Part shown: positions 1-64,000 of the stretch, piece after piece
Layout of the letters: each line of letters begins with the position of its first letter
How positions within the stretch are numbered: the first letter of the stretch is position 1
Assembly: GCA_027307335.1 (NCBI GenBank)
Contig: DAHUXD010000063.1
Coordinates: 1 to 64,000, forward strand
Reading direction: 5' to 3'
DNA length: 64,000 bases
Source: Acidobacteriota bacterium
Lineage (GTDB): Bacteria; Acidobacteriota; Thermoanaerobaculia; UBA5066; Gp7-AA6
Made by a program: the position numbers and the translations under genes
The notes under the pieces: model-generated
What the model was told of the DNA's origin: nothing
What the model saw: the letters and a program-made list of their open reading frames with translations, nothing else
Databases searched by the model: none

Positions 1-1023
1 GAGCGGGGCCGCCGCCAGCAGGGGCGCGGCCGGGCCGCCGCGGACGAGCTGGATCGCGCCGCCGAGACCGAGCGGCACCGCCAGCGCGGCCTGCACGACC
101 GCGAGCGCGCCGATCCGCCACCGCCGCACGAGCGCGCCGACGAGAACGCTCCCGCACCAGAGCACGGGCATGCCGAGCGCGAGCGCGAACGCGACGAGTC
201 GATCCGGGGCCGGGCCGGCGATCGCGGACGACGTCGCCCAGAGCGAGAGCGCCGCCGCGAAGACGGTCGGCGTCCACGGCAGCGCGCGCCAGCTCCAGTG
301 CTCGGTGGCCATCCAGAACGTCGCGGTCGCCAGGGCGAGCAGGACGAGACCGGCGGGCGCGGGAGCCTGCCCCTTCAGCGCGATGTACGCGGCCGTTCCG
401 CAGGCGGCGAGCGTCGCGGTCCACGCGACGGCGGGGACGTCGCGCTTCCGGCACATGCCGAGGATGAGCGCCGTCGCGGCGGCGAGCACCGCGACCCCCT
501 GCACGGGCGTGAAGATGCCGAAGCGCGTCGTCGTCTCCGCCACGATCGCGTTCACCACGAACGTGCCCGTCGAACCCAGGAAGTCGGCGGTCCGGCGATT
601 CCCACGGACGGCCGCGCGGTCGGCGACGACGATCACCGCGAGCGCATAGAGGAGCCCGAGCGCGACGCCCGCCAGGGTGACCTGCGTCCCGTTGCTGCTG
701 GTGATCGCGCGGACGAGGAAGGCGCCGGCGAGCACCAGAACGCTCCAGCCGATCTGCGCGAGCACGTCGACGGCCATGGCGCCGTAGCCCTCCCGCGGCG
801 CCGGAAGGAGGTCCGGCGTCGCAGAGGAGGACGCGGCGGAGAGGACGGGCGTCGGCGGAACCGAAGCCGGGCCCGGTCGAACGGGCTCGGGACCGATCGG
901 GGGCTCGTCGGCCGCGGAGAGGGGGGCGGCGTCGAGCAGCGCCTCTTCGAGCCGGCGGACCCGGCGTTCGAGCGCGTCGAGGCGATCCTCGCGCGACGGC
1001 TCCTCGGAAAAGGGTCCCGTCAC
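1..1023 (-). CDS. Multi-pass membrane protein, DUF2339-like (partial, runs off the left edge)
   Basis: Only the N-terminal 341 codons are present; the frame is open to base 1. I choose the GTG at 1023-1021, which has GGACGAAA just upstream. The protein begins with a hydrophilic stretch containing a charged helical segment (DRLDALERRVRRLEEALLDA), then a Pro/Ala/Ser-rich linker. From about residue 85 it is a nearly continuous series of hydrophobic segments, starting with AQIGWSVLVLAGAFLVRAI. A short coiled-coil head followed by many membrane helices resembles the DUF2339 family; the function of that family is not known to me. It is transcribed away from the APC permease gene, and the shared 156-bp gap holds an inverted repeat and a copy of a repeated element. 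Family assignment is tentative; coding status is well supported. Confidence 0.65.
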   Translation of the reverse strand, partial: MTGPFSEEPSREDRLDALERRVRRLEEALLDAAPLSAADEPPIGPEPVRPGPASVPPTPVLSAASSSATPDLLPAPREGYGAMAVDVLAQIGWSVLVLAGAFLVRAITSSNGTQVTLAGVALGLLYALAVIVVADRAAVRGNRRTADFLGSTGTFVVNAIVAETTTRFGIFTPVQGVAVLAAATALILGMCRKRDVPAVAWTATLAACGTAAYIALKGQAPAPAGLVLLALATATFWMATEHWSWRALPWTPTVFAAALSLWATSSAIAGPAPDRLVAFALALGMPVLWCGSVLVGALVRRWRIGALAVVQAALAVPLGLGGAIQLVRGGPAAPLLAAAPL

Positions 1024-1060
1024 TTTCGTCCAGCCTGCGCGCCGCCCTCTGGGGCAGGAA

Positions 1061-1074
1061 GATGCAAATGCATC
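1061..1074. promoter_or_regulatory. 14-bp inverted repeat, operator-like (site 1)
   Basis: GATGCAAATGCATC is a perfect 6-bp inverted repeat around an AA centre. It lies in the divergent gap between the partial membrane gene and the APC permease. The identical site (on the opposite strand) occurs at 35890-35903, also in a gap between divergent genes. A/T-rich words this long are rare in such GC-rich DNA, so a shared transcription-factor site is plausible but unproven. Confidence 0.35.
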
Positions 1075-1105
1075 AGACCCCCCGTCCGTCGCGCCGCCGT
1101 AGGAC

Positions 1106-1166
1106 GGGGTCAGGTCTCTCAAAGGTGATCTTGCGGCCGAAGTCGCTCTTCGAGAGACCTGACCCC
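1106..1166. repeat. Palindromic repeat family R1, copy 1
   Basis: Inverted arms GGGGTCAGGTCTCT (1106-1119) and AGAGACCTGACCCC (1153-1166) enclose about 33 bp. Read on the minus strand, the whole element aligns with the copy at 27215-27276, including its interior (GAAGAGCG and AAGATCACCTTTGAGAGACC). It sits immediately upstream of the permease start at 1180. GGTCAGGTCTC palindromes of this kind resemble REP-like elements moved by Y1/REP-associated transposases; no such transposase is in the window. Confidence 0.85.
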
Positions 1167-1179
1167 ATAATGCGCGCCG

Positions 1180-2514
1180 TTGGAGAGCCCGCGCAAACCC
1201 GGTCTCTGGTCGGCGGCCGCGCTCGGCGTGGGCCACACGATCGGTGTCGGCATCTTCTTAACGCCCGCCGAGCTCGTGGCCGCGCTCGCGTCGCCGGCGC
1301 TGACGCTCGGGCTGTGGCTCGCCGGAGGACTCCTCGTGCTCGCCGGCGCGCTGACGTTCGGCGAGCTCGCGGCCCGCTTCCCCGAGTCGGGCGGCCTCTA
1401 CGTCTATCTCCGCGAAACGCTCGGACGCCGCGCGGCCTTCCTCTACGGCTGGCAGGCGCTCCTCGTCATGGATCCGGGGATCGTGGCCGCGCTCGCGGTG
1501 GGGCTCGCGCAGTACGCGGCGATTCTCTGGCCGGTCGCGGCCGGGCGCGAGAAAGCGGTCGCCCTCGCCGCGATCTGGCTGCTCGCGCTCGCGAACATGG
1601 CGGGCCTGCGGCCGAGCGTCGCCATGCAGAACGGGCTCACCGCCGCGAAGCTCCTCGCGCTCGCCGCGATCGTCGCCGGCGCGCTCCGGGGAACCGGCTC
1701 GCTCGACCATTTCGTCCCGTTCCTCGCCCGCCGCCCCGGCGCGCCGCCGCTTCCGCAGGCGATCGGCGTCGGCCTCATCGCGGTCTTCTATTCCTTCGGC
1801 GGTTTCTGGGAGGCGAGCCGGGTCGCGGGAGAGATCCGGGACCCCGCGCGGACGCTCCCCCGCGCCCTGGCCCTCGCGGTGGCAACCGTCACGGTCGCCT
1901 ACGTCGCGGTGACCGCCGCGCTGATCCTCCTCGTCCCGATCGGCGCCGCGACCTCCGCGGCGGACCTCGCGCGCGCCGCCGGATGGGCGCTCCTCGGGCC
2001 CTCGGGACCGGCGGCGCTCGCCGCCGTCGTCTGCGTGTCGGTCGCGGGCAGCGTCCTGGCGCTCCTGTTCATGGCCCCGCGCCTCTACGTCGCGATGGCC
2101 GGGGATGGACTCTTCCCCGCCGGGCTCGCCGTTCGGACGCCGCGCACCGGCGCGCCCGCCCGCGCGACCGCGTTCCTCGCGGCCGTGGCGAGCGCCCTCG
2201 TGCTCCTCGGCAGCTTCAGCCAGATCGTGGCCTACTTTCTCGCGACCGCGATGGCCTTCGTCGGCCTCGCGGCGTTCGGCGTCTTCCGCGCACGAAAGTC
2301 TCGGTCGCCCGCACCGGTCTTTCTCGTCCCGGGCTATCCCGCGACGCCGATCCTCTTTCTCGTCTTCCTCGCCGCCGTCATCGCCTCGATCGCGCTTGCC
2401 CGGCCGCTCCAGGTTCTGGCAGGCTTCGCGCTGGTCCTGCTCGGGCTGCCGGCATACGGTTTCGTCGTGGCGCGCGGCCGGTCCCGCACGGCAACGGAAA
2501 GAGAGGAACCATGA
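1180..2514 (+). CDS. APC-superfamily amino acid permease
   Basis: A 444-residue protein of the amino acid-polyamine-organocation transporter superfamily, with about 12 predicted membrane helices and a short charged tail. The first helix carries the conserved unwound-helix motif GHTIGVGIF at residues 18-26, and ELAARFPESGGLYVYLRE follows helix 2, both typical of the family. I start at the TTG at 1180: an in-frame TAA at 1168-1170 excludes anything upstream, and MESPRKPGLWSAAALGVG fits a family N-terminus. The start lies only 13 bp beyond repeat R1, so the repeat occupies the leader. The stop overlaps the start of the selenoprotein gene (ATGA, 2511-2514), so the two are probably co-translated. 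The substrate cannot be deduced. Confidence 0.88.
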   Translation: MESPRKPGLWSAAALGVGHTIGVGIFLTPAELVAALASPALTLGLWLAGGLLVLAGALTFGELAARFPESGGLYVYLRETLGRRAAFLYGWQALLVMDPGIVAALAVGLAQYAAILWPVAAGREKAVALAAIWLLALANMAGLRPSVAMQNGLTAAKLLALAAIVAGALRGTGSLDHFVPFLARRPGAPPLPQAIGVGLIAVFYSFGGFWEASRVAGEIRDPARTLPRALALAVATVTVAYVAVTAALILLVPIGAATSAADLARAAGWALLGPSGPAALAAVVCVSVAGSVLALLFMAPRLYVAMAGDGLFPAGLAVRTPRTGAPARATAFLAAVASALVLLGSFSQIVAYFLATAMAFVGLAAFGVFRARKSRSPAPVFLVPGYPATPILFLVFLAAVIASIALARPLQVLAGFALVLLGLPAYGFVVARGRSRTATEREEP

Positions 2515-3074
2515 CCTGGATCAAGACGATCGCGCCGTCGGAGGGCGACGCGAATCTCCGCGAGGCGCGCGAGAGCGAACGCGCGCTCTATCCGCCCGAG
2601 TACGCCATCCCGACGGGCCTGACCGACGAGGCCGGCTCGATCGTCGCGTCGCACTCGCTCATCCCCGAGGCGCTCCACCATGCGTTCGCGACCTTTGGCG
2701 CGCTGATGTCCCCGGAGCTTCCCCTGACGCGGCGCCAGCACGAGATGATCACGACCCTCGTCTCGGTGACGAACCGCTGCCACTATTGAATCGAGTCGCA
2801 CGCAGAGTTTCTGCGTCGGGTGACCCTGGACGAGACGCTGGTCGACGCGATCCGCCGTGATTACAGGACGGCCCCCATCGACGAGCGCGACCGCGTCATG
2901 CTCGACTTCGTCGTCGACCTGACCCGGGACGCGACCCGCATCACGCGCGCGCACCACGACCGCCTCCGGGCCGTCGGGTTCGACGACCGCAGCATCCTGC
3001 AGATCACGTTGATCGCGGCCTGGTTCAACTACATCAACCGGGTCGCGGACGCCCTCGGGGTGGGACGGCCGTAA
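2511..3074 (+). CDS. AhpD-like (carboxymuconolactone decarboxylase-fold) selenoprotein, CxxU, TGA read as Sec
   Basis: Reading through TGA 2787-2789 gives one 187-residue protein of the AhpD/CMD peroxidase-related family. The family signature E-x11-C-x2-C-x3-H is present as Glu78, Cys90, residue 93 and His97, and the TGA falls exactly at the second (peroxidatic-type) cysteine, giving C-H-Y-U. The family-like helical sequence continues in the same frame to TAA 3072-3074, including [15 protein letters not shown] and [20 protein letters not shown] hairpin fitting the bacterial SECIS rules starts 10 nt after the TGA. This makes Sec insertion much more likely than a nonsense mutation. AhpD-like selenoproteins have been predicted before in bacteria; the role is presumably thiol/selenol reduction of peroxides or disulfides. 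The start ATG overlaps the permease stop. selA, selB and selC are not in the window, so the machinery must be shown elsewhere. Confidence 0.85.
2790..2824 (+). promoter_or_regulatory. Predicted bacterial SECIS element
   Basis: Directly after the TGA the mRNA can form the stem ACGCAG (2800-2805) / CUGCGU (2811-2816) with apical loop AGUUU. A lower GUC/GAC helix (2795-2797 with 2822-2824) is possible below an internal loop. There are 16 nt from the UGA to the apical loop, and a G is among the first two loop bases. Both agree with the known bacterial SECIS consensus (16-37 nt spacing, G early in the loop). The hairpin lies inside the coding sequence, as bacterial SECIS elements do. Confidence 0.75.
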
Positions 3075-3137
3075 CCTCGGGACGAGCGCGCGGCGCGAAG
3101 CCGCAGCTATGATACGAGGCCTCGATCGGAGGCACCG

Positions 3138-5567
3138 ATGCGCCGTCTTCTGCCTCGTCTCTTCTTCGCCTTCTCGGTCGGCATCGCCGTTGCGGCCTTC
3201 CCCGCGCTGCGCGGCCAGGACGCCCCGGCCGCGCCGTCCGACGAATCCTCCGACGAGGCCTACCAGGGCGACCCGCAGTGGCCGAGGGTGATCGAGGAGG
3301 GCGACACCACCTTCACCGTCTATCAGCCCCAGATCGACAAGTTCGACGCCACCGAGCTCGAGGCGCGCGCCGCCGTCCAGGTCGAGACGAAGGTCGGCGA
3401 CAAGACGCAGACGACGTACGGCGTCATCTGGATCACCGCCCACGCCGAGATCGACAAAGAGAACCGCCAGGTCCAGCTCGACGACATCCAGATCGTGAAG
3501 GCGAACTTCCCGACCGCGGGCGACAAGGCCGACCAGTACCTCGACGTGTTCCGCCGCCGCGCGGAGGGCACGCGCACGGTGTCGCTCGCCCGCATCGAGG
3601 CGAACCTCGCCGTCACGCAGGCCGACAAGAAGGGCGAGGCCGTTCCGGTGAAGAACGACCCGCCGAAGATCTACTACCGCGAGACGCCCGCGCTCCTCGT
3701 CCTGATCGACGGCGATCCGGTGGTCCGGCCGGTCGAGGGCGCCTCGGGAATCGAGCGGGTCATCAACACTCGCGCGCTGATCCTCAAGGCCGGCGGCGCC
3801 TTCTACATGCCGATCGGCGACAGGTGGGTCACGGCCGCGTCCCCGCTCGGCCCCTGGCGCTTCGCCCCGAGCGTGCCCGAGCCCGTGCAGGGAATCCGGG
3901 ACTCGCTCGCCAAGGACGAGAAGCAGACGCAGGTCGACCTGATGCGCGAGACGAGCGACGATGTGCAGGGCGTTCTCGCGGAGGGCCGCGCGCCCGAGGT
4001 CATCGTCTCGACGCAGCCGGCCGAGCTCCTCGCGACGCAGGGCCAGGCGCAGATGAAGCCCGTCGCGGGCACGCAGCTCCTCTACGTCACGAACACGACC
4101 GGCGACATCCTCTTCGACCTCGACGACCAGTCCTACTACGTCTCGCTGACGGGCCGCTGGTACCGCGGCCGCTCGCTCGAGGGACCGTGGCAATTCGTCG
4201 AGGGCGACAAGCTCCCCGCCGACTTCGCGCAGATCCCCGAGTCCGAGCCGAAGTCGAGCGTCCTCGCGACGGTGCCCGGCACGCCCGCGGCGCAGGAGGC
4301 CGTGATCGCGAACAGCATCCCGCAGACGGCCGAGGTCAACCGCGAGGAGGCGACGTACGAGGCGAAGTACGACGGGGATCCGAGGTTCCAGGACGTGCCC
4401 GACACGCCGATGCAGTACGCGGTCAACTCCCCGACGCCCGTCATCCGTGTCGATCCGACGACGTACTACGCGGTCCAGGGCGGCGTGTGGTTCACCGCGG
4501 CGGCCGCGTTCGGTCCCTGGATCGTCGCGACGTCGGTGCCCCCCGTCATCTACACGATCCCGGTCGCGTGCCCGATCCACTACGCGACCTACGTGCGCAT
4601 CTACCGCTACACGCCGACGACCGTCTGGGTCGGCTACACGCCGGGCTACCTGGGAACCTGCTACTCGCCGTGGGGCACGGTCGTGTACGGAACCGGCTGG
4701 TACTACCGGCCGTGGATCGGCAGCTACTGGTACGGCGCGCCGTGGACCTGGGGATTCGGCGTCGGCTTCTGGTGGAACCCGTGGTCCGGCTGGGGCTGGG
4801 GCTTCGGTTGGGGCGGATACCGTCCGTATTACCGACCGTGGTGGGGGCCCTACTACGGCATGCGCCCGCGCCCTCCAGCGTACCGGTCTCCGTATCCGGG
4901 ACGGCCGACGCCCTACGGCGCGGGCTATCGCGCGCCACGCTACAACTGGAACAACATGAACGTGTACGGACGACCCGGCCAGACGCGCCCCGGCGTTCGC
5001 CCGGCGGTCGTGCGTCCGGCGCCGATGCCCGCGGTCCCGCCGTCGGGGCGCCCTGCGCCCGGCGTTCGGCCCAAGCCCGGGACACGCCCGGCGCCCGGAG
5101 CGCAACCCGTGCCCGGCACGACCGCGCCCGGATCGCGACCAGCGCCAGGGACGACGAATCCGTCCACGCGGCCCGCGCCCGGACCCGCCCCGCGGCCCTC
5201 CCGCCCGGACAACGTGTACGCGGGTCCCGACGGCAACGTGTACCGGCCGAAGCCCGGCAAGCCGGGCACCTGGGAAACGAACGACCGCGGCACATGGAAG
5301 CCGGTCGAGACCACGCGACCCGCACCGTCGCAACCCTCGACGCGCCCCGCGCCGTCACAGCCCTCGACGCGTCCGGCGCCATCGCAGCCGTCGACGCGGC
5401 CTCCGACCGTCGATCCGCGCACGATGAACCAGCTCTCGCGCGATCAGAAGGGAAGGCAGGCGGCCGAGACGCGGATGAACCCGCCGCCCGCGCGCCCGCC
5501 CGCGGCGCCGCAGAGGTCGGCTCCGCCGCGCGCGGCGCCCCCGCCGTCGAACCGGAAGCCGGGCTAG
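3138..5567 (+). CDS. Secreted Trp/Tyr/Gly- and Pro-rich protein
   Basis: 809 residues. A signal peptide is clear (MRRLLPRLFFAFSVGIAVAAF, cleavage near residue 26), and GGAGGC precedes the ATG. Residues about 28-480 are a soluble region containing three GPW motifs (SPLGPWRF, LEGPWQF, AFGPWIV), each following a short beta-rich segment. Residues about 490-600 are extremely rich in Trp, Tyr and Gly. The last 200 residues are a low-complexity Pro/Arg/Ala tail with three tandem TRPAPSQPS units. The composition suggests an extracellular or envelope-associated protein that may adhere to surfaces or to sugars through aromatic residues; that is inference. I know no precise function. The small membrane gene starts 2 bp after the stop, so the two are probably one transcript. 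Confidence 0.85.
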   Translation: MRRLLPRLFFAFSVGIAVAAFPALRGQDAPAAPSDESSDEAYQGDPQWPRVIEEGDTTFTVYQPQIDKFDATELEARAAVQVETKVGDKTQTTYGVIWITAHAEIDKENRQVQLDDIQIVKANFPTAGDKADQYLDVFRRRAEGTRTVSLARIEANLAVTQADKKGEAVPVKNDPPKIYYRETPALLVLIDGDPVVRPVEGASGIERVINTRALILKAGGAFYMPIGDRWVTAASPLGPWRFAPSVPEPVQGIRDSLAKDEKQTQVDLMRETSDDVQGVLAEGRAPEVIVSTQPAELLATQGQAQMKPVAGTQLLYVTNTTGDILFDLDDQSYYVSLTGRWYRGRSLEGPWQFVEGDKLPADFAQIPESEPKSSVLATVPGTPAAQEAVIANSIPQTAEVNREEATYEAKYDGDPRFQDVPDTPMQYAVNSPTPVIRVDPTTYYAVQGGVWFTAAAAFGPWIVATSVPPVIYTIPVACPIHYATYVRIYRYTPTTVWVGYTPGYLGTCYSPWGTVVYGTGWYYRPWIGSYWYGAPWTWGFGVGFWWNPWSGWGWGFGWGGYRPYYRPWWGPYYGMRPRPPAYRSPYPGRPTPYGAGYRAPRYNWNNMNVYGRPGQTRPGVRPAVVRPAPMPAVPPSGRPAPGVRPKPGTRPAPGAQPVPGTTAPGSRPAPGTTNPSTRPAPGPAPRPSRPDNVYAGPDGNVYRPKPGKPGTWETNDRGTWKPVETTRPAPSQPSTRPAPSQPSTRPAPSQPSTRPPTVDPRTMNQLSRDQKGRQAAETRMNPPPARPPAAPQRSAPPRAAPPPSNRKPG

Positions 5568-5569
5568 CG

Positions 5570-5971
5570 GTGGCGCGGAGCTTTCTCCTTCGCCTCGTGG
5601 GCGCGGCCGTCCTCCTGTTCGCGACCTACAACCCGGAGGGCCGCTCGTACTTCCACTGGCTCGCGGCCGACGGCTGGCGGCTGTCGCCGCTGAAGGCGTT
5701 CGCCGGTGTCTGCCTGCTGGTCGGCTGGGTGTTCCTCCTGCGCGCGACCGTCGAGTCGCTCGGCGCGCTCGGCACGCTGCTCGCGGCGGCGTTCTTCGGC
5801 ACGCTGATCTGGGTCGTCGTCTCGTGGGCGCATCTCGAGCCGAAGACGTCGAAGGGCCTGACCTACCTGATCCTGCTCGGCATCGCCGCCGTGCTCTCGA
5901 CGGGCTCCGTTTTTTCGATCTGGCGCCGGCGCATGACCGGCCAGGTCGACGTGGACGATCATCGTCCGTAA
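5570..5971 (+). CDS. Small four-helix membrane protein, DUF6524-like
   Basis: 133 residues starting at the GTG at 5570, right after the stop of the upstream secreted protein. It has four hydrophobic segments: LLRLVGAAVLLFATYNP, LKAFAGVCLLVGWVFLL, LGTLLAAAFFGTLIWVVVSW and LTYLILLGIAAVLSTGSVFS. It ends in a basic/acidic cytoplasmic tail (RRRMTGQVDVDDHRP). The N-terminal LLFATYNPEGRSYFHW pattern recalls the uncharacterised DUF6524 family. No enzymatic motif is visible. The neighbour downstream is mscL, 19 bp away with a good GAGGAGG site. Membrane location is certain; the role is unknown. Confidence 0.75.
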   Translation: MARSFLLRLVGAAVLLFATYNPEGRSYFHWLAADGWRLSPLKAFAGVCLLVGWVFLLRATVESLGALGTLLAAAFFGTLIWVVVSWAHLEPKTSKGLTYLILLGIAAVLSTGSVFSIWRRRMTGQVDVDDHRP

Positions 5972-5990
5972 TTTTTTCGAGGAGGTTGGG

Positions 5991-6356
5991 ATGTTCAAGG
6001 GATTCCGGGACTTCATCGCCCGCGGCAACGTGCTCGAGCTGGCCGTCGCCGTCATCATCGGCGCGGCCTTCTCGGCGATCGTCGACTCGATGGTGAAAGA
6101 CCTGATCACGCCGATCATCGGCATGCTGGGAGGGACACCCGATTTCTCGGGTCTGAAGATCGGCGCGGTGAACATCGGCAATTTCATCAACGCCGTGATC
6201 GCGTTCCTGATCAAGGCCGCGGGCGTCTACTTCCTGATCGTCGTGCCGTTCAACCGATTCGCCAAGAAGCTCGCCGGCGCGCCTCCCCCGCCCGCGCCCC
6301 CGACCCAGTCGGAGGTGTACCTGAAGGAGATCCGCGACGCGCTCGTGAAGCGGTGA
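5991..6356 (+). CDS. mscL: Large-conductance mechanosensitive channel MscL
   Basis: 121 residues, slightly shorter than the usual 130-150. The N-terminus MFKGFRDFIARGNVLELAVAVIIGAAF is the hallmark of MscL: the amphipathic S1 helix followed by TM1 with its gate-lining residues. TM2 is VIAFLIKAAGVYFLIVVPFN, and a charged C-terminal helix (VYLKEIRDALVKR) would form the cytoplasmic bundle. The protein is a homopentameric inner-membrane pore that opens on osmotic downshock. The ribosome-binding site is GAGGAGG, 8 bp before the ATG. The stop codon lies inside a short octamer repeat (6351-6388), so the 3' end borders a slippage-prone tract. Confidence 0.95.
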   Translation: MFKGFRDFIARGNVLELAVAVIIGAAFSAIVDSMVKDLITPIIGMLGGTPDFSGLKIGAVNIGNFINAVIAFLIKAAGVYFLIVVPFNRFAKKLAGAPPPPAPPTQSEVYLKEIRDALVKR

Positions 6357-6388
6357 CGCGGTGATGCGGTGATGCGGTGATGCGGTAG
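6351..6388. repeat. Octamer tandem repeat at the mscL 3' end
   Basis: CGGTGATG is repeated three times (6359-6382), preceded by one variant unit CGGTGACG (6351-6358) and followed by a partial unit CGGTAG. The mscL stop TGA (6354-6356) lies in the first unit, and the next gene starts 6 bp after the array. A gain or loss of units would change the mscL-lipoprotein spacing but not the MscL reading frame. Confidence 0.9.
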
Positions 6389-6393
6389 CTCGC

Positions 6394-6873
6394 TTGCGCC
6401 GCCTCGGAACCGTCCTGCTGCTCGTCGCGGCGCTGCCGGCGTGCACCGGGAACCGGAAGCCTCCGGCGGCCCCGCCAGAGACCCCGCCGGTGTCCGAGGC
6501 GCCGCCCGCGCCGGCGCCGACGGAGCCCGCGGCGCCGGTCCGCGAGACGGCCGTCCTGCGGGGCACCGTCACCTACCGGCAGCGCTCCGCGCTCACGCCG
6601 GAGGCGGAAGTCCAGGTGGAGCTGCGGGAGGCGGCGCGCGCGGGCGCCGAGCCGGTGGTCGTCGCGAAGCGGATCATCGACCGTCCCGGGCAGGTCCCGA
6701 TCGCCTTCGAGCTCCCCTACGACCCCGCCGCGATCGACCCCGCGGCCGACTACACGGTGTCGGCGCGGATCACCGACCGCGGGCAGCTCCAGTTCGTCAC
6801 CGAGACGCCGGTGCCGGTGCTGACGAACGGCGCGGCGACGACGGCGGAGATCGTGGTCGCGCCGGTGCGGTGA
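6394..6873 (+). CDS. YbaY-family lipoprotein
   Basis: 159 residues from the TTG at 6394. The N-terminus RRLGTVLLLVAALPAC is a lipoprotein signal with lipobox LPAC, predicting lipidation at Cys16 or nearby. A Pro/Ala-rich linker (about residues 20-50) precedes a single beta-sandwich domain beginning VLRGTVTYRQRSALTPEAEVQVEL. Features such as IIDRPGQVPIAFELPYDPAAIDP and YTVSARITDRGQLQFVTET are characteristic of the YbaY/YscW-like family, found as envelope lipoproteins of poorly defined function. The only unusual point is the TTG start without a strong ribosome-binding site; the repeat tract lies where one would be expected. Confidence 0.85.
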   Translation: MRRLGTVLLLVAALPACTGNRKPPAAPPETPPVSEAPPAPAPTEPAAPVRETAVLRGTVTYRQRSALTPEAEVQVELREAARAGAEPVVVAKRIIDRPGQVPIAFELPYDPAAIDPAADYTVSARITDRGQLQFVTETPVPVLTNGAATTAEIVVAPVR

Positions 6874-6883
6874 GACTCGGCGC

Positions 6884-6935
6884 GCAGGGGCGGCCCTTGC
6901 GGCCGCCCGCGGGCGGGGACGAGCCCCGCCCCTAC
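6884..6935. repeat. GC-rich palindromic repeat family R2, copy A
   Basis: A 52-bp element made of two hairpin-forming halves (6884-6908, containing GGCGGCCCTTGCGGCCGCC, and 6909-6935, containing GGCGGGGACGAGCCCCGCC). It lies between two convergent genes, where it could also act as a bidirectional terminator. Near-identical copies are at 14143-14194 and, rearranged, at 16727-16783. Confidence 0.9.
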
Positions 6936-6945
6936 GGGTCCGAGG

Positions 6946-8340
6946 CTACGACGAGAACCCGATCCCGAACCGGTCGAGGACGCGGAGCAGCAGGCTCGGC
7001 CTCCGGCCGGCGTCGACGCGCCGGAGCGAGCGCGTCACCGCCGCGACCGCCAGGCGCCGCAGCGGCTCGGGCGGATAGGGAAACGGCTTTTTCCGCACCA
7101 TCGACAGCTCGAGCAGCGGACTCTCCTTCTCGAGAGCGAGGTGCGCGAGGATCCGCCCCGCGACGCGCGTCGAGCCGACGCCGTGGCCGGTGTAGCCGAG
7201 GCCGTAGCCGAGGCGGCCGCGGTGGGTCCCGAAGAACGGCGTCAGCCGGGTGGTCGAGGCGATCGGCCCCCCCCACGCGAACGGGAACTCGAGGTGCGAA
7301 AGCTGCGGGAAGTGGCGGCGGAAGCTCTCCTCGAGCGCGGCGTAGGGCGCCGCCGAGTGGTCACATCCGGGATCCACGCGGTTGCCCGGGTAGTAGGCCG
7401 CCTCGCTGGTGCCCCAGAGGATCCGGCCGTCCGGCGTCGGGCGGTAGTAATTGAAGAACGCGCGCGCATCGACGACGCCGCGGCCGGTCTTCCAGCCGAT
7501 CGAGCGCCACTCGGGGCCGGTGAGTGGCCGGCTCACGAGGATGTAGTCGTAGAGGGGCAGGAACCGCGTCGCGAGACGCGGGAGGAGCCGGTGCGTCCAG
7601 GCGTTCGTCGCGAGCACCGCGCGGCGCGCGCGCACCGATCGCTCTCCCGAGCGCAGGAGAACGCGGTCTCGCGGGAACTCGAACGCGTCGACGGGGGTCC
7701 GCTCGCGCACGATGACCCCCAGGCGCTCCGCCTCGCCCCGCAGCCCCTCGGCGAGTGCCACCGGATCCACGAGCGCGTGGCGCGGCGCGAGGAGCGCGCC
7801 GCGGTAGAGCGGGCTCGCGATCTCGTCGCGGACCTCGGGGCCGGACAGAAGCCGCCACCCCGGCGCGCCGACACGCTCGGCCGCGCGGGCCGAGGCCTCG
7901 AGCGCCTCGACGTGGGCGTCGGAGAGAGCGACCGTCAGCTGGCCGCGCCGCTGGAAGCCCGCCGGAATGCGGCGGTCGGCGAGGAAGCGCTCGAGACCGT
8001 CGAGATTCTCGCGCCCGATCCGGGCGAGCGAGCGCGCCTCGTCGAGACCGAAGTGCGCGATCGCGAGCTCGTGCGAGTGGTCGAGCGTCTCGCCCACGAT
8101 CCCGGCGTTGCGCCCGCTCGCGCCGTAGGCGACGGACTCCCGCTCGAGGATGCAGATCGAGAGCGACGGCTCGAGATCCTTGAGCGACAGCGCCGTCCAG
8201 AGACCGGTGAAGCCGCCGCCGACGATGGCGACGTCGACCTCGAGGTCCCCCACGAGGGCGGCCGGCACGCGGGGAGCGCGTCCGGCCATCCAGTAGCAGG
8301 CCTGCTCGATCGAGGGAAAGGTCCGGTCCGGCACGGTCAC
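6946..8340 (-). CDS. FAD-dependent amine/amino acid oxidase (DAO family, PuuB-like)
   Basis: 464 residues of the D-amino-acid-oxidase (DAO) fold. The N-terminal FAD-binding motif DVAIVGGGFTGLWTAL (about residues 35-50) and the following acidic strand end (CILERESVAYGASGRNAG) are typical of gamma-glutamylputrescine oxidase and related amine oxidases. The C-terminal WGGPIASTTRLTPFFG and GLGYTGHGVGSTRVAG contact the cofactor in this family. It is the last gene of a minus-strand unit after an APC permease and a putrescine aminotransferase, so a polyamine-derived amine is the likely substrate. No PuuA ligase is nearby, so action on gamma-glutamylputrescine is not supported; the exact substrate is unknown. 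The start is GTG 8340; a second GTG two codons on is equally possible. Confidence 0.85.
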   Translation of the reverse strand: MTVPDRTFPSIEQACYWMAGRAPRVPAALVGDLEVDVAIVGGGFTGLWTALSLKDLEPSLSICILERESVAYGASGRNAGIVGETLDHSHELAIAHFGLDEARSLARIGRENLDGLERFLADRRIPAGFQRRGQLTVALSDAHVEALEASARAAERVGAPGWRLLSGPEVRDEIASPLYRGALLAPRHALVDPVALAEGLRGEAERLGVIVRERTPVDAFEFPRDRVLLRSGERSVRARRAVLATNAWTHRLLPRLATRFLPLYDYILVSRPLTGPEWRSIGWKTGRGVVDARAFFNYYRPTPDGRILWGTSEAAYYPGNRVDPGCDHSAAPYAALEESFRRHFPQLSHLEFPFAWGGPIASTTRLTPFFGTHRGRLGYGLGYTGHGVGSTRVAGRILAHLALEKESPLLELSMVRKKPFPYPPEPLRRLAVAAVTRSLRRVDAGRRPSLLLRVLDRFGIGFSS

Positions 8341-8354
8341 GCCCCTCGCCCCGG

Positions 8355-8375
8355 CCCTCTCCCGGAGGGAGAGGG
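8355..8375. repeat. Intergenic palindrome (CCCTCTCCC...GGGAGAGGG)
   Basis: A perfect 9-bp stem (8355-8363 with 8367-8375) with a 3-nt loop fills the gap between the aminotransferase and oxidase genes. Palindromes of this sequence type are common dispersed intergenic elements in GC-rich Gram-negatives. The purine-rich arm may also serve as the Shine-Dalgarno region of the oxidase gene. Confidence 0.75.
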
Positions 8376-8377
8376 GC

Positions 8378-9727
8378 TTAGAGTCCGTGCTCCTTGTACA
8401 CGTCCTGGATCGACGCTTCGAGCGCGCCGAGGAACCTGTCGATTTCCGGATACGAGATCACGAGCGGCGGCTCGACGCGCAGGACCTGCGCGTTGATGTA
8501 GGTCCCCGAGATGAGGATGCCGCGTCCGAAGAGGGCCTTCGCGACCGCGTAGCCCAGGTCGTGGTCCGTGAACTCCATCCCGAGCATGAGGCCTCGCCCG
8601 CGAGCGCCCTTCATCACCTTCGGGTAGCGGTTCGCGAGGGCGTTCATGCGCGGCAGCAGGTACTCGCCCTTCTCGCCGGCCTGCTTCGGCAGGTCCTCGT
8701 CGAGGAGCACGTGGATCGTCGCGATCGCCGCCGCGCAGCAGACGGGATTGCCGCCGAAGGTCGTGGTGTGCAGGAATGGGTTGTCCATGTACCGCTCCCA
8801 GGTGCGGCGCGTCCCGACGCACGCGCCGATCGGCATCACGCCGCCGCCGAACCCCTTCCCGAGCGCCATCAGGTCCGGCACGACCCCGTCGTGCTCGCAG
8901 CAGAACATCTTGCCGCTCCGGCCCATGCCGCTCTGGACCTCGTCGAACACGAGGACGGCTCCGTACTTGTCGCAGATCTCCCGGGCCGCCGCGAGGTAGC
9001 CCGGCGGAGCCACGTTGATGCCGCCCTCCCCCTGGATCGGCTCGATGACGACCGCCGCCACCCGGTCCCCCGAGAAGTCGCCGCTCGCGACGACCATGCG
9101 GAGCGCGTCGGCGTCGCCGAAGGGCACGTGCGTCCAGCGCTTGAGCGGGAGGAACGGCTCGCGGAAGACGGCCTTCGACGTGCCGCCGAGCGAGCCGAGA
9201 GACTTGCCGTGGAAGGCGCCGATCGTACCCACGAAGTGGTGGCGCCCCGTCGTGAGGATCGCCATCTTGAGGCAGGCCTCGATCGACTCGGTGCCGGAGT
9301 TCGTGAAGAAGGAGTACTGGAGGTCACCCGGCGTGATCATCGCGACCAGGCGCGCGAGGTACGTCCGGAGCGGATCGATCAGCTCCTGCGAGTGGATCGC
9401 CTGCTTCTCGAGCTGGTCCTGGACGGCCTTCAGGACCTTCGGGTGGCGGTGACCCGTGACGTAGATGCCGAAGCCCCCGAGCATGTCGAGGAACTCCTTG
9501 CCCTGGACGTCGCGGAACACCGAGCCCCCGTCGCTCCATTCGACGGCCGTGTAGTCCGTCGACACGGACTTGCGGTACTCGAGGAAGGCGGGATTCACGT
9601 TCTCGTTCCAGTACTGGACCGACTCCTCGATCACGCGCTTCTGCTCGGGCGGCGAGAGCGTCTTCTTGCCGATCAGGTCGAGGACGTACGCGGACTGCTC
9701 GCGCGCTCCCTTCAGGTTCTGGGACAT
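8378..9727 (-). CDS. patA: Putrescine aminotransferase-like class III aminotransferase (first copy)
   Basis: 449 residues, PLP-dependent, fold type I. It follows E. coli PatA (YgjG) over its length: NPAFLEYRKSV near residue 48, HSQELIDPLRTYLA, FFTNSGTESIEACLK for phosphate binding, FHGKSLGSLGGTSK, FDEVQSGMGRSGK, and ALGKGFGGGVMPIGA with the Schiff-base lysine. TTTFGGNPVCCAAA and VLRVEPPLVISYPEIDRF complete the family pattern. The predicted reaction moves the amino group of putrescine to 2-oxoglutarate, giving 4-aminobutanal. A strong AGGAG site precedes the ATG. It lies between a permease and an amine oxidase on the same strand. Cadaverine or another diamine cannot be excluded as substrate. 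A paralogue is at 12709-14115. Confidence 0.88.
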   Translation of the reverse strand: MSQNLKGAREQSAYVLDLIGKKTLSPPEQKRVIEESVQYWNENVNPAFLEYRKSVSTDYTAVEWSDGGSVFRDVQGKEFLDMLGGFGIYVTGHRHPKVLKAVQDQLEKQAIHSQELIDPLRTYLARLVAMITPGDLQYSFFTNSGTESIEACLKMAILTTGRHHFVGTIGAFHGKSLGSLGGTSKAVFREPFLPLKRWTHVPFGDADALRMVVASGDFSGDRVAAVVIEPIQGEGGINVAPPGYLAAAREICDKYGAVLVFDEVQSGMGRSGKMFCCEHDGVVPDLMALGKGFGGGVMPIGACVGTRRTWERYMDNPFLHTTTFGGNPVCCAAAIATIHVLLDEDLPKQAGEKGEYLLPRMNALANRYPKVMKGARGRGLMLGMEFTDHDLGYAVAKALFGRGILISGTYINAQVLRVEPPLVISYPEIDRFLGALEASIQDVYKEHGL

Positions 9728-9769
9728 GCGGTCGATCTCCTGTCTGAAATGAGGCCGCCGGAGTCTACT

Positions 9770-11173
9770 TCACGCCCCGGAACGGCGCGGGATGAGCAGG
9801 TACCCGACGACGACCGTCACCAGCATTTCGCCGCCGAGAATGAGGGCCTCCTTCAGGGGCGCCTGGCTCGTCGGCGACGGCACGAAGTAGAGGACGCAGG
9901 CGCCAAAGATGTACAGCGTGCAGACCCAGGCCGCGACCGCGGCCCCCACGGGTCCGCCGGGCGCGACGTACGGGCGGGGCTGATCCGGGCGCCGCTTCCG
10001 CAGGACGAGAAATGCCGGGAAGACGAGCAGGTAACAGAGCAGCAGGCAGAGCGACGTCAGGCGGAAGGTCATGAAGAAGATGTTCGACTGGTCGCTCGAG
10101 AGAAACGCTCCGCCCACGAGGAGCGCCGTCGACACGAATCCCATCACGACGAAGGCGAACGCCGGCGTGCGGAAGCGGGGGTGGAGCCGGCCGAGCGCCT
10201 CGGGGAGCACGCCCTCCTCGGCCGCGACCGCGGCGACGCGATTCGACCCGAGGCTCCACGTCACGACGTTGGCCACGCAGGCGTACAGAAACCCGAGACC
10301 GAGCAGGAAGACCACCGTGTCGCCGGCGCGTCCCCACTGCTTCCCGAGCACCGCGAGCGCGTCCCACGTGCCCGTCACGATCGAGAGCTTTCCGGTCGGC
10401 ACCGCCAAGAGGATCCCGCCGATCGCGAACGAGTAGAGGACCGCGATCAGCGCCCCCGACCAGAGGATCACGATCGGGACGTCGCGCTTCGGGTGCCGCA
10501 TCTCGCCGCCGGCCGAGCTCATCAGCTCGAAGCCGAACGTCGAGTACAGGAGGGCCGGCAGGTAGGCGATCGAGTCGTTCCACTTCGGCAGGAGCCCGCC
10601 GGCCGAGAACGCGTTCGCCGACGACCGTCCCCGGAAGATCGCGGACAGGCCCAGCACCCCGAGCGCGAGGAAGATGAGCGCCTTGACGACCGCGCCCAGG
10701 TTCGGGACCCACTTCGAGATCTCGAGCCGGACGACGCCGATCGCGACCGTCACCCACGTCAGCGCGATGGCGATCCCGGCCTCCTGCCAGGGGGACTGCG
10801 TCTTGAGGAACATCTGCTCGAACGTGCCGGCGAAGATCAGGTAGACCGACGGGATCCAGTAGGCGTTGTTGATCCAGTACATCCAGGCCACGAACGAGCC
10901 CCACTTCGGCCCGAAGGCCTCCCGGACCCAGACGTAGACCCCGCCCTCCCCCGGCCACGCCGCCCCGAGCTCGGCCGTGATCAGGCCGTAGGGCACGAAG
11001 AAGACGACCATCGTGATGGCCCACCAGGAGAACCAGGCGTAGCCCATGGCCGCCGAGGAGGCCAGCGTGTCGATCGTCAGGATGGCGCAGACGGTGAAGA
11101 GAACGAGGTCCGAGCGTCCGAGGACGCGCTCGAGGACGGGCGTCTGCGCCTGGGTTGCCGGAACCGAGCTCAA
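9770..11173 (-). CDS. APC-family amino acid/polyamine permease
   Basis: 467 residues with about 12 membrane segments. The N-terminus (LVLFTVCAILTIDTLASSAAMGY) and the AAWPGEGGVYVWVREAFGPKWG loop after helix 2 place it in the APC superfamily, near the glutamate:GABA antiporter and amino-acid transporter branches. It is the first gene of the minus-strand unit leading to a putrescine aminotransferase and an amine oxidase, so uptake or exchange of putrescine, GABA or a related compound is the best guess. The 123-bp gap to gabT is a divergent promoter region in which I see no clear boxes. Transporter type is secure; substrate is inferred from context only. Confidence 0.88.
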   Translation of the reverse strand: MSSVPATQAQTPVLERVLGRSDLVLFTVCAILTIDTLASSAAMGYAWFSWWAITMVVFFVPYGLITAELGAAWPGEGGVYVWVREAFGPKWGSFVAWMYWINNAYWIPSVYLIFAGTFEQMFLKTQSPWQEAGIAIALTWVTVAIGVVRLEISKWVPNLGAVVKALIFLALGVLGLSAIFRGRSSANAFSAGGLLPKWNDSIAYLPALLYSTFGFELMSSAGGEMRHPKRDVPIVILWSGALIAVLYSFAIGGILLAVPTGKLSIVTGTWDALAVLGKQWGRAGDTVVFLLGLGFLYACVANVVTWSLGSNRVAAVAAEEGVLPEALGRLHPRFRTPAFAFVVMGFVSTALLVGGAFLSSDQSNIFFMTFRLTSLCLLLCYLLVFPAFLVLRKRRPDQPRPYVAPGGPVGAAVAAWVCTLYIFGACVLYFVPSPTSQAPLKEALILGGEMLVTVVVGYLLIPRRSGA

Positions 11174-11296
11174 ACTGGGCGGATCCTATCGCAAATGACG
11201 GTCCTGCAGTGACTTCCGGTCACGCCGATGCCGATTCCCGGGGGCGCATGATAGGCTGAACGCCTTCGGTTTCGATCCGACCGGGGCTTTGCCAGC

Positions 11297-12619
11297 ATGT
11301 CCGCCACCCGCACGACCTCGATTCGTCTGAAGACCGCCCTTCCGGGGCCCCGCTCGGCCGCCCTGGGCGCTCGGCGGGCACAGGCCGTGCCCCGCGGCGT
11401 CGGCCACTCGACCCCGATCTACGCCGAGAGCGCCCGCGGCGCCCTCGTCACCGACGTCGACGGGAACGTCCTGATCGACTTCGCGGGCGGCATCGGGACC
11501 TTGAACGTCGGCCACGCGAACCCGGAGGTCGTCCGGGCCGCGGCGGATCAGCTCGAGCGGTTCACCCACACCTGCTTCTCGGTCTCGCCCTACGAGGGCT
11601 ACGTCGCGTTGTGCGAAAAATTGAACGCGAAAACCCCGGGTAGGGGCCCGAAGAAGACCCTGCTGACCAACAGCGGCGCCGAGGCGCTCGAGAACGCGGT
11701 CAAGATCGCCCGGCACGCGACGGGGCGCGAGGCGATCGTCGTCTTCGAGCACGCCTTCCACGGCCGGACGCTGCTCGCGATGACGATGACGAGCAAGGTC
11801 CGGCCGTACAAGTTCGGATTCGGGCCGTTCGCCCCCGAGGTCTACCGGCTCCCCTTCCCCTACGCCTACCGCGGGTACGTCCCCGGCTCGGCGGCCTCGA
11901 TGCTCGAGGAGTTCTTCCTGACCCAGGTCGCGGCGGAGAAGGTGGCGTGCGTCGTCATCGAGCTCGTGCTCGGCGAGGGCGGCTTCGTCGTCGCGCCGCC
12001 CGAGTTCGTGGAGACCCTCGCGCGCGCCTGCCGCGAGCACGGCATCCTGCTCGTCGTCGACGAGGTCCAGACCGGCTTCGGCCGCACGGGAAAGACGTTC
12101 GCGTGCGAGCACTACGGCGTCGAGCCCGACCTCGTCACCCTCGCGAAGTCGCTCGCCGGCGGGCTGCCCCTCTCGGCCGTGACCGGCCGCGCCGACGTCA
12201 TGGACAGCGCGCAGGTCGGCGGCCTCGGCGGGACCTACGCCGGCAACCCGGTCTCCTGCGCCGCCGCGCTCGCCGCGATCGCGTACATGGAAAAGCACCG
12301 CCTCGCCGAACGCGCCGCGGAGATCGGCCGGACGGTCGAGGCGCGCTTCCGCGGCTTCGTCGAGCGGTTCCCCTTCGTCGGCGACGCGCGGGGCCTCGGG
12401 GCGATGCGCGCGCTCGAGCTCGTGCGCGACCGCGCGACGAAGGCGCCGGACAAAGAGCGGACCGACCGCGTCGTCCGGAAGGCCTACGAGTCCGGCCTCC
12501 TCCTCGTGGGCGCCGGCACTCACGGCAACGTGATTCGAACCCTCATGCCGCTCGTCGTGACGGACGACGAGCTCGCCGAGGGACTGGACGTCCTGGAACA
12601 TGCGCTCGAAACGGCCTAA
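11297..12619 (+). CDS. gabT: 4-aminobutyrate aminotransferase (GabT-like)
   Basis: 440 residues. A class III PLP aminotransferase with the GABA-transaminase pattern: VDGNVLIDFAGGIGTLNVGH near residue 55, LLTNSGAEALENAVKIARH, FEHAFHGRTLLAMTMTSK, KFGFGPFAPEVYRLPFPYAYR, VDEVQTGFGRTGK and LAKSLAGGLPLSAVTGR with the Schiff-base lysine. It should convert GABA and 2-oxoglutarate to succinate semialdehyde and glutamate, the step between the aminobutyraldehyde dehydrogenase (16785-18245) and the succinate-semialdehyde dehydrogenase (15363-16727) encoded nearby. It starts a plus-strand unit of four genes and is divergent from the permease. Activity on 5-aminovalerate or other omega-amino acids is possible, given the lysine-dehydrogenase-like neighbour. 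Confidence 0.9.
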   Translation: MSATRTTSIRLKTALPGPRSAALGARRAQAVPRGVGHSTPIYAESARGALVTDVDGNVLIDFAGGIGTLNVGHANPEVVRAAADQLERFTHTCFSVSPYEGYVALCEKLNAKTPGRGPKKTLLTNSGAEALENAVKIARHATGREAIVVFEHAFHGRTLLAMTMTSKVRPYKFGFGPFAPEVYRLPFPYAYRGYVPGSAASMLEEFFLTQVAAEKVACVVIELVLGEGGFVVAPPEFVETLARACREHGILLVVDEVQTGFGRTGKTFACEHYGVEPDLVTLAKSLAGGLPLSAVTGRADVMDSAQVGGLGGTYAGNPVSCAAALAAIAYMEKHRLAERAAEIGRTVEARFRGFVERFPFVGDARGLGAMRALELVRDRATKAPDKERTDRVVRKAYESGLLLVGAGTHGNVIRTLMPLVVTDDELAEGLDVLEHALETA

Positions 12620-12708
12620 GCGCCACCTGTTCTGCGTCGGAGACTCCTAGCCGCCCCTCCGCGGACAGCGTCCGATCTCGGCTCGGGACGACGAAAACGG
12701 GGGACGAC

Positions 12709-14115
12709 ATGGCGACTCAGGAACTCACGACCGGACAGACGCGGATGAACACCCAGGAGCTGATCCGCGAGTCCCAGAAGTGGCTCGACGTGATCTCCGC
12801 GAAGGAGCTCACGCCGGAGCAGAAGGAGAAGATCGCGACCGACACGGTCGACAACTTCTCCTACTACTACAACCGCGGCTACCTCGAGTACCGCAAGTCG
12901 GTCATCGAGATGAGGGACAACCCCGCGCTCGAGTGGGTCGGCGAGGGCTCGACCTTCCAGGACCTGACGGGGCGCACGTACATCGACTGCCTCGGCGGCT
13001 ACGGCATCTACAGCGCCGGCATCCGGCATCCGAAGATCGTCCGCGCGGTCCGGGACCAGCTCGACCGCATGCCGCTGTCGTCGCAGGAGCTCCTCGACCC
13101 GCTCCGGGGCGCCCTCGCCGAGCTCCTCGGCGAGATCACGCCGGGCGACCTCCAGTACTCCTTCTTCATCAACAACGGCACCGACGCCGTCGAGGGCGCG
13201 ATCAAGCTCGCGCGGCTCTTCACGGGCCGCACGAACTTCATCAGCTCGCTCCGCGGGTTCCACGGCAAGAGCTGCGGCTCCCTCTCGCTGCTCGGCAAGT
13301 GGGAGTACCGCGAGCCGTTCCTCCCGCTCCTGCCCGGCATCCACTTCGTCGAGTTCGGCGACGCGGACGCCGTCATCGAGGAGCTCTACAAGGCGGACCA
13401 GACCGGCAAGGGCATCGCCGGGGTGATCATGGAGCCGGTCCAGGGCGAGGCGGGCGCGATCGTCCCGCCCGACGACTTCTGGCCGCGCATCCGGAAGGCC
13501 TGCGACGAGTACGGCGCGCTGCTGATCGCCGATGAGGTCCAGACGGGCCTCGGCCGCACCGGCAAGCTCTTCGGCGTCGACCACTGGAACGTCGTGCCGG
13601 ACATCATGTGCCTCGGCAAGGCGCTCGGCGGCGGCGTGATGCCGCTGTCGGCGTTCATCTCGACGCCGAAGATCTGGGGCGTGCTCGAGACGAACCCCTT
13701 CATCCACTCCTCCACGTTCGGCGGCAACCCGCTCGCCTGCGCCGCGGGCATCGCCGCGATCAACGTAACGCTCGAGGAGGACCTGCCGGGCCAGGCGGCG
13801 AAGAAGGGCAAGTGGCTGCTCGCCCAGATCATCCGGCTCAAGATGCGGTTCGACCGCCTCATCCACCGCACCGGCGGCAAGGGGCTCCTCCTCGGCATCG
13901 AGTTCGTCAACACCGAGATCGGGTACAAGGTCGTGTCGGGCCTCTTCCGCCGCGGCGTGCTCGTCGCGGGCACGCTGACCAACTCGAAGGTCGTCCGGCT
14001 CGAGCCGGCGCTGAACATCCCGGACAAGCTCTTGAAGGAGGTCATCGGCGCGCTCGAGGAGACGCTGCGGGAAGTCGACGACGCGACGCCGGACATCCAG
14101 AAGGACGAGGAGTGA
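12709..14115 (+). CDS. patA: Putrescine aminotransferase-like class III aminotransferase (second copy)
   Basis: 468 residues from the ATG at 12709. It shares the PatA layout with the gene at 8378-9727: GYLEYRKSV, SSQELLDPLRGALAELLGEI, TPGDLQYSFFINNGTDAVEG, FHGKSCGSLSLLGK, ADEVQTGLGRTGK, CLGKALGGGVMPLSA with the catalytic lysine, and STFGGNPLACAAGIA. Against the first copy and E. coli PatA, the phosphate-binding NSGTES is changed to NNGTDA, so the two copies probably differ in substrate. The N-terminus is longer and the C-terminus has an acidic tail (DDATPDIQKDEE). It lies between gabT and a lysine-6-dehydrogenase-like gene, so a diamine or lysine-derived substrate is plausible. Confidence 0.86.
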   Translation: MATQELTTGQTRMNTQELIRESQKWLDVISAKELTPEQKEKIATDTVDNFSYYYNRGYLEYRKSVIEMRDNPALEWVGEGSTFQDLTGRTYIDCLGGYGIYSAGIRHPKIVRAVRDQLDRMPLSSQELLDPLRGALAELLGEITPGDLQYSFFINNGTDAVEGAIKLARLFTGRTNFISSLRGFHGKSCGSLSLLGKWEYREPFLPLLPGIHFVEFGDADAVIEELYKADQTGKGIAGVIMEPVQGEAGAIVPPDDFWPRIRKACDEYGALLIADEVQTGLGRTGKLFGVDHWNVVPDIMCLGKALGGGVMPLSAFISTPKIWGVLETNPFIHSSTFGGNPLACAAGIAAINVTLEEDLPGQAAKKGKWLLAQIIRLKMRFDRLIHRTGGKGLLLGIEFVNTEIGYKVVSGLFRRGVLVAGTLTNSKVVRLEPALNIPDKLLKEVIGALEETLREVDDATPDIQKDEE

Positions 14116-14142
14116 CCGGCGCCACGCTCGCGACGAGAGGCG

Positions 14143-14194
14143 GTAGGGGCGGCCCTTGCGGCCGCCCGCGGGCGGGGACAAGCCCCGCCCCTAC
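14143..14194. repeat. GC-rich palindromic repeat family R2, copy B
   Basis: A 52-bp element: half 1 at 14143-14167 (starts GTAGGGGCGGCCC) and half 2 at 14168-14194 (ends CCCGCCCCTAC). The ends form an inverted repeat GTAGGGGCGG / CCGCCCCTAC, and each half also folds on itself. Copy A (6884-6935) differs at only a few bases. It sits inside a run of same-strand genes, so it is not simply a terminator at a unit end. Confidence 0.9.
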
Positions 14195-14224
14195 GGCCCG
14201 TAACCGGCAAAGGACGTAACTGCC

Positions 14225-15337
14225 GTGCGAATTGCCGTTCTCGGCGCCGCGGGCGCCATGGCGCAGGTCGTCCTGCGCGATCTTCTCCAGTTCGTGCCGG
14301 ACGTCAACATCACGGCGGCGGATCACAGGCGGTTCATCCACGCGGATCCCCGCGTGACCGCGGCCGACCTGGACGCGAGAGACGAGGGCGGCACCGCGCG
14401 ACTCCTCGCGGGGCACGACGCCGTGCTCAACTGCGTCACCTACTACTTCAACGTGCCCGTCATGAGGGCGGCGCTCGCGGCCCGCGTGCCGTACGCGGAC
14501 CTCGGCGGGCTCTACCACGGGTCGCTCAAGCAGTTCGCGCTGCACGAGGACTTCGTGCGCGCGGGCGTGCCGGCGCTCCTCGGCATGGGCTCGACGCCCG
14601 GAATCACGAACGTGATGGCCGGCGTCCTGGCGCGTGGGCTCGACTCGGTCGAGGAGGTCCACGTGCGGGTCGGCTGCATGGACCGCGGCGCGTCGGGGCC
14701 GCTGCCGGTTCCCTACGCGCTCGACACGGTGCTCGACGAGTTCGCGCTCGAGCCGATCGTCTTCCGGGACGGCCGGCCGGAGCCGGTGCCGCCCATGAGC
14801 GGCCGCGAGTCGATCGAGTTCCCGGAACCGGTCGGCCGCGCCGAGGCCCTCTACACGCTCCACTCCGAGGTCGCGATGTTTCCGCGCTCGTTCCCGATGC
14901 TCCGTTCGGCGAGCTTCAAGGTCGCCTTCGAGCCGGCGTTCGTCGAGAAGATGCGCTTCCTGGTCGAGCTCGGCTTCGCCTCGCGCGAGAAGCTCGCCGG
15001 TTCGCTTTCTCCGCGCGAGACGCTGCTCGCGCTCGCGGCCCGCCAGGCCACCCCCGCCGGCGAGCCGCAGGACTGCGACGCCCTGCGGGTCGATCTCGTG
15101 GGAAGCCGGGAGAACCGCCGCGTCGAGCGCCGCGCCGAGATGGTCGTCCTTCCCCATCCGGAATGGCGCGTCGCGGCCGGGAGTCTCGACACCGGCGTGC
15201 CGCTCTCGATCGCGGGACAGCTCCTCGGCAGCGGCGCGATCCGGACGCCCGGCGTCCTGTGCCCCGAGACCGCCGTCCCCGGCGAGACCTTCTTCGAGAT
15301 GCTCGAGCGCCGCGGCCTGCGCGCCCGCTGGAGCTAG
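14225..15337 (+). CDS. Saccharopine dehydrogenase-fold protein, lysine 6-dehydrogenase-like
   Basis: 370 residues. The N-terminal Rossmann domain opens RIAVLGAAGAMAQVVLRDLL, an NAD(P)-binding fingerprint. The order that follows (LAGHDAVLNCVTYYFNVPVMRAAL, YADLGGLYHG, LLGMGSTPGITNVMAGVLA) matches bacterial lysine 6-dehydrogenases and carboxynorspermidine/saccharopine reductases. A TLHSEVAMFPRSFP segment corresponds to the substrate-binding catalytic domain. The likely reaction is NAD-dependent oxidation of an amino group next to a carboxylate or at the lysine epsilon position. The start is GTG 14225; the R2 repeat lies just upstream. The context (two diamine aminotransferases, GABA shunt) fits lysine/cadaverine or polyamine metabolism. 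The substrate is not settled by sequence alone. Confidence 0.75.
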   Translation: MRIAVLGAAGAMAQVVLRDLLQFVPDVNITAADHRRFIHADPRVTAADLDARDEGGTARLLAGHDAVLNCVTYYFNVPVMRAALAARVPYADLGGLYHGSLKQFALHEDFVRAGVPALLGMGSTPGITNVMAGVLARGLDSVEEVHVRVGCMDRGASGPLPVPYALDTVLDEFALEPIVFRDGRPEPVPPMSGRESIEFPEPVGRAEALYTLHSEVAMFPRSFPMLRSASFKVAFEPAFVEKMRFLVELGFASREKLAGSLSPRETLLALAARQATPAGEPQDCDALRVDLVGSRENRRVERRAEMVVLPHPEWRVAAGSLDTGVPLSIAGQLLGSGAIRTPGVLCPETAVPGETFFEMLERRGLRARWS

Positions 15338-15362
15338 CCCACCGCTGCGAAAGGATTCGACC

Positions 15363-16727
15363 GTGGCCATCGCCTCGATCAACCCCGCGACCGGACAGAC
15401 GATCCGCACGTACCCGCCGCACGACGACGCCGAGGTCGAGCGGCGCGTCGCGCTCGCCGCGCGACGATTCCCGCTGTGGCGGAAGACGCCGTTCGCCGAG
15501 CGCGCGAAGGTCCTCCTCGCCGCCGCCGACCGGCTCGAGGCCCGGAAGCAGGCGCTCGGGAGGGTCATGACCATCGAGATGGGGAAGCCCATCGGCGCCG
15601 CCGTGGCGGAGGCGGAGAAGTGCGCCTGGGTCTGCCGGTTCTACGCGGAGCACGGAGAGGCGTTCCTCGCCGAGGAGACGGTCGCGACGGACGCGTCGCA
15701 CAGCGGCGTCCGCTACGATCCCCTCGGCCCCGTCCTCGCGGTCATGCCGTGGAACTTTCCGTTCTGGCAGGTCTTCCGGTTCGCGGCGCCCGCGCTGATG
15801 GCCGGAAACGTCGGGCTGCTCAAGCACGCCTCGAACGTCCCGGAGTGCGCCCTGGCGATCGAGGAGATCTTCCGGGACGCGGGCGCGCCGGAGGGGGCGT
15901 TCCAGACGCTCCTCGTCGGGTCCGACCGGGTGGCCGCTCTGATCGCGGACCCGCGGATCGCGGCCGTCACGCTGACGGGCAGCGAGGGCGCGGGCGTCAG
16001 CGTCGGCCGGGCGGCCGGCGCCGAGATCAAGAAGGCGGTGCTGGAGCTCGGCGGCAGCGATCCGTTCATCGTCCTGCCGAGCGCCGATCTTCCGGCCGCG
16101 GCCGCGACCGCCGTCAAGGCCCGCACGATCAACAACGGACAGTCCTGCATCGCGGCGAAGCGCTTCATCGTCCACGAGTCGATCGCGGGCGAGTTCGAAC
16201 GGCTCTTCGTCGAGAAGATGAGGGCCCTGAAGGTCGGCGATCCGCTCGATCCGTCGGTCGAGATCGGCCCGCTCGCCACGCCGGCGATCGCCGCCGAGGT
16301 GGACGACCTCGTCCGGCGGAGCGTCGCCGCCGGCGCCCGGCTCGCCCTGGGCGGGAAGCGCCTCGACGGGCCCGGCAGCTTCTACGCGCCGACGGTCCTC
16401 TCGGACGTGCCCGACGCCGCCCCCGCGGCGAGCGAGGAGATCTTCGGCCCCGTGGCGAGCCTCTTCCGCGTCCGGAGCCTGGACGAGGCGATCGCGGTGG
16501 CGAACCGGACGCGCTTCGGGCTCGGGGCATCCGCCTGGACGCGCGACGCCGCCGAGCGCGACCGCCTCGTGCGCGAGATCGAGGCCGGGGCCGTCTTCAT
16601 CAACGGGATGGTCAAGAGCGACCCGCGACTCCCCTTCGGCGGCGTCAAGCGCTCGGGCTTCGGCCGGGAGCTCGCGATGCAGGGCATCCGCGAGTTCGTC
16701 AACGTCAAAGCGGTCTGGGAGGCGTAG
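15363..16727 (+). CDS. gabD: NAD(P)-dependent succinate-semialdehyde dehydrogenase (ALDH family)
   Basis: 454 residues, the compact ALDH type seen in E. coli Sad/YneI and in short SSADHs. Visible elements: AVMPWNFPFWQVFRFAAPALMAGN for cofactor binding, LTGSEGAGVSVGRAAG, the general base Glu in VLELGGSDPF, the catalytic Cys262 in NNGQSCIAAKRF, EEIFGPVASLFRV, and LPFGGVKRSGFGREL near the C-terminus. It would oxidise succinate semialdehyde from GabT to succinate for the TCA cycle. It is the last gene of the plus-strand unit, 25 bp after the lysine-dehydrogenase-like gene. Its stop TAG overlaps the first base of repeat R2 copy C. Glutarate semialdehyde is an alternative substrate. Confidence 0.85.
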   Translation: MAIASINPATGQTIRTYPPHDDAEVERRVALAARRFPLWRKTPFAERAKVLLAAADRLEARKQALGRVMTIEMGKPIGAAVAEAEKCAWVCRFYAEHGEAFLAEETVATDASHSGVRYDPLGPVLAVMPWNFPFWQVFRFAAPALMAGNVGLLKHASNVPECALAIEEIFRDAGAPEGAFQTLLVGSDRVAALIADPRIAAVTLTGSEGAGVSVGRAAGAEIKKAVLELGGSDPFIVLPSADLPAAAATAVKARTINNGQSCIAAKRFIVHESIAGEFERLFVEKMRALKVGDPLDPSVEIGPLATPAIAAEVDDLVRRSVAAGARLALGGKRLDGPGSFYAPTVLSDVPDAAPAASEEIFGPVASLFRVRSLDEAIAVANRTRFGLGASAWTRDAAERDRLVREIEAGAVFINGMVKSDPRLPFGGVKRSGFGRELAMQGIREFVNVKAVWEA

Positions 16728-16783
16728 GGCGGCCGCAAGGGCCGCCCCTACACCGCGTAGGGGCGAGGCTTGTCCCCGCCCGC
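16727..16783. repeat. GC-rich palindromic repeat family R2, copy C (halves permuted)
   Basis: It contains the reverse complement of half 1 (16727-16751) and then, after ACCGC, the reverse complement of half 2 (16757-16783). In a simply inverted copy the order would be half 2 then half 1. The permuted order is what is expected if the element derives from a tandem array and was cut out of phase. It fills the gap between convergent gabD and the aminobutyraldehyde dehydrogenase gene and may terminate both. Confidence 0.85.
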
Positions 16784-16784
16784 G

Positions 16785-18245
16785 TCAAGACGGCAGGAAG
16801 CTCGACCCCACCGTCTGCGCGATGCGCGCCATGACGTGCTTGACCTGGGTGTAGTCCTCGAGCGCGTACATCGACATGTCCTTGCCGTAGCCCGACTGCT
16901 TGTAGCCGCCGTGCGGCATCTCCGAGACGAGCGGCAGGTGGTCGTTGATCCAGACCGTCCCGAAGCGCAGCTTCCGCGCCGCGTTCAGCGCGCGATTCAC
17001 GTTCGTCGTCCAGACCGAGGCGGAGAGGCCGTAGTCGACGTCGTTCGCCCACTTGATCGCCTCGTCGTCGCTCGAGAACCGCGTCACGGTGATGACCGGG
17101 CCGAAGACCTCCCTCTTGACGATCTCGTCGGTCTGCTTCGCGTCCGCGACGATCGTGGGCTGCAGCCAGAACCCCTTCCCGGCGCCCGCGCCGCCGCCCG
17201 TCAGCACGCGCACGTGGCCGGTCGCCTTCGCGCGGTCGAGGAAGCCGCTGACGCGCTTGCGGTGCTCCGCGGAGATGACCGGGCCCATGTTCGAGTCCTC
17301 GTCCCGGATCGATCCGACCTTCAGCGACTGCACGGCCGGCACGAGCTCGCCGAGGAGCCGGTCGTACACGCGCTCGCTCGCGTAGAGGCGGCAGGCGGCC
17401 GTGCAGTCCTGCCCGCTGTTCGCGAAGCCGGCCGTCTTGATCCCGGGGATCACCAGCTCCATGTCCGCGTCGTCGAAGATGACGACCGGCGCCTTGCCGC
17501 CGAGCTCGAGGTGGACCCGCTTCAGCGAGGCCGCGGCCGTGCGCGCGACCTCCTTGCCCGTCGCGACGTCGCCGGTGAGCGAGACCATTCCGACCTTCGG
17601 GTGCCGGACGAGCCCGGAACCGACCGGGTCGCCCCAGCCCGTGATCACGTTGAGCACGCCCGGCGGGAACACGTCCCCGGCGAGCTCCATGAGCCGGAGC
17701 GAGGTCAGCGGGGTCTGCTCCGACGGCTTCAGGACGACCGTGTTCCCGGCGGCGAGCGCCGGGCCGATCTTCCAGATCGCCATCATCAGCGGATAGTTCC
17801 AGGGCGCGATCGAGCCGACCACGCCGACCGGCTCGCGCCGGATCATGCTCGTGTACCCGGCGAGGTATTCGCCGGCCGCCTTGCCCTCCATGCATCGGCA
17901 CGCGCCCGCGAAGAATCGCAGGTTGTCCACCATGAACGGGACCTCGGACCGGGCGAGGCCGATCGGCTTGCCGACGTTGTCCGCCTCGAGCATCGCGAGC
18001 TCCTCGGCGTTCTGCTCGATCCGGTCGGCGAGCTTCAGCAGCATCGCGCCCCGCTCGGCCGGCGTCGTGTCCTGCCACGTCTCGAACGCGGCGGCCGCGG
18101 CGTCGACCGCGCGGTCGACGTCCTTCTCGGTCCCCTTCGGGACCTTCGCGAGGACCGACTCGTCGACCGGACTGATGATCGGCTCGTCCTGGCCCTCGAC
18201 CGCGGGCACCAACTTCCCGTTGACGTAGTTCTGGTAGCTCTTCAC
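16785..18245 (-). CDS. patD: Gamma-aminobutyraldehyde dehydrogenase (ALDH family)
   Basis: 486 residues starting at the GTG at 18245, chosen over an upstream TTG because GAGGAGGAG lies right before it and KSYQNYVNGKLV is a normal family start. ALDH motifs: SIAPWNYPLMMAIWKIGPALAAGN, LTGDVATGKEVARTAA, Glu in HLELGGKAPV, catalytic Cys281 in NSGQDCTAACRLY, EVFGPVITVTRF, and MPHGGYKQSGYGKDMS. The NSGQDC and GGYKQSGYGKD variants are typical of the PatD/betaine-aldehyde-like branch acting on amino-aldehydes. It should oxidise 4-aminobutanal from PatA to GABA. It lies 42 bp after potD on the same strand, so it is probably expressed with the transporter. Confidence 0.88.
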   Translation of the reverse strand: MKSYQNYVNGKLVPAVEGQDEPIISPVDESVLAKVPKGTEKDVDRAVDAAAAAFETWQDTTPAERGAMLLKLADRIEQNAEELAMLEADNVGKPIGLARSEVPFMVDNLRFFAGACRCMEGKAAGEYLAGYTSMIRREPVGVVGSIAPWNYPLMMAIWKIGPALAAGNTVVLKPSEQTPLTSLRLMELAGDVFPPGVLNVITGWGDPVGSGLVRHPKVGMVSLTGDVATGKEVARTAAASLKRVHLELGGKAPVVIFDDADMELVIPGIKTAGFANSGQDCTAACRLYASERVYDRLLGELVPAVQSLKVGSIRDEDSNMGPVISAEHRKRVSGFLDRAKATGHVRVLTGGGAGAGKGFWLQPTIVADAKQTDEIVKREVFGPVITVTRFSSDDEAIKWANDVDYGLSASVWTTNVNRALNAARKLRFGTVWINDHLPLVSEMPHGGYKQSGYGKDMSMYALEDYTQVKHVMARIAQTVGSSFLPS

Positions 18246-18287
18246 CGTCTCCTCCTCGGGTGCTGTCGGGATCCTATCAACCGCCAA

Positions 18288-19346
18288 CTAGTACATCTTG
18301 ATCTCGGTCCAGTACTCGTCCATGGTCGTCGTCGCGTCGCCGATGTCCTCGATGAGCTCGCAGCGCGCGAGCGCCTCGTCGGAGGGATAGACGGCCGGAT
18401 CGGCGAGGATCGCGGGGTCGATGAACCTCCGCGCCGCGCGGTTCGGGCTCGCGTACCGGATCCCGTCGACGATCTTCGCGTTCACCTCGGGCTCGAGGAT
18501 GTAGTCGAGGAACGCGTAGATCGACGCGACGTTGCGCGCGCGCGCCGGCACGCACACGCTGTCGATCCAGAGCGTCGCCCCCTCCTTCGGCAGGACGTAG
18601 GCGAACCGCTTCGGGTCCTGCGCCACGACCTTCGCGAGCTGGCCGTTGTAGCCGTGCGCGAGCCAGACGTCCCCCGACGCGAGGATGTTCTCGTAGTCCC
18701 CGCTGTTGTACGTCTTGACGAGCGGTTTCTGCTTCTCGAGCAGGTCCGCGGCGGCGCGCAGCACCTTCGGATCCGTGCTGTTGAGCGACCGGCCCTGGTG
18801 CTTCAGCGCGACCGCGAAGCACTCGCGCATGTCGTCGAGCATCAGGATCTGCCCGCGGTTCTTCGGGTCGAACAGCGGCGCCCAGCTGTCGGGGCTCCCC
18901 GCGACCTTCGTGCGGTCGTAGCCGTACCCGGTCGTCCCCCAGACGTACGGCAGCGAGTACGCGTTCTTCGGGTCGAAGCCCTTGTCGAGAAAGCGCGGGT
19001 CCAGGTTCTCGAGATGCTTCAGGCGCGCCTTCTCGAGGGGCCTCAGGAGCCCCTGGTGGATGAGAATCCGGACCATGTAGTCCGACGGGACCACGAGGTC
19101 GTAGTCCGCGACCCCGGACTCGAGCTTCGCGAGCACGGCCTCGTTCGAGTCGTAGAGGTCGTAGGAGACCGCGATGCCGGTGCGCCGGGTGAACTCGTCG
19201 ATCACCTCCTTCGGCAGGTACTCCGACCAGATGTAGACGTTGAGCTTCTTCTCGCCCGGTCCCGGGTACGGCGCCCCGGCCTCGCGCGGCCCGCAGCCCA
19301 GAGCCGCCGCGAGGAGAATCGCCGCGGCCGTCCCGACCGCTTCCAC
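18288..19346 (-). CDS. potD: Spermidine/putrescine-binding periplasmic (lipo)protein PotD/PotF
   Basis: About 352 residues. After a hydrophobic leader ending in LLAAALGCG (lipobox-like, so possibly a lipoprotein), the mature domain begins KKLNVYIWSEYLPKEVIDEF and continues with YDLYDSNEAVLAKLESGVADYDLVVPSDY. These are signatures of the polyamine-binding family, and YSLPYVWGTTGYGYDRTKV follows. It captures putrescine or spermidine for PotABC. Two starts are possible: GTG 19346, given here, or CTG 19358, which overlaps the potC stop as CTGA, has a well-placed GGAGGAG, and adds a basic residue to the signal peptide. The CTG may be the real one. patD follows. Confidence 0.9.
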   Translation of the reverse strand: MEAVGTAAAILLAAALGCGPREAGAPYPGPGEKKLNVYIWSEYLPKEVIDEFTRRTGIAVSYDLYDSNEAVLAKLESGVADYDLVVPSDYMVRILIHQGLLRPLEKARLKHLENLDPRFLDKGFDPKNAYSLPYVWGTTGYGYDRTKVAGSPDSWAPLFDPKNRGQILMLDDMRECFAVALKHQGRSLNSTDPKVLRAAADLLEKQKPLVKTYNSGDYENILASGDVWLAHGYNGQLAKVVAQDPKRFAYVLPKEGATLWIDSVCVPARARNVASIYAFLDYILEPEVNAKIVDGIRYASPNRAARRFIDPAILADPAVYPSDEALARCELIEDIGDATTTMDEYWTEIKMY

Positions 19347-19354
19347 GGCCCGGG

Positions 19355-20176
19355 TCAGGACGTCTCCTCCCGCTCCGCCGGCCGACGCTGCAGCCGCTGC
19401 GCGACCGCGATGAGGACGACGGTGACGGCGAGGATCAGCGTCGAGACGGCGTTGACCTCGGGCGTCACGCCGACCTTGAGCATCGAGTAGATCTGGAGCG
19501 GGAGCGTCGTCGACCCGACGCCGGCGACGAACGACGTGATGACGTAGTCGTCGATCGAGATCGTGAAGGACAGGAGGGCGCCGGCGACGATGCCGGGCGC
19601 GAGCAGCGGCAGGGTGACCCGGAAGAACGTCTGCGCCGGCCGGGCGCCGAGGTCGAGCGCCGCCTCCTCGAGCGAGCGGTCGAAACCCGCGAGCCGGGCG
19701 CGCACCACGATCGCGACGTAGGAGACACAGAAGACGACGTGCGCGATCACGACCGTGAGGAGCGAGAGCCGGAACGCGAGCGCGCCGAAGAACGTCACGA
19801 GCGCCGCGCCGAGGACGATCTCGGGGATGATCACCGGCAGGTACAGCAGCTGTCGCGTGAACCCCTCGCCGCGAAAGGTGTGCCGGCCGAGCGCGAGCGC
19901 CACGAGGGTTCCGAGAACGGTCGCGATCAGGGTGGCCACGCCGCCGACGATCAGGCTGTTCTTCAGGGCGGCGAGGATCAGGTCGTTCTTCGCGAGGCTG
20001 CGGTACCACTCCGTCGTTCCCCCCTCCCACACCGCCGTCTGCCGCGCGCGGTTGAACGAGAACACGACGAGGATGGCGATCGGCGCGTACAGGAACAGGT
20101 ACACGAGCGCCGCGTAGGCGCCCAGGAGCCCGCCGCGACCCCTCATCGCGGCGTTCCCTCGCCGCGAGCTCGTCAT
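19355..20176 (-). CDS. potC: Spermidine/putrescine ABC transporter permease PotC
   Basis: 273 residues with six predicted membrane helices of the BPD_transp_1 fold. The N-terminal LGAYAALVYLFLYAPIAILVVFSFN and the EAA-loop region EEAALDLGARPAQTFFRVTLPLLAPGIVAG, which docks on the ATPase, identify the PotC type; SFTISIDDYVITSFVAG is also characteristic. The start ATG 20176 overlaps the potB stop (ATGA, 20173-20176). A later in-frame ATG (MRGRGG) is an alternative. It forms the inner-membrane channel with PotB. Confidence 0.92.
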   Translation of the reverse strand: MTSSRRGNAAMRGRGGLLGAYAALVYLFLYAPIAILVVFSFNRARQTAVWEGGTTEWYRSLAKNDLILAALKNSLIVGGVATLIATVLGTLVALALGRHTFRGEGFTRQLLYLPVIIPEIVLGAALVTFFGALAFRLSLLTVVIAHVVFCVSYVAIVVRARLAGFDRSLEEAALDLGARPAQTFFRVTLPLLAPGIVAGALLSFTISIDDYVITSFVAGVGSTTLPLQIYSMLKVGVTPEVNAVSTLILAVTVVLIAVAQRLQRRPAEREETS

Positions 20177-21057
20177 AACAGCACGTCCTCGCCCCTCCGC
20201 CGCGTGTACCGGGCGTAGGCCCAGAGCAGCAGCAGCACGGCCGCGGTCAGCTCGAACGCGACCGCCGCGCCGAACGGCTTGTTCCGCGCGATCGCGAATT
20301 GGTTCTGGATCAGGTTGCCCGCGAGGATCGTCTTGGCGCCGCCGAGGAGGTCCGAGACGATGAACTGGCCGAGGCTCGGCACGAAGACGAGGACGATCCC
20401 GGCGACGATGCCCGGCATCGTCATCGGCACCGTGACGCGCCGGAGGGTCGCCGCGCGCGGCGCCCCGAGGTCGGCGGAGGCCTCGAGCAGCGAGCGGTCG
20501 AGCTTCTCGAGCGAGGCGTAGAGCGGCAGGATCATGAAGGGCAGCTCGCCGTAGATCAGGCCGATCAGGACCGCGAAGTCGTTGTAGAGGAGCTCGAGCG
20601 GCCGGTGCACGAGCCCGGCCGCGAGCAGCGCGTGATTCACCAGTCCCTCGGTGCGCAGGATGAACATCCACGCGTACGTGCGGATCAGGAAGCTCGTCCA
20701 GAACGGCACGACGACGAGGCCGAGCAGCAGCGGACGCCGGCGAGCCCGCGCCACGACCGCGATGTAGTACGCCGCCGGGAAGCTCACGACCAGGCACACG
20801 AGGGTCGTCACGACCGCCATCCAGAGCGACCGCCAGAAGATCTTGAGATAGATCGGGTGGAGGGACCGAGCGTAGTGCTCGAGGAACTTCCCCGACGCGA
20901 GATACGCGCCGAGGTCCCCGATCGGCTTCAGTCCCCCGTACGTGTCGCGGCGCGCGAAGCTGACGACGAAGAGGATCGCGAGGGGCAGCAGGAAGAAGAC
21001 GCCGAGCGTCGCCCAGGTCGGCAGGGCGAGGAGGACGCCCGCGCGGTCTCGCCTCAT
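20173..21057 (-). CDS. potB: Spermidine/putrescine ABC transporter permease PotB
   Basis: 294 residues from the ATG at 21057, which overlaps the potA stop (ATGA). Six hydrophobic segments begin with VLLALPTWATLGVFFLLPLAILFVVSF. The family features YYIAVVARARRRPLLLGLVVVP, FWTSFLIRTYAWMFILRTEGLVN and the EAA-type loop LLEASADLGAPRAATLRRVTVPMTMPGIVAG are all present, as is VPSLGQFIVSDLLGG. It forms the transmembrane channel with PotC. The gene order potA-B-C-D with tight overlaps is the classical arrangement. Confidence 0.92.
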   Translation of the reverse strand: MRRDRAGVLLALPTWATLGVFFLLPLAILFVVSFARRDTYGGLKPIGDLGAYLASGKFLEHYARSLHPIYLKIFWRSLWMAVVTTLVCLVVSFPAAYYIAVVARARRRPLLLGLVVVPFWTSFLIRTYAWMFILRTEGLVNHALLAAGLVHRPLELLYNDFAVLIGLIYGELPFMILPLYASLEKLDRSLLEASADLGAPRAATLRRVTVPMTMPGIVAGIVLVFVPSLGQFIVSDLLGGAKTILAGNLIQNQFAIARNKPFGAAVAFELTAAVLLLLWAYARYTRRRGEDVLL

Positions 21058-22163
21058 CGATCCCCCGCCGTGGAAAGGAGAATGGCGTCGCGCGTCCGGA
21101 AGCACAGGAAGGCGCGCGCGCCCGCCGCGAACCGGGCGCCCTCATCGGGCCGCTCGTTCTGCTCGTACACGGAGAAGGCCTCGCCGCCGGGCCCGCGCAC
21201 GAGCCAGACCGTGCCGACGCCCTGGTAGACGCGGTCCTCGACCGTCACGGGAACGGACGGCACGCCGCGCGTCGAGAGGTCGTGCGTCCGCAGGTCGAGC
21301 TTCTCGGGGCGGACGACGAAGCGCAGCCGTTCGCCGGCGTTCCACTCCCGGCCCTCCCGCGGCAGCCGCGCGGCGGCTCCCCCGGGCAGCTCGATTGAGA
21401 CCGAGGCGGCGTCGCCGCCCCGCACGAAGACGTCGAAGAAGTTCGACGCGCCCATGAACGTCGCCACGAATTCGGTCGCCGGCCGCTCGAAGACCCGCGC
21501 GGCCTCGTCCAGCTGCTCGACGCGCCCGCGGTTCATCACCGCGATGCGGTCGCTCATCGTCAGCGCCTCCTCCTGATCGTGCGTCACGAAGACGAACGTG
21601 ATGCCGAGCGAGCGCTGGAGCTGCTTGAGCTGGACCTGCACCTCCTTGCGGAGCTTCTGGTCGAGCGCGCCGAGCGGCTCGTCGAGCAGGAGGACCTCCG
21701 GCTCGAGCGCGAGGGCGCGGGCGAGCGCGACGCGCTGGCGCTGCCCGCCGGAGAGCTGGTCGGGCCGGCGCGACTCGTACCCCGTCAGCTGGACGAGCGC
21801 GAGGGCGGCCGCGACGCGGCGCGGCTCGTCGCCGCGCGGAACCCCGTGGTAGCGCATCCCGAAGGCCACGTTCTCGCCGACCGAGAGGTGCGGGAAGAGC
21901 GCGTAGTGCTGGAAGACCATGTTCACGGGCCGGCCGTAGGGCGCCGTGCGGGTGACGTCCTCGCCGTGGATGCGGATCGAGCCGGCGGTCGGCAGCTCGA
22001 AACCGCCGATCATGCGGAGCAGCGTCGTCTTCCCGCAGCCGGACGGGCCGAGGAGCGAGAAGAACTCGCCGGCGCGGATGTCGAGGGTCACCGCGTCCAC
22101 GGCGGCGACGTCCCCGAACCGCTTCGTCAGCCCACGGATCTCGACGGCGGACACGGTGGACAC
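21054..22163 (-). CDS. potA: Spermidine/putrescine ABC transporter ATP-binding protein PotA
   Basis: 369 residues from GTG 22163 (a second GTG at 22154 is also possible). Walker A LLGPSGCGKTTLLRMIGGFE, Q-loop VFQHYALFPHLSV, ABC signature LSGGQRQRVALARAL, Walker B EVLLLDEPLGALD and the switch His in VFVTHDQEEAL are intact. The C-terminal third is a TOBE-type domain (RFVVRPEKLDLR, VEDRVYQGVGTVWLVR), as in PotA/MalK-class ATPases. It energises the PotBC channel. It opens a five-gene minus-strand unit potA-potB-potC-potD-patD, coupling polyamine uptake to oxidation. Confidence 0.93.
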   Translation of the reverse strand: MSTVSAVEIRGLTKRFGDVAAVDAVTLDIRAGEFFSLLGPSGCGKTTLLRMIGGFELPTAGSIRIHGEDVTRTAPYGRPVNMVFQHYALFPHLSVGENVAFGMRYHGVPRGDEPRRVAAALALVQLTGYESRRPDQLSGGQRQRVALARALALEPEVLLLDEPLGALDQKLRKEVQVQLKQLQRSLGITFVFVTHDQEEALTMSDRIAVMNRGRVEQLDEAARVFERPATEFVATFMGASNFFDVFVRGGDAASVSIELPGGAAARLPREGREWNAGERLRFVVRPEKLDLRTHDLSTRGVPSVPVTVEDRVYQGVGTVWLVRGPGGEAFSVYEQNERPDEGARFAAGARAFLCFRTRDAILLSTAGDR

Positions 22164-22175
22164 GGGCGACAGTCT

Positions 22176-22210
22176 GTCATCCCGAGCGACGCGAAGCCGC
22201 CCGGGATGAC
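22176..22210. repeat. Hairpin repeat (GTCATCCCG...CGGGATGAC), possible terminator
   Basis: Arms 22176-22184 and 22202-22210 form a perfect 9-bp stem around a loop containing GAGCGACGCGAAG. GTCATCCCGAGCG-type elements are widely dispersed in bacteria. It lies between the end of the TonB receptor gene and the start of potA and could terminate the receptor transcript; there is no T-tract. Confidence 0.6.
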
Positions 22211-22224
22211 CGTTCGGGACTCGT

Positions 22225-24993
22225 CTAGAAGCTGACCCGCAGCCCCAGCCGCAGCGTGCGCGGCTGCTGGAACTGGTTGCCCTGGCCGTAGTGCGCGTTC
22301 GTCGGCGTGGGCGAGCTGTTGTCGGCCTGCACGAACGCCCACACCTGGTCCACCTGCGTGACCTGCTGCCGGTTGAGCACGTTGAAGAGGCTCGCGAGCA
22401 CGTGGACAGTGACGGGGCCGAGCTGGAGGGCATAGTCGCCCTGGAGGTCGATCTCGTAGAGAGACGGCGAGCGGCCCTCGCTGCCGCGCGGCGTGATGAA
22501 GAGCTCGGGGCCGGCGTAGCCGTCCCACCAGCCGATGCGCGACAGCGGCGTGCCCGACTCGTAGTAGCCCGATGCCGACAGCGTCAGGTTGAACGGAAAG
22601 ACGTACGCGACCTGCAGCTTGGCCTGATGCGGGCGGTCGAGCGTCAGCCGTCCGTAGGCGTTCACCTCGAACTCGGGATAGTCGAAGTCGTCGGTGATGT
22701 TCGGATCGCGCGCGAAGAATCCGCCCACCGCGCGGTAGGCGCCGTCGTAGTTGCCCTCGAGCGACGAGTACAGGTAGCTCGCGTACAGCATCCAGTGGTC
22801 CGAGAGCTGCTTCTGCGCCGTGAACTCGATGCCGCGGAAGTAGCGCTTGGCCAGCGGGAACCCCGGCGCCATGGTGCTCTCCCCCGGGTTGAAGAAGCCG
22901 TAGTTGTCGCAGACGTCGACCGGCACGCACGTGTCCTCGAGCGCGCGCTGGATCGCGCGGTAGATGCCGCGCACCCCGACGCCCCAGCTCGTGCCGAGCT
23001 GCATCTCGACGCCGGCGATGATCTCGGTCGAGTAGGGCGACTTCAGGTTGGGGTCCACCTGGTCCGCGGGCGCGCCCCGGATGACGCACGTCGTGTTGTC
23101 CGTGTTGGCCGCCGGATCGCAGTTCAGGTCGGTCGGCGAGAAGTTGAACGTGGCGCCGTCGCGCTCTCCGTTGAGCGACCGCACGTTCATGTCCATCGCG
23201 ATCGTCGGCGCGAACTCGCTGTACGAGGCGAAGAGCTTGGACCGTCCGTTCTTCAGGAAGTCCCAGGAGAATCCGACGCGCGGCGAGAAGTGGTTGACGT
23301 TGATGAACGTGATGTTGTCGAGTCCGTGGACCCACTGCTGGTCGAACCGCAGGCCCACGTTGACGGTCAGGTTCTCGAGGACGTTCCACCGGTCCTGGGC
23401 GAAGGCGCCGAGGACGTCGTTGTGCGGGGTCGCGTGATACGGCGCCGCCTGCGCGTTGTCGATCGTCGAGTCGAGGCTCGCGAAGAACTGGTGGTTGTAG
23501 ACGAGGCGCTGCTGCGGGTCGTTGGGGAACGGCGGCTGGATCACGACGAGCTGGCCGCCGTTGAACGTGCGCACGACGTCCGCGTCGATGCGCTGGTAGG
23601 CGCCGCCGACCTTGATGTCGTGGTTGCCCAGGATGTACGTCGCGTCCGCGGCGTAGTCGTAGCGCGTGAACTTCTTGTCGGCGAGGATGCCGTTGCCCTC
23701 CGTCCCGGCGAAGCCGCCCGACGCGGTGACGACGTCGCCGGTGTTGTCCTGGTACGGGATGCCGACGCCGCCCGGCGCCGGAAGCACGACGTTCGTCTCG
23801 TTGTGGTACGCGAACATGCCGGTGACGAGCCACTTGCTCGACACCTGACCCTGGTAGCGGAACCCGAAGTCGGTGCCTCCGATCGACTGCGTGCCCAGAT
23901 AGGTCGACGGCGGCCCGATGATCGGGCCGATCGCGCCGTTGTCGTTCGTGGGATCGCCGAAGACCGTCCCGATCACCGTGTTCGAGTCGTTGATGTGCCA
24001 GGTCAGCTTGCCGGAGAAGAGGTTCGCCTTGGTGTCGAGGTTGGTGATGTTGCCCGTCTCCGGACCGGTCGTGACCTGGCGGTCGATCGTGTTGGTCGTG
24101 TGGTCGTACGCGCCGAAGAACCAGAGGCTGTCCTTCAGAACGTACCCGCCGATGTCCGCGCCGTAGTCGTCCTTCGTGAACCCCGTCGGAATCCCCTCCG
24201 AGGAGACCGCGTCGAGGTGCTTGTTGCCGGCCTGCAGGCTCTGGTTGTCGAAGTAGCCGAAGGCGTCCCCGTGGAACTCGTTGCCTCCCGACTTGGTGAC
24301 GACGTTCAGGATGCCGCCCTGCGCCCCGCTGTACTCGGCCTCGTAGCCCCCGGACTTCAGCTCGACCTCCTGAATGAACTCGAAGTTCAAGACCTTGCCC
24401 TGGTTCCCGATCTCGACCCCGGTCGTGTTGGCGCCGTCGACGTAGAAGTTGTTTTCGAGCCCCGTCGAGCCGTACACGGTGATCGACTGCTGGCGCACGT
24501 CGGAGTTGTCGGTGTTGACGCCGCTCGCGAGCTGCGCGACGTCGGCGTAATTGCGTCCGGTCGGCAGGGCCTGGAAGGCCTTGGCGTCGAGGTTGCGGCC
24601 GACCGTGTTCGACTCGGTCTCGACCGGGACCGCCTGGCCGGTGACCATGACCTCCGCCGTCGCGGCTGCGACCAGCTCGATCGTGATCGACGCCGCCTGG
24701 GAGAGCGCGAGCCGCACGTTCTCGGTCCTCGTCGCGAAGCCCTGGAGCTGAGCGGTCACGGTGTAGGAGCCGGGCGGCAGCAGAGTCAGGATGAAGTGCC
24801 CGTCCTTGTCGGTCACCGCCGTCTTCGTCCCCTGGAGATTCGCGCTCTTCGCCTCGACGGCGACGCCGGGGAGCGCCGTGCCTCCGGCCACCACCGTGCC
24901 GCGGATGCTTCCCGTGGTCTGTGCGAAGACCGGACGAATCGCTGCGAGGGAGACGAGGAGAGCGAAGATCAAGCGCCGGCGAGCCGTCTTCAT
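22225..24993 (-). CDS. TonB-dependent outer membrane receptor with N-terminal carboxypeptidase-regulatory domain
   Basis: 922 residues. A signal peptide (MKTARRRLIFALLVSLAAIRP, cleavage near VFA-Q) is followed by a carboxypeptidase-regulatory Ig-like domain at about residues 28-110 (GSIRGTVVAGGTALPGVAVEA, LPPGSYTVTAQLQGF). The plug domain includes QSITVYGSTGLENNFYVDGA and GGILNVVTKSGGNEFHG. The rest is a beta-barrel ending in RTLRLGLRVSF with the terminal aromatic residue needed for outer-membrane insertion. This Oar-like layout is abundant in Acidobacteriota, where it is thought to import oligosaccharides or other large substrates. No TonB box is obvious. AGAGAGGAG precedes the ATG. The substrate is unknown; the neighbouring polyamine genes are probably a separate unit. 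Confidence 0.92.
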   Translation of the reverse strand: MKTARRRLIFALLVSLAAIRPVFAQTTGSIRGTVVAGGTALPGVAVEAKSANLQGTKTAVTDKDGHFILTLLPPGSYTVTAQLQGFATRTENVRLALSQAASITIELVAAATAEVMVTGQAVPVETESNTVGRNLDAKAFQALPTGRNYADVAQLASGVNTDNSDVRQQSITVYGSTGLENNFYVDGANTTGVEIGNQGKVLNFEFIQEVELKSGGYEAEYSGAQGGILNVVTKSGGNEFHGDAFGYFDNQSLQAGNKHLDAVSSEGIPTGFTKDDYGADIGGYVLKDSLWFFGAYDHTTNTIDRQVTTGPETGNITNLDTKANLFSGKLTWHINDSNTVIGTVFGDPTNDNGAIGPIIGPPSTYLGTQSIGGTDFGFRYQGQVSSKWLVTGMFAYHNETNVVLPAPGGVGIPYQDNTGDVVTASGGFAGTEGNGILADKKFTRYDYAADATYILGNHDIKVGGAYQRIDADVVRTFNGGQLVVIQPPFPNDPQQRLVYNHQFFASLDSTIDNAQAAPYHATPHNDVLGAFAQDRWNVLENLTVNVGLRFDQQWVHGLDNITFINVNHFSPRVGFSWDFLKNGRSKLFASYSEFAPTIAMDMNVRSLNGERDGATFNFSPTDLNCDPAANTDNTTCVIRGAPADQVDPNLKSPYSTEIIAGVEMQLGTSWGVGVRGIYRAIQRALEDTCVPVDVCDNYGFFNPGESTMAPGFPLAKRYFRGIEFTAQKQLSDHWMLYASYLYSSLEGNYDGAYRAVGGFFARDPNITDDFDYPEFEVNAYGRLTLDRPHQAKLQVAYVFPFNLTLSASGYYESGTPLSRIGWWDGYAGPELFITPRGSEGRSPSLYEIDLQGDYALQLGPVTVHVLASLFNVLNRQQVTQVDQVWAFVQADNSSPTPTNAHYGQGNQFQQPRTLRLGLRVSF

Positions 24994-25023
24994 GACGGGG
25001 CTCCTCTCTAATTCAGGTGAACC

Positions 25024-25045
25024 GTTAACGCTGGCGTAACGCTAG
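25024..25045. promoter_or_regulatory. Candidate operator: two TAACGCT repeats 11 bp apart
   Basis: TAACGCT occurs at 25026-25032 and 25037-25043, one helical turn apart, about 35-50 bp upstream of the TonB receptor start. The spacing suggests two binding sites on one DNA face, or overlap with promoter boxes. No protein can be assigned; this is a weak call. Confidence 0.25.
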
Positions 25046-25071
25046 TGTCGGCGCGGAGCGCCTGTCAAGAC

Positions 25072-25215
25072 TCACTCGCGGCGGGGAAACGCCGCGTCGA
25101 ACCCGGGACCGAGCCAAGGGAGGGCCCGGGTTCGATCAGGAGTTCACCCGCGGCGGGGAAACGCCGCGTCGAACCCGGGACCGAGCGAAGGGAGGGCCCG
25201 GGTTCGATCAGGAGG
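25072..25215. repeat. Two tandem 72-bp double-hairpin repeats (family R3)
   Basis: Units 25072-25143 and 25144-25215 are almost identical. Each contains a first hairpin CGCGGCG/CGCCGCG (25077-25083 with 25090-25096) with loop GGGAAA. A second, perfect 11-bp hairpin follows: TCGAACCCGGG/CCCGGGTTCGA (25097-25107 with 25125-25135). They lie between the merR-like gene and the TonB receptor gene. A related single copy is at 30057-30114. Confidence 0.92.
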
Positions 25216-25278
25216 GAGTCAGGCCGCGATTCGGAGAAAACTGACCGGCAGTCTCCCCGATACGTTCGGCAGCGGAGA

Positions 25279-25791
25279 CTAGCGGCGCGAGCGGTCGAGG
25301 ATGCGGGCGATGTCCTTCAATTCGCGGAGGACCGCGCGCCGGTCGAAGTCCGGCGCCGCCGGTGGCGGGATCTTCGCGACGGGAGCGGGCGCCGGGGACG
25401 GCTTCGCGGCGGCAGCGGCCTCGCGCGGAGGGGCCGCGAGCGATTTGGGCTGTGGAGGCGGCGGCGCCTTCGGAGCGGGCGTCGGCTCCGCCTTGCGCTG
25501 CTCCATCGGCGGCGGCGCGGGCGCGAGCCCGTCGTCGAAGCGGCCCTCGGCGATCTCCGATTCGAGGCGCTTCTTCGCGCCCGCCACCGTGAAACCCTCG
25601 TCGTAGAGGAGCTCGCGGATGCGCGCGATGATCTTCACGTCGCGCGCGGTGTAGAGCTTGGCGGCGCCCTTGTCCTTGCCCTCGGAGAGCGCGGGGAATT
25701 CCGTCTCCCAGTAGCGGAGGACGTAGGGCGCGACCTCCGCGATGCGGCACGCTTCGGCGGGCCGGTAGACCTCGGCGTTCCCCTTCGCCAC
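25279..25791 (-). CDS. MerR-family transcriptional regulator
   Basis: 170 residues from a GTG start. Residues about 8-75 form a MerR winged-helix domain: YRPAEACRIAEVAPYVLRYWETEFPAL is the helix-turn-helix and recognition region with the usual RYWE, and KLYTARDVKIIARIRELLYDEGFTVAGAKKRLE is the second half. The C-terminal region is a long Pro/Ala/Lys-rich linker and a short helix (FDRRAVLRELKDIARILDRSRR), with no metal-binding cysteines. It therefore looks like the cysteine-free MerR type often found next to housekeeping genes in deltaproteobacteria-like genomes. It begins 10 bp after the der stop on the same strand. Its target is unknown. Confidence 0.85.
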   Translation of the reverse strand: MAKGNAEVYRPAEACRIAEVAPYVLRYWETEFPALSEGKDKGAAKLYTARDVKIIARIRELLYDEGFTVAGAKKRLESEIAEGRFDDGLAPAPPPMEQRKAEPTPAPKAPPPPQPKSLAAPPREAAAAAKPSPAPAPVAKIPPPAAPDFDRRAVLRELKDIARILDRSRR

Positions 25792-25800
25792 GACGTTAAT

Positions 25801-27231
25801 CTACCCTGAACGCGCCTTCCGGCGGGAATACTTTGCACGCGATCCCGCCGATGGTTCCCGCCGGCCGGAGCGCTCGCGCACGCGGATGCGGATCGGCGTT
25901 CCCGAGAAGTCGGCCGACTCGCGCAGCAGGTTCTCGATGCGCCGCTCCTCCGAGAAGTGAAGCGGCTCGCGCCGACTCGCGACGAGGGCGAACGCGGGCG
26001 GCGCGACGCCGGTCTGCGCGACGTAGTAGACCTTCAGCGTCCGGCCCGCCGCCGTGCGCGGGGCCTTGTCCCGGAGCGCCCGGCCGAGCACGCGGTTGAG
26101 CTCCCCGGTCGGGATGCGACGGTGGCAGTTCTCGGCCACCTTCGCCGCCTCCGCCAGCACGCGGCCGACGCCGCGCCCGGTCTTCGCCGAGATCAGGAGG
26201 ATCGGCGCATGCCGCGCGAACGGGATCTGCGAGGCGAGCGCCTGCCGGAAGTCGTCCGCGGTGCCCTCCTCGCGCCGGGCGGCGACGTCCCACTTGTTGG
26301 CGACCAGGACGAGCCCCTTCCCGGCCGCGTCGGCATCCCCCGCGATGGCCGCGTCCTGGCCGGTCGGTCCCTCGCTCGCGTCGACGACGAGCAGCGCGAC
26401 GTCGCAGTCCTCGATCCGCTTGCGCGCCTGCACGACCGACAGGACCTCGGCGCCTCTCTCGGTGCGCCCGCGGCGGCGGATGCCGGCCGTGTCGACGAGC
26501 CGGAACCGGCGGCCGCCGGCCTCGATCGCCGTATCCACCGCGTCGCGCGTCGTGCCCGCGACGTCGGAGACGATCGCCCGCTCCTCGCCGAGGAGCGCAT
26601 TGACGAGCGACGACTTCCCCACGTTCGGCCGGCCCACGACGGCGAGCGCGATCTCGGGCGCCTCCTCCCGTGCCTCCGGCTCCTCCGCCGGCGCCTCCGC
26701 CGGCGCCTCCGCGCGGCCCGACGCCGAGAGGCGCTCGCCGATCGCGCCGCGCAGGTCGTCGATGCCGATGTCGTGCTCGGCGGAGACGCCGTAGACCTCG
26801 GAGAAGCCCAGCTCCCAGGCCTCCGCCTCGCCGTCGGCCGCCTCCCGGCGGTCGACCTTGTTCGCCACGACGACGCACGGCCGGCCGGCCTCGCGGACGA
26901 CGCGGGCGGCGACGCGGTCGCCGGGCAGGATCCCCTGCGACCCGTCGATCACCAGGAGCACGAGGTCCGCCGACCGGATCGCGGCGAGCGCGCGGTCGCG
27001 GACCGCCGCGGGGATCGCGTCGCGGCCCTCGGGGTCGTAGCCGCCGGTGTCGGCGAGCCGGAACGAGCGGCCGTCCGCGAGCGACGCATCGGCCTCGACG
27101 ACATCGCGGGTCATCCCCGGCAGGTCGTGCACGATCGCCCTCCGCCGCCGCACGAGCCGGTTGAAGAGGGAGGACTTGCCCACGTTCGGCCGCCCGGCGA
27201 CGACGACGCGGAAGGGGGTCAGGTCTCTCAA
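25801..27231 (-). CDS. der: Ribosome-associated GTPase Der (EngA)
   Basis: About 476 residues with the unique double G-domain layout. First domain: VVVAGRPNVGKSSLFNRL, DLPGMTRDVVEA, DTGGYDP, NKVD. Second domain: AVVGRPNVGKSSLVNALLG, DVAGTTRDAVDT, DTAGIRRRGR, NKWD. A C-terminal KH-like domain ends in a basic tail (KYSRRKARSG). Der acts in 50S subunit assembly. The start is unusual: there is no ATG or GTG near the expected N-terminus, and the only reasonable start is TTG at 27231, giving LRDLTPFRVVVAG. That TTG lies inside an arm of repeat R1 (27215-27276), so the repeat appears to have replaced the native initiation region. CTG 27222 is the alternative. The linker between the G domains is rich in Glu/Ala/Pro. 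Confidence 0.92.
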   Translation of the reverse strand: MRDLTPFRVVVAGRPNVGKSSLFNRLVRRRRAIVHDLPGMTRDVVEADASLADGRSFRLADTGGYDPEGRDAIPAAVRDRALAAIRSADLVLLVIDGSQGILPGDRVAARVVREAGRPCVVVANKVDRREAADGEAEAWELGFSEVYGVSAEHDIGIDDLRGAIGERLSASGRAEAPAEAPAEEPEAREEAPEIALAVVGRPNVGKSSLVNALLGEERAIVSDVAGTTRDAVDTAIEAGGRRFRLVDTAGIRRRGRTERGAEVLSVVQARKRIEDCDVALLVVDASEGPTGQDAAIAGDADAAGKGLVLVANKWDVAARREEGTADDFRQALASQIPFARHAPILLISAKTGRGVGRVLAEAAKVAENCHRRIPTGELNRVLGRALRDKAPRTAAGRTLKVYYVAQTGVAPPAFALVASRREPLHFSEERRIENLLRESADFSGTPIRIRVRERSGRREPSAGSRAKYSRRKARSG

Positions 27232-27276
27232 AGAGCGTTTCGCCCGTCGAAGATCACCTTTGAGAGACCTGACCCC
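27215..27276. repeat. Palindromic repeat family R1, copy 2
   Basis: A perfect 19-bp inverted repeat: GGGGTCAGGTCTCTCAAAG (27215-27233) and its complement (27258-27276), with a 24-bp interior. It is in the opposite orientation to copy 1 (1106-1166). It overlaps the first codons of der and begins 7 bp from the stop of the DUF2155-like gene, filling the whole intergenic space. Confidence 0.92.
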
Positions 27277-27283
27277 ACCGGGA

Positions 27284-27817
27284 TCAGCTCTTCTTCGGGA
27301 CCCCGCCCTCGAGATGCAGCTGGTACTTCGGGTTCTCGAACGGGTGCACGTCGGGGAAGCGGTTGAAGATCCATCCCGCGAAGACTTCCTTGCCCTTCTG
27401 GAACACCGTGATGCGCGCCGCCGGGTTCTGCTCCTCGACTCCCTGCGACGTGATCGCGCCGCCCCCCATCGTGAACGACGGGAGATAGACGTCGGCGCGC
27501 ACCACGTACGTGGGGTCCGGCAGCGGCGTGGCGCCATTGAGCGGCACCTCGATGACGCCGGTCTCTCCGCTCGACTTGTCCTTCCAGGAGAGGCGCACGC
27601 CGGCGTAGGCCTGCTGCACCTCCGGCGGAACCTCGAGGCGGTTGGGCACGTCCGGCGCCGGGCCCGCGGCCGGCTGGCCCGGGGCCGTGCCGTCCGTCAT
27701 CCGCTCGTGCGAGATCGCCATGCGCACGTTCGGGTCCGGTCGGCCGCGCTCCCTGCAGGCCAGAGCGCCCGGCACGGCGAGCACGGGAACCAGAACGAGC
27801 GCGAAACGGAATCTCAT
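27284..27817 (-). CDS. DUF2155-like putative lipoprotein
   Basis: 177 residues. The signal FRFALVLVPVLAVPGALAC carries a lipobox (GALAC), predicting lipidation at about Cys22. A Pro/Ala-rich linker precedes a domain with EVPPEVQQAYAGVRLSWKDK, GVIEVPLNGATPLPDPTYVVRADVYLPSFTMGGGAITS and VFAGWIFNRFPDVHPFENPKYQLHLEGG. The GWIF..FP..HPFEN...L pattern is like the DUF2155 family of envelope proteins with no known function. The ATG overlaps the rnr stop (ATGA, 27814-27817), so it is probably made from the rnr transcript. The next gene is der, behind the R1 repeat. Confidence 0.75.
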   Translation of the reverse strand: MRFRFALVLVPVLAVPGALACRERGRPDPNVRMAISHERMTDGTAPGQPAAGPAPDVPNRLEVPPEVQQAYAGVRLSWKDKSSGETGVIEVPLNGATPLPDPTYVVRADVYLPSFTMGGGAITSQGVEEQNPAARITVFQKGKEVFAGWIFNRFPDVHPFENPKYQLHLEGGVPKKS

Positions 27818-30036
27818 GCCTTCCTCCGCCGGGCGCTCCGCCCGTAGGTGACCGGCGCCGCCGGAGCGGGACGCGGCGGCTTCCGCGGCGGACGCTCCGG
27901 CGCCTCGGCGAGCCGGAAGTCGAGCCGCCGCCGCACCTCGTCGATCGCCACGAGGCGCACGCGGAGCGTGTCCCCCAGTCGGTAGGTCTTGCCCGACGAC
28001 CGTCCGCGCAGGCGGTGCTGCTTCTCCTCGTACACGAAGAAGTCGTTGCCGAGCGCCGAAACCGGCACGAGACCCTCCACGAAAAAATCCCGCAGGGTGA
28101 CGAACACACCGAAGGATGCCACACCGGTGGCGTTGGCGTCGAACTCGCGCCCGACCTTGTCGCGCATGAAGACGATCTTCTTCCAGAGGAGGCTCTCCCG
28201 CTCGGCCTGCTCCGCCCGGCGCTCGCGCTCCGAAGCGAAGGCGGAGACCTCGCGGAGGCGCTCGTTGAGCGATTCGAACTCCTTCGGCGGGACGGGCCGT
28301 CCCGCGGCGAGGAGACGCGAGAGCTGCCGGTGGACGACGAGGTCCGGGTAGCGGCGGATCGGCGAGGTGAAGTGGCAGTAGTACGGCGCCGCCAGCGCGT
28401 AGTGGCCGCGGCACTCCTCGCTGTAGACGGCCTTGCGCTGCGCGCGGAGCAGGAGGTCGTGCAGCAGCCGCTCCTCGGGCTTGCCCTCGATCTCGACGAG
28501 CAGCCGCTGGAACTGCGCCGGCGCGATCTCGTCGAGGTCGCCCTTCAACTCGTAGCCGAAGCTCTCGAGCACCTCGCGCAGATCCACGAGGCGATCCGGA
28601 TCGGGCCGGTCGTGGACGCGGTAGATCGCCGGCTGTTTCGCGAAGAGGAGCTTCTTCGCCACGGCCTCGTTCGCGGCGAGCATGAACTCCTCGATGAGCC
28701 GGTGCGCGACGTTGCGCGCCTCGGGCACGATGCCCACGACGAGCCCCTCGTCGTCGAGCACGATGTCGGCGTCGGGCAGGTCGAAGTCGATCGAGCCGCG
28801 CGCCTCGCGCCGCTTCCGCAGCAGCGCGGCGAGCTCGCCCATCGTCCGGAAGTCCTCGAGGAACGCGCCGTAGCGGCGCGCGTCGTCGGGCCCCGGTCCC
28901 TCCTCGAGCAGGCGCGCGACCTCCGTGTAGGTCATCCGGTGGCCGCTCCGGATCACCCCCTTCGCGAAGCTCGACCCGGTGACGCGTCCCTTCGCGTCGA
29001 CCTCGAGGATCGCCGAGAGGACGAGGCGGTCGACGCGCGGATTGAGCGAGCACAGCCCGTTCGAGAGACGCTCCGGCAGCATCGGCAGCACGCGGCCGGG
29101 GAAATAGACGGAGGTGCCGCGCGAGCGGGCCTCGTCGTCGAGAGCGGTGTCCTCCTCGACGTAGTGGGAGACGTCGGCGATGTGCACGCCCAGCCGGAAG
29201 CCGTCGCGCGTCCGCTCGACCTCGACCGCATCGTCGAAGTCCTTCGCGGTCTCCCCGTCGATCGTGACGATGCGCCGCTCGCGGAAGTCGTGCCGGCCGA
29301 GCAGGTCCTCCTCGCGGACCTCCTCGGGGAAGGCCTCGGCCTCCTCGACGACCGGCTGCGGAAAGCGCGGCGGCAGGTTGTGCGACCGCAGCACGATCTC
29401 GATGTCCACCCCGGGCTCGCCGAGGAACCCGAGCCGCTCCTCGACCTCGCCGTGGGCGATGCGGCGCGCGTCGGGGAACGCGGTCAGGCGCACGGAAACG
29501 ATCTCCCCTTCCCGCGCGCGGTGCGTCTTGCCGTCCGCGATCCGGATGAGCGCGTCGAGCTTCGGGTCGTAGGGCACCACGACCCGGCGCCCCTCGGCCG
29601 TCTCGAAACGGCCGACCACGCGCTCGCGGGCCCTCTCGAGGACGCGCAGCACGGTGCCGGAGGTCCGCGCCTCGCCGCCGCGCCGCGCCGAGCGGGAGCG
29701 CTCCTCGCGGGCGAGGACGGTGTCGCCGTCCATCGCGCCGTGCATGCCCATGCGGGGCACGAAGAGGTCCGCCCCGCCCGGAACGAGGACGAAGCCGAAG
29801 CCCTCCGGGCGCACCGTCAGGCGGCCGGCGACCAGGTCGGTGAACTCGATCGCGGAGTACTTCTCGCCGCGGACCCGCGCGATCTCCCCGCGCCGCTCGA
29901 GGGCTTCGAGCCGCTCCCGCAGCGCGTCCGACTCGTCGTTGGAGACGCCGAGCTTCCGGCGCAGCTCGGCGAAGGAAAGGATCCGGGATCCCTTCTCCCT
30001 CAGGAGGACGAGGATCTCCGGGTCGCGGGGCAGCAC
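27814..30036 (-). CDS. rnr: Ribonuclease R (RNB-family 3'-5' exoribonuclease)
   Basis: 740 residues from a GTG start. An N-terminal winged-helix region (ILSFAELRRKLGVSNDESDALRERLEAL) leads into cold-shock OB folds (GRLTVRPEGFGFVLVPGGADLFVP). The RNB catalytic domain carries DGETAKDFDDAVEVE with the metal-binding aspartates, GVHIADVSHYVEEDTALD, and FTSPIRRYPDLVVHRQLSRLL. The C-terminal S1 domain is FDANATGVASFGVFVTLRDFFVEGLVPVSALG, followed by a basic tail typical of RNase R. It degrades structured RNA and acts in rRNA and mRNA turnover. Length and domain order are normal. An R3-like double hairpin (30057-30114) lies in its leader. Confidence 0.93.
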   Translation of the reverse strand: MLPRDPEILVLLREKGSRILSFAELRRKLGVSNDESDALRERLEALERRGEIARVRGEKYSAIEFTDLVAGRLTVRPEGFGFVLVPGGADLFVPRMGMHGAMDGDTVLAREERSRSARRGGEARTSGTVLRVLERARERVVGRFETAEGRRVVVPYDPKLDALIRIADGKTHRAREGEIVSVRLTAFPDARRIAHGEVEERLGFLGEPGVDIEIVLRSHNLPPRFPQPVVEEAEAFPEEVREEDLLGRHDFRERRIVTIDGETAKDFDDAVEVERTRDGFRLGVHIADVSHYVEEDTALDDEARSRGTSVYFPGRVLPMLPERLSNGLCSLNPRVDRLVLSAILEVDAKGRVTGSSFAKGVIRSGHRMTYTEVARLLEEGPGPDDARRYGAFLEDFRTMGELAALLRKRREARGSIDFDLPDADIVLDDEGLVVGIVPEARNVAHRLIEEFMLAANEAVAKKLLFAKQPAIYRVHDRPDPDRLVDLREVLESFGYELKGDLDEIAPAQFQRLLVEIEGKPEERLLHDLLLRAQRKAVYSEECRGHYALAAPYYCHFTSPIRRYPDLVVHRQLSRLLAAGRPVPPKEFESLNERLREVSAFASERERRAEQAERESLLWKKIVFMRDKVGREFDANATGVASFGVFVTLRDFFVEGLVPVSALGNDFFVYEEKQHRLRGRSSGKTYRLGDTLRVRLVAIDEVRRRLDFRLAEAPERPPRKPPRPAPAAPVTYGRSARRRKA

Positions 30037-30056
30037 GCGCGGGAGTCTAACCGCCC

Positions 30057-30114
30057 CGCGGCGAAAAAACGCCGCGTCGACGACCGGGCCGAGGGAACCG
30101 AGGGCCGGGCGTCG
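30057..30114. repeat. R3-related double-hairpin element upstream of rnr
   Basis: First hairpin CGCGGCG/CGCCGCG (30057-30063 with 30070-30076), loop AAAAAA. The second hairpin is imperfect, with CGAC/GTCG at its base (30078-30081 with 30111-30114) and a centre containing GAGGGAACCGAGGG. Layout and stem-1 sequence match the tandem pair at 25072-25215, while the second stem has diverged with compensating changes. It lies between the zinc-ribbon gene and rnr. Confidence 0.7.
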
Positions 30115-30123
30115 CAGAAGAGG

Positions 30124-30327
30124 CTAGGCCTTCGGGTCCTTTTCGGGCTCCGGGACCTGGAAGAGCCCGGGAAAATCGTCCAGGTTCTCGGGCTCGCGCT
30201 CGACGGCCCGCCTTTCCCAGCCGCAGGAGCGGCATCGGATCACGCCGTCGACGGGACGCGAGGAGGGATTGTGCGGCTCCGGGCAGTACGGGCTCGGGCA
30301 GTTCCAGGGCAGGTCCGGGGCGGCCAT
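30124..30327 (-). CDS. Small zinc-ribbon-like protein
   Basis: 67 residues. Four cysteines are arranged as C10-x4-C15 (NCPSPYCPEPHN) and C32-x2-C35 (RCRSCGWERR), which would bind one zinc. The C-terminal third is acidic and proline-rich (EPENLDDFPGLFQVPEPEKD). No named family is recognised. The ATG lies 19 bp after the stop of the DUF309 gene on the same strand, and rnr follows after the hairpin element, so it may be part of a DUF309 > zinc ribbon > rnr > lipoprotein > der > merR run. A nucleic-acid or protein-binding role is plausible but not shown. Confidence 0.65.
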   Translation of the reverse strand: MAAPDLPWNCPSPYCPEPHNPSSRPVDGVIRCRSCGWERRAVEREPENLDDFPGLFQVPEPEKDPKA

Positions 30328-30346
30328 GAGAGCGTGTTCCTGCGGT

Positions 30347-30709
30347 TCATTTTACGCCCCCGAACGGCGGCAGGCGCGGTCCGGTCGCCGCGCCGGCCCC
30401 TGGTCGGCGCACCTTTCCGGTGCGCTGGCGCACCTCGGCCAGGAATCCGGCGAGATCCGGCGCCGCGCCGGAGTCCTCGACCCGCCGCGCGCCGGCCTCG
30501 AGCAGCCGGACGGCCGCGTCCGGGCGGCCCTGGCCGATCTTCAGGAAGCCGGCCGCGATCTGGATCAACCCCTGGAGCAGGAGCTTCGTCGCCCCCGTCT
30601 CCGAGAGCCACGCCTCCTCCCAGCGCTCGTGGGCCTCGAAGAAACGGCCTCCGTTGAAGAGCGCGCGGCCTTCCTCGAGAGCTTCCGAGAGCGGGCGGCG
30701 GGCCGGCAT
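30347..30709 (-). CDS. DUF309-family helical protein
   Basis: 120 residues from the ATG at 30709. The core LFNGGRFFEAHERWEEAWLSE is the DUF309 signature, in which the conserved FxxAHExxE residues lie in the helical hairpin. It continues LLLQGLIQIAAGFLKIGQGRPDAAVRLLEAGARRVED. The family is a small all-helical fold found in many bacteria and its function is unknown. A longer in-frame reading to 31006 exists but runs through the divergent gene and is rejected. Only 31 bp separate this start from the start of the divergent SLH-cupredoxin gene, so promoters must overlap the coding regions or each other. Confidence 0.82.
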   Translation of the reverse strand: MPARRPLSEALEEGRALFNGGRFFEAHERWEEAWLSETGATKLLLQGLIQIAAGFLKIGQGRPDAAVRLLEAGARRVEDSGAAPDLAGFLAEVRQRTGKVRRPGAGAATGPRLPPFGGVK

Positions 30710-30740
30710 CGCGCATATAGTCTCCGACAGAGGCGTTCCC

Positions 30741-32384
30741 ATGAAGACCGGCATCCTCGCGCTTCTGCTCGGAGTCGGGATCATGGCCGCGGCGCGCGGG
30801 CCCGTCGCGGTCCCGGGACGCTCGCCCCATCTCCTCGCCGCCGCGGCCGCCCCCTCGGGCACGGCGATCCAGCCGATCGCCGCGGGCGTCGACGACCATC
30901 CGGCGGCGGGCACCGTCTCGAACGTCAATGGCCTCCTCGAGCCGGGCGAGACGGTCCAGATCTCGCCTTTCTGGAAGAACACGCTCGGCGACGCCCAGGC
31001 GTTCACGGGGTCGGCCTCGAACCTGTCCGGTCCGCCCGGACCGAGCTACGCCTTCGCCGACGCGGCCGCGGACTACGGAACCGTGGCGGCCGGCTCCACG
31101 GCCGACTGTGCGACCGCGACCGCCGACTGCTACCTGCTGACCGTCTCGGGCGCGCGGCCCGTGCCGCACTGGGACGTCACGTTCACGGAGACGCTGAGCA
31201 TCCTCGGGATCTCGACGACCTGGACGATCCACGTCGGCGAGAGCTTCACCGACGTGCCGACGACGCATCCCTTCTACGCCTACATCGAGCAGCTCTTCCA
31301 TCTTCAGATCACGGGCGGCTGCGGCGCGGGGCTGTACTGCCCGAGCTCGACGGTCACGCGGGCGCAGATGGCGGTGTTCCTCCTGAAATCGGAGCACGGC
31401 TCGGGCTACGTGCCGCCGCCGTGCACGGGGAAGTTCGACGACGTGCCGTGTCCGGGGACCTTCACCGACTGGATCGAGCAGCTCTCGAACGAGGGCATCA
31501 CCGGCGGCTGCGGCGGCAACAATTACTGTCCGAACAATCCCGTCACCCGCGCGCAGATGGCGGTCTTCCTGCTGAAGACGGAGCACGGCTCCGCGTACCT
31601 GCCGCCGGCCTGCGCCGGGATCTTCGCGGACGTCCCGTGCCCGAGTCCGTTCGCGAACTGGATCGAGCAGCTCTTCAACGAGGGAATCACCGGCGGCTGC
31701 GGCGGGGACAACTACTGTCCGAACGCCTCCGTCACGCGGGGCCAGATGGCCGTGTTCCTGCTCCGCACCTTCGCACCGTTGACCCCGCCCGTGCCGACGC
31801 CGACCGGCCCGCCCGCGACGCCGACCGCGACGAACACCGCCACGTTCACTCCCACGTTCACCCTCACGGGCTCGATGCCGCCGACGAGCACGAGGACGCC
31901 GACCCTGACTCCGTCCGTGACCCTGACGCCGTCGATCACCCCGACCCTCACGGGATCGGCGACACGAACCTTCACGCTCACTCCGACGAACACGCGCACG
32001 CCAACCAACACGCGCACGCCGACAAGTACGCCGACGCCGAGTCCGACACCGAGTCACGTCGTCTACGTCGGGTTCGATATGGGATATACGTTTCACGATT
32101 CGATCAGCGGCACCAACGTGACAACTGTCTCCGTGGGCGACACCGTAACTTGGATTTGGCAGGGTTCTCCGCACTCGACTACGTCCGGCACGTGCACCAT
32201 CAGCAATTGTGTTCCCGACGGCGTATGGGACTCGGGTATCCAAAGCGACCCCTTCACTTTCCAGTACACCTTCAATACCGCGAACACAACCTACCCCTAT
32301 TTCTGTCTCGTCCATGGGGTCAGCATGGGGATGATCGGCACAGTCATCGTCAACCCGGCCTCGCAGCCGATCACGCGCCGCTAG
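30741..32384 (+). CDS. Secreted protein: three SLH-like repeats, Thr/Pro linker, C-terminal cupredoxin
   Basis: 547 residues from ATG 30741. Signal peptide [20 protein letters not shown]. An N-terminal beta domain (about 35-165) is followed by three SLH-like repeats, each with F-D-V-P, [16 protein letters not shown], [18 protein letters not shown] and cysteine pairs (about 170-350). A long Thr/Pro linker (about 355-435) contains repeated TPTxTxTPT units. The last ~105 residues read as a blue-copper domain: [21 protein letters not shown] supplies one His, and [12 protein letters not shown] supplies Cys, His and Met in C-x2-H-x3-M spacing. The protein is probably attached to or exposed at the cell surface and binds copper, perhaps for extracellular electron transfer or copper handling. 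That role is inferred. Confidence 0.85.
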
Positions 32385-32607
32385 ACCGGCGTCTCCCGAC
32401 ATCCCCCTTGCTCGCCCTTGACTACGGCGACCCCGGCGGAGGCGAGCCGTTCGCGCAGCGACGACGCCCGCTCGCCCCTCGGAGGCCGGTCCGTGGGACG
32501 ATCTCGCGGTTTCTCGACCGGGATTCGGCGCGAGGGCGGCGGCAGCGTCGAACGCGGGTGCGGGGCGCGGATGTGGCGGCGGGCGAGGATGCGGATCTCG
32601 GCCGCGG

Positions 32608-33288
32608 CTACCCCACGCGGTCCCTCCGCGTCTGCCGGGCGAGCGCGTACTGGGAGAGCTCCCAGAGCGCGTGGTAGAGCGTCGTCCGGGTCTCCTGGAT
32701 CCGGTGCGCCGACGGGCTGTGGATGACGAAGAGGTGATCGATCGTGTCGGTCTCCGCCATCCTGCCGCCGTCGTATCCGGCGAACCCGATCGTCAGGAGC
32801 CCGCGTCGGGAGGCCTCCTCGAACGCGCGGAGGACGTTTTCCGAGTTGCCGCTCGTCGACAGGCCGAGCGCGATGTCCGTCGGCTCGGCGAGCGCGGCGA
32901 GCTGCCGCGCGAACACCGCGTCGAAACCGACGTCGTTCGCGAGCGCGGTCACGACCGCCGTCTCGGCCGCGAGGGAGGAGGCGGCCACCGGACGGCCGGA
33001 CGGGGGCTGCAGGAAGAGCTGGGCGACGGCGGACGCGTCGGTCGAGCTGCCGCCGTTGCCGAACGTGAAGAGCCGCCCCCCGAGACCGAACCGGATCGCC
33101 ATGGCGGAGGCGCACGAGATCAGCCGGTCGGCGAGCCGGAGGAGCGTCTCCTCGCGCAGGGACGCGGCCTCCCGCGCCTTCTCCGCCGTCGACCGCTCGA
33201 TCTCGGCCAGGACCGAGCGCCCGTCGGCGGCCGAGGCGTGCACCAACGGATACAGCGATGCGAGGCTCCCTTCCGCGGCGTGCTTCAT
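32608..33288 (-). CDS. SIS-domain protein, GmhA/DiaA-like (paralogue 1)
   Basis: 226 residues. A sugar-isomerase (SIS) fold of the phosphoheptose-isomerase type: FTFGNGGSSTDASAVAQLFLQ is the phosphate-binding loop, ALGLSTSGNSENVLRAFEEASRRG is the second conserved loop, and HRIQETRTTLYHALWELSQYAL is the C-terminal helix. An extra N-terminal helix includes YPLVHASAADGRSVLAEIERS. It is the third gene after hypA and a second SIS gene on the same strand. The heptose isomerase role (sedoheptulose-7-phosphate) is possible, but pairing with hypA suggests instead a role linked to hydrogenase maturation; this is inference. The 223 bp beyond its stop, up to the divergent neighbour, contain nothing I can identify. 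Confidence 0.82.
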   Translation of the reverse strand: MKHAAEGSLASLYPLVHASAADGRSVLAEIERSTAEKAREAASLREETLLRLADRLISCASAMAIRFGLGGRLFTFGNGGSSTDASAVAQLFLQPPSGRPVAASSLAAETAVVTALANDVGFDAVFARQLAALAEPTDIALGLSTSGNSENVLRAFEEASRRGLLTIGFAGYDGGRMAETDTIDHLFVIHSPSAHRIQETRTTLYHALWELSQYALARQTRRDRVG

Positions 33289-33385
33289 CGACCTCTCCCG
33301 AAGCGAGGCCCCCTTCCACGGGAACCGCCCGCAACGCCGAGCGTCCGTGCAAGACCCGCACCGCGATCCGCCGACCGCATCGCCT

Positions 33386-34048
33386 TCATGCCTCCGTCCG
33401 CGTCAGCATCGCGGGCTGCTCGAGGAAGACGTGAACCAGCTCCCAGAGCACGTGATACGCGGTCGCCTGGATTTCCCGGGCCAGGAGCGGGTCGCCCGAG
33501 CCGGCCACGATCCGATGGTCGACGACCGCCGACGGACCGTCGAGCTCGCCGACGAGACTGACCGTGAGGAGGCCGCGGTCCCGCGCGACCCGCAGGGCCC
33601 GGCGGACGTTCTCCGGTTCGCGTCGCGACGAGAGCGCGAGGGCGATGTCGACCGGCCTGTCGATCTGCCGCAGCGGAGTGGCGAAGGCCTCGGCCCAGCC
33701 CTCGGCCTCCGCGGCTCCCGTCAGGCTCGCGACGTCGGCGAGCAGGCAGACCGCCGGGAGCGCCCGCTTCCCGACGATCGCAGGATGCAGGAACTCCACG
33801 GTCACGTGCTGCGCGTCCGATGCCGCCGGTCCGGAGCCGAATGCGATCAGCTTGCCGCGCCGGTGAAATCGCTGCGCCATGGCACGACCTGCGCGGGCGA
33901 TCTCCGCGGACTGATTCACGAGGCACGCCGCCGTCGCGCTTCTTCGCGATGCGATGCTCAGGATCTCGGCGGGAGGTCCAGCCTGGAGGGAGGGCGTGAA
34001 GTCGCCCTTCAGCGGGCGCACCAGTTTCTCCGTGGAGAGGAACCGCAT
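33386..34048 (-). CDS. SIS-domain protein, GmhA/DiaA-like (paralogue 2, altered loop)
   Basis: 220 residues from the ATG at 34048. The phosphate loop FGSGPAASDAQHVTVEFLHP is close to GmhA (GNGGSAADAQHLAAEL). The second loop, normally STSGxSxN, is changed to ALSSRREPENVRRALRVARDRG, so the Ser/Thr that bind sugar phosphate in active isomerases are partly lost. The C-terminus IQATAYHVLWELVHVFLEQP resembles that of paralogue 1. The N-terminus (MRFLSTEKLVRPLKGDF) is unique. Two diverged SIS genes side by side could form a heteromer with one active and one altered site. It lies 50 bp after hypA. Confidence 0.8.
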   Translation of the reverse strand: MRFLSTEKLVRPLKGDFTPSLQAGPPAEILSIASRRSATAACLVNQSAEIARAGRAMAQRFHRRGKLIAFGSGPAASDAQHVTVEFLHPAIVGKRALPAVCLLADVASLTGAAEAEGWAEAFATPLRQIDRPVDIALALSSRREPENVRRALRVARDRGLLTVSLVGELDGPSAVVDHRIVAGSGDPLLAREIQATAYHVLWELVHVFLEQPAMLTRTEA

Positions 34049-34098
34049 GGGAAGGTCCGGCGCGTCGGTTCCTCTCTCGTGATCGTGACCTCGCTCCT

Positions 34099-34461
34099 TC
34101 AGCACTCGACCGGCTCGCCGGAGATCTCGAGGCTCACGAGCTCGAGCTCGCGTCCACCGACGATCTCCGGAGTCGGCGTTCCGCAGTCCGAGCATCGAAA
34201 CGATCGGAGGCTCTCGATCGACCGCTCCTCTGAGCAGGCCGGGCACAGCACTCGGACGCTGGTCTCCTCGATCGCGAGCCGCGCCCCCTGAATCGGGGTG
34301 CCCTCCGCGGCGAGCTCGAAGGCCGTGAGAAGCGAGCCCGGCACGACGCCCGAGAGGGGTCCGATGCGGACGTGAAGCGCTTCCACGCGCGTGCCGGCCT
34401 GCCGCTCCAGTTCTTCGCAGCCGACCTCGACGAGGCTCACGGCGATCGAGAGTTCGTGCAT
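34099..34461 (-). CDS. hypA: Hydrogenase nickel-insertion protein HypA
   Basis: 120 residues from the ATG at 34461. It begins MHELSIAVSLVEVGCEEL: Met1-His2-Glu3 is the nickel-binding N-terminus of HypA, strictly conserved. The zinc-ribbon cysteines are Cys73, Cys76 (CPAC), Cys90 and Cys93 (CSDC). VEALHVRIGPLSGVVPGSLLTAFELAAEGT is the family core. HypA delivers nickel to [NiFe]-hydrogenase or urease with HypB. No hypB, hypC-F or hydrogenase structural gene is in the window, so this is an isolated member, followed by two SIS-domain genes. Upstream is a decayed stretch, which suggests the rest of the locus was lost or lies elsewhere. Confidence 0.9.
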   Translation of the reverse strand: MHELSIAVSLVEVGCEELERQAGTRVEALHVRIGPLSGVVPGSLLTAFELAAEGTPIQGARLAIEETSVRVLCPACSEERSIESLRSFRCSDCGTPTPEIVGGRELELVSLEISGEPVEC

Positions 34462-34565
34462 CGCCGGTACAGCTTTGCAAGAAGGAAGCCACGTGTCTTC
34501 GCAATGGGTCCGGACGGTCGAAACCTTTGGCCGTACGCGACGTCCTGAATTTTGGAGGTGTTCCG

Positions 34566-34737
34566 ATGAGAGGTTCCGTTGCCCGCGGCGCGATCGCTCT
34601 GGCCGTCGCTCCGCCGACGACCTCGTCTCGATGCGCATCACGGCGTGTCGGTCGATTACGTGAAGCGGATGAAGGCGCGGGACAAGGACGTTTCGATCGA
34701 CGAGGTCGTGGACATGAAGATCCACGGGCGGGTCTGA
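34566..34737 (+). pseudogene. Frameshifted remnant of a protein with MRIHGV-type repeats
   Basis: GGAGGT and an ATG at 34566 begin a short leader (MRGSVARGAIALAVA). A second frame holds DDLVSMRI up to 34639. The next frame, shifted by one base, holds HGVSVDYVKRMKARDKD and DEVVDMKIHGRV with a stop at 34735-34737. Restoring one C at about 34639 would join them into two D-x-V-x-M-[RK]-IHG repeats, a pattern known from the C-termini of some BlaR/M56-like and related envelope proteins. It is a 5'/3' fragment of a larger gene with internal loss. The remaining 240 bp up to 34979 show no gene. Confidence 0.55.
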
Positions 34738-34979
34738 GGCCGCTTTGAACCAGCCGGATCTCCTGCGCGTTCTTCGGAGGAACATCGAAGTTCCCCGTCA
34801 CGCGAGGCGGGCGGGGCTCGAGCTCATCGGGCTCCGCGCGTTCGATCGAGACAAGCCCGATCGCGAGACCATCGACGCAGAGCGCTCCCAGCGTGTCAGC
34901 GCCGATCGTCCGAAGCCCTGACCACGGTGCCCGCCGTCGCGAAGGCCGGCGGCCTGAGAGGACGAGGGGCCGGTATCGA

Positions 34980-35732
34980 CTAGCCCGGCCAGTGCAGCCC
35001 GAGCGCTTTCGCCAGGAAAACGGCCATCTGACCGCGTGTGACCGGATTGTTGGGGCAATAGTTCCCGCCGCCGCAGCCGGCCGTGATCCCGGCGTGATAC
35101 AGGGCTTCGATGAACTGAAACTGCGGGCTCGATGTCGGCACATCGCCGAAGTCCGCGCTGCCGGGCGCCGGACTGACTTGGAGGTAGTACTCGATCCGGG
35201 CGGCCCGAAATTGCAGGGTGGGCGAGATGGCGATATTGAAGGCCACCTTATAAAAGTTGTCGGAAGTATCGATCGTTATCCCCCCGCCGGGCAGCCCCAA
35301 GAATGAGGATGTATGGCCGGGTGTTCCACTGGAGAAGACCTGCGTCAACTGCGTTGCGGTGTCCGAGGAGATGTTGTCCTGCTCGATGAGGAACTCCATG
35401 TCATTCGCCGCATCCGAATCGTTGTAGTAGACGGTCACTCCGGTCCAGAGGGCTCCGTTGGGTAGCCGGACCGTAGCAAAGAAGAATGGATTCGGGTCCG
35501 AGCCGGTCGCGTTGAAGTAACCGTTGGGATTGATCGCCAGGCCGAAGTCGGGACGGTCGGGCGTGAATTCCGATGCCGGGATCCAGTCGTAGATCACACT
35601 CTGAGTCCCGTAGGTCGCCGGAGACTTTCCGGCGCTCGACGCCGGTTGTTGCGCGGTGGCCGCAAATGCAACAGCGAGGCAAACGGCTATGCCGACGCAC
35701 GTCATCGAAACGCGAGGCCGCCTCGAACTCAT
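34980..35732 (-). CDS. Secreted protein with C-terminal SLH-like repeat
   Basis: 250 residues. AAAGGAGAT precedes the ATG. Signal peptide: SMTCVGIAVCLAVAFAATAQ. Residues about 45-180 form a beta-rich domain (SVIYDWIPASEFTPDRPDFG, PNPFFFATVRLPNGALWTGV, VYYNDSDAANDMEFLIEQD). A single C-terminal SLH-like module follows: ADFGDVPTSSPQFQFIEALYHAGITAGCGG and [22 protein letters not shown]. The module is the same type as the three repeats in 30741-32384, so both proteins are probably displayed in the same way. The coding sequence is visibly less GC-rich than its neighbours. The function of the beta domain is unknown. Confidence 0.82.
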   Translation of the reverse strand: MSSRRPRVSMTCVGIAVCLAVAFAATAQQPASSAGKSPATYGTQSVIYDWIPASEFTPDRPDFGLAINPNGYFNATGSDPNPFFFATVRLPNGALWTGVTVYYNDSDAANDMEFLIEQDNISSDTATQLTQVFSSGTPGHTSSFLGLPGGGITIDTSDNFYKVAFNIAISPTLQFRAARIEYYLQVSPAPGSADFGDVPTSSPQFQFIEALYHAGITAGCGGGNYCPNNPVTRGQMAVFLAKALGLHWPG

Positions 35733-35889
35733 AACGATCTCCTTTGCTTCCGCGAGGATACGCCCGGCCGTCGCTACCTGCGATGACCAGGGTCACGGGA
35801 AGGCCGGGTTGCGTCGAAATCTCGGCGGAAGGTCCGCCCGGCCCGGTCGCCGACCCTCTCGCTAGACAACCCGTTCCACCGCACCTCTC

Positions 35890-35903
35890 GATGCATTTGC
35901 ATC
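35890..35903. promoter_or_regulatory. 14-bp inverted repeat, operator-like (site 2)
   Basis: GATGCATTTGCATC is the exact reverse complement of the site at 1061-1074. It lies in the 248-bp gap between the divergent SLH gene (start 35732) and the small unknown gene (start 35981), 78 bp before the latter. The flanks of the two sites differ, so conservation is confined to the palindrome. Confidence 0.35.
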
Positions 35904-35980
35904 TGGCGGCCGAGCGGCCGCCGTCCTGTACTTGCCGGTCAGGGTGCGCCGTCCGTTTCGACGGCGCGAAGGGGGAAGTC

Positions 35981-36349
35981 ATGACATCGGGCCAGCGCGC
36001 GGCTCAAATTTGGCCGGTTCTCTCGCTCGCGGCAAAGAACCGCCAGGTCCTCACGTACGAGCTTCTCTCTCAGCTAATCGGCGTACCGAGATACGGCCTC
36101 GGGCAACTCCTGGAGCCCATTCAGTCCTACTGCTTGGCGAACGGCCTTCCGCCCCTGACCATCTTGGTGGTTAGCAGCGATACGGGTATGCCCGGCGAGG
36201 GCTTCAGCGCCGCGCAGGACGTTCCTCGCCATCAGGTCGCGGTGTTCTCGAAGAATTGGCTCGCGATCGGATGCCCGACCCCGGAACTATTCGACCGCGC
36301 CGTCCGCGAACGGCCGTCAAACGGAGTTCCGGAGTTGGTTCGCACCTAA
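35981..36349 (+). CDS. Small conserved protein of unknown function
   Basis: 122 residues from ATG 35981, with GGGGGAAG before it; the upstream in-frame extension (from 35744) has low-complexity character and is not taken. The sequence looks like a folded domain: AAQIWPVLSLAAKNRQVLTY, ELLSQLIGVPRYGLGQLLEP, IQSYCLANGLPPLTILVVSS, GMPGEGFSAAQDVPRHQVAV, NWLAIGCPTPELFDRAVRE. The first third resembles a winged-helix or helix-turn-helix layout (TYELLSQLIGVPRYGLGQLL). I believe I have seen similar proteins annotated as hypothetical, but I cannot name a family. A strong rho-independent terminator follows, so it is a single-gene unit. It lies at the edge of the decayed integration region. Confidence 0.75.
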   Translation: MTSGQRAAQIWPVLSLAAKNRQVLTYELLSQLIGVPRYGLGQLLEPIQSYCLANGLPPLTILVVSSDTGMPGEGFSAAQDVPRHQVAVFSKNWLAIGCPTPELFDRAVRERPSNGVPELVRT

Positions 36350-36373
36350 GAAGACCTCGTCGTTTTCGCGTCG

Positions 36374-36407
36374 CGGCCGAGGGACATATTCCTCGGCCGT
36401 TTTTCTT
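36374..36407 (+). terminator. Rho-independent terminator
   Basis: CGGCCGAGG (36374-36382) and CCTCGGCCG (36391-36399) form a perfect 9-bp stem with loop GACATATT, followed by TTTTTCTT. It is 25 bp after the stop of the 122-residue gene. It is one of the few canonical intrinsic terminators in the window. Confidence 0.9.
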
Positions 36408-36739
36408 GCGTTGTACAAAAGAATCGTACGCCGACGCGGCGCCGACCAGGCCTGTATGAACCTCTAAGGAAGACGCCGACTTCGGCGGTGCGTCGCGTCC
36501 TCAGACTCTGGAGGGCGCTCGATACCGCCCGGCGCGTCCGGCGCGTCATCGGGCAACCAAGCACCCAACCCGTCCCCGAACTCCCCTACCCGAACGGTCA
36601 AAGACCTTTCGAGACGGGGAGGATGTCGTGAGGGTCAGAGACCCGCGCGACCGCCGAAAAACGCACGCCCGCTTAACGATTCTGTGGACGTTGCCGGCTT
36701 CTGCCGACGCTCGCTGAACTCGCGAGGGAAGCCCGGCTT
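36408..36739. other. Non-coding stretch without recognisable gene
   Basis: Between the terminator and the first gene remnant I find no convincing gene, RNA or repeat. A 29-codon reading after GGGAGGATGTCGTG (near 36628) is too short to support. The stretch has an unsettled composition and probably belongs to the integration scar. Confidence 0.5.
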
Positions 36740-36886
36740 TCAGAAGCCGCGATAGCCAATCGACAGGTTCGCCGTGTTGGCGCCCTGAACGAGAGTAAGG
36801 GTCCTTGCACCCTCAGAGTAAGCCCGAGCCGTGGCCGAAACACTTACGGTCATACCCGGAGTGAGCCCGGTGAACTCGTAGCCCCC
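36740..36886 (-). pseudogene. C-terminal remnant with carboxypeptidase-regulatory-like domain
   Basis: On the minus strand, about 48 codons ending at TGA 36740-36742 read GGYEFTGLTPGMTVSVSATA and then GARTLTLVQGANTANLSIGY, followed by RGF. The YxFTGLTPG and alternating hydrophobic pattern is that of the last strands of a carboxypeptidase-regulatory or related Ig-like domain. There is no start, and similarity stops near 36887, where the integrase remnant begins on the other strand. It is therefore a gene truncated by recombination. Confidence 0.5.
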
Positions 36887-36916
36887 TTCACGCGCCGCTC
36901 GGGCCCGGCCAGCGCG

Positions 36917-37198
36917 AGAGGTTGCAACAGTTCCAGGACGACGGCGTCCCAGACGTGGCTATGAGTGGCCAAAGCGTTCCTCGGACACTCGGACGAGGAC
37001 GTGACGGACACCTACATCCTGGCGTCGATCGACGACGTCCGAGCAGCCGTGAACCGCGCTGCGCGGTACATCGATGGTGAGAAACCCGCTGGCGTAATTG
37101 AGTTTCCCGGCCCGAATGGCACGCTGAATGGCACAGCGGCGATTTCCGCCTCCGTCGGAGCTCGAGGATGGTCTCGAGGACTCGCGGCAACCTATTGA
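36917..37198 (+). pseudogene. C-terminal remnant of a tyrosine recombinase (phage-type integrase)
   Basis: The frame starting at GTG 36965 reads AKAFLGHSDEDVTDTY with a following ILASIDDVRAAVNRAARYID. The LGH(S/A)...TxxxY pattern is the end of the catalytic domain of tyrosine recombinases, with the conserved His and the nucleophile Tyr. A matching upstream piece (LQQFQDDGVPDVA, about 36917-36957) is in another frame, so a frameshift separates them. Most of the catalytic domain, including the first Arg, is missing. It ends about 35 bp before tRNA-Leu, the usual position of an integrase relative to its attachment site. No direct repeat of the tRNA 3' end was found within the window. Confidence 0.7.
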
Positions 37199-37233
37199 TT
37201 CCCGAGCCGGTTGCGGCTACGATTCCGGCCCCT

Positions 37234-37318
37234 GCGAAAGTGGCGGAACTGGTAGACGCGCAGGTTTCAGGAACCTGTGGGTAACACCGTGAGGGTTCGA
37301 GTCCCTCCTTTCGCACCA
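37234..37318 (+). tRNA. tRNA-Leu (anticodon CAG)
   Basis: 85 nt including encoded CCA. The acceptor stem GCGAAAG pairs with CTTTCGC, A is the discriminator, and CCA ends the gene. The anticodon stem CAGGT/ACCTG encloses TTCAGGA, giving anticodon CAG for CUG leucine codons. A long variable arm (GTGGGTAACACCGTGAG) marks it as class II. The T arm is GAGGGTTCGAGTCCCTC. The adjacent integrase remnant suggests the gene served as an integration site. Confidence 0.97.
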
Positions 37319-37432
37319 AACTCCCTGCGGCCCGAATCGGCCCGGGCCTCAGCGATCGGCCAAGCGAGCTCCCGGTTGGCGCGACTTGGGCGAGAGGGTT
37401 CGCACATTCTGGCGTAGAACGACCGCCCCGAG

Positions 37433-37462
37433 CGCTGGCGCGCCGCTTCGTTTGCGCGCCAG
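37433..37462 (-). terminator. Hairpin after the sulfatase gene, likely terminator
   Basis: GCTGGCGCGC (37433-37442) and GCGCGCCAGC (37453-37462) form a perfect 10-bp stem with a 10-nt loop, 20 bp after the sulfatase stop. No T-tract follows on the minus strand, so it may stall transcription or protect the 3' end rather than act as a full intrinsic terminator. Confidence 0.55.
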
Positions 37463-37482
37463 CCGCCCGGGAACGTGGATCC

Positions 37483-39096
37483 TTACTGCGCCTGCTGGTT
37501 CGCCATCCTCTTCTCGAGCTCTTCTTTCAGGGCCTGAAGGTTGAAGCTCGCGCCCTTCTGCATCGGGGGATACTCGAGGAACGTCTGTGCGGCCTTCGCG
37601 ACCTCCTGCTGGACGTAGACGAAGCGCCAGAACTCGTACGCGAACCAGTTGTAGTACGCGATCGACCCGTTGTCCTTGCCGTTGTACATGCCCGTCCGCT
37701 CGTAGGGATCGAGGCGGAGGTTGACGAGGATGGGCCAGTCGACCTTCACCGTCGCGCCGAGCCAGCCGTTCGGCTGATCCGTGAAGCGGTACTTGTAGTC
37801 GTCGAGGCGGACCGCGGAGAGCGTGCCCTCGGTGAAATAGAAGACCTCGTGGCGCTTCGAGGGGCCCTTGCCCGTCAGCATGTCGGTCTGGTCGTAACCG
37901 TCGAGATGGACCTTGTAATTCTGACCGCCGATCGCCTTGCCCTTCGCGAACTCCGCCGTGATGTTCGGGTCTCCCGCCAGCGAGACGAACGTCGGGAACC
38001 AGTCGAGCCCGGACACGATGCCGTTCTCGATCTTTCCGGCCGGGATCTTTCCCGGCCAACGGATCATGGCCGGGACCCGGAAGCCGCCCTCGAGGGCGGT
38101 TCCTTTTCCTCCCGCGAAAGGAGTCTGCCCGCCGTCCGGCCAGGTGAAGTTCTCGGCGCCGTTGTCCGTCGAGAAGGCGATGACCGTGTTGTTGTCGAGG
38201 CCGTTGTCCTTGACGTATTTCATGACGGAGCCGACGATGTCGTCGAGCTGCGCCATTCCGGCCTCCTGGATCGACCAGCCGTTCTCGGGCGTCCGCATTT
38301 TCTGGTACTTCGGGGACAGGTGCGTCACGACGTGCATGCGCGTCGGGTTCAACCACAGGAAGAACGGCTTGTTCGCGGCGCGCGACTTGTCCAGGAACTT
38401 GAGAGCGTTCGCCAGGATCTCGTCGTCCACGGTTTCCATGCGGTCCGGGCAGAGGGTGCCGGCATCCTCGATCTTCTGCTTGCCGATCTTGCCCCACCGC
38501 GGTTGCACCGTCGGATCGTCCACGTCGGTGGCCCAGCTATGGAGCATGTTGCGAGGGCCGACCGTGTCCCGGGCCGCCGCCGGGTAGTTCGCGTGGCAGG
38601 GATCCTCCATCGCGTCGAGGTGATAGAGGTAGCCGAAGAACTCGTCGAATCCATGGACCGTGGGCAGGAACTGGTTCAAGTCGCCGAGGTGATTCTTCCC
38701 GAACTGACCCGTGGCGTACCCCATCGACTTGAGCACCGTGGCGATGGTCGGCGCCTCGGCCGGCAAGCCGATCTTCGCGCCGGCCTGACCCACCGTCGTC
38801 ATCCCGGTCCGGATGGGAATCTCCCCCGTGATGAAGTTCGCGCGGCCCGCCGTGCAGCTGGCCTCGGCGTAGTAGTCCGTGAACCGCATGCCTTCGGAAG
38901 CCAGCCGGTCGAGGTTCGCAGTCCGGCCGGACATGATGCCCTGGTTGTACACCCCGATGTTCGACCAGCCGATATCGTCGCCCATGATGAAGATGATGTT
39001 CGGCTTCTGCTGTGCCCCGGCGGGCGCCGGAATCGCCAGCACTGCACTCGCCGCCACCAAGAAGACACCGAGGGTTCGGATGGTCCTTCGCCTCAT
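37483..39096 (-). CDS. Secreted arylsulfatase (formylglycine-dependent)
   Basis: 537 residues. Signal peptide MRRRTIRTLGVFLVAASAVL, cleavage near AGA-QQ. PNIIFIMGDDIGWSNIGVYN holds the two metal-binding aspartates. The activation motif is C81-T-A-G-R (SCTAGRANFITG), the C-x-A-x-R variant that the formylglycine-generating enzyme can also modify. GQFGKNHLGD, FFLWLNPTRMHVVTHLS and AFSTDNGAENFTWPDGG supply further active-site residues (Lys, His, Asp-Asn). It should hydrolyse sulfate esters in the periplasm or outside the cell. No formylglycine-generating enzyme gene is in the window. The long C-terminal region (YRFTDQPNGWLGATVKVDWP...EYPPMQ) resembles bacterial sulfatases of the AtsA group. It stands alone between tRNA-Leu and the glucan synthase. 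Confidence 0.9.
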   Translation of the reverse strand: MRRRTIRTLGVFLVAASAVLAIPAPAGAQQKPNIIFIMGDDIGWSNIGVYNQGIMSGRTANLDRLASEGMRFTDYYAEASCTAGRANFITGEIPIRTGMTTVGQAGAKIGLPAEAPTIATVLKSMGYATGQFGKNHLGDLNQFLPTVHGFDEFFGYLYHLDAMEDPCHANYPAAARDTVGPRNMLHSWATDVDDPTVQPRWGKIGKQKIEDAGTLCPDRMETVDDEILANALKFLDKSRAANKPFFLWLNPTRMHVVTHLSPKYQKMRTPENGWSIQEAGMAQLDDIVGSVMKYVKDNGLDNNTVIAFSTDNGAENFTWPDGGQTPFAGGKGTALEGGFRVPAMIRWPGKIPAGKIENGIVSGLDWFPTFVSLAGDPNITAEFAKGKAIGGQNYKVHLDGYDQTDMLTGKGPSKRHEVFYFTEGTLSAVRLDDYKYRFTDQPNGWLGATVKVDWPILVNLRLDPYERTGMYNGKDNGSIAYYNWFAYEFWRFVYVQQEVAKAAQTFLEYPPMQKGASFNLQALKEELEKRMANQQAQ

Positions 39097-39255
39097 GAAG
39101 TCACTCCTTTGGGAACAACCGGCACGCCGAGGATGACGGCCGAGACGGGCACTCTATACGGGAGTGGGCCTCCGCGGCTCGGGGAGCGTGGGGGTCAAGA
39201 CTGAGGATAGGAAGAATAGTCCCCCGCCACCGTCGGTTCGACCCCCCGCCCGGTG

Positions 39256-42200
39256 TCAGCCGAGCAGGACGTCGACCCGATGGATCCCCCCGTCGTCGAC
39301 TAAGGGAACGCCGCCGCCTTCGAGAGGATGATCGCGCCCGTCGAGCCGGACCTCGGCCACGCCGCGCGAGACGCCGCGCGGATTCTCGACGGTGACGTGA
39401 TAGCGGGAGGAGTGATACCGGAAGGTCACCTCGAACCGGCGCCAGGTCCGCGGAATGCAGGGCGCAAAGTGCAGGACGCTGCCCGTCACCCGCACGCCGA
39501 GAACCCATTCCACCGCCGCCCGATACATCCACCCGGCCGAGCCCGTGTACCAGCTCCATCCGCCGCGGCCGACGTGCGGATGCTCGGAGTAGACGTCGCC
39601 CGCGATCACGTAGGGTTCGACGCGATAGCGGTGCAGGCCCGGCCGCGTGCCGGTGTGGTGGAGGGGATTGAGTAGCGAGAGAAGCTCGCCCGCGCGGTCG
39701 CCGTCGCCGAGCTCGGCGTACGCGACGACCGCCCAGAAGGCGGCGTGGTTGTACTGCCCGCCGTTTTCCCGGATGCCCGGCGGATAGGCCCCGATGTAGC
39801 CCGGATCCTTCGCCCCTCCGTTGAACGGCGGCGTGAAGAGGAGCGTCAGGCCGTCGGAGCGCCGGATCAGCTGCTGATCGACCGCGTCCATCGCCCGGCG
39901 CGCCCGGTCGACCCGCCCGCCTCCGGCGATGACCGCCCATGACTGCGCGATCGAGTCGATCCGACACTCGTCGCTCCCCGCCGAGCCGAGGGGGGACCCG
40001 TCGTCGTAGTACGCGCGGCGGTACCAGTCGCCGTCCCAGGCCTGACCCTCGATCGCGTCGTCGAGGGCCGCGAGCCGCTCGCGCCACCGCGCCGCGCGCA
40101 CGCCTCCCGCTTCGCCCCGGCGCTGTGCGATCGGCGCGAAGGCCGCGAGGTTCGCGCGGAGGAACCACGCGAGCCACACGCTCTCTCCCTTGCCCCCCGA
40201 ACCGACCCGGTTCATGCCGTCGTTCCAGTCCCCCGTCCCCATGAGCGGAAGCCCGTGGGCACCGGCGGGAAGCGCCCGGTCGATCGCCCGGGCGCAGTGC
40301 TCGAAGACGTCGCCGGACTCTCTCGAGACGGCGGGGACGAAGTAGCGCTCGTCCTCGCCCGCCGGCAGCGCCTCGCCTTCGAGGAACGGCACCGTTTCCC
40401 CGAGGATCGTCTCGTCGCCGGTGACCTCGAGGTACCGCGCCACGGCAAACGGAAGCCAGAGAGCGTCGTCGCTGATGCGCGTGCGAACGCCGCGGCCCGT
40501 GGGGGGATGCCACCAGTGCTGCACGTCGCCCTCGGTGAACTGGCGCGCCGCGGCGCGGAGGATCTGCTCGCGGAGGAGATCGCGCCCCGTCACCGCGAAG
40601 GCGAGCGCATCCTGGAGCTGGTCGCGGAAGCCGTACGCGCCGCCGGACTGGTAGAAGGCGGTGCGGCCCCAGAGCCGGCACGAGAGAGCCTGGTAGAGGA
40701 GCCAGCGATTGACGAAGACGTCGAGCGCGGGGTCCGGCGTCTTGATCTGCAGACCGCCGAGGACGCCGTCCCAGAATCGCCGGATCTGACGGAGCGTGGC
40801 GTCCGCGTCTTTTTCCCGGTGCGCCGTCACCAGGCGCCGCGCCTCGGCCTCGTCCCGCGCTTCCCCCAGGAAGACGCGCACCTCGGCGCGCTCTCCCGGC
40901 GCGAGCGGGATCCGACGCTGGAGCGCCGCGCAGGGATCGAGCGCCGCGCCGCAGCGACCGGAAAGCGCGAGCCCCGGCGCGAGCCCGGAGGGAAGGGCCG
41001 CCGAGCCGTTGCGGCCCAGGAACTCGGTCCGGTCCGCGGTGAACGACGTCGGCGCGGCGTCGAGAGCGGCGAAGGCCACGGCGTCGGGGAAGTCGCCGTT
41101 CCAGGGGTTGCGCGCGTGCAGGGCGGCCGTCTCGGCGTCGAAGGACGTGACGACGAACCGGGGCGCCTCCGAGCGCGTCGCGCCCAGGACCCACTCCGCG
41201 TAGGACGTCACCGTGATCGTCCGCGCCCGCCCGGACCGGTTCTCGATCGTCAGCCGGGAGACCTTCACCGGGTCCTCGGGGTCCACGAAGACGGTCAGCT
41301 CGAGGGCGAGCTCGTGGCTCTCGTGCTCGAAGCGGCTGTATCCCTGTCCGTGGCGGGCGAGGTAGGGCGTCTCCTCCCGCATCGGCAGGGCGGTCGCGCT
41401 CCACACCTCGCCCGATTCCTCGTCGCGGAGGTAGATGGCCTCCCCCGCCGTGTCCGAAACGGAGTCGTTCGACCACGGCGTCAGGTGATTCTCGCGGCTG
41501 TTTCCGGCCCACGTGTAGCCGGAGCCCGACTCGGTGACGATACATCCGAAGTCGCGGTTGGCCATGACGTTCGACCAGGGGGCCGGTGTCGCCTGACCGC
41601 GCTCGAGGATCGTCACGTATTCCGAACCGTCCTCGGAGAAGCCTCCCGTCCCGTTCCAGAACCGGAGCGGCTGGTGGGGGGCGGGCACGTCGCGCGGCGG
41701 CCGGGACGCTCGCCGCGCCGACGGAGGCTTCGGGGTCGGGCGCTTCTTGAAGAACCTCACGACCTGATCGGCGAGCGGGCCGTTACGGGACAGGAGGACG
41801 ATGCGTGCGGCCGCGGCGATCGCATCGCGGTTCTCCGGAGGGACCTGAGGGGCCTGAAGCAGGTAGACGCCGGCCCGGCGCGGATCCTCGTGCGCGACGC
41901 CGCTCGTCCGGAGCATCGTCTCGAGGGTCGGCTGAAGCTCGGAACTGTACGAGGGAGCCTCCTCGTTCAAGACGACGAGGTCCGCCAGCAGCCCCTTCAT
42001 CCGCCAGTACTCCTGAGCCCGCAGCAGCTGCCCGAAGATCTCCCGGTCCTCGGCCTGGTCGATCCGAAGCAGAACGATCGGCCGATCCCCGGAGATGCCG
42101 TAAGGCCAGAGCGCCGTGACGCCGCGTCGGTTGCGGGTCAGGACGCCGGACGGCGCGCGCAGCGTCGGATCGGAATAGACGAGCCGGGTCGAGAGCCTCT

Positions 42201-45200
42201 GAAAGAGATGCGCCTCGTCCGCGGACACCCGGAGCTGTCCGAGCTCGACCTGCGCCTGCGTCCAGGCGAGGGCGACGGTGCGCTCGAAGATCGAGGGATC
42301 CCGGCACCGGTCGGCCGCCTCGAGCAGCTTCTCCCGGCTCCTCGCGACAATGGTCGAGAACGTCACCCTCGCGTTCCCGCCCGGCGCGAGCGTCACGCGG
42401 CGGCGCAGGCTGAAGATGGGATCGAGCACCGGGCCGACGGTGTTCGACAACGCCAGACCCTCGTGGACCGCCGCCGCGGACCGCAGGTCCCGACCCCGGC
42501 CGACGAAGCGGGCCCGGTCCGTCTCGAACTGGAGCGCCCGCGACGGGGCGCCCTCCACGGCCGCCACGTGCGCGGCCCAGAGGACCGGGTCGGAGGGCGA
42601 GCGGGTGCGGCGCGTCGCGACGAGCGCCTCGAGCCCCGGAACGAATTCCGTCTCGACGAAGAGATTCGAGAACGCGGGATGGGCGTCGTCCGCTCGCGGA
42701 TCGCCGAGGACCAGCTCCGCGTAGGACGTGACCTCCAGCTCCCGCGGGCGCACGCCCAGGTTCGTGATCGACACCTGGCGCAGCTCCGCGTCGCTCTCCG
42801 GAGAGACGACGATCTCGAGCATCGTCGCGATGCCGCCGTCCCGCCTTCGGATCTCGACCCGATCCTCGTAGAAGGCGACGTCGTAGGAGTCGGCCTCGGC
42901 GCCGCTCGGCTGGTGGCCGGCGGACCACACCTTGCCGCTCGCGACGTCGCGGATGAAGACGTAGCTTCCCCAGGCGTCGCGAGTCGGGTCCTCGCGCCAC
43001 CGGGTCACGGCCGAGCCCTCGAACCGCGAGTATCCGGAGCCGGCCGCCGTGACCATGACGGAGTAACGCCCGTTCGACAGGAGATGGGCGCGCGGCGTCG
43101 GATCGTGCGGCGACTGGAAACGGCGGAGCACGGGGACGACGAAGTCGCGCACGTGCCGGCGGGAGCCGACCTCCTCGGCCCGGGGATGCGAGACCGCGAC
43201 GTCTCGCGGCGTGCGCTCCTGGAGCAGGAGCTCGGCCGACTGCACGAGCGGCTCCGAATGGAAGCGGCGGCGCATCGTCCCGCCGCACAGGACGTTCGCG
43301 AGCGCCGCGAGCGTCATGCCCTGGTGATGCGCCATGTACTCCCGGACGACGGCGCGGTTCGTGCCCTCGGGCAGCCGCGACGGCGTGTAGTCGACGGCCT
43401 CGTAGTAGCCGTAATCCCCGAGGGCCCCCGCGCGCGTGAGGGCGCGGAAGTTCTTCACCGCCGCGGAGGGATCGACCATCGCCGCCAGAGCGGTCGCGTA
43501 TGGCGCGATCACGAGATCCTCCGAGAGGCCTCGCTTCAGCCCGAGCCCGCCGACGCCGAAGCTCGAATACTGATAGGCCAGGCTGACGTCCCGCGCGTAG
43601 AACCCGGACTCCGAGATGCCCCACGGCACGCCGCGCTCGGCGCCGTATCGGATCTGCCGGCCGACAACCAGGCGCGTCGTGAGGTCGAGAAGGCTGTCGG
43701 CCGGCGGCGCCATGACGAGATCGGGCATGAGGTACTCGAACATCGATCCCGACCACGACACGAGAGCGGACCCCTTTCCGACCGGAGTCAGCGCCCTCCC
43801 GAGGTGGAACCAGTGCGACACCGGCGCCTCGCGGCGGGCGATCGCGAGATAGCTCGCGAGACGGGCCTCGGAGGCGAGCAGGTCGTAGAAGCCCGTGTCG
43901 AGGCAGCCGTCGGAAAGCCGGTAGCCGATCGAGAACAGCTTGCGATCGCGGTCGAAGAGAAACGAGAAGTCCATTTCCGAGGCGAGCGCCTCGGCGGCGG
44001 CGGCGACCGAGAGCAGCCGGTTCACCAGGGCCTCGGCGGGTTGGGCTAACGCCGCCGGGGAGACCGCCGGCGCCGCTCGGGGAGGCTCGGGCGACGCAGC
44101 CTCGAGACGCCTCTCGTCGTCGGAGACCCACTCTCGCAGCCCCCCGGGCCCGTCCCCGCTCGCCGCGCGCGCGAACCGCCGGACCTCCGCGGCCTCCCGA
44201 GCAACCGCCGCGGCCGGCGCCGGTCCCGCGGGCACGAGATCGCGGCGATGGCTCGCGATCGAGCCTTGCAGGGCGTGGCACCAGAACTCGAACTCGTCCG
44301 GTCGAGACCTCTCGTCCCGCCGCTCGGTCGTGCCCGCCGTCGCGGCGAGCGCATCGGCATCCGCCGCCAAAGCATCGAGGCGCGCCATCAGGGTCTCGCC
44401 CGGCCGGAGGGGAACGAGCCGCTCCTCCAGGCGGTCGAGCACCTCCTTCAGGATCTTCCGGCTCGCGGCGCGCATCTGCGCAAAGCGCGCGTCGTCGGAG
44501 CCGTCGCGAAGCAGCCGAACCACGTCGCGCAGGCCGGCGAGGGCGATTTCCGGCGCGAGGGGCCGCTCGGCCAGCTCGAGACAGGTCTGCTTGACGACGA
44601 TCAGATGGGCCGCGAGGTTTCCGCTGTCGACCGTCGAGACGTAGCGGGGCTCGAGCGGAGCGAGCGTTCGGGTGTCGTACCAGTTGAGCAGATGCCCCCG
44701 GAAGCGCTCGAGGGAGCTCGACGCGGAGACCAGCCTCTCCAGACGCTCGGAGGTCTCCGTCGCCCCGATCCACCCGAAGTCGTGGGCGGCAATCGTGGCG
44801 AGCAGCGACAGGCCGATGTTCGTCGGGGAGGTCCGGTGCGCGAGGACGGGATGGGGATCCTCCTGAAAGTTGTCGGGAGGCAGGTGGTGGTCGTCGGGAC
44901 CCGCGAACGCCTCGAAGAATCGCCAGGTCCTCCGGGCGAGCGATCGCAGGTGCGCCTCGCCGGCGGCGGACAGAGGCTCCCGCGGCGAGCGCACCACCTG
45001 CCGGCTGAGATCCCAGGCCACGAACGGCGAGCTCGCCCACAGGACGAAGAAGAGGACGGCCGTGGGCGCGACACCGGAAGGACGCAGGCCGGCCGAGAGG
45101 GCCAGGCCCGAGGCCGCGATCGCGATCACCATGACGTTGCGCCGGGCGAAGCCGGAAGCGGAGAGGTCGTACTCCGAGCGGGTCTGCGCGCTCGTGGTCC

Positions 45201-47982
45201 ACTCGAGGAGGCGCCGGCCCGTTCCGTAGACCCGCCCGAGCGTCCGGACGATCGCGTCGGTCATGACCCATGCCTGATGGGCCAGCAGAATGATCGAGGC
45301 CCCGGTGTTCGCCGCCGTCAGAACGACGTCCGACAGGAATCCCCGAAGAACGCTCCTCTTGGCGGTTCGCCGCCGGTGCGGAATCGCTCCGGCGAGCACG
45401 GGCAGGAACCGCGGCACCGCGATCGTCGACAGCACGAAGGCGGTCCAGACGATGGGGATCGCGCCCGGGAGCGTCCAGCCGACGATCAGCGACGCCACGG
45501 AGAAGGGCGCGACGAGCGAGCGGCGGATGTTGTCGAGGATCTTCCACAGGCCCATGGGGGGAAGCGGGTTTCGGCGCAGCCGTCCGGCGGCGTCGGGCAC
45601 GCGCCGCGGCAGCCAGCGCAGCAGCTGCCAGTCGCCCCGCGCCCATCGGTGCTGCCGTGCGGCCGCGACCTCGTAGTGCGACGGAAACTGCTCGAAGAGC
45701 TCGACGTCGGAGACGAAACCGGCCCGCGCGAAGAGGCCCTCGAAGAGGTCGTGGGAGAGCAGCGTGTTCTCCGGCACGCGGCCCGCGAGAGCGCGCTCGA
45801 ACGCATCGACGTCGTAGATGCCCTTCCCCGTGTAGATCGCCTCTCCGAAGAGATCCTGGTAGACGTCCGAGACGGCGAACGCGTAGGGGTCGATGCCGCG
45901 GGGTCCCGAGAAGAGCCGTCCGAAGAGACTCTCGTGGCCCGCCGCCGGGAGCGTCGGCGTCATGCGCGGCTGGAGGATGCCGTGGCCCGCGACGACCCGG
46001 TTTTCGGCCTCGTCGAAGACGGGCCGGTTGAGCGGGTGCGCCATGGCGCCGACGAGCCGGCGCACGGCGCCCCGCGGCAGTCGCGTGTCGCCGTCGAGGG
46101 TCACGACGTAGCGCACGCGCGAGCACGGCGGCTTCTCGTCCGGGAGGAAGGTCGTGTCCGGGGCGCCGCGGAGGAGCCGGTCGAGCTCCTCGAGCTTTCC
46201 GCGCTTGCGCTCCCAGCCCATCCAGCAGCCCTCCGACTCGTTCCGGACCCTCCGGCGGTGGAAGAGGAAGAAACGGGGTCCGCCGTCGGGCGCCGGTCCG
46301 TGCCGGGCGTTGAGCTCGGTCACGGCCGCCCGCGCCGCCTCGAGGAGCCTCGCGTCGTCCGCGCGGCTCTCCTCGGGCGCGTCGGTCCAGTCGGTCAGGA
46401 GGGCGAAGAAGACGTATCCGTCCGGATTCGCGAGGTAGCGCACCTCGAGCTGCTCGACCTGCTGCCGCGCCTCGTCCTCCGAGACGAGAAGGGTCGGGAC
46501 GACGACCATCGTGGCCAGCTCCTCCGGGATGCCGTCGTCGAGGGCGAGCTTCGGCAGCCGGCGCGGGCCGATGAGATCGGTGACGTCGCGGTTGAGCACG
46601 GCCACCGCGATCTCCGACGCCGGGAAGAGCGCGAGGAGTCCGAGCAGCGCGACCGCGGCGACGCCGGCTCCCATGCGCAGCGAGGCGTCGAGCGGCACGA
46701 GAACGACCGCCAGGGAGAGGAGGCATATCGTCATCGGATAACCGGGGTTCGCCCAACGGACGCACGCCCGTCGGACCCGGTGCTTCAGCGAGGGCCGATA
46801 GCCGATCTCCCGCTCGAATTCGGGCCTCCCGCGCGAGATCAGGTAGTAGCCGGGGTCGGCTCGAGGACTGCCGGGAGGCTCGCCCGACGCCGCGCTCTGC
46901 GCCACCGCCCGGCGCGCGATCTCCTCCTCCGACATCTGGCTGCCCTTCGCGAGGCCCTCGACCGCATCGCGGTAGCGGTTGCGCGTCTCGAAGTCCATCG
47001 CGCCGACGTTCGTCCCCTGGGCGAGCTCCCTCGCGACGACGCTGACGCCCTCGAAGAAGGTGCGCCAGTCGGCGATCGACAGCAGCCGCATGCTCGTGAT
47101 GACGTTGCGCACCGACACGTTCGTCGCCACCTGCGACCTCTGTTCCGAGTACACGAGGTCGTCGCGGCTGAGGCCCTCGCGCTCCATCCAGTCGTCGATC
47201 CACCGGAGCGCGGGCGTCTTCTCGGGATCCAGGTCTCGAAGCCGGAGAAGCAGCTGCACGACGAACGCCGTCGGCAACGGGCCCTGCAGGACGCGCCGCA
47301 GGGAACCCTCGGGCGCCGCGCGCCCCTCCTCGGTGCCCCGGATCGAGTCGGCGTAGGCGTCCGCCCGCTCCCTCTCGGCGCGGTGCGTCACGACGCGCTC
47401 GGCGAGGCGCCGCAGGTTCTCCGCGAGCACGAGGCGCAGCGAGATCGCCAGCGCCCACAGCTCTCCGATCGTCAGCGTCCGGACGGTCTGATACGCGGCG
47501 ACGAATCGGCGCAGCGTGTCGAGATCGATCCGGCTGTCGGTGTGGGCGATGTAGGTCCATGCGACGCCGTACACGCGCGGAGCGCCCGCGAGCGGGCCGT
47601 CGACGAGCTTGGGCAGCTCTCGGTAGTAGCCGGGCGGCAGGTCGTCGCGGATCTCCCGGAGCTGGTCTTCCACGATGTGAAAGTTGTCGGCGAGCCACTC
47701 GGCCGCGGGCGAGATCGGCTTCGCATCGCGGATGGCCTGGGCGATGTCGCGATAGCACTCGAGGAGAACGCGGCCGTTCTCCTCGAGCCGGGCGAGGAGC
47801 CGGGCGCCTCGGCCGCCGGCGAGGTCCACGCGATCGGCGCGCGCCAGCTCCCGCGCCCGCTCCTCGAGGCGATCCGGCCCGAGCAGGTCTTCGCGGATCG
47901 GGTCGAGCCGGCGGGCCGGGTCGGATGCCGCCGCCGGTCCCCGCAGTCGATCTCGAAGCTGCCGGCCTCTCTCCTGCTTCAT
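39256..47982 (-). CDS. ndvB: Cyclic beta-1,2-glucan synthase (NdvB/Cgs type: GT84 + GH94)
   Basis: 2908 residues from ATG 47982 (GTG 48024 is also possible), close to the ~2,800-2,900 of Brucella Cgs. The N-terminal region is soluble. Membrane segments start near residue 415 (YPMTICLLSLAVVLVPLDAS). The GT84 glycosyltransferase follows: VTLDGDTRLPRGAVRRL near residue 625 gives the D-x-D, and RQHRWARGDWQLLRW near 780 gives the Q-x2-RW signature. More membrane helices follow (GWTLPGAIPIVWTAFVLSTI). The C-terminal half contains two tandem glucan-binding/GH94-like modules, ending in the phosphorylase-type catalytic region MGTGDWNDGMNRVG near 2590. The enzyme makes, extends and cyclises beta-1,2-glucan. 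Such glucans act in periplasmic osmoadaptation and host interaction in Rhizobiales. It is a single-gene unit here. Confidence 0.92.
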   Translation of the reverse strand: MKQERGRQLRDRLRGPAAASDPARRLDPIREDLLGPDRLEERARELARADRVDLAGGRGARLLARLEENGRVLLECYRDIAQAIRDAKPISPAAEWLADNFHIVEDQLREIRDDLPPGYYRELPKLVDGPLAGAPRVYGVAWTYIAHTDSRIDLDTLRRFVAAYQTVRTLTIGELWALAISLRLVLAENLRRLAERVVTHRAERERADAYADSIRGTEEGRAAPEGSLRRVLQGPLPTAFVVQLLLRLRDLDPEKTPALRWIDDWMEREGLSRDDLVYSEQRSQVATNVSVRNVITSMRLLSIADWRTFFEGVSVVARELAQGTNVGAMDFETRNRYRDAVEGLAKGSQMSEEEIARRAVAQSAASGEPPGSPRADPGYYLISRGRPEFEREIGYRPSLKHRVRRACVRWANPGYPMTICLLSLAVVLVPLDASLRMGAGVAAVALLGLLALFPASEIAVAVLNRDVTDLIGPRRLPKLALDDGIPEELATMVVVPTLLVSEDEARQQVEQLEVRYLANPDGYVFFALLTDWTDAPEESRADDARLLEAARAAVTELNARHGPAPDGGPRFFLFHRRRVRNESEGCWMGWERKRGKLEELDRLLRGAPDTTFLPDEKPPCSRVRYVVTLDGDTRLPRGAVRRLVGAMAHPLNRPVFDEAENRVVAGHGILQPRMTPTLPAAGHESLFGRLFSGPRGIDPYAFAVSDVYQDLFGEAIYTGKGIYDVDAFERALAGRVPENTLLSHDLFEGLFARAGFVSDVELFEQFPSHYEVAAARQHRWARGDWQLLRWLPRRVPDAAGRLRRNPLPPMGLWKILDNIRRSLVAPFSVASLIVGWTLPGAIPIVWTAFVLSTIAVPRFLPVLAGAIPHRRRTAKRSVLRGFLSDVVLTAANTGASIILLAHQAWVMTDAIVRTLGRVYGTGRRLLEWTTSAQTRSEYDLSASGFARRNVMVIAIAASGLALSAGLRPSGVAPTAVLFFVLWASSPFVAWDLSRQVVRSPREPLSAAGEAHLRSLARRTWRFFEAFAGPDDHHLPPDNFQEDPHPVLAHRTSPTNIGLSLLATIAAHDFGWIGATETSERLERLVSASSSLERFRGHLLNWYDTRTLAPLEPRYVSTVDSGNLAAHLIVVKQTCLELAERPLAPEIALAGLRDVVRLLRDGSDDARFAQMRAASRKILKEVLDRLEERLVPLRPGETLMARLDALAADADALAATAGTTERRDERSRPDEFEFWCHALQGSIASHRRDLVPAGPAPAAAVAREAAEVRRFARAASGDGPGGLREWVSDDERRLEAASPEPPRAAPAVSPAALAQPAEALVNRLLSVAAAAEALASEMDFSFLFDRDRKLFSIGYRLSDGCLDTGFYDLLASEARLASYLAIARREAPVSHWFHLGRALTPVGKGSALVSWSGSMFEYLMPDLVMAPPADSLLDLTTRLVVGRQIRYGAERGVPWGISESGFYARDVSLAYQYSSFGVGGLGLKRGLSEDLVIAPYATALAAMVDPSAAVKNFRALTRAGALGDYGYYEAVDYTPSRLPEGTNRAVVREYMAHHQGMTLAALANVLCGGTMRRRFHSEPLVQSAELLLQERTPRDVAVSHPRAEEVGSRRHVRDFVVPVLRRFQSPHDPTPRAHLLSNGRYSVMVTAAGSGYSRFEGSAVTRWREDPTRDAWGSYVFIRDVASGKVWSAGHQPSGAEADSYDVAFYEDRVEIRRRDGGIATMLEIVVSPESDAELRQVSITNLGVRPRELEVTSYAELVLGDPRADDAHPAFSNLFVETEFVPGLEALVATRRTRSPSDPVLWAAHVAAVEGAPSRALQFETDRARFVGRGRDLRSAAAVHEGLALSNTVGPVLDPIFSLRRRVTLAPGGNARVTFSTIVARSREKLLEAADRCRDPSIFERTVALAWTQAQVELGQLRVSADEAHLFQRLSTRLVYSDPTLRAPSGVLTRNRRGVTALWPYGISGDRPIVLLRIDQAEDREIFGQLLRAQEYWRMKGLLADLVVLNEEAPSYSSELQPTLETMLRTSGVAHEDPRRAGVYLLQAPQVPPENRDAIAAAARIVLLSRNGPLADQVVRFFKKRPTPKPPSARRASRPPRDVPAPHQPLRFWNGTGGFSEDGSEYVTILERGQATPAPWSNVMANRDFGCIVTESGSGYTWAGNSRENHLTPWSNDSVSDTAGEAIYLRDEESGEVWSATALPMREETPYLARHGQGYSRFEHESHELALELTVFVDPEDPVKVSRLTIENRSGRARTITVTSYAEWVLGATRSEAPRFVVTSFDAETAALHARNPWNGDFPDAVAFAALDAAPTSFTADRTEFLGRNGSAALPSGLAPGLALSGRCGAALDPCAALQRRIPLAPGERAEVRVFLGEARDEAEARRLVTAHREKDADATLRQIRRFWDGVLGGLQIKTPDPALDVFVNRWLLYQALSCRLWGRTAFYQSGGAYGFRDQLQDALAFAVTGRDLLREQILRAAARQFTEGDVQHWWHPPTGRGVRTRISDDALWLPFAVARYLEVTGDETILGETVPFLEGEALPAGEDERYFVPAVSRESGDVFEHCARAIDRALPAGAHGLPLMGTGDWNDGMNRVGSGGKGESVWLAWFLRANLAAFAPIAQRRGEAGGVRAARWRERLAALDDAIEGQAWDGDWYRRAYYDDGSPLGSAGSDECRIDSIAQSWAVIAGGGRVDRARRAMDAVDQQLIRRSDGLTLLFTPPFNGGAKDPGYIGAYPPGIRENGGQYNHAAFWAVVAYAELGDGDRAGELLSLLNPLHHTGTRPGLHRYRVEPYVIAGDVYSEHPHVGRGGWSWYTGSAGWMYRAAVEWVLGVRVTGSVLHFAPCIPRTWRRFEVTFRYHSSRYHVTVENPRGVSRGVAEVRLDGRDHPLEGGGVPLVDDGGIHRVDVLLG

Positions 47983-48330
47983 CTCTCCACGAACGATTCG
48001 AGGGAGAAAGACCCGTTCGCGCACACCTGCGAGGCGGGAACGGCGCTGGCCGTCTCCGTCCCATGCGAACGGCGCCTGCCGTCCCCGTCCGATGCGGATG
48101 ACACTCCTCTTCCTCCAGTAGCAAATGGAGTGCCGACGGCCGGGCCGTCGGCGGCGGCTTCCGCCGGTGGCCTGGTTCTGGCAGAAGGGCCGTTCCGGAT
48201 GCTATCTCGCGCGAAGGAGCACTGGCGTCCTCGCCGTCGCGCTGGCCCTCTACGGGGCCTGGGCCTGGCTCGTCCATTGACGGACGCGAGCGGCGCAACC
48301 GCGGACGCTCGAGGCGGGTTACAGTGGGAG
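47983..48330. other. 348-bp gap between divergent ndvB-like and ogt genes
   Basis: It contains the leader of the glucan synthase and a possible small membrane ORF (48167-48280). A GC-rich hairpin GCCGACGGC/GCCGTCGGC lies near 48131-48153. GGAACGGCG and GAACGGCGCC appear twice near 48035-48075, but I see no clear promoter, RNA gene or repeat family. Confidence 0.4.
48167..48280 (+). CDS. Possible 37-residue single-pass membrane protein
   Basis: A GTG at 48167 opens a 37-codon frame ending TGA 48278-48280. The first half is basic (MAWFWQKGRSGCYLARRS) and the second is one hydrophobic helix, TGVLAVALALYGAWAWLVH. Aromatic-rich single helices of this kind occur in real small membrane proteins, and codon third positions are G/C here as in the neighbours. 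There is no good ribosome-binding site at the GTG; GAAGGAG lies inside, near 48212. It could be a chance frame in GC-rich DNA. Confidence 0.3.
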   Translation: MAWFWQKGRSGCYLARRSTGVLAVALALYGAWAWLVH

Positions 48331-48858
48331 ATGACCCCGTTCCGCTATCACCGCTTCGACAGCCCCCTCGGGCGATGCGGGATCGCCTGGACCGAACTCG
48401 GCGTCGCGCGCTTTCAACTCCCGGAGCCGGACGACCGGCGCGCGGTCGCAAGCCTCGAGCGGCGCGGCGCCGTCGCCGCCGAGCCGACGGCCGAGATCGC
48501 GTCGACCGTCCGCGATGCGACTCGGCACTTCGGCGGCGACCTGCGCGACTTCTCCGGCGTGGCGCTCGACCTGTCCGGCGTCGCCGACTTCGCGCGGCGG
48601 GTCTACGCCGCGGCGCGGCGCGTTCCGGCCGGCCGGACCGCGACCTACGGCGAGATCGCCGCGGAGATCTGCGCGCCCGGCGAGGCGCGCGCCGTCGGGC
48701 AGGCGCTCGGCGCGAATCCGATTCCGCTGATCGTCCCGTGTCACCGCGTGGTCGCCGCGAGCGGCGGGATCGGCGGCTTCTCGGCGCCGGGCGGCGCGCT
48801 GACGAAGACGCGCCTCCTCGCGCTCGAGGGCGTCGGCCTGCCGCTGTCGTGGACCTGA
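48331..48858 (+). CDS. ogt: Methylated-DNA-protein-cysteine methyltransferase (Ogt/AGT)
   Basis: 175 residues from ATG 48331, preceded by GTGGGAG. The C-terminal catalytic domain carries VPAGRTATYGEIAAEI (helix-turn-helix), ARAVGQALGANPIPLIVPCHRVV with acceptor Cys137 in the PCHR motif, and GGIGGFSAPGGALTKTRLLALEG. It removes O6-alkyl groups from guanine (and O4-alkyl from thymine) by irreversible transfer to the cysteine. The N-terminal domain (MTPFRYHRFDSPLGRCGIAW) is the usual short ribonuclease-like domain. It appears to be a single gene facing the minus-strand run that ends with rpiA. About 125 bp of spacer after it contains no clear gene. Confidence 0.92.
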   Translation: MTPFRYHRFDSPLGRCGIAWTELGVARFQLPEPDDRRAVASLERRGAVAAEPTAEIASTVRDATRHFGGDLRDFSGVALDLSGVADFARRVYAAARRVPAGRTATYGEIAAEICAPGEARAVGQALGANPIPLIVPCHRVVAASGGIGGFSAPGGALTKTRLLALEGVGLPLSWT

Positions 48859-48984
48859 GACCGGCGCGGGCTCAGAGCGCCGCGATCAGGCCGTCGTAGC
48901 TCGCCGGATCGGCCGGCGCGAACCGCAGGACGCCGTACTCGGCGAGGAGTGTCTCCCCGATCCGCGCCGCGGAGAGGAGACGGG

Positions 48985-49686
48985 TCAGGGGCGCTTGCGC
49001 TCCCGGATCCCGTCCGCCGCCGCGACGATCACCTCGGTCGCGAGGCCGCAGAAGAGTCCGTGCGCGACGAGCCCGGCGCGGTCGGCGAGGCGCCGGGCGA
49101 GGGCCGAGGCGTCGGCGATCGGACCGAACGAACAATCGAGGATCCAGTTGCCCTGGTCGGTCTCGTAGGGGTCGCCGCCGCCCGAAAGCCTCAGGCGGGG
49201 CCGGCCGCCGATCGACTCCAGGAAGCGCTCCTGGGATTTCCAGCCGAACCGCGCGACCTCGACCGGCAGCGCGTGGCGGGTGCCGAGCGCGGGCGAGAGC
49301 TTCGAGTCGTCGACGACGATCACGAGGCGCCGGCTCGCCTGCGCGACGATCTTCTCCCGGAAGAGCGCCCCGCCCCCGCCCTTGATGAGATCGAGAGCGG
49401 GATCCACCTCGTCGGCTCCGTCGATCGTGAGGTCCACCTCGCGCGGAATGTCGTCGGGGAGGAGCGGGACCCCGACGCGCCGCGCCTCCTCGGCCGTCGC
49501 CCTCGACGTGGGCACGCCGGACACGTCGCGCAGCGCGCCGGAGGCGAGCCGATCCCCGATCGCACGCGTCGCGAACACCGCGGTCGAACCCGTGCCGAGG
49601 CCGACCACCATCCCCGACGAGACCAGCGCCGCCGCCCGCTCCCCCGCCCGGCGCTTCAGCGCCTCGCGCGGATCGGGAACGCTCAC
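48985..49686 (-). CDS. rpiA: Ribose-5-phosphate isomerase A
   Basis: 233 residues from the GTG at 49686. Motifs of Rpi[23 protein letters not shown] for phosphate binding, [50 protein letters not shown] with the catalytic Asp/Glu/Lys set, and [10 protein letters not shown]. It interconverts ribose-5-phosphate and ribulose-5-phosphate in the pentose phosphate pathway. The start overlaps the stop of the small Cys protein (GTGA, 49683-49686), making it the last gene of a long minus-strand operon. A housekeeping sugar-phosphate enzyme at the end of an acyl/glycan operon is unexpected but probably incidental. Confidence 0.92.
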
Positions 49687-49961
49687 GCCGGAGGCAGGCC
49701 GAGCTCGACGTCGGCCTTGGGCAGCGCGATCGCGGTCTCCCGGAATCCCCGATCGACGCAGACGAAGCACGCCTTGAACACGTTGTCCTGATTCATCTTC
49801 AGCTCGCGATCGGTCACGAAGACCTCGCGCAACGGATACAGCGCGTCGATCCGCTTCAACCCGACCCGCACTCCGCCGCCCGCGCGCGCGCGATGGGCGA
49901 TCCGGAAGCGGTGGGGCGGCTCATGCGTGCACTCGCACGCGGCGGCCACCTCGGCGCTCAC
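49683..49961 (-). CDS. Small cysteine-containing protein of unknown function
   Basis: 92 residues from the GTG at 49961, which overlaps the STAS gene stop (GTGA); its own stop overlaps the rpiA start. Four cysteines lie as C9-x-C11 ([12 protein letters not shown]) and C65-x2-C68 ([10 protein letters not shown]), with nearby histidines, so metal binding is possible. The central part ([29 protein letters not shown]) looks like a small alpha/beta fold. I do not recognise a family. Double overlap on both sides strongly supports translation. Confidence 0.7.
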
Positions 49962-50329
49962 CGTCCTCCCGTCTCCTCTTCCTTGCCCGGCAGGTTCGCG
50001 ACCGCGAGCGCCGCGTCGAGCGACGGAAAGACGCGGAACACCTGGTCGAGGTGCGTGATGCGGAACACCGCGGCGACCCGCTCGCGGGGATTGACGATGT
50101 AGAAGCGGCGGCCGAGCGCGTCGAATTTCTTCAGCCCGCCGACGAAGACCCCGATCGCGGTCGAGTCGAGGTGCTCGAGGCCCGAGAGGTCGAGGATCAC
50201 GGCGCCCGTGCGGTCCTTCGCGAGCTTCTCGAACCGCTCCTGGAGCGCGCGCGTCGCGTCGCCGAGCGCGAGCGTGCCCGAGATGCTCAAGACGGTGTGC
50301 GCGCCGCGGTCCTCTTCGACGAGCTTCAT
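49958..50329 (-). CDS. STAS-domain protein (anti-sigma factor antagonist type)
   Basis: 123 residues, a single STAS domain. It begins MKLVEEDRGAHTVLSISGTLALGDA. VILDLSGLEHLDSTAIGVFVGGLKKF contains the DST motif whose Ser/Thr is the phosphorylation site in SpoIIAA/RsbV proteins, and RVAAVFRITHLDQVFRVFPSLDAAL follows. By analogy it would release a sigma factor or switch a partner kinase depending on phosphorylation. No anti-sigma kinase or phosphatase gene is adjacent, so its partner is encoded elsewhere. It starts 10 bp after the hotdog gene and belongs to the same operon. Confidence 0.88.
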   Translation of the reverse strand: MKLVEEDRGAHTVLSISGTLALGDATRALQERFEKLAKDRTGAVILDLSGLEHLDSTAIGVFVGGLKKFDALGRRFYIVNPRERVAAVFRITHLDQVFRVFPSLDAALAVANLPGKEEETGGR

Positions 50330-50339
50330 CGGCGTTCGC

Positions 50340-50759
50340 TCACCCTTCCGCGACGGGGCCGCCCGCCCCTTCGCGCACCAGCACGCTGCCGCGGGCGAGC
50401 GTCTCGCCCCCCGACAGGACCTCGCCGTCGAACCGCGTCACGAGACCGAACCGGCCCGCGAGCCGCACGGAAACCTCGAGCGTCTCACCCGCGAGCGGCG
50501 GCCGCTCGGCGGAGAAGCCCTCGATTCCCGCGAGGAAGCCGCTGCGGCCCCGCTCCGGGTCCTCCCCGCGGAGGAGCAGGGCGGCCTGCGCGATCGCCTC
50601 GGCGTAGAGGAGCGGACTCCGCCAGCCCTCCCCCATCGCCGCGCGCCCGTTTGCCGAGACGCGGGCGCGCACGCGCCCGCCGGCGAAGGCCGCATCGGCC
50701 GGAGCGGTCACCGTGTCCACGAACCGGAAGGGGTAGGCGTGCGGCAGCGCCTCCGGCAT
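50340..50759 (-). CDS. Hotdog-fold 3-hydroxyacyl-ACP dehydratase-like protein (FabZ/FabA type)
   Basis: 139 residues. The N-terminus PHAYPFRFVDTV parallels the FabZ motif HRxPFLLVDRV, giving catalytic His7. YAEAIAQAALLLRGED gives the catalytic Glu near residue 54 and the E-x2-AQ pattern. The fold continues GFLAGIEGFSAERPPLAGETLEVSVRL. It would dehydrate 3-hydroxyacyl-ACP, the step after FabG. The start overlaps the ACP stop (TGATG at 50757-50761). FabZ-like proteins of this divergent type also occur in specialised acyl pathways rather than housekeeping fatty acid synthesis. Confidence 0.82.
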   Translation of the reverse strand: MPEALPHAYPFRFVDTVTAPADAAFAGGRVRARVSANGRAAMGEGWRSPLLYAEAIAQAALLLRGEDPERGRSGFLAGIEGFSAERPPLAGETLEVSVRLAGRFGLVTRFDGEVLSGGETLARGSVLVREGAGGPVAEG

Positions 50760-51019
50760 CAGGCGGTCTTCTTCTGCTCGATGAAGTCGCAGAGGGCGTC
50801 CACGGACGCGAACGCCTTCACCCCGACCTCTTCGTCCTCGACCTTGATGTGGAACTCCTGCTCGAGTCCGAGGACGAGCTCCAGCGCGTCGATCGAGTCG
50901 AGCCCGAGGCCCTCCCCGAAGAGCGGGGCCGCGTCGTCGATCGATTTCGGATCGATGTCGAGCTTCAGGCGGCGCACGATCAGCTCCTTGACGCGCCCCG
51001 CCAGTTCGTTCCGGGACAT
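50759..51019 (-). CDS. Acyl carrier protein
   Basis: 86 residues from the ATG at 51019 (GGAGACCCC before it; an upstream extension to 51049 is not needed). FGEGLGLDSIDALELVLGLE is the carrier-protein signature, with Ser42 of the DSI motif as the phosphopantetheine site. The sequence is longer at the N-terminus and less acidic overall than housekeeping AcpP, and ends FIEQKKTA. Together with fabD, fabG and a FabZ-like gene it suggests a dedicated acyl pathway. The 156 bp between it and fabG hold no recognisable gene. Confidence 0.88.
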   Translation of the reverse strand: MSRNELAGRVKELIVRRLKLDIDPKSIDDAAPLFGEGLGLDSIDALELVLGLEQEFHIKVEDEEVGVKAFASVDALCDFIEQKKTA

Positions 51020-51175
51020 GGGGTCTCCTTCACGCGGGATTATAGCCACCTGGCGTGCCGTCGCCGAAGTGGCGATACCGCCGCACGGCGGATTCCGGGC
51101 GCCCCATCTCGTTGCGAGTCGATCCAGAGGCCATCCGTGGCAGCACGGTGGCAGCGTGACTGCAGTTGCAGGACC

Positions 51176-51904
51176 CTACGCCATGCCGCCGTCGGCGCGC
51201 CAGACCTGTCCGGTCACGTACGAGGCCTTCTCCGAGGCGAGAAACCCGACCACCGCGGCGATCTCCTCGGGCGTCCCGAAGCGGGCCATCGGGATCCGGC
51301 CGATGAACTCGCGGCGCGCCTCCTCCTTCAGGTGCGCGATGATTTCCGTGTCGACGAGCCCGGGCGCGACCGCATTGACCGTGATGCCGCGCGGCGCGAA
51401 CTCGAGCGCGAGGGCCTTCGTGAACGCGATCAGGCCCCCCTTCGCCGCCGAGTAGTTCGCCTGGCCCGCGTGCCCGGAGATGCCGCTGACCGAGACGACG
51501 TTGATGATGCGCCCGGAGCTCTTGTGCAGCATCCCGCGGATGAGCGCCTTCGTGACGCGGAAGGCGCCCTTCAGGTCCACGTCGACGACGTAATCCCAGT
51601 CCTCCTCCTTCATGAAGGGGAAGAGCGCGTCCTTGATGACGCCGGCGTTGTTGACCAGGATGTCGGCCCCGCCGAAGTCGGCGCCGACGCGCTCGGCGAG
51701 CGCCTTGACGTCTTCGGGCCGCCGGACGTCCATCGCCAGGGCGGCCGCCCGCCCGCCGGCCCGCTCGATCTCGGCGACGGTCGCGCGCGCGCGATCGAGA
51801 TCCTCGCGGCAGGTCAGGACGATCCGGGCGCCCGCCCGGGCGAGCTCGAGCGAGATCGCGCGGCCGATGCCGCGAGAGCCCCCGGTCACCACGGCCGTTC
51901 TCAT
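51176..51904 (-). CDS. fabG: 3-oxoacyl-ACP reductase FabG-like (SDR family)
   Basis: 242 residues from ATG 51904. TAVVTGGSRGIGRAISLELA is the NADP-binding G-x3-GIG motif, ILVNNAGVIKDALF holds the NNAG motif, and the catalytic set Ser-Tyr-Lys is in VVSVSGISGHAGQANYSAAKGGLIAFT. GITVNAVAPGLVDTEI and SYVTGQVWRADGGMA complete a classical FabG. It reduces 3-oxoacyl-ACP to 3-hydroxyacyl-ACP. The start overlaps the fabD stop (ATGA, 51901-51904). It could be a housekeeping FabG or dedicated to this operon; the lack of a ketosynthase favours a dedicated or accessory role. Confidence 0.92.
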   Translation of the reverse strand: MRTAVVTGGSRGIGRAISLELARAGARIVLTCREDLDRARATVAEIERAGGRAAALAMDVRRPEDVKALAERVGADFGGADILVNNAGVIKDALFPFMKEEDWDYVVDVDLKGAFRVTKALIRGMLHKSSGRIINVVSVSGISGHAGQANYSAAKGGLIAFTKALALEFAPRGITVNAVAPGLVDTEIIAHLKEEARREFIGRIPMARFGTPEEIAAVVGFLASEKASYVTGQVWRADGGMA

Positions 51905-52833
51905 CGCGGGCCGACTATATCCACGGCGCTGCGGATGGTCTCGACCGAGCCCGCCGGCCGGCAGCGCGCCGTCCGGTCGATCCAGCGCGCCATCTTCGTC
52001 AGCATCTCGCCGGGGCCGACCTCCAGGAACTCGTGCGCGCCGTCGGCGACCAGGCGCTCGAACGTGTCCTTCCAGAGCGTCGGAAAACAGAACGCGTTTC
52101 CGAGGAGGCGCCGGACGTCCGCGCCGCTCGCCGGAAGGCCCTCGGGACCGTAATAGGGAGTCTGCGGATCGCGAATCGTCCGGAGATTCGCGACGAGGGG
52201 CGCGATCGCGTCGGCCACCGGCCGCATGAGCTCGCTGTGGATCGGCCAGGTCATGCCGAGCGGCAGCACGGAGAGCGCCTTCAACCGCAGCACGTCGAGC
52301 GCCGCCGCGACGGCCTCGGCCGTGCCGGTGAGCACGAACTGGGTCGACGCGTTGACGTTCCCGATCCAGACCGGGAGGCCGCGCGCGCGGAGCGCGCCGA
52401 GCGCCGCGTCGACCGCCTCGCGGCGCACGCCGACGACCGCGCCCATCGCGCCGCGGATGCCGAGCCGGTCGGTCTCGCGCCACACGGCGACGAGCACGTC
52501 GAGCGCCTCCTCGTACGAGATCGCCCCGGCGGCGACCATCGCGGCATAGTTGCCGAGGCTGTATCCGGCGGTCGCGCGGGGCGCGACGCCGGCGCGGACC
52601 AGGGCGCGGGCGGAGAGGGTCGAGACCAGGTAGACGCCGGCCTGCGCGGCGAGGTTCTCGTGGAGCGCCGGCTCGGGCCCCTCGAAGAGGAGGCGGCGCA
52701 GGTCGCGGCCGCAGCGCTCGGAGGTCGCGGCGAAGAGGTCGCGCGCTTCGGCGCCGGCCTCGTAGAAGTCGCGCCCCATGCCGATCCACTCCGACAGCTG
52801 GCCCGGGAAGAGGAAGGCCGGAGCGGAGCTCAT
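51901..52833 (-). CDS. fabD: FabD-like malonyl-CoA:ACP acyltransferase (atypical motifs)
   Basis: 310 residues from ATG 52833, overlapping the deacetylase stop. The AT fold is clear: AFLFPGQLSEWIGMGRDFYE, RATAGYSLGNYAAMVAAGAIS with nucleophile Ser92, AMGAVVGV, VWIGNVNASTQFVLTGT and MTWPIHSELMRPVAD with the catalytic His. Two motifs are unusual: FPGQG is changed to FPGQL, and the GHSLGE elbow to GYSLGN. Loss of the Gly in the oxyanion loop and of the elbow His suggests another acyl group or a trans-acting AT. It loads acyl units onto the carrier protein encoded two genes downstream. Confidence 0.85.
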   Translation of the reverse strand: MSSAPAFLFPGQLSEWIGMGRDFYEAGAEARDLFAATSERCGRDLRRLLFEGPEPALHENLAAQAGVYLVSTLSARALVRAGVAPRATAGYSLGNYAAMVAAGAISYEEALDVLVAVWRETDRLGIRGAMGAVVGVRREAVDAALGALRARGLPVWIGNVNASTQFVLTGTAEAVAAALDVLRLKALSVLPLGMTWPIHSELMRPVADAIAPLVANLRTIRDPQTPYYGPEGLPASGADVRRLLGNAFCFPTLWKDTFERLVADGAHEFLEVGPGEMLTKMARWIDRTARCRPAGSVETIRSAVDIVGPR

Positions 52834-53705
52834 GCGGGGCGCAGCTTTGCCAGCACGTCGCGGACGGCGACGCATCGGTCTTTCGCGAGCCAGCGCTCGA
52901 GCCGCGCCGGAAAGCCGCGGAGCCCGAGGAAGTGCACGAGGCGCGACAGGGCCGGCAGGCCGTCCATCGAAGGATGCTCGCGATCGAGCTCCCAGGGATG
53001 GACCGTGAAGACGGCCGGCCACCCCGCGTCGCGGAAGCGGCGCTCCCCGGCGGCGAGCGTGGGTTCCGGAAGCACCCGGAACGGCCACGCGCCGCCGAGC
53101 GGGAGCCGGCGCCCGAGCACCGCCCCGCTCAAGGGCGGCAGCTCGACGAGCGACCAGTCGCCCCGGTCGATCCGCACCGGGCCCGACGGGTTCGCCTCGC
53201 TGCCGAGCGGCGAAAGCGGCATCATCGACGCGTCGCAGCGGAACCCGGCCGCGGCGAGAGCGCCGAGCGCCTCGGCCGCCGGCTCGCGGATCGACCACTC
53301 CGCCGCGCGGTGGACGTCGGCGGAGACGCCCCCGGCCTCCTCGACGGCGTCCTTCGCCCGCCGGAGGTCGTCCCGGAACTCGTCGCCCGTCATCTCGTCG
53401 GCGCGGACGTGCAGGTCGCCGTGCACGCCGACCTCGCACCCGCGGCCCGCGGCCTCGCGCACGAGCTGCGGGTAGCGGCGCGCGATCCAGCCGAGGAAGA
53501 AGACCGTCGCCCGGTGCCCGCCGCGGGAGAGCGCCTCGAGGAGGAGGCCGAGGGTCTTCTCGACCCGCGGGACGAATCCGTCCCACCGGCGCGGATCGGA
53601 GTAGTACCCGTCGCCGCAGACGTGAAACCAGTCCTCCGCATCGATCGTGAGGACCCGCGGCGCCGGCGCGGGCATGCGGAGCGGCGTCAAGACCGGCTCG
53701 GACAC
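52830..53705 (-). CDS. Polysaccharide deacetylase (NodB fold, XrtA-system-like)
   Basis: 291 residues from the GTG at 53705 (later ATG 53675 is an alternative). PRVLTIDAEDWFHVCGDGYY holds the D-x-E-D metal site seen in exosortase-associated deacetylases (DVEDYFH). ATVFFLGWIARRYPQLVREA and CEVGVHGDLHVRADEM supply the His pair, and TVHPWELDREHPSMDGLP is the C-terminal catalytic region typical of this subgroup. It would remove N-acetyl groups from an envelope polysaccharide or lipid-linked sugar. It overlaps fabD (ATGA), an unusual coupling of a sugar deacetylase with acyl-chain enzymes, as expected if an acyl chain is placed on a freed amine. That idea is inference. Confidence 0.85.
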   Translation of the reverse strand: MSEPVLTPLRMPAPAPRVLTIDAEDWFHVCGDGYYSDPRRWDGFVPRVEKTLGLLLEALSRGGHRATVFFLGWIARRYPQLVREAAGRGCEVGVHGDLHVRADEMTGDEFRDDLRRAKDAVEEAGGVSADVHRAAEWSIREPAAEALGALAAAGFRCDASMMPLSPLGSEANPSGPVRIDRGDWSLVELPPLSGAVLGRRLPLGGAWPFRVLPEPTLAAGERRFRDAGWPAVFTVHPWELDREHPSMDGLPALSRLVHFLGLRGFPARLERWLAKDRCVAVRDVLAKLRPA

Positions 53706-53802
53706 GGCGGGGATTGTAGCGGCTACGCCGAGCGGGCCCGCGATCGCCATGGGATGGTGATCAGCGGCCGCTTGCTCCCTCCGGCCGCGTCGAGCGGCCG
53801 CC

Positions 53803-54480
53803 TCAATCGAGTTCGAAGACCTTGTAATACACCGCCCCCCACGAGATCACCCACGTGTCCCGGAACGGACGGTAGTGCGACGGGCCGCCGTAGATCGCGC
53901 GCACCGGGACGTGGCGGAACCGCTTCACCCAGCGCGCCGCCTTCAGCAGGATCTCCGTCTCGATGATGTAGCCCCGCGCGGACAGCGAGAGTCGCCGCAG
54001 CACGTCCCCGCGCACCACCCGGTACCCGGACTGCGCGTCTTCCACCTCGAGGCCGGTCATGCGCGAGAGGATCCGGCTGCCGATCTCGTTCGTGCGGTAC
54101 CGGTAGGCGGGGATCGCGTCCGGGTCCGCCATGCGCGATCCGATGACGAAGTCCTCGCCGGACCGGGCGGCGTCCAGGAGGCGCGGCAGGTCCGCCGGAT
54201 CGTGCTGGCCGTCGGCGTCCACGAACACGACGTGGGTCGTCTCGGTCGCGAGGAGCCGCTCGAGCCCCGCGCGGATCGCGGTCCCCTTCCCGCCGTTGAC
54301 CGGCAGTCGGAGGACCTCGGCCCCCGCGCGCGCGGCCTCGGCGCCGGTCGCGTCGGCCGAGCCGTCGTCGACGACGAGGACGCGCGGCACGTGCGCCCGC
54401 ACGCCGCGGACGACCGCGCCGACGGTGGCGGACGCCTCGTACGCGGGCGTCAGCGCAACCGGTCGAAACGGGTTCGGCAC
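53803..54480 (-). CDS. Family 2 glycosyltransferase (polyprenyl-phosphate sugar transferase type)
   Basis: 225 residues, a single GT2 domain. VALTPAYEASATVGAVVRG, VLVVDDGSADATGAEAARAG, NGGKGTAIRAGLERLLA and HVVFVDADGQHDPADLP contain the nucleotide-sugar site and the D-x-D. IGSRMADPDAIPAYRYRTNE and DAQSGYRVVRGDVLRRL are typical of the dolichyl/undecaprenyl-phosphate mannose or glucose synthase group. No membrane helix is present. It is the first gene of the minus-strand run and lies divergent to nuoA, 109 bp apart. The product is probably a lipid-linked sugar used by the operon. Confidence 0.87.
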   Translation of the reverse strand: MPNPFRPVALTPAYEASATVGAVVRGVRAHVPRVLVVDDGSADATGAEAARAGAEVLRLPVNGGKGTAIRAGLERLLATETTHVVFVDADGQHDPADLPRLLDAARSGEDFVIGSRMADPDAIPAYRYRTNEIGSRILSRMTGLEVEDAQSGYRVVRGDVLRRLSLSARGYIIETEILLKAARWVKRFRHVPVRAIYGGPSHYRPFRDTWVISWGAVYYKVFELD

Positions 54481-54589
54481 GCGCGGATCCTAACCAACAC
54501 GGCGCCGGCGTCGAAGAGCCTTAGCTCCTTTGCTCTCTTCCACATGCGTTGACTCGCCGGGCCCCTTGTGAAAAAGTCTGGCCGCCTCC

Positions 54590-54943
54590 ATGCCAGAGAC
54601 CTTTTTCCCCATTCTGGTCCTGCTCGGAGTCGCGGCCATCATGGCGGCGACCATCCTCTTTTTGAACGCCGTTCTCGGCCCCAAGCTCCGCACCCGCAAG
54701 AAGCTCGAGACCTACGAGAGCGGCGTCCCCCTCCTCGACGCGTCGCGCAAGCGCGTCTCGATCCAGTTCTTCGTGATCGCGATGGTCTTCATCCTGTTCG
54801 ACGTCGAGATCGCGTTCGTCTACCCCTGGGCGCTCGTCTTCAAGGCCGCCGGCTGGCCCCTTCTGCTCGAGATGTTCGTCTTCCTCGCCATCCTGATCGT
54901 GGGCTACGCCTACATCTGGAAGAAGGGGGCCTTCGACTGGTGA
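54590..54943 (+). CDS. nuoA: NADH-quinone oxidoreductase subunit A
   Basis: 117 residues with three membrane helices. LETYESGVPLLDASRKRVSIQFFVIAMVFILFDVEIAFVYPWA is the conserved loop and second helix of NuoA, with the YESG and FDVE motifs; AYIWKKGAFDW ends it. It sits at the junction of the membrane and hydrophilic arms of complex I. A TTGACT box is at 54549-54554 but no good -10 follows. The next gene is nuoE rather than nuoB; the stop overlaps the nuoE start (GTGA). Confidence 0.95.
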   Translation: MPETFFPILVLLGVAAIMAATILFLNAVLGPKLRTRKKLETYESGVPLLDASRKRVSIQFFVIAMVFILFDVEIAFVYPWALVFKAAGWPLLLEMFVFLAILIVGYAYIWKKGAFDW

Positions 54944-55458
54944 GTCACACGCGCTACCGGGTCATGGAGGCGGGCGAGGCGCGGAGGTTCCCGCCCGAGG
55001 CCATGGCCCGGATCGAGAAGATCCTGACCCGCTACCCCACCAAGCAGGCGGCGCTCCTGCCGGTGCTCTGGGTGGCGCAGGAGACGTGGGGCTGGATCTC
55101 GAAGGAGGCCGGCGAGGAGGTCGCCCGGGTCCTGGACCTGCCGCCCTCCCACGTGGACGGCGTCCTGACCTTCTACACGATGTACAACCTCCGCCCGGTC
55201 GGGAAGCACCTCCTCCAGGTCTGCACGTCGATCTCCTGCCACTTGAACGGCGCGGAGTCGCTCCTCGAGCGCTGCGGCAAGAGGCTCGGTATCGGCCTCG
55301 AGGAGACGACGGCGGACGGCAAGTTCACGCTCGTCGAGGTCGAGTGCATCGCCGGCTGCGACCGGGCGCCCTCGATGATGGTCAACGACCAGTACTTCGA
55401 GCCGATGGACGCGGGCAAGCTCGACGCGCTCCTCGATCGGCTCTCGCGGGAGGCCTGA
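54940..55458 (+). CDS. nuoE: NADH-quinone oxidoreductase subunit E (24 kDa, [2Fe-2S])
   Basis: 172 residues from GTG 54940, overlapping the nuoA stop; ATG 54964 is possible. The thioredoxin-like [2Fe-2S] domain shows the cluster ligands in CTSISC and CIAGCDRAP (C-x4-C and C-x3-C). The N-terminal helical part (KQAALLPVLWVAQETWGWIS, LDLPPSHVDGVLTFYTMYN) is normal for the family. It carries cluster N1a next to the FMN of NuoF in the NADH-oxidising module. Confidence 0.95.
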   Translation: MSHTRYRVMEAGEARRFPPEAMARIEKILTRYPTKQAALLPVLWVAQETWGWISKEAGEEVARVLDLPPSHVDGVLTFYTMYNLRPVGKHLLQVCTSISCHLNGAESLLERCGKRLGIGLEETTADGKFTLVEVECIAGCDRAPSMMVNDQYFEPMDAGKLDALLDRLSREA

Positions 55459-55459
55459 C

Positions 55460-56770
55460 GTGGAGAAGGTGCTGACCGCGCGCATCGGGAAGAAGGACTC
55501 CCGCTCGATCGACACGTACCTCGCCGACGGCGGCTACACGGGCGTGAAGCGGGTCCTCACGAGCGGCATGACCCCGGAGCAGGTCATCGAGGAGGTCAAG
55601 AAGGCGAACGTCCGCGGCCGCGGGGGCGCCGGCTTCTCCGCGGGCGTGAAGTGGGGCTTCCTCCCGAAGGACACGAAGGGCAAGCCGATCTACCTCTTCT
55701 GCAACGCCGACGAGTCGGAGCCCGGGACGTTCAAGGACCGCCTCCTGATGGAGAACGATCCCCACCAGCTGATCGAGGGAATGATCCTCGCGTCGTACGC
55801 GATCCGGTGCCGCAACGCCTACATCTACATCCGCGGGGAGTTCTACGACGGCGCGCGCATCCTCGAGAGGGCGATCGGGGAGGCGTACGCGAAGGGGTAT
55901 CTGGGCGAGAAGATCCTCGGCTCCAGATTCTCGCTCGACATCACCGTCCACCGCGGCGCGGGCGCCTACATCTGCGGCGAGGAGACGGGCCTGATCGAGT
56001 CGATCGAGGGCAAGCGCGGCCAGCCCCGCATCAAGCCGCCATTCCCGGCCGTGTCGGGCGCCTTCGCCGCCCCGACGATCGTCAACAACGTCGAGACGCT
56101 CTGCTGCGTCAAGCACGTCATCGACCGCGGCGCCGAGTGGTTCCTGAAGATCGGCCGCAACGAGAAGAACGCGGGCCCCAAGCTCTTCTGCATCTCGGGG
56201 CACGTCAACCGGCCGGGCGTGTACGAGGCGGCGATGGGGCTCCCGCTGAAGGACCTGATCTTCGGCGCCGAATACGCGCAGGGCATGAAGGGCGGGAAGA
56301 AGATCAAGGCGGTCATTCCGGGCGGCGCCTCGGCGCCGATGCTCACCGCCGCGGAGATCGACGACTGTCCGCTCGACTTCGACGGCGTCGCCGCCAAGGG
56401 CTCGATGCTCGGTTCGGCCGCGATCGTCGTCATCAACGAGGACGCCTGCATCGTCGACGTCGCGAAGAACCTCTCGAAGTTCTTCTCCCACGAGTCGTGC
56501 GGCCAGTGCACGCCGTGCCGCGAGGGGACCCCCTGGCTCTACAAGGTGCTCACCCGCATCGAGGCGGGTCAGGGCCGCATGGAGGACATCGACCTCCTCG
56601 CCCGGATCTGCAACCAGATGGCCAACGGCATGACGATCTGCGTGTTCGCCGACGCCGCGATCGCGCCGCCCCTCTCGTCCGTCACCAAGTTCCGCGCCGA
56701 GTACGAGCACCACGTCACGCAGAAGCGGTGCCTGGTCGGCGCGAGGGCCGCCGAGCTGGTGACGGTTTGA
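55460..56770 (+). CDS. nuoF: NADH-quinone oxidoreductase subunit F (51 kDa, FMN, [4Fe-4S])
   Basis: 436 residues from GTG 55460, one base after the nuoE stop. GRGGAGFSAGVKWGFLPKD is the FMN/NADH site, NADESEPGTFKDR and GAGAYICGEETGLIESIEG are conserved, and the N3 cluster ligands are in SCGQCTPCREGTPWL plus a later Cys (MTICVFADAA). It accepts a hydride from NADH. The stop overlaps the TTG start of nuoG (TTGA, 56767-56770). Length is typical. Confidence 0.96.
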   Translation: MEKVLTARIGKKDSRSIDTYLADGGYTGVKRVLTSGMTPEQVIEEVKKANVRGRGGAGFSAGVKWGFLPKDTKGKPIYLFCNADESEPGTFKDRLLMENDPHQLIEGMILASYAIRCRNAYIYIRGEFYDGARILERAIGEAYAKGYLGEKILGSRFSLDITVHRGAGAYICGEETGLIESIEGKRGQPRIKPPFPAVSGAFAAPTIVNNVETLCCVKHVIDRGAEWFLKIGRNEKNAGPKLFCISGHVNRPGVYEAAMGLPLKDLIFGAEYAQGMKGGKKIKAVIPGGASAPMLTAAEIDDCPLDFDGVAAKGSMLGSAAIVVINEDACIVDVAKNLSKFFSHESCGQCTPCREGTPWLYKVLTRIEAGQGRMEDIDLLARICNQMANGMTICVFADAAIAPPLSSVTKFRAEYEHHVTQKRCLVGARAAELVTV

Positions 56771-58446
56771 GCAGCACTCCGGTCGCGCCGCCGCCATCCG
56801 CGCCGCCTCCGGCGCCGCCGCCGAAGGACACCTTCACGGTCTCCTTCGACGGCAAGGCGATCGAGGTGCCGAAGAACCTGAACCTGATCGACGCCGCGAA
56901 GCTCGCCGGCGTCGACATCCCCCACTTCTGCTACCACCCGCGCCTGTCGGTCGTCGGCCAGTGCCGGATGTGCCTCGTCGAGATCGAGGGCATGCCGAAG
57001 ATCCAGGCCGCGTGCACGGTGCCGCTGAAGGATGGGCTCTCGGTCAAGACGACGACCGACAAGGTCAAGAACGCGCGCGCGGCGACGATGGAGTTCCTCC
57101 TCATCAACCACCCGCTCGACTGCCCGATCTGCGACCAGGCCGGCGAGTGCACGCTCCAGGACAACTCGTTCGGGTACGGCAACCAGCTCTCCCGGTTCGA
57201 CGAGGCGAAGCGCCAGTATCCGACCTTCGACCGCACGATGATCGGCCCGCACGTGGTCGCCGACATGACCCGGTGCATCCAGTGCACGCGGTGCATCCGC
57301 TTCACGCACGAGATCGCGGGCACGTCCGAGCTGACCTTCCTCGACCGGGGCGGGCGCACGCTCGTGTGGACGCACGAGGGACAGCCGCTCGCCAACGACT
57401 GGTCCGGCTGCGCCGCCGACGTCTGCCCCGTCGGCGCGCTGACCACGCGCGAGTTCCGCTTCCGCAGCCGCGTCTGGTACCTGCAGAAGACGCCGTCCGT
57501 CTGTCCGGGATGCAACGTCGGCTGCAATATCTCGATCGAGTCACGCGACGACGTCGTCTACCGGTTCCTGCCCCGCCTGAACCCGACGGTCAACGACTAC
57601 TGGCTCTGCGACTACGGCCGCTTCCTGTCCGAGCCGCTCAACGACCGCGACGTCCACAAGGCCACCGTGCGCGAGGGCTCGGCCGTGCGCGAAGCGACCG
57701 TCCCCGCCGCCGTCGACCGCATCGCCCGCGAGATCCGCTCGTCCCTCGAGGGGAAGGGCCCGGGCGCCGTCTTCTTCCTGGGCTCGGCGCACCTGTCGAA
57801 CGAAGAGAACTTCCTGCTGCGCAAGATCGCGGACCACGTCGGCTCGCCGAACCGGGACGCGATCGTCGACAAGAGCCGACCGCGCAAGGTCAAGTCGAAG
57901 ACCGTGTGGGTCGAGGGCGACGACGCCGGCGCCAATCACCAGGGCGCGAAGGACATGGGCCTCTCGCCCGGGGCCGGCGGCCACGGCCTCGACGCGGTGA
58001 TCGCCGGCAAGGCCTCACCGGAAGTCATCCTGATCGCGGACGCCGCGTTCTCGGCGATCGCCGACGATCCCGAGAAGGTGGCCGCGCTCCGGCGCGCGCG
58101 CTTCCTCGCCGTCGCCGCTCGCAACGCGAACGCGCTGACGCGCGCCGCCGACGTCGTCCTCCCCGCGGCCTCGCTCGCGGAGAAGGAGGGAACCTTCACG
58201 AACGTGCAGGGCCGCGTCCAGAAGTTCGACCGCGCCTTCCTGCCGAAGCCCCCCATCCGCGCGGCGTGGGAGCACCTGCTGCTGCTGGCGCTCGCGCTCG
58301 GCTTCGGCGACCGCTCCTGGACGCCGCACGACCTCCTGAGGCAGATCGCCGCCGAGGTCCCCGACTACGCCGGCATCAAGGAGGAGGAGCTCGAGGGCGG
58401 GCGGCTGCTCAAGAAGGGCGACTTCGCCTGGGCGGGACGGCCGTGA
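56767..58446 (+). CDS. nuoG: NADH-quinone oxidoreductase subunit G (short form)
   Basis: 559 residues from TTG 56767. After a Pro-rich leader, the ferredoxin domain has CYHPRLSVVGQCRMC, then HPLDCPICDQAGECTLQD and RCIQCTRCIRF for clusters N1b, N5 and N4. CPGCNVGCN plus a later Cys in WLCDYGRF give an N7-type ligand set, known from E. coli and Thermus but absent in mitochondria. The molybdopterin-oxidoreductase-like domain is short: after a diverged middle it ends with VVLPAASLAEKEGTFTNVQGRVQ and a brief tail. Usual bacterial NuoG is about 680-900 residues. It overlaps nuoF and nuoH at both ends. Confidence 0.93.
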   Translation: MSSTPVAPPPSAPPPAPPPKDTFTVSFDGKAIEVPKNLNLIDAAKLAGVDIPHFCYHPRLSVVGQCRMCLVEIEGMPKIQAACTVPLKDGLSVKTTTDKVKNARAATMEFLLINHPLDCPICDQAGECTLQDNSFGYGNQLSRFDEAKRQYPTFDRTMIGPHVVADMTRCIQCTRCIRFTHEIAGTSELTFLDRGGRTLVWTHEGQPLANDWSGCAADVCPVGALTTREFRFRSRVWYLQKTPSVCPGCNVGCNISIESRDDVVYRFLPRLNPTVNDYWLCDYGRFLSEPLNDRDVHKATVREGSAVREATVPAAVDRIAREIRSSLEGKGPGAVFFLGSAHLSNEENFLLRKIADHVGSPNRDAIVDKSRPRKVKSKTVWVEGDDAGANHQGAKDMGLSPGAGGHGLDAVIAGKASPEVILIADAAFSAIADDPEKVAALRRARFLAVAARNANALTRAADVVLPAASLAEKEGTFTNVQGRVQKFDRAFLPKPPIRAAWEHLLLLALALGFGDRSWTPHDLLRQIAAEVPDYAGIKEEELEGGRLLKKGDFAWAGRP

Positions 58447-59489
58447 CGCTCGTCGACGGCGCGATCGTCGTCCTGCGGGTGGTGGTGCCCGCGCTCATTC
58501 TTCCCGCCCTCGTCATCCCGCTCGTCTGGGTCGAGCGGCGCGTCGCGGCGTTCATCCAGGACCGGCCGGGCCCGAACCGCGTCGGCCCGTTCGGCCTCCT
58601 CCAGAGCCCCGCCGACATCATCAAGCTCTTCACGAAGGAAGACGTCGTGCCGGCCGCGACGGACAAGTTCCTCTTCCTCCTCGCGCCCTCGCTCGCCGTG
58701 TTCGCCGCGCTCTCGACGTTCGCGGTCGTGCCCTACGGGCCGACGATCCGCGTCGCCGGCAAGGTGATCCCGATGGTCGGCGCGGACGTCTCGGTCGGGC
58801 TCCTCTACGTCTTCGCCATCACCTCGCTCTCGGTCTACGCCATCGTGCTCGCGGGCTGGTCCTCGAACGACAAGTTCTCTCTCCTCGGCGGCATCCGCTC
58901 GAGCGCGCAGATCATCTCCTACGAGCTCGCGATGACCACGGCCGCGGCCGGTGTCGTGCTCGCGGCCGGATCCTTCCGCCTCACCGACATCGTCGCCATG
59001 CAGGAAGGCACGTTCCGGCTCCTGCCCGTCGTGCCGCGCTGGAACTTCTTCCCGCAGGTGATCGGGTTCATCGTCTTCTTCGTCTCCGCGTTCGCGGAGA
59101 CGAACCGGCTGCCGTTCGACCTCCCCGAGGCCGAGGCGGAGCTCGTCGCCGGGTACCACACCGAGTACTCCGCGATGCGGTTCGGCTCCTACTTTCTCGC
59201 GGAGTACATCAACGTCATCGTCGCCTCGGCGATGACGGCGACGCTGTACTTCGGCGGCTGGTCGCTGCCGGGCTTCCACCCGGAGGGCTGGCTCGGCGGC
59301 CTGCTGGGCCTCCTGATCTTCGCCGCCAAGACCGCGTTCTTCGTCCTCGTCTTCATCTGGGTTCGCTGGACGCTGCCCCGCTTCCGCTACGACCAGCTGA
59401 TGCGCCTCGGGTGGAAGACGCTCCTGCCCCTCTCCCTCGCGAACCTGCTCTGGGTGGCCCTGCTCGCGATCTGGAGGACGTCCCGCTAG
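58443..59489 (+). CDS. nuoH: NADH-quinone oxidoreductase subunit H
   Basis: 348 residues, about eight membrane helices, from the GTG at 58443, which overlaps the nuoG stop (GTGA). ERRVAAFIQDRPGPNRVGP and FAETNRLPFDLPEAEAELVAGYHTEYS are signature loops around the quinone channel. PADIIKLFTKED and YFLAEYINVIVASAM are also conserved. It anchors the hydrophilic arm. In standard operons nuoI follows; here the next gene is nuoJ, with only 3 bp between them. Confidence 0.96.
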   Translation: MTLVDGAIVVLRVVVPALILPALVIPLVWVERRVAAFIQDRPGPNRVGPFGLLQSPADIIKLFTKEDVVPAATDKFLFLLAPSLAVFAALSTFAVVPYGPTIRVAGKVIPMVGADVSVGLLYVFAITSLSVYAIVLAGWSSNDKFSLLGGIRSSAQIISYELAMTTAAAGVVLAAGSFRLTDIVAMQEGTFRLLPVVPRWNFFPQVIGFIVFFVSAFAETNRLPFDLPEAEAELVAGYHTEYSAMRFGSYFLAEYINVIVASAMTATLYFGGWSLPGFHPEGWLGGLLGLLIFAAKTAFFVLVFIWVRWTLPRFRYDQLMRLGWKTLLPLSLANLLWVALLAIWRTSR

Positions 59490-59492
59490 GCC

Positions 59493-60005
59493 ATGGAACG
59501 CCTGATCTTCGACGCCGCGGCCCTCGTGGCCATCGTTTTTGCGGGCCTGATGGTCGCCGGGCGCGACCCCATCAAGAGCGTCCTCGCGCTCGCCGTCTCC
59601 TTCTTCGCTCTGGCGGTGACGTACGTGCTGCTGCTGGCGCCCTTCATCGCGGCGCTGCAGATCATCGTCTACGCGGGCGCGATCCTCGTGCTGTTCCTCT
59701 TCCTGATCATGCTGCTCAACGTCGGGCCGGAGCGGCCGGACGGCGTGCGCCGGCCCGTCCAGACGTTCCTCGGCAGCCTCTCCGTCGTCGTGTTCGCCGG
59801 GCTGCTCCTCGGGATGCTGCGGGCGAGCGGGGCCCGCCTGCCGGGGCAGCCCGAGGCGGTGGCGGCGGACGCCCTGCCGGACCCGAAGGCGCTCGGCCGC
59901 CTGCTCTTCTCCGACTACCTGCTCCACTTCGAGGCGGTCTCGGTCCTGCTGCTCGCCGCGCTCGTCGGGGCATTCGTGCTCGCCCGAAGGGAGAACGCGC
60001 AGTGA
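59493..60005 (+). CDS. nuoJ: NADH-quinone oxidoreductase subunit J
   Basis: 170 residues, five membrane helices. The conserved third-helix region LQIIVYAGAILVLFLFLIMLLNVG is intact, preceded by VAGRDPIKSVLALAVSFFALAVTYVLL. The C-terminal helix is FEAVSVLLLAALVGAFVLARRE. It forms part of the proximal membrane arm, with the pi-bulge helix involved in coupling. Its stop overlaps the nuoK GTG. Confidence 0.94.
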   Translation: MERLIFDAAALVAIVFAGLMVAGRDPIKSVLALAVSFFALAVTYVLLLAPFIAALQIIVYAGAILVLFLFLIMLLNVGPERPDGVRRPVQTFLGSLSVVVFAGLLLGMLRASGARLPGQPEAVAADALPDPKALGRLLFSDYLLHFEAVSVLLLAALVGAFVLARRENAQ

Positions 60006-60313
60006 TCGGCCCGATCCCGCTGTCGCACGTGCTCCTCGCCTCGGGCGCGCTGTTCGCGATCGGCGTCGCGGGCGCGCTGCTGCGCCGCAACGCGATCCAG
60101 ATCTTCCTGTCGATCGAGCTCATGATGAACGCGGCGAACCTCGCGCTCATCGGCTACGGCGCGGCCCTGGGCACGCAGCAGGGCCAGATCATCGTCTTCT
60201 TCGTCATCGCCATCGCGGCCGCGGAGGCCTCGGTCGGTCTCGCCATCTTCGTCGCGATCTTCCGCCACACGGAAACCATCGACGTCAACAAGATCAACCT
60301 GCTGAAGTGGTGA
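60002..60313 (+). CDS. nuoK: NADH-quinone oxidoreductase subunit K
   Basis: 103 residues, three helices, from GTG 60002 (GTGA overlap with nuoJ). FLSIELMMNAANLALIGY carries the conserved Glu of the proton path, and AIAAAEASVGLAIFVAIFR carries the second. HTETIDVNKINLLKW is the usual end. It is a small antiporter-like subunit (MrpC-like) in the membrane arm. Confidence 0.95.
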   Translation: MIGPIPLSHVLLASGALFAIGVAGALLRRNAIQIFLSIELMMNAANLALIGYGAALGTQQGQIIVFFVIAIAAAEASVGLAIFVAIFRHTETIDVNKINLLKW

Positions 60314-60326
60314 GCGCGAGCCGAGC

Positions 60327-62267
60327 ATGACGACCCCGCCGCTCTGGCTGATCCCTGCGATCCCCCTCGTCGGCTTCGCCTTGAACGGCCTCCTCGGCAC
60401 GAAGCTCGGGAAGTCCTTCGTCTCGGCCGTCGGCGTGGGCGCCGCGGGGCTGACGACGGTCGTCGCGTACGCGCGCCTGATCCCCTTCGTCGGCGGGAAC
60501 CACCAGCCCGTCGTGGAGCCCGTGGCGAGCTGGATCGCGCTCGCGGGGCTCTCGATCGACATCTCGTTCCGCCTCGACCCCCTCTCCGCCCTGATGCTGT
60601 CGTTCGTCACGTTCGTGGCGTTCCTCATCCACGTCTACTCGATCGGGTACATGCACCACGAGGCGACGAACGCCGGCTATGCCCGCTTCTTCGCGTACCT
60701 GAACCTCTTCCTGTTCGCGATGCTCACGCTCGTCCTCGCCGAGAGCTTCCTCCTCATGTTCGTCGGCTGGGAGGGCGTGGGGCTCTGCTCCTATCTCCTG
60801 ATCGGCTACTACTTCGAGGCGGACTACGCCGCGGCGGCGGGGCGGAAGGCCTTCGTCGTCAACCGCATCGGCGACTTCGGGTTCCTGCTCGGGATGTTCG
60901 GCCTCTTCGCGGCCTTCGGCTCCCTCAACTACTCCGAGGTGTTCTGGAAGGCCGCCCAGGACCCGGCGCGTTTCGCGCCGGCGCTCGGGGCGATCTGCCT
61001 GTGTCTCTTCGTCGGGGCCATGGGCAAGAGCGCGCAGGTGCCGCTGTACGTCTGGCTGCCGGACGCCATGGCGGGCCCGACGCCCGTTTCGGCGCTGATC
61101 CACGCCGCGACGATGGTGACGGCCGGCGTCTACATGGTGGCCCGCTGCAACGTCCTCTTCCGCCTCGCGCCCGAGGTGATGGTGTTCGTGGCGGCGATCG
61201 GCTGCTTCACCGCGCTCTTCGCAGGCATCATCGCCGTCGCCCAGAACGACCTGAAGAAGGTGCTCGCATACTCGACGATCTCGCAGCTCGGCTACATGTT
61301 CCTCGCCTGCGGCGTCGGCGCCTTCGGCGTCGGCATGTTCCACGTGATGACGCACGCGTGCTTCAAGGCGTGCCTCTTCCTCGGCGCGGGCTCGGTCATG
61401 CACGCGATGTCGGGCGACCTCGACGTGCGGCACATGGGCGGGTTGCGCGGCAAGTTGAGGATCACGTACGCGACGTTTCTCGTCGCGACGCTCGCGATCG
61501 CCGGCATCCCGCCGCTCGCCGGCTTCTTCTCCAAGGACGCGATCCTCTCCGCCGCGTTCGACGCGCCGGGCGCCGGGAAGGTGCTCTGGGCCGTGGGTCT
61601 CGCGACGGCTGGCCTCACCGCGTTCTACATGTTCCGGGTGGTCTCTCTGACCTTCTTCGGGCGCTTCCGGGGAACCGCGGAACAGGCCCACCACATTCAC
61701 GAGTCGCCGTCGTCGATGACGGTCCCGCTGATCGTCCTCGCCTTCCTGTCGATCGGGGTCGGCTTCGTCGGCCTGCCGCCGGTGTTCGGCGCGCGGGCCG
61801 ACCTGATCGGGCCCTTCCTCGCGCCGATCTTCGCGCCGATCGCCGGACACGAGGGCGCCCGCGAGGCGCTTCCCCACGCGACCGAGTGGCTCCTGATGGC
61901 CGTCTCTGTGGCCGTCGCCGCCTCCGGGCTCATGCTCGCCTGGCAGTGGTACGTGAAGCAGGAGGGCCGGCCGGCCGAGCGCCTCGCCGCCGCGATGCCG
62001 GGCGTGTACGCGCTCGTCGCCGAGAAGTTCCGCGTGGACGAGGACTACGACTTTCTGTTCGTCCGTCCCTTCAACCGCCTGTCGCATTTCCTCTGGAAAG
62101 TCGTCGATGTCCTGATCATCGACGGCATCCTCAACGCTTCGGCATTCCTCGTCGAGCTCTCGGGCGACTTCCTGCGATTCGTGCAGACGGGCAACGTCCG
62201 CAACTACGCGCTGACGTTCTTCCTCGGCCTGATCGCGCTGCTGCTCTTCGTCGCGGGGGCGATGTAG
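60327..62267 (+). CDS. nuoL: NADH-quinone oxidoreductase subunit L
   Basis: 646 residues with 14-16 membrane helices. FLLMFVGWEGVGLCSYLLIGYYF contains the functional Glu, PLYVWLPDAMAGPTPVSALI and HAATMVTAGVYMVARCNVLF hold the broken-helix Lys/His region, and VAQNDLKKVLAYSTISQLGYMFLA is conserved. The C-terminal extension (AEKFRVDEDYDFLFVRPFNR and a last hydrophobic helix) is the long lateral helix linking to NuoM/N. It is the distal proton-pumping, Mrp-like subunit. Confidence 0.96.
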   Translation: MTTPPLWLIPAIPLVGFALNGLLGTKLGKSFVSAVGVGAAGLTTVVAYARLIPFVGGNHQPVVEPVASWIALAGLSIDISFRLDPLSALMLSFVTFVAFLIHVYSIGYMHHEATNAGYARFFAYLNLFLFAMLTLVLAESFLLMFVGWEGVGLCSYLLIGYYFEADYAAAAGRKAFVVNRIGDFGFLLGMFGLFAAFGSLNYSEVFWKAAQDPARFAPALGAICLCLFVGAMGKSAQVPLYVWLPDAMAGPTPVSALIHAATMVTAGVYMVARCNVLFRLAPEVMVFVAAIGCFTALFAGIIAVAQNDLKKVLAYSTISQLGYMFLACGVGAFGVGMFHVMTHACFKACLFLGAGSVMHAMSGDLDVRHMGGLRGKLRITYATFLVATLAIAGIPPLAGFFSKDAILSAAFDAPGAGKVLWAVGLATAGLTAFYMFRVVSLTFFGRFRGTAEQAHHIHESPSSMTVPLIVLAFLSIGVGFVGLPPVFGARADLIGPFLAPIFAPIAGHEGAREALPHATEWLLMAVSVAVAASGLMLAWQWYVKQEGRPAERLAAAMPGVYALVAEKFRVDEDYDFLFVRPFNRLSHFLWKVVDVLIIDGILNASAFLVELSGDFLRFVQTGNVRNYALTFFLGLIALLLFVAGAM

Positions 62268-63818
62268 GTGGACGCGCTCCTCCGCGACCACCTGGTCTCC
62301 GTCGTGGTGTTCCTGCCGCTCGCCGGGGCGGTCCTGCTGCTCCTCCTGCCCCGCTCGGCGGCCTCCGCGGCCCGGAACATCGCTTTCGGCGTCTCGGTGC
62401 TGGACTTGATCGTCTCGGTCCCGCTCTGGACCCGCTTCCTCGTGGGCGTGCCCGGGTTCCAGCTCCGCGAGAGGATCGACTGGATCCCGCAGCTCGGGAT
62501 CACCTATAACGTGGGCCTCGACGGGATCTCGCTGCTCCTGGTGATGCTCACGACCGTGCTGACGCCGGTGTCCCTCCTCTTCTCGCTCACGCACGTGGAG
62601 AAGGAGGTGCGCGGCTACTCGGTCGCCTTCCTCGTGCTCGAGACGGGAATGCTCGGGAGCCTCGTCGCCCTCGACCTCGCGCTCTTCTACGTGTTCTGGG
62701 AAGTGATGCTCGTGCCGATGTACTTCATCATCGGCATCTGGGGCGGACCGCGCCGGATCTACGCCTCGATGAAGTTCTTCCTGTTCACGATGTCCGGCAG
62801 TCTCCTGATGTTCCTCGCGATCCTCTTCGTCGCGATCCGGCACCACACCGCGACCGGCGCCTGGTCGTTCGCGCTCGAGGACCTCACCCGCATGACGTTC
62901 ACGGGCCGGGTCGAGACCTACCTCTTCCTCGCGTTCGCGCTCGCCTTCGCGATCAAGGTGCCCGTCTTCCCGCTCCACACGTGGCTGCCGGACGCGCACA
63001 CGGAGGCGCCGACCGCCGGATCGATCATCCTCGCCGGCGTGATGCTCAAGCTCGGCGCGTACGGATACCTCCGCTTCGCGCTGCCCCTCTTCCCCGACGC
63101 CGCGATGCGGTTCGCCCCCTGGCTCGGCGTCCTCGGGGTCATCGGCGTGATCTACGGGGCGATGGTCGCCTACGCGCAGCACGACATGAAGCGCCTCGTG
63201 GCGTACTCGTCGGTGTCGCACCTGGGGCTCGTCGTGATCGGCATCGGCGCGTTCACGACGATGTCGCTCTCCGGCTCGATCCTCCAGATGGTCAACCACG
63301 GCCTCTCGACCGGCGCGCTGTTCCTCCTGGTCGGCGTCCTGTACGAGCGCCGCCACACCCGCGAGCTCGATGCGTACGGCGGCATCGCGGCGGTCGTCCC
63401 CGTCACGACGGCGCTCTTCCTGATCGCGACGCTCTCCTCGATCGGCCTGCCGGGCTTGAACGGGTTCGTCGGCGAGTTCACGATCCTCCTCGGCACCTGG
63501 CTCTCGCCGCACCGCTGGTGGAGCGCCGCCGCCGCGACGGGCGTCATCCTCTCGGCGATCTACATGCTCACGCTCGTCCAGCGCGTGTTCTGGAATCCGC
63601 TCGTCGTCGAAGAGAACAGGAAGCTGACCGACGTCCGGCCGAGCGAGTTCGTGGCGGCGGCGACGCTCGTCGTCCTGATGGTCTGGATCGGCGTGCGGCC
63701 GAACGACGTGCTCGACCGCATCCGGCCCGCCGTCGAGAGCCTTCAGAAGAGCGTCGCGGCCAGGCAGGTCGCGCTCCATGAGAGCGCGCGGCCCGAAATT
63801 AGCGAGGTGCGCCGGTGA
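62268..63818 (+). CDS. nuoM: NADH-quinone oxidoreductase subunit M
   Basis: 516 residues from a GTG directly after the nuoL stop. YNVGLDGISLLLVMLTTVLTP, ALFYVFWEVMLVPMYFIIGIWGG with the functional Glu, PLHTWLPDAHTEAPTAGSII, AGVMLKLGAYGYLRFALPLF and VAYAQHDMKRLVAYSSVSHLG identify NuoM. It is a proton-pumping antiporter-like subunit between NuoL and NuoN. The stop overlaps the nuoN start (GTGA). Confidence 0.96.
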   Translation: MDALLRDHLVSVVVFLPLAGAVLLLLLPRSAASAARNIAFGVSVLDLIVSVPLWTRFLVGVPGFQLRERIDWIPQLGITYNVGLDGISLLLVMLTTVLTPVSLLFSLTHVEKEVRGYSVAFLVLETGMLGSLVALDLALFYVFWEVMLVPMYFIIGIWGGPRRIYASMKFFLFTMSGSLLMFLAILFVAIRHHTATGAWSFALEDLTRMTFTGRVETYLFLAFALAFAIKVPVFPLHTWLPDAHTEAPTAGSIILAGVMLKLGAYGYLRFALPLFPDAAMRFAPWLGVLGVIGVIYGAMVAYAQHDMKRLVAYSSVSHLGLVVIGIGAFTTMSLSGSILQMVNHGLSTGALFLLVGVLYERRHTRELDAYGGIAAVVPVTTALFLIATLSSIGLPGLNGFVGEFTILLGTWLSPHRWWSAAAATGVILSAIYMLTLVQRVFWNPLVVEENRKLTDVRPSEFVAAATLVVLMVWIGVRPNDVLDRIRPAVESLQKSVAARQVALHESARPEISEVRR

Positions 63819-64000
63819 CCGAGACCTTCGTCTCCTTCACGCGCGCCGACCTCGCCGCGATCGCGCCCGAGATCGCGCTCGTCGCCACGGGCTGTCTCAT
63901 CCTCCTGCTCGAGGCGTTCGCCCCGAGGCTCCGGCGGTGGTTCGCCACCGTGGCGCTCGCGGGAGTCGCCGCCTCGCTCTGGTTCCTCGTCCAGGCGCCG
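63815..64000 (+). CDS. nuoN: NADH-quinone oxidoreductase subunit N (partial, runs off the right edge)
   Basis: 62 codons from GTG 63815 to the window end. The start FTRADLAAIAPEIALVATGC and the hydrophobic helix CLILLLEAFAPRL, followed by a second helix, agree with NuoN N-termini. It follows nuoM with a GTGA overlap, the standard position. Assignment relies on position as much as sequence. Confidence 0.85.
   Translation, partial: MTETFVSFTRADLAAIAPEIALVATGCLILLLEAFAPRLRRWFATVALAGVAASLWFLVQAP

Follow-up and report, generated by a model that had tools for sequence, protein, structure and literature searches.

A predicted AhpD-like selenoprotein with selenocysteine at the second position of its CxxC motif in an Acidobacteriota genome

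In the stretch of acidobacterial DNA analysed here (64,000 nucleotides, below called the window), the reading frame at 2511-3074 almost certainly encodes a true selenoprotein with selenocysteine (Sec) at codon 93, as judged by comparison with its homologues. Since AhpD-like CxxU selenoproteins, including ones that fall under TIGR01926, have already been catalogued, this gene adds to a known family and is a well-supported further member of it. Two details are new: the subfamily to which it belongs appears, from its aligned codons, to use Sec almost always, and about a third of its homologues have an APC permease gene directly upstream. The features to which we refer are the following:

1180..2514, forward strand: APC amino-acid permease gene (Pfam AA_permease_2, E=9e-45)
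2500..2507, forward strand: Shine-Dalgarno-like AGAGAGGA preceding the ATG, by direct reading of the sequence
2511..3074, forward strand: predicted AhpD-like / peroxidase-related selenoprotein gene, 187 residues, Sec at codon 93
2742..2801, forward strand: active-site motif E78-x11-C90-x2-U93-x3-H97, corresponding to residues of the AhpD proton relay
2787..2789, forward strand: in-frame UGA (codon 93), predicted selenocysteine U93 in place of the second Cys of CxxC
2800..2816, forward strand: predicted bacterial SECIS hairpin ACGCAG-AGUUU-CUGCGU, assigned by bSECIS rules and conservation

The frame, as read from the sequence, opens with an ATG at 2511-2513 and ends with a TAA at 3072-3074. The initial annotation had placed the TGA exactly on the second Cys of an E-x11-C-x2-C-x3-H motif and had the frame carrying on beyond it for 94 codons. 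The numbering of Glu78, Cys90, U93 and His97 proved exact, and direct translation gives 94 sense codons between the TGA and the TAA. Residues E78, C90, Y92 and H97 are invariant in our alignment of homologues (A1).

Among family models, the product scores 118.3 against TIGR01926 (peroxidase-related enzyme; curated cut-off 81.8) and 46.4 against PF02627 (CMD; cut-off 23, E=4e-12), whereas with TIGR00777 (AhpD) it reaches only 23.8 against a cut-off of 191.95, so that by its profile scores it is classed as AhpD-like and not as AhpD proper. Two other (seleno)protein families of the AhpD/CMD superfamily are matched weakly, and the product is a member of neither: NF041238 (AhpD_rel_CFYUT; score 55.6, cut-off 175), which the catalogue in a 2026 review gives as CxxU (PMC13188914), and NF053654 (YciW-related; score 30.6, cut-off 310). 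An AlphaFold model (pLDDT 78 overall, about 88-97 across residues 71-170) has the AhpD-like all-helical fold with the relay in place, the motif sitting on the adjacent helices 74-88 and 91-105. A fold search with this model returned the crystal structures 6k40 (DR1765), 2pfx, 2prr, 3c1l and 2oyo at TM 0.65-0.77, and phmmer matched the same set at 5e-25 to 1e-17. The product thus resembles these TIGR01926-type enzymes in fold and in its CxxC active-site region, but they carry Cys where Sec93 stands.

The TGA is conserved at its exact position. We collected 80 homologue loci of other species from the GTDB genome collection, spanning four phyla and 67-77% identical to the product, and in 79 of them codon 93 is TGA, with intact sequence on both flanks and a frame that continues; the sole exception, in a Latescibacterota genome (L074), has TGC. 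Exactly one TGA was likewise present in 43 of the 44 matches at E<=1e-30 in a separate set of 396 genomes of the phylum, and distant homologues (about 35-43% identity) had TGA at the aligned codon in all 14 that were fetched. When the search was widened to E 1e-12, stop-free forms, presumably Cys forms, became common only above E ~1e-20. The comparison that the initial annotation had proposed, of Cys or Sec at position 93 among homologues, therefore gave TGA in 79 and Cys in one of 80, and the decayed downstream sequence that it had named as a counter-sign was not seen in the relatives. The gene accordingly shows what is expected of a bacterial selenoprotein gene, namely an in-frame UGA flanked on both sides by homologous sequence, with Cys or Sec in its place among the homologues.

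Downstream of the TGA lies a hairpin that consists of a 10-nt spacer (2790-2799), ACGCAG (2800-2805), AGUUU (2806-2810) and CUGCGU (2811-2816), with 16 nt from the UGA to the loop. The 6-bp stem and AGUUU loop first described, 10 nt past the TGA, hold in their coordinates, but in the computed RNA fold A2806 and U2810 form one more pair, which makes the stem 7 bp long and leaves GUU as the loop. The bSECIS model of the 2026 review allows a loop of 3-9 nt, a stem of 4-16 bp and a spacing of 16-37 nt, with a G among the first two bases of the loop (PMC13188914); we also required an MFE at or below -7.5. The hairpin has a loop of 5 (or 3) nt, a stem of 6 (or 7) bp and a spacing of 16 (or 17), with G at loop position 2 of the 5-nt loop or position 1 of the 3-nt loop, and its core folds at -8.2 kcal/mol. 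The earlier claim that it obeys the rules for bacterial SECIS elements is thus upheld for the constraints published there, and also by conservation at the nucleotide level.

By itself the hairpin is weak evidence and counts only through its conservation, because permissive bSECIS-like hairpins are common after TGAs in this GC-rich window, where they follow 284 of 1103 TGAs (26%), near-exact geometry following three of the 1103. Folding energy alone was discarded as evidence, given this background and a shuffle z-score of -1.07. Codons 97-102 (CAC GCA GAG TTT CTG CGT) are essentially fixed across 90 close sequences, GCA making up 98% at codon 98 against 7% elsewhere in the same genes, and CGT 94% at codon 102 against 10% elsewhere, whereas Ser96 and Arg103, the residues on either side, are conserved but written with mixed codons that vary freely at synonymous sites. 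This pattern points to selection acting on the hairpin at the nucleotide level. The distant subfamily shows a compensatory change in the stem: the fourth pair is G-C instead of C-G in eight of 14 distinct sequences (C-G in two and C-C in four), and the loop reads N-G-[G/U] in 13 of the 14.

The same assembly contains, all over threshold, SelA (contig C29), SelB (C44), a tRNA-Sec with UCA anticodon (C28) and SelD (C22), so that the search for selA, selB, selC and selD that had been suggested as a check found each of them. Two further loci of this genome (L003 and L004) that exceed the gathering score of RF01852 were considered as additional tRNA-Sec genes and rejected, as ARAGORN identifies them as tRNA-Ser and tRNA-Leu. 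The genome also has a formate-dehydrogenase-like gene (L148:1942; G000:C33:112022) with an in-frame TGA in QARV-U-HGPTVA, a position that we take to be the usual Sec site of the formate-dehydrogenase family; the gene at 2511-3074 would therefore not be the only selenoprotein gene of the genome. The matches on C44 and C22 each hold one TGA, which we list as candidate Sec sites only.

One may consider whether this is instead an ordinary CxxC gene whose TGA stems from a nonsense mutation or a sequencing error and is followed by a hairpin by coincidence. The frequency of permissive hairpins after the TGAs of the window and the unremarkable folding z-score would be in keeping with such a coincidence, but the same codon is TGA in 79 of 80 genes from other species with no decay downstream, synonymous sites are frozen across the hairpin and the genome has the Sec machinery. 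Cross-species conservation and the synonymous freeze refute both versions of this explanation, whose probability we regard as practically nil. Judged from the sequence, it is also very improbable that suppression places a different amino acid, such as Trp or Cys, at the UGA. Against readthrough of this kind, the genome has the complete set of four sel genes, the hairpin that is conserved belongs to the bSECIS type, both exceptions to the TGA (L074 and L121) have Cys, and elsewhere in the window TGA is an ordinary stop, as in the permease gene (2512-2514).

In the second of these exceptions, L121 (G016:C125:5461-6015), codon 93 is TGC, Cys90 has been replaced by Thr and the hairpin is disrupted. 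In its genome, G016 (99% complete), we found no SelA, no tRNA-Sec and no over-threshold SelB, and among the 42 genomes of the phylum that have the gene it is the only near-complete one of which this is true. Two further AhpD-like paralogues lie on the contig of L121. The Latescibacterota form (L074:4001-4564) has kept the SECIS hairpin letter for letter next to its TGC, in a genome with SelA and tRNA-Sec, which suggests a recent change from Sec to Cys; an intact hairpin is thus no guarantee of current Sec use. A quick tree joins L121, on a long branch, and the window gene as sisters with support 89; L074 is placed elsewhere, and the two Cys forms therefore look like separate Sec-to-Cys changes within the Sec group. 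At least one over-threshold sel match is absent in six TGA-bearing genomes (G059, G082, G210, G244, G268 and G279), most of which are incomplete or fragmented assemblies. In G279 (97% complete) we found the TGA gene, SelA and tRNA-Sec and no over-threshold SelB, which suggests that its SelB is divergent or missing.

We infer that Sec is inserted at U93 in the following way. With the ribosome at the UGA of codon 93, the downstream hairpin would recruit SelB with Sec-tRNA-Sec (UCA anticodon), Sec would be inserted, and translation would proceed to the TAA at 3072, giving an AhpD-like enzyme that is all-helical and belongs to the TIGR01926 group. The U93 selenolate, activated by Glu78, His97 and possibly Tyr92, would most likely reduce a hydroperoxide and become a selenenic acid, which Cys90 would resolve as an Se-S bond, and that bond would in turn be reduced by a dithiol, either thioredoxin or, as for AhpD, a lipoyl protein. 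We infer the attacking role of Sec93 and the resolving role of Cys90 from general knowledge of AhpD and from residue correspondence with the Mycobacterium tuberculosis enzyme, in which the relay consists of Glu118, Cys130, His132, Cys133 and His137 (PMC3141380). The spacing of Glu118, Cys130, Cys133 and His137 is that of Glu78, Cys90, U93 and His97, and His132 is replaced by Tyr92, as in PA0269, although M. tuberculosis AhpD is remote in sequence and topology and has Cys instead of Sec. For the peroxidase step, whose activity, substrate and reductant are all extrapolated from remote homologues, we have reasonable but limited confidence.

Alternatively, the selenoprotein may not be a stand-alone hydroperoxidase but may work mainly as a disulfide or thiol reductase or as an adaptor, the part that AhpD plays for AhpC in M. 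tuberculosis, or may act on an electrophile linked to the upstream permease. We consider this a serious possibility, if on balance a doubtful one. AhpD is indeed an adaptor and its relative PA0269 is only a weak peroxidase (PMC3141380), the fold covers other chemistries, such as that of the debrominase Bmp8, which our fold search also returned, and both the upstream APC permease in about a third of the homologues and the thioredoxin gene of Trx2 type that lies downstream in four loci of Gemmatimonadota would fit such a role. Against it, the full E-C-C/U-H peroxidase relay is retained, and the nearest characterised homologue, DR1765 of Deinococcus radiodurans (6k40), protects against H2O2, its CxxC cysteines being needed for full resistance (PMC8945050).

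The stop codon of the permease gene and the ATG of the selenoprotein gene share bases (ATGA at 2511-2514), and the two genes are therefore probably co-transcribed. Of the 97 close rows with enough upstream sequence, 32 have a permease homologue immediately before the gene and on its strand, a count that includes the window's own row and some rows that represent the same genome from two collections. These rows span Acidobacteriota, Gemmatimonadota, Latescibacterota and Planctomycetota (e.g. L032, L036, L047, L096 and L106). One could speculate, with little confidence, that the Sec-fixed AhpD-like subfamily and the APC permease form a two-gene unit, for example one that detoxifies or reduces something tied to the transported amino acid, and that the subfamily has spread together with its SECIS among these four phyla. 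Other neighbours were also observed. The thioredoxin gene, of the Zn-ribbon (Trx2) type, is close downstream in L047, L056, L093 and L046, all from Gemmatimonadota, and 21 loci (L040:4617-7154 and about 20 others) have an AMP-binding/acyltransferase fusion gene in the vicinity, downstream in 20 of them (all labelled Acidobacteriota), immediately adjacent in few and in none of the 21 together with the permease; for this reason the fusion gene plays no part in our explanation.

AhpD-like CxxU selenoproteins appear in the 2005 Sargasso Sea report (PMC1088965), are counted by the hundred in the GOS data (PMC2398784) and are catalogued under TIGR01926 in the 2026 review, with MCB9421940.1 as the entry (PMC13188914). 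The gene described here shares with that family (COG2128 in the metagenomic sets) the fold family, TIGR01926, a CxxC whose second Cys is replaced by Sec, and a bSECIS within the gene; unlike the MCB9421940.1 entry it comes from an acidobacterial genome, and the two are likened by family model. In the portions of the AhpD-like CxxU literature that we consulted, neither near-universal Sec use nor an APC permease neighbour was found described, and our literature search found no paper joining selenoprotein, Acidobacteria and alkylhydroperoxidase.

Standard gene callers would truncate or split the gene at 2511-3074, yet it very probably specifies a real enzyme. A subfamily that is nearly Sec-only offers a direct test of the benefit of Sec to an AhpD-type enzyme. 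In G016 the machinery was not detected, TGA has become TGC and the hairpin has decayed, which makes this genome a clean control, provided by nature, for the conversion of Sec to Cys. The predicted Sec enzyme is carried widely by Acidobacteriota.
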